A DNA stretch of 27,206 nucleotides from a virus, in the IMG/VR virus record IMGVR_UViG_3300005941_000034, positions 1 through 27,206 of that record. The stretch is one strand, 5' to 3'. Shown one piece after another: positions 1 through 27,206 of this stretch. The notes under the pieces were generated by a model, which saw nothing but the letters and a program-made list of their open reading frames with translations, was not told where the DNA came from and made no database searches. Position 1 is the first letter of the stretch, and every line of letters starts with the position of its first letter. A program made the translations under genes and the position numbers.

Positions 1-318
1 TTACTTCTTACCTTTCATAGCTTGAGTACCAAAGAATGCAGCAACAATACCAGCAACAGCTACAAAGTATGTTGGTGCCATATCGCCTAGTGTATCCTGT
101 GCCTGATCTAAACCAGCTAATGAAGCAAGAACAACCGCAAATGGATATAATAGTAATCCACCAAGAGCAAACCATGTCATATTACGCTGTGCATCTCGCA
201 TAGCATCCGCATCTTCTAACTCTTTGCGTTTAAACTCGAGGTACATCGCTTCTTCTTCTTTTGTTACATGCCCATCGCCATTAGTATCGGCTGGGTGAAA
301 TTTTTGTTCATCACTCAT
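1..318 (-). CDS. Small EF-hand protein with two membrane segments
   Basis: A 105-residue protein, complete in the window with its stop codon at the very left edge. The N-terminus has a textbook EF-hand calcium loop at residues 11-22 (D11, N13, D15, G16, T19, E22), followed by a charged helix (about 24-47) and two hydrophobic segments (about 48-70 and 81-100), ending in a Lys-rich tail. The ATG at 316-318 is preceded by AGGA on the minus strand (326-329), which overlaps the stop codon of the -1 extension of gp26, so its translation may be coupled to that reading frame. Similar small EF-hand plus membrane proteins occur in marine T4-like phages. Two membrane helices with short charged ends would also fit a class II holin, but that is only an inference; no function is assigned. 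Confidence 0.85.
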   Translation of the reverse strand: MSDEQKFHPADTNGDGHVTKEEEAMYLEFKRKELEDADAMRDAQRNMTWFALGGLLLYPFAVVLASLAGLDQAQDTLGDMAPTYFVAVAGIVAAFFGTQAMKGKK

Positions 319-327
319 TTTATATTC

Positions 328-525
328 CTATCTACTTAAATTTCTACGTTTAATCTCTTCGTTTTGTTCTTTTACATGCTCATTAAGTAAAGCAGTGTAT
401 ATCTGTCTTTCCCATGGTAGCATATCTTCAATCTCTGTTAACGAATATTGATGAAACTGCATCATAGCAAAATTCGTTTTATAAAAATTCTCCAGAGACT
501 CATGAGAAAGACAAATTAGAAAAAA
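328..525 (-). CDS. -1 frame extension of gp26 (gp51/GT-like tail), probably made by programmed frameshifting
   Basis: In the -1 frame relative to gp26 an open frame runs from the slippery heptamer (519-525) to a TAG at 328-330. It adds 63 residues after the shared Phe-Phe, giving a 297-residue fusion with gp26. The extension contains the segment SLTEIEDMLPWERQIYTALL followed by a charged helix ending in Arg-rich residues. The 'E-ML-PWER--Y---L' pattern is typical of T-domain or gp51-like tail assembly proteins. No convincing independent start exists: the first ATG in this frame (463-465) has no Shine-Dalgarno sequence nearby. The frame stops inside the Shine-Dalgarno sequence of the next gene. 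Known: lambda G/GT and many other phages make a tape-measure chaperone and its -1 extended form this way. Inferred: the same arrangement operates here. Confidence 0.75.
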   Translation of the reverse strand, partial: FFLICLSHESLENFYKTNFAMMQFHQYSLTEIEDMLPWERQIYTALLNEHVKEQNEEIKRRNLSR

Positions 526-534
526 CTCTGGAGA
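489..534 (-). repeat. 9-bp perfect inverted repeat bracketing the frameshift site
   Basis: Plus-strand 489-497 (tctccagag) is the exact reverse complement of 526-534 (ctctggaga). On the gp26 mRNA the 5' arm lies directly before the slippery heptamer and the 3' arm 21 nt after it, giving a 9-bp stem with a 28-nt loop that contains the slippery site and the stop codon. An RNA role is inferred. Confidence 0.6.
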
Positions 535-1220
535 CCCTCTAGTTTAATTTCGTTTTTAATACCGCAATGTGTACAATTAAATTCCACATCGTGCCTTACC
601 ATAGGCATTTCGTTAAACAATTCAACAACGTCTTTAAATTGCTGTGAAGAGAAACTCTCTACAAAATCACGTAACTCTGCTGGCGATTGCTCATTAGCAG
701 GATAAACATCATCCTTGTCGTAGATAGAATCGATACATGAGATAATCATATCTACTGTTGTATCGTATTGACTCTTTCCTTCCGAAACGCTCTCTGCAGC
801 ACCTTTTACAGTTGGGTACTTTAGGATAACGCCAACCTCTTCTGACAGTTGTGTCTTTAAATTTCTTTTTACTTCGCCTTGCACTTCAACATCGTCAAGG
901 TTTACTGTGTATTCGTTTTTACCATCACAACCTTTACACTTAAATAATAGATCTGATCCTTCACCTACAGAACGTGATCTAATTTTTAAGAAGATATATT
1001 CAAAGTCAAAAGAAGCCATTCCCATGGAGTCTACTGATTTAAACGTACATTCGTCGATTAGGTCTCTTACAGCCATGATCATTTGCTTCTGATCTTTACT
1101 TTCGACCGCTATCAATAATGCCTTTTCTTCTCTAACCGTGTATGGTCTATATTCAATCTCTTTACCTGACGATGGTACTGTCAGGACATATTTGGGTGTC
1201 CCCAGTTTAGGTAATGCCAT
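516..1220 (-). CDS. gp26: Baseplate hub assembly protein gp26-like
   Basis: A 234-residue protein of the T4 gp26 (T4 baseplate protein) family; T4 gp26 has 208 residues. Two CxxC pairs are visible (C95/C98 and C216/C219), each followed by a Lys/Asn-rich turn, so the two halves could together hold one zinc ion. T4 gp26 is needed for hub assembly but is not clearly part of the finished baseplate, consistent with a chaperone role. The ATG at 1218-1220 has a good Shine-Dalgarno sequence (GAGGTG, 1232-1237). The gene follows the gp54-like gene after a 43-nt gap. Its last sense codons are TTT TTC immediately before TAA, forming a perfect -1 slippery heptamer; the -1 frame continues into a gp51-like extension. 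The family call is strong; the zinc site is inferred. Confidence 0.8.
   Translation of the reverse strand: MALPKLGTPKYVLTVPSSGKEIEYRPYTVREEKALLIAVESKDQKQMIMAVRDLIDECTFKSVDSMGMASFDFEYIFLKIRSRSVGEGSDLLFKCKGCDGKNEYTVNLDDVEVQGEVKRNLKTQLSEEVGVILKYPTVKGAAESVSEGKSQYDTTVDMIISCIDSIYDKDDVYPANEQSPAELRDFVESFSSQQFKDVVELFNEMPMVRHDVEFNCTHCGIKNEIKLEGLQSFF
519..525 (-). promoter_or_regulatory. -1 ribosomal frameshift slippery site T_TTT_TTC before gp26 stop
   Basis: On the minus strand the gp26 frame reads AGT TTT TTC TAA, so TTTTTTC fits X XXY YYZ with both tRNAs able to re-pair after a -1 slip. The zero-frame stop follows directly and the -1 frame stays open for 63 codons. Confidence 0.75.
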
Positions 1221-1263
1221 AGTTATTATTTCACCTCAATTTGTAAAAACTATAAAAAAATCA

Positions 1264-2103
1264 TTAGAATCCTAATCTATTTAGGCTCTTGCCTAGAGTG
1301 CTTATTGACTCCGAAGTACCGCTTATTCCGCCCTGAGCTGCATCAATAGACTTAATGCCTTTCAAACCGTTAACATTAGCTTTCAAATTTCTCGCATTTT
1401 GTCTGTTAGTATTGAAACTATTTACTGCTTTATTCAATGTAGAAAACTCTCCATTTAAATCGGAAAGAAATCCAAATATACCGCCAAATCGACCGCCTGC
1501 TAATCCGTTTAATGCGCTAGGAACATTAACTATCGGTGGTGGTGTATTTTTAAAATCTCCAGCAGCAAACTCGAATCTATCATAAGCAAAAGAAACTTGG
1601 AACTTACCAATAGTATTTTCATTAGCATTAGACAGCTGTATATCTCCAACACTAATCGGGTATGCATTTATTAGGTTTATTTTGTATACGTTATTATCAT
1701 TTATATCCTGACCATAAATCTGGATATCTGCAACGAAATTCTTTTTATATTGTGCTACAAAACCATCGGGTTGAAGGATAGATTCAATCCAATTATCCAT
1801 AACTAACTTTGGGTAGTAATCCCCAGAGAGATTAAATTCCATTACTACATCTTCATCGATATAGGTATATGGTATTTTCTTAGTCTGAGTCCCATTGGTA
1901 TATTCGTTTGTAGACAAAGCACGGCTGGGTAAAGTTACAGACTCGCAAAGCATATTTATTTGCTCTAAACTGTACCCACTAATAATTTGACTGCTGACTA
2001 ATGGCGGTAAATTTACATCAACACGGTATCTGTTTGACTTAGCATAACCTTTCCGTGCTACCACCATGCCTAATTGTTTATCAAAATTTAGATAATCTGC
2101 CAT
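1264..2103 (-). CDS. gp54: Baseplate tail-tube initiator gp54-like
   Basis: A 279-residue protein with the tail-tube (gp19-like) fold signature in its first two thirds. It has a 'CESVTLPSRALSTNEY' segment (about 53-68), an aromatic and acidic stretch around residues 80-90, and a following 'DNWIESI' segment, all typical of the T4 gp19/gp54 family. In T4, gp54 sits on the gp48 ring and nucleates tube polymerisation; T4 gp54 has 320 residues. The C-terminal 80 residues are Gly/Asn/Ser-rich with no recognisable domain. The start ATG overlaps the stop of the preceding gene as TAATG (2101-2105), so translation is probably coupled. Gp54 and gp48 share a fold, so these labels could be exchanged with the 259-residue protein at 3298. 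Confidence 0.65.
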   Translation of the reverse strand: MADYLNFDKQLGMVVARKGYAKSNRYRVDVNLPPLVSSQIISGYSLEQINMLCESVTLPSRALSTNEYTNGTQTKKIPYTYIDEDVVMEFNLSGDYYPKLVMDNWIESILQPDGFVAQYKKNFVADIQIYGQDINDNNVYKINLINAYPISVGDIQLSNANENTIGKFQVSFAYDRFEFAAGDFKNTPPPIVNVPSALNGLAGGRFGGIFGFLSDLNGEFSTLNKAVNSFNTNRQNARNLKANVNGLKGIKSIDAAQGGISGTSESISTLGKSLNRLGF

Positions 2104-2696
2104 TAGCTACTAAACGACCTCTTAGATTCTCCCCAAACACGGGATTTACTTTGTTTACGGAATTGCTCTGTGGGTAAGAATACTGCGATCTCCCACTCAG
2201 GTGGGTCAACACGAACAATCCTTGAGTCTACATGTTTTGTCAAGTAATGCTTAAAACAAGGTTTAAATTCTCTATACTTTTTAGCACCTTGTAACATATT
2301 ATAGGTTAATTTTAATCTGGTCGTCTCATCGTTATTTTTATTATTTTGTAGCGCCATTAATTTATCTAAGAATCTTGCCCTTACCATTGGAGATAGGTAG
2401 TGTAGGTTCAACCCATAGAACCCTCCAGGAGCAGGACTTATCATAATGGTCAAAGGAAACGCATCATAGTAAGGTAACGTCTCACGATACTTTGGATCGT
2501 AGAAGAACATAAACATCTTACCAGTAACAAATCTCTTTTGCGTATCCAGTAAAGGATCTTTTAAAATCTGTTGTCGGTTTACTTTACCCATCTGTTGAAT
2601 TTTTTGACGAAACCACTTACGTGATTCATCTGTTCGTGGAGTTACTCCCGCACGAAACGCTTGTGATTCTAAGTTTTGAAACAATGATTCAGCCAT
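2103..2696 (-). CDS. Conserved T4-like virion or assembly protein, possibly gp2-like DNA end protector
   Basis: A 197-residue soluble basic protein of a type I recognise as conserved in marine T4-like phages but cannot name with certainty. Notable are the central motif FYDPKYRETLPYYDAFPL (about 66-83), the 'GLNLHYLSP' motif (about 95-103) and a C-terminal 'FKPCFKHYLTKHV' stretch. It lies directly next to gp4, the place of gene 2 in T4, which makes a DNA-end protector or neck role plausible; T4 gp2 is longer (274 residues) and I cannot show homology by eye. An exact minus-strand TATAAATA box (2702-2709) ends 5 nt before its ATG and there is no Shine-Dalgarno sequence, so its own transcript may be leaderless. 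Its stop overlaps the start of the gp54-like gene. Confidence 0.8.
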   Translation of the reverse strand: MAESLFQNLESQAFRAGVTPRTDESRKWFRQKIQQMGKVNRQQILKDPLLDTQKRFVTGKMFMFFYDPKYRETLPYYDAFPLTIMISPAPGGFYGLNLHYLSPMVRARFLDKLMALQNNKNNDETTRLKLTYNMLQGAKKYREFKPCFKHYLTKHVDSRIVRVDPPEWEIAVFLPTEQFRKQSKSRVWGESKRSFSS

Positions 2697-2701
2697 AGCA
2701 C

Positions 2702-2709
2702 TATTTATA
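2702..2709 (-). promoter_or_regulatory. T4-type late promoter box TATAAATA upstream of the 197-residue gene
   Basis: Exact match to the T4 late promoter core, with a 5-nt gap (GTGCT) to the ATG at 2696. With T4 late geometry the first transcribed base would be at or next to the A of the start codon. Confidence 0.65.
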
Positions 2710-2751
2710 AGATTTCCCTTTACTTTTATTCAATAATAAGGTATAATATAA

Positions 2752-2768
2752 CACCCCTGCTGGGGATG
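2752..2768 (-). terminator. Weak hairpin after gp4, possible terminator
   Basis: Nine nucleotides past the gp4 stop, the minus strand can form a C4/G4 stem with an AGCA loop, extendable by two pairs across a one-base bulge, followed by an A/T-rich run. The stem is short and the T-tract impure, so this is tentative. The rest of 2697-2776 holds only the late promoter. Confidence 0.25.
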
Positions 2769-2776
2769 GTCTATCT

Positions 2777-3250
2777 CTATTTTTTCTTCTTACGCTTTAC
2801 CTTTCCGCCAAGTATCTTTATCCCAATACCCTTTAATACATCCTCTGTCCATATTTGGAATATGCATCCATTGTCCTGAGCAAACTCTGTGGCAGCTTTC
2901 CATTTAGAAGTGTTCTTGATGTAGGTCAATGATTCTGTGATGAAACGTTTTGTTTGGCGTTGACCTTTTTTGGGCGGTACTGTCTGCGACTTTGGTTTAA
3001 TCTCTATCAGATACTTCTTGCCATCTGCGGTCTTAAAATACATGTCTATATAGTATCGGTGGACTTTATTATCTGTAGCGCAAACATAGGGAATGACGAC
3101 TTCCTCCGATCCCCACTCGAGGATAGCAGGGTTATCATCTGCCCATCTGAACGTTTGCCTCTCCCAGAGAGAACGATAAACGATATTTTTTACATCACCC
3201 ACGTATTTACTCTTATTTTTGGGTGTGTATTTTCCTTTGTATGTTTTCAT
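2777..3250 (-). CDS. gp4: Head completion protein gp4
   Basis: A 157-residue protein clearly of the T4 gp4 (gp50/65) head completion family (T4: 150 residues). It shares the arrangement 'YRSLWE' (25-30), 'LEWGSEEVVIPY' (44-55), 'HRYYIDMYF' (64-72) and 'KYLIEIKPKSQT' (79-90). E30, D69 and E83-x-K85 match the PD-(D/E)XK (TnsA-like) nuclease pattern known for this family. It acts after DNA packaging, making the filled head competent for tail joining. The C-terminus is a run of Lys/Arg. It is the first gene of the leftward block, divergent from gp48, with only 47 bp between start codons. No clear Shine-Dalgarno sequence; a near-consensus late box (3278-3285) lies 27 nt upstream. Confidence 0.92.
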   Translation of the reverse strand: MKTYKGKYTPKNKSKYVGDVKNIVYRSLWERQTFRWADDNPAILEWGSEEVVIPYVCATDNKVHRYYIDMYFKTADGKKYLIEIKPKSQTVPPKKGQRQTKRFITESLTYIKNTSKWKAATEFAQDNGCIFQIWTEDVLKGIGIKILGGKVKRKKKK

Positions 3251-3257
3251 ATAAATA
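3250..3257 (+). promoter_or_regulatory. Late promoter TATAAATA for the rightward block (gp48)
   Basis: Exact late-promoter core 40 nt upstream of the gp48 ATG. Its first base is shared with the divergent gp4 start codon, so the two blocks' control regions are tightly packed. Confidence 0.65.
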
Positions 3258-3277
3258 ACACTATAATACTTTAACTC

Positions 3278-3285
3278 TATTTATT
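3278..3285 (-). promoter_or_regulatory. Near-consensus late promoter AATAAATA for the gp4 block
   Basis: Minus-strand AATAAATA, one mismatch to the T4 late core, 27 nt upstream of the gp4 ATG within the divergent gap. Confidence 0.4.
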
Positions 3286-3297
3286 CGGGTAAAAAAC

Positions 3298-4077
3298 ATG
3301 GCAACATATAGATTTCCTGCTAATCTCAGCGATGAAAAGCATAACTACGTTAGATTTAAAGGATACGAAAAGAAAGGTGATGGAGAAGTTGTTAACATAT
3401 GCCTTTATATGCCACCCACTGTCGCTGTGTCTGATGGGGCATCTTATGGTAATCTAGATCTTGGGATTATTGGTGGGGGTGAAGATGGCATCCAAGGATT
3501 AATCGACAAAGATGGAAAACTCGACACAAAAGGATTAAAACAATCTTTAGAAGATTCAGCAAACACTGGCAATAAGGCTCTTGATTCAGCAGTTTTGCAA
3601 AAGGCATTTTCTAACTTTGGTCTTGGGGGTGGCGTTGGTGATAGAGTTTCTGACCTTGTCCTATCAAACAAAAGTAAGGCGATTAATCCCAATACAGTAT
3701 TACAATATACAAACTCAGAGATACGTCAACATAACTTTACATTTAAGATGGTAGCAGAGAGCTCAGATGATGCTGCTGTTATTAATAAAATAGTAAATAA
3801 TTTTAGAAAATATATGTATGGCGTGAAGGATGGGATTACTGTAACATATCCTGCCGAATGGACTATAAATTTTATGGCTATAGGTGGTGGAATAAATCAG
3901 TTTATCGCTCAACCATATAAGTGTTTTCTTGAAAGTTGTCAGGCTACTTATAATACATCCTCTGGTCTAACGCATAAAGATGGTTCTCCTATTGAGGTTG
4001 ATGTAACCCTTGCTTTCCGTGAGATTAAGGCTCTACAACGTGATGAAATCGTAGCACTAGCACCGAAGGAGGAGTAA
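3298..4077 (+). CDS. gp48: Baseplate tail-tube cap gp48-like
   Basis: A 259-residue protein. The segment from about residue 125 to 172, 'NPNTVLQYTNSEIRQHNFTF' and then '...INKIVNNFRKYMY', matches the conserved gp48 pattern (NP-x-E/V..., R-x-F/H-F-x-F, and a helix reaching 'F+-HM'). Gp48 forms the ring on the hub that starts the tail tube. It is shorter than T4 gp48 (364 residues). The region 50-115 is Gly/Asp-rich and probably disordered. It is the first gene of the rightward operon, behind the TATAAATA at 3250; the start has only a weak purine stretch ahead of it. Its 3' end encodes the strong Shine-Dalgarno sequence of gp53. It could alternatively be the gp54 paralogue; the fold family is the same. 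Confidence 0.65.
   Translation: MATYRFPANLSDEKHNYVRFKGYEKKGDGEVVNICLYMPPTVAVSDGASYGNLDLGIIGGGEDGIQGLIDKDGKLDTKGLKQSLEDSANTGNKALDSAVLQKAFSNFGLGGGVGDRVSDLVLSNKSKAINPNTVLQYTNSEIRQHNFTFKMVAESSDDAAVINKIVNNFRKYMYGVKDGITVTYPAEWTINFMAIGGGINQFIAQPYKCFLESCQATYNTSSGLTHKDGSPIEVDVTLAFREIKALQRDEIVALAPKEE
4066..4074 (+). promoter_or_regulatory. Strong Shine-Dalgarno sequence for gp53 (AAGGAGGAG)
   Basis: The best ribosome binding site in the window, 8 nt before the ATG at 4083 and encoded within the last codons of gp48. It fixes the gp53 start. Confidence 0.8.
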
Positions 4078-4082
4078 CAGTA

Positions 4083-4829
4083 ATGTTTTTTGATAGTTTT
4101 CCTACAATAGAGTACAATTTTGGTAATGGCGGTGTCAAAATCGCTGACCTATTCCGACAAGTAAAAATAGTTGATAGAAGATTTGATTCGGCAACGCCTT
4201 ACCAGTTTTATGAGGTTCAAGATGAAAGACCCGATCAGTTATCAGAAAGATTATATGGAGACCCGAACTATCATTGGTCTTTCTTTATAATTAATGATAC
4301 TCTTAAAGGTGGTCATAAAGAATGGCCATTGACTTCTATAGAACTTCGTGATTATATACAAACAAAATATCCAGAAAATCTATATGCAATTACCATGTAT
4401 AGAGATGAAAGTCAAGTTTATAATGCTAACTCTATTCATAATAAATTTCTTGAAGGTAGAACTTTAAGGGGTCTTGATTCTGGTGCGGAAGCTACTATTA
4501 TTAAAAGAAACCCAGAAATAAATCAGCTAGTAGTTGAGTATAAAACCTCTACCAAATTTTCAAGCACAGAACAGATTATTGAAGTAGCAGGTACTGGTAT
4601 TATAGGGTCGAATAGGGATTTATTGCCTTATGCTGAATCGACCGCATATTATAAAGATTCAAATGATGAATTGTTTTCTAACTCTGAAAATATAAGGAGA
4701 CCAGACTTATCCGTGACTTACAGACAATCCGAAGAAGCTATTAATGATAGTAAAAGGTTCATACGAGTGCTGAGAAGTTCATATATCCGTGATTTCGCTA
4801 TATCGTTTAGAAAGTTGATCAATGGCTAA
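4083..4829 (+). CDS. gp53: Baseplate wedge protein gp53
   Basis: A 248-residue member of the T4 gp53 family (T4: 196 residues). The N-terminal half has the family hallmarks: 'MFFDSFPTIEYNF' at the start, 'IADLFRQVKIVDR' (about 20-32), 'YQFYEVQDERPDQLSERLYG' (40-59) and 'WSFFIINDTLKG..EWPL' (65-83). In T4, gp53 clamps neighbouring wedges together during baseplate closure. An insertion of roughly 60 residues (about 115-175, 'FLEGRTLRGLDSGAEATI...') accounts for the extra length and looks like a small beta domain. The last 8 nt overlap gp27 (ATGGCTAA), indicating coupled translation. Confidence 0.85.
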   Translation: MFFDSFPTIEYNFGNGGVKIADLFRQVKIVDRRFDSATPYQFYEVQDERPDQLSERLYGDPNYHWSFFIINDTLKGGHKEWPLTSIELRDYIQTKYPENLYAITMYRDESQVYNANSIHNKFLEGRTLRGLDSGAEATIIKRNPEINQLVVEYKTSTKFSSTEQIIEVAGTGIIGSNRDLLPYAESTAYYKDSNDELFSNSENIRRPDLSVTYRQSEEAINDSKRFIRVLRSSYIRDFAISFRKLING

Positions 4830-6144
4830 TTCTCAATATTACTCAAAACCAGGAAGATACGAGCTGCAGGAGTGCGTCTTAACAGACTTCAGCGGTGAAA
4901 CTGTCGACATGGCATACCTAATCTCGAGCTTTACTGTCCTCGAGTCCATCAATAGCATGTTTAATATTTATGAGTTTACTATTGTAGATGCTGTTAATAT
5001 TCTTGAAAGGTTTACTGTGTCGGGTAATGAAAAAATAGAACTCACTCTGGTTAAAAAAGATACACCTGATGGCTCTGAAGAACAGATAACTAAGTACCTT
5101 ATACTTACTAAAATTGAAGCATATGCTCGACCAAGTAATGAAGGACAGGCATATAAGTTCAAAGCTATTACTGATACTGCGTTTAAGACTAGCATAAAGA
5201 GAATCTCTAGATCAGACAGCGACACCCCCACCGAAATGATTTCAAGACTATGGGATGAGGTATCATTTAAGACTGACCTAGTTGTCGGTGATGATGCTGT
5301 GGGTAATATGAAAATAGTGTATCCAAATCATACATATATGGATACCTTTGGGTTGTTATTATCCCGTGCGGCAAACGCTAATGGAAGTCCTTTTTATCTT
5401 TATGATACATTGTGGGGAGATGCTAATCTAATCACTGACGAAAAGTTAGTTGGAGAATCTCCTGTCGATAAGTATGTTTTCCTCTCAGAAGATCAGTCAT
5501 CTCCTCACGAAGAAGAATTTGATAAAAATAGACTACGCATAAAAAGTTTTAATTCTAAACTTGGCGTGTCTAATTACGAAGGAATAAAACGAGGTGCGTT
5601 TTTTAGTACGGTGTATTCCTTGGATATATCGAACAAATCCTTTGTTGTTCAAGACTATCATATCGATGGTAGTAGTGCAACTCCTATGGATTCTGCTGGT
5701 AGGTTTACCCTTGATTCTGGCTTCACTATCGGTGATGAACCAGCAACAGAATTTTTAGATTCTAAGCAAATATTTCTAGCAACAAACTTAACAGGGTTTG
5801 AAGAGGGTACTACAAACTTACACCAAGAATCAGTAAACTATATTGCTGATAGAAATTTTGTAGGCGAAACTCAATTTGCTGCGTCACACTCCATTGATAT
5901 TTACGGAGACTCTAGAGTACAAGCTGGTAAGATGATTGAGATAGAAATACCTCCAGCAATGGATCCTGAAGATGTTACAGTTCCTATTGATGAATATATT
6001 TCAGGGGTATACCTAGTGGCGACAGTTATGCATACATTTGACAAAGACGGCTACTACAATCAAACATTAGGATTAAGGAAGAATTACGTGAAAGATGCTG
6101 GATCTAAATTTAGTTCTTTAAGATCTAGTAAAGGTTATGGCTAG
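4822..6144 (+). CDS. gp27: Baseplate hub protein gp27-like
   Basis: A 440-residue protein placed between gp53 and gp5. It has the beta-rich character and segment order of marine T4-like gp27 proteins (T4 gp27: 391 residues): an early 'SFTVLESINSMFNIYEFTI' strand-turn-strand (35-53), a central catalytic-free domain with 'PNHTYMDTFGLLLSRAANANG' (about 169-189), and a C-terminal 'VQAGKMIEIEIPP' tube-like segment (369-381). Gp27 trimers form the hub cylinder that joins the gp5 spike to the gp48/gp54 tube. It overlaps gp53 by 8 nt. Assignment is from context and pattern, not from an alignment. Confidence 0.75.
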   Translation: MANSQYYSKPGRYELQECVLTDFSGETVDMAYLISSFTVLESINSMFNIYEFTIVDAVNILERFTVSGNEKIELTLVKKDTPDGSEEQITKYLILTKIEAYARPSNEGQAYKFKAITDTAFKTSIKRISRSDSDTPTEMISRLWDEVSFKTDLVVGDDAVGNMKIVYPNHTYMDTFGLLLSRAANANGSPFYLYDTLWGDANLITDEKLVGESPVDKYVFLSEDQSSPHEEEFDKNRLRIKSFNSKLGVSNYEGIKRGAFFSTVYSLDISNKSFVVQDYHIDGSSATPMDSAGRFTLDSGFTIGDEPATEFLDSKQIFLATNLTGFEEGTTNLHQESVNYIADRNFVGETQFAASHSIDIYGDSRVQAGKMIEIEIPPAMDPEDVTVPIDEYISGVYLVATVMHTFDKDGYYNQTLGLRKNYVKDAGSKFSSLRSSKGYG

Positions 6145-6145
6145 A

Positions 6146-6316
6146 ATGAAAAAATTATGGAGAATCTGGGCAAAGTCGCTCGGAGAAAAAGTCGGCGAAA
6201 CCGATAAACAGGCAGACATGGTTGCTGGTATTAGAACCTTTTGGTGGATTGCTCATATGATAGCATGCTTTATGATTATAATACATAATGGCGCTAAATT
6301 AGGATGGTGGTTATAA
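6146..6316 (+). CDS. Small conserved single-pass membrane protein (56 residues)
   Basis: A 56-residue ORF filling the gap between gp27 and gp5. It begins with a basic, Trp-rich helix (MKKLWRIWAKSLGEK), has a polar linker with 'DKQADMVAGIRT', and then a hydrophobic membrane segment (about 32-47) ending 'GWWL'. Its stop overlaps the gp5 start as TAATG (6314-6318) and an AAAGG stretch precedes the ATG, so it is well integrated in the operon. Small proteins of this kind, with a WAKSLGEK-like N-terminus and an IRT motif, sit beside hub genes in other marine T4-like phages. Function is not known; a membrane role near the spike genes is inferred only from the helix. Confidence 0.75.
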   Translation: MKKLWRIWAKSLGEKVGETDKQADMVAGIRTFWWIAHMIACFMIIIHNGAKLGWWL

Positions 6317-7305
6317 TGCAGAGTGCGTTTAATAAACAATTTGTGTGGTTTACTGGGGTTGTAGAGGATATTCTAGACCCTCTTATGGTTGGTCGTGTTA
6401 AGGTGCGAGCATATGGATATCACACAGACGTAAAAACTGACTTGCCTACGGAAGATCTTCCATGGGCTACTGTAATGGGTCCAACAGACTCAGCGCATAC
6501 TTCGGGGATTGGTAAGACTAGTCATGCATTGGTAAATGGATCTTGGGTCGTAGGATTTTTCCGTGACGGTGCTGCTGCGCAAGATCCTATTGTTATGGGG
6601 ACGGTGGGCTCTACCTTTCAAGAGAAGCCACCAGCTGATAAAGGTTTTTCAGACGCTTCTGAAACCTATCCAAAGTTTCAGCAAGATACCGATGGTACAG
6701 ATTTAGAAGAAGTCTATAACGACACTAACTTGTTAGCACGTGGCACCAACACTATCATACGAGAACTTGATACTGTAACTGAAGAACCTGTCACAGCTTA
6801 TGCCGCAGAGTATCCAAATAATAAAGTAACACAAACGACTTCTGGTCATATTATCGAGATAGACGATACTCCAGGGGCAGAGAGAATTAATGTAAGGCAT
6901 CGTTCAGGTACGTTTGTAGAGATGCATCCGAATGGCGATGTTGTACAGCATAATGGTAATCGCTTCCATATTACTACAGGCAACGATAACGTCCACATTA
7001 CAGGTGTTTGTAATTTAACGATCGACCAAGATTGTAATACAACTATTTTAGGTAATTGGAATATTGATGTTACTGGTGATAAAACCGAAACGATTGGCGG
7101 TAATTTTACTGAGACTATTACTGGCAATTTGACAGAAGAAGTTTCTGGTGAAGTATCTGAAACTTATAGTAAAAGTAAATCAACAGAAGTCGGGCAGAAT
7201 ATATCAGAAAAAACAGGTGGTACTGTAACTGAAACTTATGGCGGTGCTCAATCCACCAAGGCTGCGACTGTGAAAGTTAAAGCGTCTAGGATTGATCTAA
7301 ACTAA
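6316..7305 (+). CDS. gp5: Baseplate hub/spike gp5-like protein without lysozyme domain
   Basis: A 329-residue protein. The first 110 residues are an OB-fold of the gp5/VgrG type ('GRVKVRAYGYH', 'LPWATVM', 'GSWVVGFFRDG', 'DPIVMGTVGS'). Residues about 195-329 form the triple beta-helix needle, seen as short repeats such as 'GNWNIDVTGDKTETIGGNFT'. The T4 gp5 lysozyme domain (T4 protein 575 residues) is absent, with only a polar linker (about 110-190) in its place and no sign of frame disruption. The start at 6316 is preferred over an in-frame ATG at 6304 because it overlaps the upstream stop as TAATG and has AGGA 11 nt upstream. It partners gp27 and the PAAR tip encoded downstream. Confidence 0.9.
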   Translation: MQSAFNKQFVWFTGVVEDILDPLMVGRVKVRAYGYHTDVKTDLPTEDLPWATVMGPTDSAHTSGIGKTSHALVNGSWVVGFFRDGAAAQDPIVMGTVGSTFQEKPPADKGFSDASETYPKFQQDTDGTDLEEVYNDTNLLARGTNTIIRELDTVTEEPVTAYAAEYPNNKVTQTTSGHIIEIDDTPGAERINVRHRSGTFVEMHPNGDVVQHNGNRFHITTGNDNVHITGVCNLTIDQDCNTTILGNWNIDVTGDKTETIGGNFTETITGNLTEEVSGEVSETYSKSKSTEVGQNISEKTGGTVTETYGGAQSTKAATVKVKASRIDLN

Positions 7306-8153
7306 TGACCATAAATGTAACTCCAACAGTAGTTTCTGATGTACTGAGGGATACAAATTTCTCTATTTCATTTAGTGCCACGTATATGCCTTTGCAAGCG
7401 ACTGGGATAGAAAGTGTCCGTGCCTATCCATCTGGAATGGGCGGTACTAATAGTTCGGTGTACGATAGTTGGGATACTGGAGTAACTTTTACAAGCGGTA
7501 GTAATTCCGTGACGATATCTGGTCAACATAATAGCGCATTCGGGGGTGATGAAATAATCCATATCCCCAAGGGTGCAAGTACGAGAATGACTACAATATA
7601 TGCACCGTTCACTATTTTAGAAGATTCTCAGAATATTGAGATACCTGATGGCGCAAGAGGCGGTGACTTTCTTTATCAGGCGCATACAGATGGAGACGGG
7701 GATGATTCAACTCTTATAACTTACAGTCTATCGGGGGATAGCGGACTTGCTGTTGATTCTAAAACTGGTAGAGTAACAATGACTGCTACTCCTAGCCTCA
7801 TAAAGACTCATTTTAATTTTACAGTAATTGCTACAGAAATGAAACCTAATGGCGAGAGACCTATGACTTCTGCCGAGTTTGCTGAGGCAAAAACAGAATT
7901 CCCAGACCTAGCCAAACCCCAAGTAACTGCTGGTGTAGCTAATGTACCGCCAAACCAAGAGATAGTATCTTTCAAAGCCGACAGTTCGAATTTTGTAGAC
8001 AGAAATATTACTATTGAGGTTAAATATTTAGATTCTGATGGCGATGTTTCGTATTACACAACAAATAGAACGTTGAGGGTAAGAAACAACCTAAACAAAT
8101 TTTTAACATGGATAGAAAATTACCTTGAAACGTATTCGCCATTGGAAGAATAA
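7305..8153 (+). CDS. Unrecognised hub-region protein with a cadherin-like domain
   Basis: A 282-residue acidic protein I do not recognise as a named family. The first 100 residues are Ser/Thr/Gly-rich and beta-like. Residues about 125-180 carry a cadherin-like signature: 'ITYSLSGDSGLAVDSKTGRV' followed by a 'FNFTVIATE' strand, with a DGDGDD acidic turn ahead that could bind calcium. The C-terminus (about 225-282) is a beta segment and an amphipathic helix ending in acidic residues. It starts on a TAATG overlap with gp5 and is followed 2 nt later by a small gene and the PAAR gene, so it belongs to the hub/spike operon. A decoration, adhesion or assembly role is plausible but unproven. Confidence 0.75.
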   Translation: MTINVTPTVVSDVLRDTNFSISFSATYMPLQATGIESVRAYPSGMGGTNSSVYDSWDTGVTFTSGSNSVTISGQHNSAFGGDEIIHIPKGASTRMTTIYAPFTILEDSQNIEIPDGARGGDFLYQAHTDGDGDDSTLITYSLSGDSGLAVDSKTGRVTMTATPSLIKTHFNFTVIATEMKPNGERPMTSAEFAEAKTEFPDLAKPQVTAGVANVPPNQEIVSFKADSSNFVDRNITIEVKYLDSDGDVSYYTTNRTLRVRNNLNKFLTWIENYLETYSPLEE

Positions 8154-8155
8154 CT

Positions 8156-8350
8156 ATGCATGAGTTTGTCATATTATTGAATGGAGAGAAAAGGGTGTAT
8201 AATAAGTTTGAAGATATACCCATGAAGTTTGACAATTTATTAAAGTTTAAACCTGTTCATATTCCTGGACCGCATACCGAGGAAGAGCATGAGATAAACT
8301 CTCAATGGACAGATAAATTACTAGAACTAATGAAAAGGGAGACACGATAA
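8156..8350 (+). CDS. Small acidic conserved protein beside PAAR (64 residues)
   Basis: A 64-residue protein with 'MHEFVILLNGEKRVYNKFEDIP' character at its start, a central proline/histidine segment 'VHIPGPHTEEEHE' and an amphipathic C-terminal helix. A GGAAG Shine-Dalgarno sequence lies 7 nt upstream. Its stop overlaps the PAAR start as TAATG (8348-8352). Small proteins with this HTEEEHE motif accompany PAAR genes in marine T4-like phages; the function is unknown. Constant pairing suggests a folding or loading partner for the spike tip, which is an inference. Confidence 0.75.
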   Translation: MHEFVILLNGEKRVYNKFEDIPMKFDNLLKFKPVHIPGPHTEEEHEINSQWTDKLLELMKRETR

Positions 8351-8634
8351 TGCCAGCAGTAGCAAGAATCGGAGACGCAAACGCAGATCATTGTTCGCCT
8401 ATGGTACAGGCTGCAGGAAGTGGTAATGTATTCTGTAATGGCAGAGGAATTTCAAGATCTGGGGATGCTAATACTCCACATGACCTTCCAGGATCTCCAT
8501 GTCCTGGGCACAATACCCCAATAGGTTCTGGGTCTGGTTCTGTGTACGTTAATGGTAAGCAATGCGGTAGAGTTGGAGACCCAACCTGCACAGCAGTTGC
8601 CGCAGGAAGTCCAAATGTTTTCGCTGGGGGCTGA
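8350..8634 (+). CDS. PAAR-domain spike tip protein (gp5.4-like)
   Basis: A 94-residue PAAR protein made of repeated 'ARIGDAN...', 'ISRSGDAN...' and 'GRVGDPT...' beta turns. Conserved His/Cys residues (H14, C15, H44, C51, H54, C80) fit the zinc-stabilised cone of PAAR tips. In T4, gp5.4 caps the gp5 needle and sharpens it for piercing the outer membrane. The position after gp5 and before gp25 matches T4 gene order. The start is fixed by a TAATG overlap and a GGGAG Shine-Dalgarno sequence 8 nt upstream. Confidence 0.92.
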   Translation: MPAVARIGDANADHCSPMVQAAGSGNVFCNGRGISRSGDANTPHDLPGSPCPGHNTPIGSGSGSVYVNGKQCGRVGDPTCTAVAAGSPNVFAGG

Positions 8635-8642
8635 TAAACCAG

Positions 8643-8650
8643 TATAAATA
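8643..8650 (+). promoter_or_regulatory. Late promoter TATAAATA directly before gp25
   Basis: Exact late-promoter core, 5 nt (AACGT) from the gp25 ATG at 8656. No Shine-Dalgarno sequence is present between PAAR and gp25, so transcripts started here would be leaderless. Confidence 0.65.
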
Positions 8651-8655
8651 AACGT

Positions 8656-9099
8656 ATGAGCACAGAACTAATTTCAGATAAAAACCTTCGGGATACCAGA
8701 TCTAAGATCACTGGTACTACTAGGCAGTACAGAGACCTTTCTTTGGGGTTCAGGGCGCACCCTGAGTATGGCGATATATCGCCTGTTAAAGATTTAGAGG
8801 CAATCAAAAACTCTATTAGAAATATCTTAAAAACGAATCGTGGAGAGAAACCATTTAATCCCAAATTTGGTTGTGGTCTGAAAAACTATTTGTTCGAACC
8901 AGCGGACGGAATTACAAAAGCATCTATACGTGACGAGATAATGTATTCTCTTGGAATTCAAGAGCCCAGAGTTCAAGTAACTGATGTTGCTATTGAAGAT
9001 TATCCAGACAAGAACGCATATGCAATTACTATATTCACCACCGTAGTGAATACGCAACAGCAATTTGACCTACAACTACTATTAAAGAGATTAAGGTAA
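8656..9099 (+). CDS. gp25: Baseplate wedge protein gp25
   Basis: A 147-residue gp25 family protein (T4: 132 residues). It carries the 'NRGEKPFNPKFGCGL' segment (61-75) and the diagnostic EPR motif at 103-105 ('LGIQEPRVQV') that pairs with the sheath in T4-like tails and type VI secretion baseplates. It joins the wedge core (gp6/gp7/gp53) to the first sheath ring. The N-terminal 25 residues are a family-typical extension. The gene follows a late promoter and ends in a TAATG overlap with gp6. Confidence 0.93.
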   Translation: MSTELISDKNLRDTRSKITGTTRQYRDLSLGFRAHPEYGDISPVKDLEAIKNSIRNILKTNRGEKPFNPKFGCGLKNYLFEPADGITKASIRDEIMYSLGIQEPRVQVTDVAIEDYPDKNAYAITIFTTVVNTQQQFDLQLLLKRLR

Positions 9100-10934
9100 T
9101 GTCGCAAACAGACCTAACAAAGCTAGACTTTGATCAGATAAAAGATTCTATCAAAGAATTTCTAAAGAGCCAAGACGAATTCACAGATTACGATTTTGAA
9201 GGTTCTGGTCTGAATGTGTTGATGGATGTACTAGCTTACAACACGCATTATAATGCGTTACTAGCACATATGACTCTTAATGAGTCTGACCTTGCTACCG
9301 CTCAAGTTAGGTCTAATGTGGTTTCACGTGCTCAGTCTTTGGGTTATATTCCAAAATCTAAAAAGTCTTCTAGTGCGATCATAGATATCACAGTTACAGG
9401 TGCCGCAGATAGCCCAAATAGGATTACGCTGAAGCGTGGATACAAGGTAAGTGGTAAAATTAATAACAAGACATATTACTTTGTAGTTCTGTCTGACGCA
9501 ACAGCTGTGAAGTTATCTAACAACACCTATAAGTTTACTAATATTCCAGTGTATCAAGGTGCGTTAAAAACAGAAACTTATCGTGTTGATGGATTATCGC
9601 CATTCCAAAGGTTTGAGATATCTTCTGAAGCTGTAGATACTGAAACGCTATCAGTTTCTATAACCGAAACTGATAATCAGCTTGCTGGAGAATCGTATGC
9701 TTATTATGAAAAAATAAACGATACCAAATCAACTTCTAAAGTTTTCTTCTTTAACGAGAACAATTTCGGGAGATACGAGTTATATTTCGGGGACAATTTC
9801 TTAGGTCGTAGACCGACAAGTGGCTCTAAAGTAACTGTAGAATATCTTGTTACGGATGGACCAGAATCGAATGGTATAACTACGTTTGCTTCAGCTGGTT
9901 CTATAGAAGGATTGCCTTCAATATCAGTTTCTTTAGCTGAAGGTCATCTGAGATCTAATGGTGGTACTGATAAAGAAACTGTTGACTCTATCAGGTTCAA
10001 TGCTCCGATTAACTATGCAACTCAAGACCGTGCCGTAACTGCTGATGATTATCGTTCTTTGCTTATTCGCCAGTTCACAGACATTCAAGATATATCGGTG
10101 TGGGGCGGTGAGGACAATGATCCTCCAATTTATGGTAAGGTGTTTGTAGCAGTTGCGCTCAAGGATCAAGAAAGGGTTACAGAAACATTTATTAATTCTG
10201 TAAAATTGTTCTTAAAAGATAAAAATGTTGGTGCTATTACTCCAGATATAGTTGAAGCCGAATATACTAATATAGCGTTGGAAGTAGATTTTAAATATGA
10301 TAGTAACAAGTCTAAACTTACGGCAGGGCAAATAGAATCTAAGGTTTCTGACACAGTAGTAAAATATAATAATGATACCTTACAAACATTCAATGGTGTC
10401 TTCCGTATGTCCAATCTCCTCAAGTTGATTGATGAGTCAGACCCTGGAATTATCAACTCGGTTGTAAGAACAAAAATGTATAAAAGATTCAGACCATTCC
10501 CATTGAAAGCTGAAGACTATACAATCACATTCCCAAATGCTCTTTATATATCTACAACCAACGAATCCACTATCAATTCTTCAGTATTCTTACTAGATGG
10601 TATTGAGTGTAGGTTCCAAGACGAGCCGATAGGAGCGTCAACAACAAGAAGAATCTTTGTTATCAATCACGCAACTAGTGAAAAAATTACCAAGTATTCT
10701 GATGTTGGGCTTATTAATCCAACAAAGGGTACTGTATACATAAAGAACATAAAATTCGATTTATCCAACTTTGTTACAATTTTCGCTAAACCAGACAGCT
10801 TCGACATCAGTCCTAAATATAAGCAATTGTTGAATATACCAAGCGCAACAATTGATATTGGGTCAGAGTTAGATACTGTTTCGCTACTAGGATCTACTGG
10901 GCTATCAAGTTATCAAACGTTTACGAGACACTAA
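9099..10934 (+). CDS. gp6: Baseplate wedge protein gp6
   Basis: A 611-residue gp6-family (baseplate J-like) protein, close to T4 gp6 (660). Recognisable segments are the N-terminal 'LKSQDEFTDYDFEGSGLNVL' helix and turn (18-37), 'AYNTHYNALLAHMTLNES' (45-62), 'VVSRAQSLGYIPKSKKSS' (about 74-91), and the central 'APINYATQDRAVTADDYRSL' (about 300-320), the classic gp6/gpJ signature. Gp6 dimers form the continuous inner ring of the baseplate and change angle during contraction. It starts on a TAATG overlap with gp25 and its stop directly abuts the start of the giant gene. Confidence 0.93.
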   Translation: MSQTDLTKLDFDQIKDSIKEFLKSQDEFTDYDFEGSGLNVLMDVLAYNTHYNALLAHMTLNESDLATAQVRSNVVSRAQSLGYIPKSKKSSSAIIDITVTGAADSPNRITLKRGYKVSGKINNKTYYFVVLSDATAVKLSNNTYKFTNIPVYQGALKTETYRVDGLSPFQRFEISSEAVDTETLSVSITETDNQLAGESYAYYEKINDTKSTSKVFFFNENNFGRYELYFGDNFLGRRPTSGSKVTVEYLVTDGPESNGITTFASAGSIEGLPSISVSLAEGHLRSNGGTDKETVDSIRFNAPINYATQDRAVTADDYRSLLIRQFTDIQDISVWGGEDNDPPIYGKVFVAVALKDQERVTETFINSVKLFLKDKNVGAITPDIVEAEYTNIALEVDFKYDSNKSKLTAGQIESKVSDTVVKYNNDTLQTFNGVFRMSNLLKLIDESDPGIINSVVRTKMYKRFRPFPLKAEDYTITFPNALYISTTNESTINSSVFLLDGIECRFQDEPIGASTTRRIFVINHATSEKITKYSDVGLINPTKGTVYIKNIKFDLSNFVTIFAKPDSFDISPKYKQLLNIPSATIDIGSELDTVSLLGSTGLSSYQTFTRH

Positions 10935-13900
10935 ATGTCAAACAAAGAAATTACAAGAGTTCCTGAGATACTACCAGATAATTTGGCAGCAGAGTCTGCA
11001 GAATTTGTCACATTCCTTAAGAAGTATTACGAATGGATGGGTCAGAAAGGCAACCCTTCCGAAGGTATTGACCTAGCATTAAAGCAGAGAACCCTTGACA
11101 ATGCTGTCGACTTCTATTTAAGTTCTCTGTACAGCGAGCTTGGGTATGGGTTTGTTCTTAATAACCAAGCCAACCAAAAGAATATAATCGATAATCTTGC
11201 TGAAATTTATTCGGCAAAGGGTTCTTTACAGTCCATCAAGGTTATGTTCAGAGCGTTATTTGGTGAAGAGATTGACATCAAATTACCCAAAGAACAAATT
11301 CTCAAATCATCTTCTGGTAATTGGCTCAGCGAATATTCGGTAATTGTAGAATTAAATGAAGGAGATTTATTTACAACTGTTGGTAAATATGTAGAAGTAG
11401 AAACTTCATTCCCCAATACCCCTAAACAAACATTTGATGTCGAAGTTAAGCGGATAGAAAAGCGAGAGGGTTCTAACGTTTACGAAGTCTACGTTTCTCG
11501 ATATTTTGCTGGCTTCTTCTATTTTGATAGTGTTATCTATTACGGAGATGTTAAGGCAACGTTAAAGTCTTCAATGTCTCAAATTTTAAATATCGAGGAT
11601 AGCGGTACAGGGTTTAGAGTAGGCGAAACCTTTGTTATTGCAGATTTTGTAAGAGAATCTGGATTTAATGATCTAGCGAGATTACCAAAATCCTTTAGAA
11701 GAAAAGTCCCCTCTCTATCTAAAACAAAAAGAATTGACCTTGAGGATGTCGATGTAGACGTTCGTTCTGATGGTACTATAACACGAATTATAAAACTTGA
11801 GGATACGATTACCACCCAAGTGATTCGTGGGTCTACCATGATTACTCGTGTAGAAAGAAACGGTAAAGTGAAAGAATTCACTTCCACTATCGATGGTATC
11901 CCTACACCAAATCTAGCAATCAACTGGGATGAAATCTCTAAGGCTCTTATCGAGATCGCTTCTTTTGGCGGTACTAATGGTAGCATCCCTCTCGAATTAT
12001 ACAGTTTCCTGCAAGAAGTTCCCCAGCCAACATATAGTGACGGCACTACAGACCCATTATTCGATACGAATGTTGGGGCAACTCAATATAAGAGAGGGGA
12101 CTGGGATAGAGATGGCGAAATCTCTATTGACGATTCAATGGCGATACTTAGGTATGTATTTGACGTTGATCCTGGACTTAATCCTGCCACAGAAGCTGTA
12201 GAAGAAATCAGATATCAAAGGATAACTGAGGTTATATCTGAGTGGAACGCATACGCAACCCGAGAGAATATGGGGGCTGAAAAAACCTTTGCGTTGCGTA
12301 GTCCAGCTACATCTGGTGACGCATGGGATCCTACTTATTACCTTCCGGTAGACGTGGGATCTGACCTTGTAAGATTATCTGTTGGCGCTGACCCAGCTGA
12401 ATTTACAAGCGCATTATTGCAGTTAAATGCGGAAGCTGGTAGCACTGGCTTCAAAAAAGGGGACATCGATCAAGATGGAGAAATTGATACCGATGACCTA
12501 TTGGCATTAGTTACATATCAAGACCCTTCACTTAGAAATGCTAATCCATTACCAGCTCAGTTAGACTCGACTAAGATTGCTTGGATACAGCAATACCTTG
12601 ATACTGGTTCGGTAGAAGATCTTGCGCTTATGGTTTCTGCCATGGCATACAAGTATAATGCTGATAAAAGGAACGACCTACACGAATTTTTACTACAAGT
12701 AGATGGCGATTATGCTACTGGTCGTGTTCGTGGAGATATTGATCAGTCTGGTCTTATTACGTTAGATGATGTCTCTATTTTATTGAGACGTGCTGCTGGT
12801 TACTATGATGTTCCTAGCGGTGGCATTCAGTCTGTAAACGTAAATACTCTAGTCGGTGGCTATGACTCTTCTGAAGGAAGTATTACTTTAACTAATACTA
12901 TAAATGGTTCTGGTGCCGATATAGCTCCTAATGTTAGGGATGGTGTTATAACTAAATTCAACCTTACCAATCCAGGATTTGGTATTAGGGAAGCTGTTGC
13001 GATTCTTTTAAAACCCAGAGACGCAATTATCGAAAATATACCTGATGATTGGAGATTTGTAGATAACGCATTTGCTGATGGTTCTGGAGTCTATGAAGTA
13101 AAGTTAGATATTGTCGACGGTAAGATAAATAACTTATATTCCCCAGGAATAATGTACAACTTCCCTGAAGACCCTATTGATTCAGTTCAGGCTTCATACG
13201 ACAATGCTACCATTGCACCTATCCTACAAAATAGCGGTATTATTGGACGTACCAATAATGCGCCTGCAGATGGTAGTAGAGCTGAAGGTGTTTATGAAAT
13301 CACTTCTAGCGATTATACCACAAATAGTGCTAGTGGTACAGGTGCTGAATTTAAAATTAGAGTACGTGAAGGTGGCGGTGCGGGTGTTAATGCTTCTGTT
13401 TCTTATGACGAAGCTAACACCTTAGACGCAAGTAGGACTGAAGGTGTTTATGATATTTTCTCTGGATATACTACTGACGGAAGTGGTACTGGCGCAGGAT
13501 TTAGAGTTAGTGTATTTGATACTGGTCGTACGATAATTTTTACTCTCCGTCAAGGTACTGGCTATGTGGTCGGAGAAACGATAACCATACCTGATTCTTT
13601 ATTAGGCAGTGGCGGTGCAGCTGCACTAACTTTTGATATTGGTTCTATAAAAACTTACGATACCCTGATTTCTGTTGTAGATGGCGGTACTGGCTATTTG
13701 GCTGGCGAAACATTCACAGTAGCCGACTCAAATTTAGGTGGCGGTGGGGCACCTGCTCTAACATTTGCAATTGCCGATATTGCCGACTCCAATACTATAA
13801 CAGGGTTTAACATAATAAGCGGTGGTACAGGGTACGACATTGCTGCAGCGACAGTTGAGGTTACTGATGGAACTGGAGAAGGAATAATCTTCCCCACTAA

Positions 13901-16900
13901 CCCTGTTGGGGTTAGGAATGGAGTTATTGATAAGATTTCTCTCGTGTCTGGGGGTAGTGGATATGAATTAGCCACTACTACAATATCTGTAACAAGGAAT
14001 AGTGTTCCTATCACAGGCGCAACTTTGACCCCAGTTATAAACTCCTCTGGTGCTATAACAGATATCACCATTGAAGATGGGGGCGAAGGGTATAACCCAG
14101 ATATTGATATCATTACAATTGCTTCTTCTGGTAGCGGTCAAGGTGCGAATGCTAGTGAGTTCCAGATAATAGATGGCGTTGTTGACGCAATTTCAATATC
14201 TAATAATGGGGGTGGCTATAGTAGCAGAGCAACTGCAGTAATCAAGAGAGGTAACTCTAGTTCTGATCCTTCAATAGAAGCTATAGTTCAAGATGGAGTT
14301 CTCACTACAGTTACTGTAAATAAGCAAGGAATAAATTATAATCCAGCATCAACAGTATCAAATACTTTATCAAGAGTTGAGCCATCATTACAAGCGGTGT
14401 TAGATTCTAATGGTTCTATCACTGATATCATATCTGTAGGAGATAATTCGGATAGATCTTTATCTGGTTGGCAATCAGCCACTGTCTCAATTACAGAAGA
14501 ACATGTATTCAAAATGACCATAGGGCAGCATTTAGGTAATCTGAATTATGTGTTTTTTGAATCTACAGACAGAAACGGTGATGTTGACGATACCACGGAT
14601 CCAACGATTAATATATCTTTGGGCGATACAGTAAAGTTTGACTTGGATTATGCCGATACAAATACCGTTAATGAATTTTATATTAAGACCTCGCAGGCTT
14701 CAGGCACTACAGATGCCATAACAGATTCTACGGTTACTGGTCGAGGGACAGAAACTGTAACATTTACTCCGACAAGTGTTGGCACGTACTACTATCAATC
14801 TTCTGTGCACAGTAATATGAGTGGAGAAATAGTAGTATCTAACAATGGAGCATCATTCTCGGCTGATATAGATGACGGTAAAATATCTCAGTTTTTGAAA
14901 ATTGGCGGTGGTTCTAATTACGGCAACCCCATTGTTACACTAACAGGCACTAGATTAAATTCAAATATTACCATAACTACAACGCCCGATTATGTTGAGT
15001 GGATCGATGAGGTTATCGGGGAGCCGTTGTTAGGTAGTGAATACAATCCGTTATTGATTGACGGTCCAGGAACTGGTGCTAATGCTCGTGTTACGAAAGT
15101 CGGTAATAATGGACAACTTCAAGAACTTAAATTAACTTCTTTTGGTTTTGATTATCCTGATACATTCACCACTACTATCTCCCCCGAGAATCCAGCAGGA
15201 ACTACTGCTAAAGTTACTTTAGCGTCTAGTGTTGTTGGTGTAACTTCTCCGAAATATGTTGACCGTAAAGGTTTCTTATCGGATATTATCAAGATACAAG
15301 ATAATGACTTGTATCAAGAGTTCTCGTATGTTATTCAGACTGGTGTTGATTTTGACATATTTGAAGATCTGATTAAGAAATCTGTCCACCCAGCAGGTAT
15401 GAAGATATTTGGTGAGCAAAATATCAACGAGAGTTTTGCTTTACAAGTTACTCAGTTTGACTATACCTCCTCTCTGTATAATAAATTAGTTTTTGACAGA
15501 ACAGATAACGACGAACTAAATCCAGGTGGTGATGGTACTTCTACCCGCAATGATGATGTCGATACCTACCATTTAGACAAGGATATGGGACTTTTATCTG
15601 GTTATGAGGAAGAAACTGATCTAGCAGATGAAGATAATGATACTTATTTAATAATAAAAAATCTAACAGTCCCTGAGTATGCAGAAATTGCTTATGTTGA
15701 ACATGATAAAGAAGATTACCATTTCGATAAAGATATGGGTCTTACGTCTGGATACGCAGAGATAACTGACTTCGCCGACAAAGACGACGATACCTACCAT
15801 TTAGACAAGGATATGGGTCTTACGTCTGGATACGCAGAGATAACTGATCTAGCAGATGCAGATAATGACACTTATCACTTTGATAAAGATATGGGTCTAG
15901 ATTCTGAATATTATGAAGAAACTACGTTGGCAGATGAAGATAATGATACCTACCATTTAGACAAAGACATGGGTATCTTATCTGGCTATGAGGAAATAAC
16001 TGACCTTTCTGACGATGAGAATAGGTATCACTTCGACAAAGACATGGGTATCTTATCTGGTTATGAGGAAATAACTGACTTTAAAGATAAAGATACTGAC
16101 ACTTACCATTTCGATAAAGATATGGGGATTGATTCTGGTCTTGAGGAAGTAATAGATTTATCGGGTGATGATGCCCATACCTATCACTTTGACAAGGATA
16201 TGGGGATTGATTCTGGGCATGAGGAAATAATAGATTTATCGGACGATGATGTTGACACTTATCGCTTCGATAAAGATATGGGTCTTTTATCTGGTTATGA
16301 GGAAATAACTGATCTAGCAGATGGAGATAATGACACTTATCACTTCGATAAAGATATGGGTCTTTTATCTGGTTATTACGAAGAAACCGATCTAGCTGAC
16401 AATGAGAATAGGTATCACTTCGATAAAGACATGGGGATTGATTCTGGTCTTGAGGAAGTAACTGACCTAGCGGATGAAGATAATGATACCTACCATTTAG
16501 ACAAGGATATGGGTCTTTTGTCTGGTCATGAGGAAGAAACTGATCTAGCAGATGAAGACACTGACACCTACCATTTAGACAAGGATATGGGGCTAGAGTC
16601 TGATTATTATGAAGAAACTGACCTTAAAGATAAAGACACTGACACCTACCATTTCGACAAAGACATGGGGCTTTTATCTGGTTATGAGGAAATAACTGAT
16701 CTAGCAGATGAAGACTTACATATCTTTTCATTCGGCAAACAGTTTCCAAGATCAGATGACCTTGAAGAATTGACTGCAGACGCAAGTGACGAACGTCAAC
16801 CTTTCGATATAGGTAAAGCACTAATTGATACACCCGACCCTGACGATACTCAATTTAGCTTCGATCACAGTAAAAGTGGCACCGCATTTGACGATGGCAC

Positions 16901-18605
16901 TCAAGAAATCTTTTCTTTGGTTAGCGTGATTAATGAAAAATTCTTTAATGACGATGATTCTCAAGAATTTGCTTACGTTACCCATACTAAAGAACTCGTT
17001 GCATACGAGAAAGACATGGGGCTTTTATCTGGTTATGAGGAAATAACTGATTTATCGGATGAAGATGTCGTCAGAAAATTGTTTGAAAAAGCCACGATTA
17101 ATGAGACTTTAGAACACAATGTATCTGAATCTCACGGATTATTATTTTCAAAGCCAAGATCGTCTTCTATTAGCGATGTTAATGATGCTATAACTATTTC
17201 TAGGAATAAGTATCTTCAGGATACTGCAACTGTAGACGATGTATTCTCTACAATAGATGAAGACATCTATTCGTTTACAAAAGATTTATCGGATCTATTA
17301 GATCCACCTGTTACAGACTCAGATAGTTACAGCTTATCTAAAGCACTTTTAGACACTTTAATTTTTGGTGTTTCGGAAGATTGCGCAAAGGGTATATTCA
17401 AGTCTAGAATAACTTCTTCAACTGATTTTGAGTCAAACCCAGATGTCCAAAGAAATGCCATATCAAAGCCCATATTGGACTTAACAGACTTCAAAGATAA
17501 AGACGTTATCGGGTCTAAGGATAGCACTAAAAGTTTAAGCGATCTTTTACAATTCGGTGCTTCTGATGATGGATCTATTTTCTCCTTTATAAAGAGTCCG
17601 CAATCTTCAGTAGGTACTTCGTCCGATTTAGACTCGAGGTATTCTTTTGAACATCCTGAAGAAGAGACCACCGCTATATCCTCTGTAGAGGGGGGTCCTA
17701 TTGAAATATATGGCGTTTTTGATATGCAGCATTCATATTATAACTCAGTACCCACACATAGCTTGAGATGGATAGAACCAGCCGCTATTGACAATGTACA
17801 TGGCAGGAATGGTGGGAATAGAATTGTAGATTTTAACGATCTTGCTTTCCAATTTAATTCTAACAAAGATCGAGATGACACAATAATACAAAGTGGATCA
17901 TCTACGTTTAAATATAGGTTCTATGGAAAATCACATAATGATGATGATGATAGAACAGTTCATGTCAATTCTATGATTAAAGCCTATATAGGCGACACAA
18001 TAAAATTAGAATATAATACTTACGGTTTCAGTTCAGCATCTCCAGCTGGGGGCTTTTGGATAAAAACTTCTCCAACAGCAGATAAGGTTACAGATATTGC
18101 TACAGATGATGGTATAACTAATCAGGGCATGACTAGCCACAATGGTTTTGTTACAAATAATCAGACCCTAACTTGGGATACTACTAACGCAACACCTGGA
18201 AGATACTACTTAATTTCTGGCGGTGAGACTGTGTCCTCGAATGATCTTGATGGCGCTCATGATGATTCGTATTTTATAATAGATGTAGTCGATTACTCGA
18301 GCGAGCAAGAAGAACTAGGTTTTGATGTTGAGAAGCCACTTGAAGATACTATTATAGATATAAGTGATTTAGGCGTACAAGACTTGTTACTCGACAAACG
18401 TCTTGATGACTCTGCTCTTGCAACAGATATATATTCTGTTCAAGACAATGATATTTATAGTATAAATAAAGGTATCCAAGAATTCTCAATCACTAGTAGT
18501 GAAAGTGGGAGTTTAACGATAACTAAACCCTATGTTGAATTAGGATATATAGCAGGGGGTTTAGACTACGAGTATTGTTCCGATATTGCGGAACGACAAT
18601 TTTAA
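10935..18605 (+). CDS. gp7: Giant gp7-position baseplate wedge protein with dockerin-like, cupredoxin-like and tandem-repeat modules
   Basis: A 2556-residue protein between gp6 and gp8, the place of T4 gene 7 (1032 residues). The conserved wedge part is visible at the N-terminus (about 1-150: 'FVTFLKKYYEWMGQKGNP', 'AEIYSAKGSLQSIKVMFRAL') and again around 1437-1490 ('GFLSDIIKIQDNDLYQEF', 'KKSVHPAGMKIFGE'), so the core is split by large insertions. Between them lie three dockerin-like calcium loops (D389, D510, D601), Gly-rich 'GTGY' beta repeats (about 640-1180) and a cupredoxin-like module (about 1188-1302). After the second core motif comes an acidic 26-residue tandem array (about 1543-1927), diverged repeats, and a second cupredoxin-like module (about 2341-2452). 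The outer modules are likely exposed on the baseplate rim. The frame is intact throughout. Orthology to T4 gp7 rests mainly on position. Confidence 0.85.
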   Translation: MSNKEITRVPEILPDNLAAESAEFVTFLKKYYEWMGQKGNPSEGIDLALKQRTLDNAVDFYLSSLYSELGYGFVLNNQANQKNIIDNLAEIYSAKGSLQSIKVMFRALFGEEIDIKLPKEQILKSSSGNWLSEYSVIVELNEGDLFTTVGKYVEVETSFPNTPKQTFDVEVKRIEKREGSNVYEVYVSRYFAGFFYFDSVIYYGDVKATLKSSMSQILNIEDSGTGFRVGETFVIADFVRESGFNDLARLPKSFRRKVPSLSKTKRIDLEDVDVDVRSDGTITRIIKLEDTITTQVIRGSTMITRVERNGKVKEFTSTIDGIPTPNLAINWDEISKALIEIASFGGTNGSIPLELYSFLQEVPQPTYSDGTTDPLFDTNVGATQYKRGDWDRDGEISIDDSMAILRYVFDVDPGLNPATEAVEEIRYQRITEVISEWNAYATRENMGAEKTFALRSPATSGDAWDPTYYLPVDVGSDLVRLSVGADPAEFTSALLQLNAEAGSTGFKKGDIDQDGEIDTDDLLALVTYQDPSLRNANPLPAQLDSTKIAWIQQYLDTGSVEDLALMVSAMAYKYNADKRNDLHEFLLQVDGDYATGRVRGDIDQSGLITLDDVSILLRRAAGYYDVPSGGIQSVNVNTLVGGYDSSEGSITLTNTINGSGADIAPNVRDGVITKFNLTNPGFGIREAVAILLKPRDAIIENIPDDWRFVDNAFADGSGVYEVKLDIVDGKINNLYSPGIMYNFPEDPIDSVQASYDNATIAPILQNSGIIGRTNNAPADGSRAEGVYEITSSDYTTNSASGTGAEFKIRVREGGGAGVNASVSYDEANTLDASRTEGVYDIFSGYTTDGSGTGAGFRVSVFDTGRTIIFTLRQGTGYVVGETITIPDSLLGSGGAAALTFDIGSIKTYDTLISVVDGGTGYLAGETFTVADSNLGGGGAPALTFAIADIADSNTITGFNIISGGTGYDIAAATVEVTDGTGEGIIFPTNPVGVRNGVIDKISLVSGGSGYELATTTISVTRNSVPITGATLTPVINSSGAITDITIEDGGEGYNPDIDIITIASSGSGQGANASEFQIIDGVVDAISISNNGGGYSSRATAVIKRGNSSSDPSIEAIVQDGVLTTVTVNKQGINYNPASTVSNTLSRVEPSLQAVLDSNGSITDIISVGDNSDRSLSGWQSATVSITEEHVFKMTIGQHLGNLNYVFFESTDRNGDVDDTTDPTINISLGDTVKFDLDYADTNTVNEFYIKTSQASGTTDAITDSTVTGRGTETVTFTPTSVGTYYYQSSVHSNMSGEIVVSNNGASFSADIDDGKISQFLKIGGGSNYGNPIVTLTGTRLNSNITITTTPDYVEWIDEVIGEPLLGSEYNPLLIDGPGTGANARVTKVGNNGQLQELKLTSFGFDYPDTFTTTISPENPAGTTAKVTLASSVVGVTSPKYVDRKGFLSDIIKIQDNDLYQEFSYVIQTGVDFDIFEDLIKKSVHPAGMKIFGEQNINESFALQVTQFDYTSSLYNKLVFDRTDNDELNPGGDGTSTRNDDVDTYHLDKDMGLLSGYEEETDLADEDNDTYLIIKNLTVPEYAEIAYVEHDKEDYHFDKDMGLTSGYAEITDFADKDDDTYHLDKDMGLTSGYAEITDLADADNDTYHFDKDMGLDSEYYEETTLADEDNDTYHLDKDMGILSGYEEITDLSDDENRYHFDKDMGILSGYEEITDFKDKDTDTYHFDKDMGIDSGLEEVIDLSGDDAHTYHFDKDMGIDSGHEEIIDLSDDDVDTYRFDKDMGLLSGYEEITDLADGDNDTYHFDKDMGLLSGYYEETDLADNENRYHFDKDMGIDSGLEEVTDLADEDNDTYHLDKDMGLLSGHEEETDLADEDTDTYHLDKDMGLESDYYEETDLKDKDTDTYHFDKDMGLLSGYEEITDLADEDLHIFSFGKQFPRSDDLEELTADASDERQPFDIGKALIDTPDPDDTQFSFDHSKSGTAFDDGTQEIFSLVSVINEKFFNDDDSQEFAYVTHTKELVAYEKDMGLLSGYEEITDLSDEDVVRKLFEKATINETLEHNVSESHGLLFSKPRSSSISDVNDAITISRNKYLQDTATVDDVFSTIDEDIYSFTKDLSDLLDPPVTDSDSYSLSKALLDTLIFGVSEDCAKGIFKSRITSSTDFESNPDVQRNAISKPILDLTDFKDKDVIGSKDSTKSLSDLLQFGASDDGSIFSFIKSPQSSVGTSSDLDSRYSFEHPEEETTAISSVEGGPIEIYGVFDMQHSYYNSVPTHSLRWIEPAAIDNVHGRNGGNRIVDFNDLAFQFNSNKDRDDTIIQSGSSTFKYRFYGKSHNDDDDRTVHVNSMIKAYIGDTIKLEYNTYGFSSASPAGGFWIKTSPTADKVTDIATDDGITNQGMTSHNGFVTNNQTLTWDTTNATPGRYYLISGGETVSSNDLDGAHDDSYFIIDVVDYSSEQEELGFDVEKPLEDTIIDISDLGVQDLLLDKRLDDSALATDIYSVQDNDIYSINKGIQEFSITSSESGSLTITKPYVELGYIAGGLDYEYCSDIAERQF
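12099..12770 (+). other. Three dockerin-like calcium-binding loops within the giant protein
   Basis: Loops DWDRDGEISIDD (residues 389-400), DIDQDGEIDTDD (510-521) and DIDQSGLITLDD (601-612) each match the dockerin/EF-type D-x-D/N-x-D/S-G-x-I-x-x-x-D pattern and are each followed by a short hydrophobic helix. They are preceded by a conserved K/R-G and spaced about 120 and 90 residues apart. Confidence 0.75.
13276..14240 (+). repeat. Diverged glycine-rich beta repeats in the giant protein
   Basis: Protein-level repeats. Two 'EGVY(E/D)I...YTT...GTGA-F' units (from about 13279 and 13438) are followed by two 'GTGY--GET(I/F)T-(P/A)DS' units and several 'GG(T/S)GY' units. DNA similarity is low, so these are old duplications. 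Similar 'GSGY' repeats occur in the gp8 insertion. Confidence 0.6.
14497..14842 (+). other. Cupredoxin-like module 1 in the giant protein, copper cysteine replaced
   Basis: Encodes about 115 residues ending GTYYYQSSVHSNMSGEIVV. This resembles the plastocyanin-type C-terminal loop with the His and Met in place but Ser where the copper-binding Cys would be. Confidence 0.5.
15561..16715 (+). repeat. Acidic 26-residue (about 78-nt) tandem repeat array
   Basis: Fourteen close copies and one degenerate copy of a unit with consensus DTYHFDKDMGLLSGYEEITD followed by an acidic Leu-Ala-Asp linker. Two units starting NRYH are 25 residues long. Copies are highly similar at DNA level, in places identical over 30 or more bases. 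The array is continuous with the giant ORF, and every unit length is a multiple of three. Composition is strongly acidic with one His per unit. Confidence 0.9.
17007..17068 (+). repeat. Displaced fifteenth copy of the acidic repeat
   Basis: A single unit (EKDMGLLSGYEEITDLSDED) about 290 nt after the array. Its DNA is identical to the last array unit over roughly 40 bases and is set among much more diverged repeats. Confidence 0.8.
17957..18293 (+). other. Cupredoxin-like module 2 in the giant protein
   Basis: Encodes a segment with the same pattern as module 1 (IGDTIKLEY, FWIKTSPTA, NATPGRYYL) but with a longer, ligand-free C-terminal loop. A second degenerate copy. Confidence 0.4.
18461..18468 (+). 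promoter_or_regulatory. Possible late promoter TATAAATA inside the 3' end of the giant gene
   Basis: Exact late core 161 nt upstream of the 190-residue gene's ATG, within coding sequence. It could start a transcript for the 190-residue protein and gp8. A minus-strand TATAAATA lies back to back at 18452-18459. Confidence 0.4.
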
Positions 18606-18629
18606 ATTTTAATTTGGAGAGTATCTAAA

Positions 18630-19202
18630 ATGGCACTAATAAGAGACAATGGCGTAGCAACTGGACGCCTTACTGTAAAGAAATCTAACGCTCAAGGCGA
18701 AACTACTCAGGAATTTACAGTTCCTAATATGGTAGTATCCACAGGTCTTAAGCACATTGCAAGACGATTGATCGATGATGGCGCAGTGCAAACCTCAGCG
18801 AACTTTGCGCACCCAGCACAAATGAGTCATATGGCTATCGGTTCTAACAATACAGCAGCCGCACTTTCTCAGAAAACATTACTTGCTGAGAAAGGTCGTG
18901 TTCCATTAGCTGGTTCCACATCAATCGATGTAGACAATAATGAAGTAACTTTTGTTGCTACTTTCCCAGCAACAGTTGGTACTGGCTACGAAATAGGCGA
19001 TAACTCCGCTATTGATGGAGCAATTGTAGAAGCAGGTATCTTTAATGGCGATAAGAGCGATAGTGACACCCTAGTCAATGACGCAGGGGCATACAATCAC
19101 AATGAACCAGTAGCTGCGATGTTATGTCGTACTGTGTTCCTACCAGTGAACAAGCAAGAGGGTGATAGCATTACAATCACTTGGGTAGTAAAAATTAGCT
19201 AA
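18630..19202 (+). CDS. Conserved virion structural protein between gp7 and gp8 (190 residues)
   Basis: A 190-residue soluble beta-rich protein. Motifs are an N-terminal 'NGVATGRLTVKKSNAQG' strand pair, 'VPNMVVSTGLKHIARRL' (31-47), 'MSHMAIGSNNTAA' (65-77), a central 'NNEVTFVATFPATVGTGYE', and a C-terminal 'VEAGIFNGD...MLCRTVFLP...ITITWVVKI'. The pattern (VPNLVV..G...IA.R, MAIGT, EAGIFN, ITW) is one I recognise from many tailed phages with large virions as an unnamed baseplate or tail structural protein. It has a clear GGAGA Shine-Dalgarno sequence 9 nt upstream and lies between two wedge genes. A wedge or tail-fibre attachment role is inferred from position. Confidence 0.8.
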   Translation: MALIRDNGVATGRLTVKKSNAQGETTQEFTVPNMVVSTGLKHIARRLIDDGAVQTSANFAHPAQMSHMAIGSNNTAAALSQKTLLAEKGRVPLAGSTSIDVDNNEVTFVATFPATVGTGYEIGDNSAIDGAIVEAGIFNGDKSDSDTLVNDAGAYNHNEPVAAMLCRTVFLPVNKQEGDSITITWVVKIS

Positions 19203-19217
19203 TAAGGCTTTTAAAGC

Positions 19218-20906
19218 ATGGCAACTGTACTTAAAAATGACGTTCATAATAACGTTGCTCGGATATTTTATAATGGTATATTAAATAAAACATCTAGAGC
19301 GTACTTTTTCTTAGGAAAAACATTACCATGGGATGAAGGGGATGTTACTCCACCGAACCCAAATGCTTCTAGGGAGTATGAACGTGAGACACGCTCATCT
19401 ATAATTGGATTAAGATACGTTTCTATTTCTGACGTATCTTTCGCAATTGATCGAGTTGATTGGTCAGCAGGTACAGTTTATGATATGTATGATGATAGAT
19501 ACTCGTCGGGATTTCCTGCGCCCTCTGGGGCGCAGGATATTGCTGATGCTACTATGTTCGTGTTAACCACGGATTTTAATATCTACAAGTGCATATCTAA
19601 TAATTATAATAGACCTTCAACGGTACAGCCAACAGGTACTAATGAGACTGGTTATCTGGAATTTTCTGACGGATATATTTGGAAATATATGGGTACTGTG
19701 GATGAGGTGCAAAGAAGCAAATTCTTGACGCCTGATTACATCCCAGTTACTAACTCTACTAGTGGGTTTTATCAGTCTGGTATCGATTTATCTTTAATCA
19801 AAGAGTCGGGCGGTAACTCGTATATTGCCGATAATGTTAGTGTGGTGATTCAGGGAGACGCTCCAGCTGAAACCGTAGCTCGGTTAGGTGATGTTACAAT
19901 TGATGTTGATACTGGCGAGATTACAGGAATTTCAGTACTAGATCCTGGAAGCGGTTATACGTTTGCGACAATCACTATAACCAACTCTATTCCTGGGTTA
20001 GAGCACCCTGTAACTGGTTTAGTAGGAAATGGGGCTGTATGGAGAGCGCAGATAGATCAGGGCGATCTTGTCTTAAGCGAGGTTGGTGCTTCTGCGGTTG
20101 ATGGTCAGCTGAGTTTTATCTATGTTAATGACGTAGGTAGTGGATATTCTGTAGATAATACTACAGTTACTATAACTGGCGATGGAGAAAATGCTAGTGC
20201 AGATGCGGTTATAGTAAACGGAGAAGTTGTCGGTATATCCTTAAATAATCACGGAAGTGGGTATACATTTGCTAATGCTACTATTACAGATACTGGTAAT
20301 GGTACAGGTGCAATAGCAGAAGTAATTATTTCTCCTGTTGGCGGTCACGGTAAAGATTTAGTTAAAGAATCTTTTGCGAGAACGGTAGGTTTTCAGATGA
20401 CGACTGCTGATGAAATAAATCAAGGTTTCTTGTTGGAATCTGATTACAGACAGACTGGGTTGATATTTGACCCAGATGTTTATTTAACCCCTGGAGCTCA
20501 AAGGTCTAGGTTGTATTCTTCTTATGGGTCTACTTGCTATAGATTAGATATCCTAGATGCATCATTATATGCTGGGATTGATATATCTTCATTCGCACTA
20601 GATCAAAAAATATACAATCAAACGACTGATGAATATCTAGTTATTGTAGCTAAAGAACCATATCAAATTGCTGAGCAAGACGTTGGGGTTTCTTTATTAT
20701 TACAATCTATAGATGGGTCTGAGCCAGAAGTTGGCGATATTTTCCAAGACGAAAATAATACAAATTTATTTAGCGTGTCTACAGATTCTATCACAAACCC
20801 TGAAGTAGACAAATTTTCTGGTTCTATGGTGTTCATTAACAACAGAACGCCTTTCAGGAAAAACGTTGAACAAATCGTCAACCTTCGTACTTTTATTGAA
20901 TTCTAA
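19218..20906 (+). CDS. gp8: Baseplate wedge protein gp8 with internal beta-repeat insertion
   Basis: A 562-residue gp8 family protein (T4: 334 residues). Family signatures run through the first 180 residues ('RIFYNGILNKTSRAYFFLG', 'WSAGTVYDMYDDRYSS', 'FVLTTDFNIYKCISNN', 'YIWKYMGTVDEVQRSKFLTP') and resume after about residue 375 with 'GGHGKDLVKESFARTVGFQM' and 'DYRQTGLIFDPDVYLTPG'. The roughly 190-residue stretch between them contains three 'GSGY' beta repeats similar to those in the giant neighbour, which explains the extra length. In T4, gp8 dimers bridge gp7, gp10 and gp6 in the wedge. AAGG lies 10 nt before the ATG; the gap to the previous gene is 15 nt. Confidence 0.9.
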   Translation: MATVLKNDVHNNVARIFYNGILNKTSRAYFFLGKTLPWDEGDVTPPNPNASREYERETRSSIIGLRYVSISDVSFAIDRVDWSAGTVYDMYDDRYSSGFPAPSGAQDIADATMFVLTTDFNIYKCISNNYNRPSTVQPTGTNETGYLEFSDGYIWKYMGTVDEVQRSKFLTPDYIPVTNSTSGFYQSGIDLSLIKESGGNSYIADNVSVVIQGDAPAETVARLGDVTIDVDTGEITGISVLDPGSGYTFATITITNSIPGLEHPVTGLVGNGAVWRAQIDQGDLVLSEVGASAVDGQLSFIYVNDVGSGYSVDNTTVTITGDGENASADAVIVNGEVVGISLNNHGSGYTFANATITDTGNGTGAIAEVIISPVGGHGKDLVKESFARTVGFQMTTADEINQGFLLESDYRQTGLIFDPDVYLTPGAQRSRLYSSYGSTCYRLDILDASLYAGIDISSFALDQKIYNQTTDEYLVIVAKEPYQIAEQDVGVSLLLQSIDGSEPEVGDIFQDENNTNLFSVSTDSITNPEVDKFSGSMVFINNRTPFRKNVEQIVNLRTFIEF

Positions 20907-20919
20907 TGCGAGAAGATAC

Positions 20920-20939
20920 GATAAATACTACTATAAAAT
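20920..20939 (+). promoter_or_regulatory. Possible late promoter boxes before the DUF4815 gene
   Basis: GATAAATA (20920-20927) and TATAAAAT (20932-20939), each one or two mismatches from the late core, lie in the 52-nt gap ahead of the next gene. A GGAG Shine-Dalgarno sequence follows at 20947-20950, 8 nt before the ATG. Confidence 0.4.
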
Positions 20940-20958
20940 ATAATTCGGAGAAACGTTA

Positions 20959-23900
20959 ATGTCGATCACCAACAACTACAACACAGAGCCGTATTATGAC
21001 GACTTTAACCCTGAGGATGATAAGAATTTTCATAGAATACTTTTCCGTCCAGGAGTTTCTGTTCAGGCTCGTGAATTAACTCAGCTACAGACTTTATTAC
21101 AGAATCAGATTGCTAGACATGGTGAACACTTCTTTAAAGAGGGTTCTCCTGTAACAGGTGCTGAATTTGGCTTTACTAATAATGCTGATGCTGTAAAGTT
21201 GAATGGTACTAATGGTACATTATCCGTCGACTCTTATTCCGAACAACTTTTAGATGTAGTCGTAGTTGGCTCTAAAAGTGGTGTAGAAGCTAGGATTGTC
21301 CATGTTGAAGATGCTACTGCTGTTGACCCTTTAACAATATATGTCAATTACCTTACTAGCGGTTATGATGGCTCTACGTCAATTTTTAAAGATGATGAGT
21401 CGTTACTTTGGAAAAGAACCGAAGAAGATATTGCAGCCAGTATAACTGAGATTAGTGGGATTTCAGAAGGAAGACCATTGGCTGTTACTGCACCTACTAA
21501 TGCTACAGCAAAGGGTGCAACTGCTTCTATAGAAAGTGGTATCATTTTTGTAAAAGGTTGCTATGTTCATATCCCACGTCAAAGAGTAGTGCTATCCAAA
21601 TATTCTCCTAATCCGACTGCACGTCTAGGTATTGATGTAATTGAATCTACTATTACGGCAGATGAAGATCAAAGTCTTTTAGATACTGCGCTTAATGCTC
21701 CAAACTATTCTGCTCGTGGAGCAGACCGTTATCTTATAGAGTTAAAGTTAGTCGGTAGAGAAATAACAGATAACACTACACAGAATTTTGTTGAGCTTCA
21801 ACGTATAGTTGAAGGTAAGCAACAGGCGAAAGCTAAAATCTCAGATTATGACGTTTTCGCTGACGAACAAGCCAGACGCACTTACGAGCAATTTGGCGAT
21901 TATACTATCAAACCTTATGAATTAGAATTAAAAGAACAATTAAATACTGGGACAAATCAGGGGGTCTACTCTGCAGGTACTACTACAGATGACGGTAATC
22001 TAGCTTCTGAAGATTCTATGACTCTACAGATTTCCTCTGGTAAATCATATGTTAAAGGGTATGAGTTAGAGACTACAACACCATCTTACTTAGATGTTCC
22101 AAAACCCCGAACTTTCCTCTCAGAAACAGACGCAACTTCAGTTATTCAAGTTGGTAACTACGTTAGATTAACCAATACACACGGTATGCCAGAGACTGTA
22201 GGCGATGCGAATATTGAGGAATATGAATTAATAGAATTGAAAGATACAGGTATCGGTAATTCCGTATATAATCCTGGTGGGGTGGGAGAAACTATCGGTC
22301 TTGCTAGAGCCAGAGATTTTACCACCCAATCTAGTGTCGATGTTGACTCTGATGGTACATTTGACCAGTCAGATGCATCAGGACTTGGTACTCATGCATG
22401 TTACCTATTCGACATTAAAATGTTAACCCACATTGATCTTGTAGGTAGTAATGCTGCAGAATCAATTAATGCTGCGAATAATAGGTTTGCTGTGGAATTA
22501 GGTAGTTTAATCACTGGCGAAATATCTGGCGCCACTGGTTACTATTATGGTACAACTTCAAATGGTATCTCGTTGACATCTGTAGCTGGTACATTCTTAA
22601 ACAACGAAAGATTAACTTCGTCAAACAGTTTCAGAGCTGGCGGGTTTATTCACGAATCTGTAGATGATACCAATCAATTTACAGTAGCATCTGTAAAGAC
22701 ATTCGCATTTGAAGAAGTTAAAGCATTAAGACAAGATGATACTTTGCAGGAATTCAAAGGTGATGTTGTTTTGGATAATGTATTTACTCTTACTGGTACT
22801 GTTCAATTTACAGATAATAATGCTGGTACTGCCAATAGAGGGTTATTAGGTCTTGGTACTAAATTCTCTGAAGAATTAAGAGTAGGTGATGCTATAAGAT
22901 TGCCTACAGGCACTTCTCTGGGTGGCGGTACTGCTTCAGAAACAAGGTTTGTAACTGCAGTTTTCTCAGGCGAGTCGGGCAACACAAGGGTTGACCTCAA
23001 TGCTGCACCGACTACTGTTATATCTGGAGCATTCACAGCAAGAAGATTAAGAGGCGGTTTAAAAGACCAAGAAAAGAATTTAATGTTAAGGATGCTAGAT
23101 AAGCCATACATTAAAACATTAAAAACTGAAGTAAACGATTTCGAGTCTCAGAATCAGGTTACAGTTTCAAGACAATTTCAAGGGACTACAGTTTCTGGAG
23201 TTCTAACATTATCTGCTATCGGTAATGAAACATTTAAAGCTAAAAGTAATCAAAATTATTCTGTGACAATTATGTCTCATGGAGCAACCCCACAAATTTG
23301 GTCAAGTGGTGCTCATGTAGATATCGAAAGATTGACGTTCTCAGGAGAGGGGACTGGTAGTTTGACTATTACTGGGTTCACTAATGACGATACTAATGAT
23401 CCTTTCGAAGATGGTTCTATCATTAGAGTGAATACCACTCTTCAGAAACAGTCTCAAAACGAGAAAACTAAATCCCTACAAAGGGCTTCATTATTAAGAG
23501 TTGAGAATAAATCGGAAGAAACTCAAGGGTACATACCTTATGGTACATCAGCTCATCATAAAGATATATCACTAGGTGTTGCTGACATATTCAAGGTTTT
23601 AGCAGTTTATGACTCTGGTACTGTGGGGCAATTAGCTTCTTCTCCCAGTTTATCGCTTACTAACCCGCAAGGGGCATTTATTACTACCGAAACTATAGTC
23701 GGATCACAATCTGGAGCTATAGCTATTTTACTTCAGATTGATGGTAATAATTTATCTTACACTCCTCTAAACTCTCTACCGTTTATATCTGAGGAAGAAA
23801 TTGTAGGTCAAACTTCTTCTGCGAGCGGATCTGTAGGTACTCTTACTGCTGGAGATAATGATATTCTTAACAGTTTCACTTATGACCCTGGTCAGAGAGA

Positions 23901-26900
23901 TAACTACTATGATATCGGTAAATTAATACTTAAGAAAAACGAACGAAGTCCTCAAGGAGAATTACTAGTTGTCTTTGATTACTTTACTCATGGATTTGGA
24001 GACTTCTTTACTGTTGATTCGTATTCAGACGTCGCATATAAAGATATACCCGCATATGTTTCTACACGTGTAGACCCTGAAAGCCCAGCACCTACTGGTA
24101 TCTTTGATTTAAGATCTACTGTAGATTTCAGACCCAGAGTTGCTGATGCTCCTAGTGGGTCTTCTTCTGATGGGGTTAAAACAGTAACTGGGACTTCGTT
24201 TAATATTAATAGTAGATCTTTTTCTTCTGACGGCAATAGCGGTGCTTCTTCCGTAAACACCGTTAGAGACAACAGCAACTTCGACTTCGACTACGAATAC
24301 TACCTCGCAAGGAAAGACTCTTTATACTTAACAACTCAAGGAGAGTTTGTTTTAATACAGGGTAATGATAGCGAAGATCCGAAATACCCAGATACTATCG
24401 ATAATGCAATGAGATTGGCTGACTTGTCTATGCCTCCATATGTAATTGATGTTCGTGATGTTGCTGTTGAAAAATTTGCTAATAAACGTTTCACTATGAG
24501 AGACCTCAGTACTCTAGAAAAGAGGGTTAATAATATTGAGTATTACACCTCTCTAAGTTTGCTAGAGGTGTCTGCAGATACATTACAAATTAAAGACGAA
24601 AATGGATTAGACAGATTTAAGTCTGGTTTCTTGGTTGATAACTTTGGTGGTCACAAAACTGGTGATGTACTTCACCCTGACTATCGTTGTGCTATCGACA
24701 TGTATAAGCGTATTCTTCGCCCAAAATATGCGATGAAGAATATAGCATTAGTAGAAAAATACGAGTTTGGTGAAGATAAACTAGCCCATGGTTATACCGT
24801 AACTGAAGGTGGTTTGGCGATGCTCCCATATGAGCATGTTAAAACTATTGAGCAAAACTACGCTTCTACTATTGAAAACCTTAACCCAGTTCTAAACTTT
24901 GCATGGACGGGTCAAATGACTTTGTCTCCATCTTCGGATGAGTGGTTTGAGATCGAAAGACTACCTGATGTAACTGTCAACAAAGAAGGAAACTTTGATA
25001 CTCTAATTGCTCAAAATGCTGATGCGCTTGGAACTGTGTGGGACGCTGCGACTACTAACTGGACTGGTATTACGACTACAGATTTAGTTGGTCCTAGAAT
25101 CAGAGAAAATACTGGTAACTTCCGAGCCGATTTCGTAAGGGGCTTCGGTCGTCGTGTTTTACAGCAGCAACAAGAAACAGAAGTTGGTGTACTAACCAGA
25201 AATGGTATTGAGACAAATATTGTCGAGCAAATAGACGTAACTTCTAATGGTGACAAAGTTGTCGGTTCCGCTCTTATCCCATTCATGAGACAAAAGAATA
25301 TTAAGTTCGAAGCCAGAGGGTTGAGACCTCATACCCAAGTTTATCCTTTCTTCGATAACGTTGAAGTTTCGAAATACTGTACAACTAGTTCTGGGGGGAT
25401 AACCCCTGTAGCTGGTAAACCTGCTACAGTCCCTCAGGTAACTAATGCTGCTTGGAACTCAGTGAAACGGATACTTATATCTTTTGATAAGAATAGTAAT
25501 GATATTACTAAATTCTCAGTGCTTGCTGGTAATCAAACAAGACGTCTTGGTGATGGGGATCCTATTGTAGATACAGTTTTGGAAGGAGAAGAAACTCATG
25601 CGGGTCTTCAATATCGAAGATTAGAAGCGAATACAAGCGCAAGAAATACTAAAGATAGGGATGTAATTGAATTTATATTTGACGATAATGCGTTGATAGA
25701 ACCTAGTGATAATGGAGACCTTTACTTTACTTTTTACGTTAGAAATATTGCTGATGATCCGACAACTAAGAAAACGTATCCAGATCCATATCCGAAGAGA
25801 CCTACATTAGCTGGTAAAACCTTTTATAAAAAGAAACCAATGCGTGCTATGCAGATCTCTGAAGTTCAATTCTTTAATGAGAATTTTTCTCTAAGCCCTG
25901 ATTTAAATTCTGGGGTTGGACCTGGAGGTGGCGGTAATCATACTAACGCAGAAAGCTGGAACTTGTATAACTCTCTTATTTCTAATATAGAATATGCTGA
26001 GATTATCGAGCATTCCTTTATTAGAACTCCAGAAGCTATTGTTGATGGCGGTGCTATGCTTGATGGTTACTTGATTGACGGTATTAACTATCGTTCAGAT
26101 CAAAACCTTTATTCGGAAGGAAGAGTTGATGCGAATGCCAGAATTGCACGTTGGACAGTTAGATTGCGTGGCGGTGCAAGACAAATAGAAAACCCAGATA
26201 GTATCGAAAGGTTTGTACGGACAGAGGATGTAGACACAAAAGCACTTGTTACTGATGCTTCTGGTTTTGTTTCAGGTACGTTTACTATCCCTGATTCTAA
26301 AATAAGTGGTAATCCAGCGTTCCGGACTGGCTCTAGATTATTTAGACTTACATCGAGCTCATCGAATGCTAAGGAAACGGTAGATACTTTCGCCCAAGAA
26401 AAATACACCGCAACTGGCACTTTGAATAGTATGCAAGAAACATTCACCGCTACTCGTAACGGTCGAGTTGAAACTAGGTCGGTTCAAGAAAACGTAGAAG
26501 TCAGTAGATCAAGAGATTTAGGTCTTGTACAAGTTGGTTGGTATGACCCACTGGCTCAATCTATTATGCCATCTGTTCCAGGCGGTGAGTTCATCACTAA
26601 AGTAGACGTATTCTTTGCTGGTAAAGACGATCATGCCCCTGTAACTCTACAATTAAGGGAAATGGAAAATGGATTACCGACTCGTAAAGTATTACCTAGT
26701 GCTTCGATAACTCTAGACCCTTCTGACGTTAATGTATCTCAAGTAGGTACTGCTGCTACGAGTTTCGAGTTCCCTAACCCAGTATATGTAAAAGCTAACC
26801 AAGAAATTTGTATTGTATTAATGACAGATTCTATCGGTTATACTACATGGATATCCAAGTTAGGCGATACTGATATAGATGGTGTCCGAAATATTGATGA

Positions 26901-27206
26901 GCAGCCATATCTTGGTGTTTTGTTTAAATCTCAAAACAACTCTACTTGGACAGCATATGATTATGAAGATCTAAAGTTCACGGTTTATCGTGCTGAATTT
27001 GATACTTCTCAAGAAGGTGTTATTACCTTAGAAAATGAAGATGTCCCCCTAAAACAATTAAGAAATAATCCATTAATTTGCTCTTCTGGTTCTTCAATTA
27101 TTAAGGTACTACACCCTAATCATCATATGTATTATAATACAGGGAATTATACTAATAAAGTGAGAATCGAAGGAGCATCTAGCGGAATAACGGCAAATCT
27201 TAAATC
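20959..27206 (+). CDS. Giant DUF4815-family baseplate/tail structural protein (3' end beyond window)
   Basis: An open frame from ATG 20959 to the window edge, at least 2082 residues, cut off by the window and not by a stop. The N-terminus (about 12-65) has the DUF4815 hallmark 'YYDDFNPEDDKNFHRILFRP' and 'VQARELTQLQTLLQNQI'. Around 1185-1250 there is a short coiled stretch ('LEKRVNNIEYYTSLSLLE') followed by 'LVDNFGGHKTGDVLHPDYRC', conserved in marine phage versions. Near residue 1860 comes 'WYDPLAQSIMPSVPGGEFIT' followed by a jelly-roll-like 'VDVFFAGKDDHAPVTLQL'. It occupies the place of T4 genes 9 and 10, so a peripheral wedge protein that holds fibres is likely. The start has a GGAG Shine-Dalgarno sequence. 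It is followed in T4 order by fibre genes outside this window. Confidence 0.9.
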   Translation, partial: MSITNNYNTEPYYDDFNPEDDKNFHRILFRPGVSVQARELTQLQTLLQNQIARHGEHFFKEGSPVTGAEFGFTNNADAVKLNGTNGTLSVDSYSEQLLDVVVVGSKSGVEARIVHVEDATAVDPLTIYVNYLTSGYDGSTSIFKDDESLLWKRTEEDIAASITEISGISEGRPLAVTAPTNATAKGATASIESGIIFVKGCYVHIPRQRVVLSKYSPNPTARLGIDVIESTITADEDQSLLDTALNAPNYSARGADRYLIELKLVGREITDNTTQNFVELQRIVEGKQQAKAKISDYDVFADEQARRTYEQFGDYTIKPYELELKEQLNTGTNQGVYSAGTTTDDGNLASEDSMTLQISSGKSYVKGYELETTTPSYLDVPKPRTFLSETDATSVIQVGNYVRLTNTHGMPETVGDANIEEYELIELKDTGIGNSVYNPGGVGETIGLARARDFTTQSSVDVDSDGTFDQSDASGLGTHACYLFDIKMLTHIDLVGSNAAESINAANNRFAVELGSLITGEISGATGYYYGTTSNGISLTSVAGTFLNNERLTSSNSFRAGGFIHESVDDTNQFTVASVKTFAFEEVKALRQDDTLQEFKGDVVLDNVFTLTGTVQFTDNNAGTANRGLLGLGTKFSEELRVGDAIRLPTGTSLGGGTASETRFVTAVFSGESGNTRVDLNAAPTTVISGAFTARRLRGGLKDQEKNLMLRMLDKPYIKTLKTEVNDFESQNQVTVSRQFQGTTVSGVLTLSAIGNETFKAKSNQNYSVTIMSHGATPQIWSSGAHVDIERLTFSGEGTGSLTITGFTNDDTNDPFEDGSIIRVNTTLQKQSQNEKTKSLQRASLLRVENKSEETQGYIPYGTSAHHKDISLGVADIFKVLAVYDSGTVGQLASSPSLSLTNPQGAFITTETIVGSQSGAIAILLQIDGNNLSYTPLNSLPFISEEEIVGQTSSASGSVGTLTAGDNDILNSFTYDPGQRDNYYDIGKLILKKNERSPQGELLVVFDYFTHGFGDFFTVDSYSDVAYKDIPAYVSTRVDPESPAPTGIFDLRSTVDFRPRVADAPSGSSSDGVKTVTGTSFNINSRSFSSDGNSGASSVNTVRDNSNFDFDYEYYLARKDSLYLTTQGEFVLIQGNDSEDPKYPDTIDNAMRLADLSMPPYVIDVRDVAVEKFANKRFTMRDLSTLEKRVNNIEYYTSLSLLEVSADTLQIKDENGLDRFKSGFLVDNFGGHKTGDVLHPDYRCAIDMYKRILRPKYAMKNIALVEKYEFGEDKLAHGYTVTEGGLAMLPYEHVKTIEQNYASTIENLNPVLNFAWTGQMTLSPSSDEWFEIERLPDVTVNKEGNFDTLIAQNADALGTVWDAATTNWTGITTTDLVGPRIRENTGNFRADFVRGFGRRVLQQQQETEVGVLTRNGIETNIVEQIDVTSNGDKVVGSALIPFMRQKNIKFEARGLRPHTQVYPFFDNVEVSKYCTTSSGGITPVAGKPATVPQVTNAAWNSVKRILISFDKNSNDITKFSVLAGNQTRRLGDGDPIVDTVLEGEETHAGLQYRRLEANTSARNTKDRDVIEFIFDDNALIEPSDNGDLYFTFYVRNIADDPTTKKTYPDPYPKRPTLAGKTFYKKKPMRAMQISEVQFFNENFSLSPDLNSGVGPGGGGNHTNAESWNLYNSLISNIEYAEIIEHSFIRTPEAIVDGGAMLDGYLIDGINYRSDQNLYSEGRVDANARIARWTVRLRGGARQIENPDSIERFVRTEDVDTKALVTDASGFVSGTFTIPDSKISGNPAFRTGSRLFRLTSSSSNAKETVDTFAQEKYTATGTLNSMQETFTATRNGRVETRSVQENVEVSRSRDLGLVQVGWYDPLAQSIMPSVPGGEFITKVDVFFAGKDDHAPVTLQLREMENGLPTRKVLPSASITLDPSDVNVSQVGTAATSFEFPNPVYVKANQEICIVLMTDSIGYTTWISKLGDTDIDGVRNIDEQPYLGVLFKSQNNSTWTAYDYEDLKFTVYRAEFDTSQEGVITLENEDVPLKQLRNNPLICSSGSSIIKVLHPNHHMYYNTGNYTNKVRIEGASSGITANLK

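Follow-up and report, generated by a model that had tools for sequence, protein, structure and literature searches.

A T4-like tail assembly chaperone gene that is very probably read in two ways through -1 slippage on a conserved T TTT TTN heptamer

Introduction

The IMG/VR virus record IMGVR_UViG_3300005941_000034, from a marine T4-like virus, carries on its minus strand a gene of the gp26 type whose last codons are CAG AGT TTT TTC TAA and behind which the -1 reading frame runs on well past the stop codon. The question raised by this locus is whether the gene yields one protein or two, the second being a longer form made by ribosomes which slip back by one base before the stop is reached. The stretch of DNA analyzed, 27,206 nt in length (positions 1 to 27,206 of the record), is referred to here as the window. 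An earlier note, made from the letters of this DNA, had proposed such a frameshift and had regarded the roles of gp26 and gp51 as unclear. The latter point is already settled for T4-like phages, where, by its title and the summaries of it, the work of Vladimirov et al. (2022) established which proteins are the tail assembly chaperones, and the record of phage Stupor, in which gp26 and gp51 bear the name "tape measure protein assembly chaperone", agrees.

In the portions of the literature available to us, PMC10885494 describes the work of Vladimirov et al. (2022) as showing that, in place of a frameshift, some T4-like phages have a short gene and a separate long fused gene, PMC12846349 refers to it as the source for poly-T frameshift signals in the chaperones of T4-like phages, and the review PMC5009743 states that the G-T frameshift is widespread "except T4". 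The general idea, namely frameshifted chaperones with T4 having separate genes, is already in print. A comparative case of the present size, the Shine-Dalgarno (SD)-like element and the body and tail bookkeeping presented below were not found in the literature searched, in which Vladimirov et al. (2022) was represented by its title and summaries.

Results

The gp26 gene of the window (516..1220, minus strand) encodes a protein of 234 aa which was assigned as the short tail assembly chaperone (TAC-N, the "G" form) from PF12322, phrog_150, a structural model and an alignment with the HK97 chaperone. The match to PF12322 (T4_baseplate) had an E value of 5e-62 and a score of 210 bits against a curated cut-off of 24.5, and phrog_150 was matched over columns 5-232 with an E value of 2e-64. 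As the earlier note had claimed, the coordinates confirmed that the gp26 frame ends on the heptamer T TTT TTC (525-519, minus strand), directly followed by the TAA codon (518-516, minus strand) which non-slipping ribosomes would meet, and that the -1 frame, which reads CTA ATT TGT and onwards, stays open for 63 codons at 519-331 up to a TAG codon at 330-328. This -1 extension (TAC-C, a gp51-type tail; 328..519, minus strand) would, if joined to gp26, give a protein of 297 aa. It matched phrog_634 ("baseplate hub assembly catalyst") with an E value of 1e-24 as well as columns 236-282 of phrog_150, and the phrog_634 match was recovered directly from the window DNA at 340-528. The TAG codon sits within the sequence TAGGA, a little upstream of the ATG (318) of the next ORF (1..318, minus strand), which was called as 105 aa with an EF-hand-like motif and membrane segments. 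An SD-like sequence AGAGGG (535..540, minus strand) lies 9 nt 5' of the heptamer and is a probable frameshift stimulator, judged from the sequence and from a comparison over 134 junctions. Counting from the first base of the TAA, the first in-frame ATG of the -1 frame comes 53 nt later, already within the conserved tail, and no SD was found before it (0.1 kcal/mol, measured on the identical junction of locus L005), which bears out the claim that the extension lacks a start signal of its own.

Taken by itself the heptamer of the window is unremarkable, because, given Ser-Phe-Phe, NNT TTT is expected from codon choice alone at a frequency of about 0.4 (0.53 x 0.75). Judged at the level of sequence, it is the comparison among relatives which lifts the heptamer above chance. 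Relatives were fetched from a viral contig collection by the gp26 body and by the tail, and named isolates were added. The queries had 598 and 599 relatives, of which the best 80 each were used; divergent members are therefore under-sampled. A gp26 body was present in 179 loci, the window included, of which 174 had a scorable tail and stop codon and were scored; these 174 include the window and some contigs which were fetched twice. Removal of junctions at least 90% alike left 134 distinct junctions, which are still phylogenetically non-independent, and the site was found by searching the final 61 nt of gp26 for the heptamer pattern rather than by an alignment column. Five loci were left out of scoring. 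Three had a tail below threshold with the -1 frame open, L015 and L016 with T TTT TTA and L020 with T TTT TTC, while the contig of L087 stops 30 nt past the gp26 stop; the fifth was L022, Vibrio phage D531.

The relatives were examined for a conserved slippery site and -1 ORF, the check suggested by the earlier note, and an in-frame T TTT TTN with the tail in the -1 frame was observed in 174/174 scored loci and 134/134 distinct junctions (best 80 per query together with the isolates). In all 174 the distance from the start of the heptamer to the stop is 7-34 nt, and no stop codon interrupts the -1 frame between heptamer and tail. When only loci chosen by the gp26 body (best 80) were considered, 79 were scorable and each of the 79 had both T TTT TTN and the -1 tail. 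A frame open for 60 codons from the heptamer was present in -1 in 133 of the 134 junctions and in +1 in none, and the extension measured 55-69 codons in all 134. In a set thinned to less than 50% identity, a rough correction for kinship based on ungapped identity, T TTT TTN was found in 51/51 members against 24.5 expected from synonymous codon choice.

It might be argued that a need for Phe-Phe in the protein is the sole reason why the heptamer persists and that the -1 tail is a decaying remnant; this explanation has in its favor the conserved GLxxFF at the C-terminus of gp26, and we give it a negligible probability since the synonymous sites are fixed. The T before TTT was seen in 134/134 junctions with 81.7 expected from codon usage, and the first Phe codon was TTT in 134/134 with 99.9 expected. 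Elsewhere in the gp26 genes NNT TTT occurred in 6 of 98 Phe-Phe pairs and in 104 of 198 pairs of Ser, Asn or Asp with Phe. The second codon of the site was TTC in 62, TTT in 59, TTA in 11 and TTG in 2 of the 134 junctions, so that a change of residue, here to Leu in 13/134, leaves the slippery run intact. The tails are themselves conserved and keep to the narrow length range given above in every junction, which also speaks against a remnant.

Among named isolates of the frameshift type, 16 of the 17 examined carried T TTT TTN with an open -1 frame: P-SSM2, P-TIM68, S-RIM32, MED4-213, Melnitz, phiM7, pf16, Yut3, S13, RL38J1, RHph_I1_18, OLIVR6, R11Z, V05, phiWae14 and SRB7757, the records of S13 and SRB7757 being marked unverified. 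R11Z, V05 and S13, which carry the frameshift form, are filed in Straboviridae. The earlier note had named relatives without the heptamer, or with a broken -1 frame, as observations that would count against slippage. This applies only marginally, to Vibrio phage D531 (L022 3576-3700), which has no heptamer and whose gp26 ends CTT TTC AAG TAA followed by TG; its -1 ORF is nevertheless open, and the junction shows a TAATG stop-start overlap, by which this ORF may be reached through reinitiation.

The D531 junction is one of the observations which would favor gp51 being a separate small gene, translated by termination-reinitiation after the gp26 stop, with the heptamer incidental. Between the heptamer and the tail core an in-frame ATG was present in 33/134 junctions and a GTG or TTG in 32/134; where the first start was an ATG (28 junctions), 19 place it 5 nt past the first base of the stop, and in P-SSM2, P-TIM68 and S-RIM32 gp51 is annotated as a separate gene from such an ATG. 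Against this, no ATG, GTG or TTG lies between the heptamer and the conserved tail in 69/134 junctions, the window among them, and 67 of these 69 also have no upstream ATG or GTG in the tail frame. SD pairing of -5 kcal/mol or stronger was found at 84 of 130 starts of gp26 itself and at only 1 of the 65 possible tail starts (0/28 where the first start is an ATG), the other 64 being weaker. The separately initiated ORF with a good ribosome site, which the earlier note had also listed as evidence against a frameshift, is therefore seen in only one of the 65 relatives with a possible start, a TTG in L171. Start codon scarcity and weak SDs together mean that a frameshift tail fits better than an independent gene, and as the heptamer is kept beyond synonymous choice and the long form of T4 is one chain, we consider reinitiation a quite improbable general explanation of these junctions.

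Stimulatory elements around the slippery site were then compared with those expected for ribosomal frameshifting. The mean anti-SD energy, taken across the 134 junctions, has a dip of -6.5 kcal/mol where the 8-mer begins 15 nt 5' of the heptamer; outside this dip, in the 45 nt preceding the heptamer, it stays above -1.8 kcal/mol. At the SD-like site 53/134 junctions had an energy within the bottom 5% of their synonymous resamplings (mean z -1.14), as compared with 12-18 at four control positions; the rank test has ties, so that the controls run at 12-18 of about 134 instead of 7. None of the listed SD-like motifs was present in 11/134 junctions. The SD-like sequence about 9 nt upstream of the heptamer is, on these sequence comparisons, conserved beyond what the protein would need. 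We take this element to be similar to the one in the dnaX frameshift signal.

A downstream hairpin was considered as a universal element and rejected, as it is strong only in subgroups. The mean z of the downstream fold over 134 junctions was -0.8 to -1.2 depending on window length, with controls at -0.5 and -0.24. For hairpins starting 2-13 nt past the heptamer the mean z was -0.66; there was none in 47/134 junctions and one below -8 kcal/mol in 24/134. Six of the 11 T TTT TTA loci (L115, L121, L129, L145, L159 and L163) have a hairpin of 8/8 pairs, G-U allowed, located 5 nt downstream and kept through changes on both sides, and the remaining five have 3-5 of the 8 pairs. It looks as though a stronger stimulator makes up for a weaker slip site in those six loci. 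For the window type, the hairpin is a weak one at -4.3 kcal/mol (L005; z -1.6 relative to synonymous variants), and shuffled sequences fold as well as the 64-nt stretch does (z -0.09). A 9-nt pairing across the window heptamer, noticed by eye, was set aside because the decoding ribosome would enclose its 5' arm.

The same elements bear on whether the -1 form could stem from RNA polymerase, slipping on the run of T, and not from the ribosome. The run numbers 6 T in the window and 7 or more in the TTTTTTT loci (59/134), which speaks for polymerase slippage. Six T is short for transcript slippage, however, the codon register is strictly kept, and the SD-like site and, in some groups, the hairpin 5 nt downstream fit ribosomal stimulators. 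We regard a transcriptional origin of the -1 form as very unlikely.

An AlphaFold2 model of the window gp26 had a pLDDT of 93. VIA-align placed 3fgx, 3klu and 2ob9, the last being the HK97 chaperone, at the top with Z scores of 7.4, 7.3 and 7.2 over residues 1-95, the next row having 3.0; the HK97 tail assembly chaperone 2ob9 itself was aligned to gp26 residues 1-90 (Z 7.2). Entries 3fgx and 3klu are presumably tail assembly chaperones as well. The fold match is moderate, below Z 8 and confined to the N-domain, and to this degree the resemblance to the HK97 chaperone supports the chaperone reading put forward earlier. Plain Foldseek gave no match for the gp26 model at E 0.001; among the 50 rows listed the HK97 chaperone 2ob9 had the highest probability, 0.60 (E 0.76). 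A model of a T4-type gp51 (pLDDT 82) gave no chaperone match, with a best Z of 3.6 among 8 rows, a null result which is not evidence against a chaperone fold. T4 gp51 is required for assembly yet absent from the particle, as stated in the available part of PMC3004832. Taken together, gp26 and its extended form would very likely have a chaperone role of the G/GT type.

The contig of the window ends before any position at which a tape measure gene would be expected. In L008, whose gp26 is 98% identical to that of the window, the 105-aa ORF is followed by an ORF of 1092 aa, a probable tape measure gene for which no PHROG or Pfam match was found. Twelve large downstream proteins were scanned, and 6 of these matched a PHROG tape-measure family at a threshold of E 0.01, mostly weakly (E 3e-12 to 0.009), while the other 6 had no such match; the large downstream protein of S-RIM32, one of the six with a match, was fitted better by an endolysin family than by its tape-measure family. 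The 742-aa protein encoded downstream in Melnitz gave no hit in the L005-L008 records. Rhizobium phage RHph_I1_18 has an annotated tape measure protein two genes past gp51. The EF-hand-like loop of the 105-aa ORF, DTNGDGHVT, belongs to a protein which is 94-100% identical in four near relatives. Elsewhere in the window, EF-hand or dockerin-like stretches were also seen by eye (GDWDRDGEISIDDSMAILRY) in a 2556-aa ORF at 10935-18605 on the plus strand, which contains about 13 tandem copies of a 78-nt (26-residue) unit like YHFDKDMGLLSGYEEITDLADEDTDT at 15717-16714. A Pfam scan of this ORF gave only a sub-threshold cupredoxin match.

In T4, gp26 and gp51 are encoded by divergent genes and both match PF12322 (E 9e-64 and 4e-52, respectively). 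T4 gp51 spans phrog_150 columns 13-280 and also matches phrog_634, while T4 gp26 stops at column 235. The profile comparison of the -1 tail with T4 gp51 which had been proposed gave, besides the phrog_634 match, an hhalign match of the tail profile to gp51 residues 208-246 (E 2e-6, prob 90), and the body profile matched residues 63-200 (E 9e-11, prob 97). The description of the extension as "gp51-like" is thus correct for the C-terminus of gp51 and for that end only, since T4 gp51 consists of a gp26-like body plus the tail. Searches of whole records found one PF12322 body and one tail each in the complete genomes of P-SSM2, Melnitz and pf16; the window and a 120-kb contig identical to it in gp26, both of which are possibly fragments, gave the same count, and no second full-length PF12322 gene carrying the tail was found in any of these five. 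T4 has two PF12322 bodies (gp26 and gp51) and a single tail, which lies within gp51. These counts imply that T4 gp26 corresponds to the unshifted product and T4 gp51 to the shifted one.

No slippery heptamer was found in 12 T4-type gp26 genes, several of them close to T4. In a body tree made without L198, T4-type gp26 and gp51 were split from the frameshift-type bodies plus D531 with support of 100/97, where the root was placed at the midpoint and does not alone prove direction. The gp51 bodies formed one clade (100/99) and T4-type gp26 did not; gp26 of Cronobacter phage leN (L181) was placed beside gp51 (93/74), and gp26 of leN, gp26 of L186 and D531 were on long branches. In leN, a Pseudotevenvirus, gp51 and gp26 share a strand, lie in tandem and overlap slightly (L181 2501-3794), whereas those of T4 are divergent. 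The most economical reading makes the frameshift the older state, later replaced by two genes in the ancestors of T4. T4 would then make both products from two genes, which could have arisen most simply by duplication and fusion after loss of the slip site. On balance we favor frameshifting, through an SD-like element, T TTT TTN and in some groups a hairpin, as the ancestral and general route to the long chaperone of the T4 superfamily, with the T4-type gene pair as a later exception.

Discussion

The gene at this locus is very probably a T4-like tail assembly chaperone which is read in two ways through -1 slippage. Slippage, its rate and the chaperone action are inferred, and we propose the following course. 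Most ribosomes would stop at the TAA and give gp26, the short chaperone, while a minority would slip back by one base on T TTT TTC, aided by the SD-like site 9 nt upstream, and would add the 63-residue gp51-type tail to give the long form of 297 aa. If lambda G and GT are a guide, the tape measure protein would be coated by a large number of short forms and by few long ones, the latter bringing in the tail-tube protein through their added tail, and both forms would then depart.

If this is true, many cyanophage, marine and rhizobial "gp51" entries are frameshift tails and not genes, and public records annotate such a tail as an independent gene. It would also mean that a programmed frameshift and a separate gene pair replace each other in these phages, and the defined signal makes the rate of shifting measurable. 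In the excerpt available, Sullivan et al. (2010) report that cyanophage and marine vibriophage gp51 lacks the first ~200 aa, with no explanation given there. The gp51 of cyanophages and other T4-like phages would be short by about 200 residues because gp51 there is the frameshift tail.

The T4 pair belongs to the same PF12322 family, with gp26 ending where the short form ends and gp51 made of a body and the same tail, but it differs in being two divergent genes and in the absence of the heptamer from all 12 T4-type gp26 genes. The gp26/gp51 pairs of cyanophages (P-SSM2 and others) have the same heptamer and the same -1 tail; they differ in being annotated as two separate genes, some with an ATG near the stop. 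In lambda the tape measure gene lies downstream of G/GT, and the lambda slippery sequence differs from T TTT TTN. According to the part of PMC5009743 available to us, lambda G/GT is alike in having a short chaperone and a -1 extended form near the 3' end of the gene, and the likeness drawn in the earlier note is supported by the checks made here. Unlike lambda G/GT, the PF12322 body exceeds 200 aa and has Cys pairs in many members. A further parallel comes from another phage family, Vandenendeviridae, in which, as described in the available portion of PMC12846349, the Adele-type chaperone uses a -1 frameshift at a poly-T site with a GTTTTT motif.
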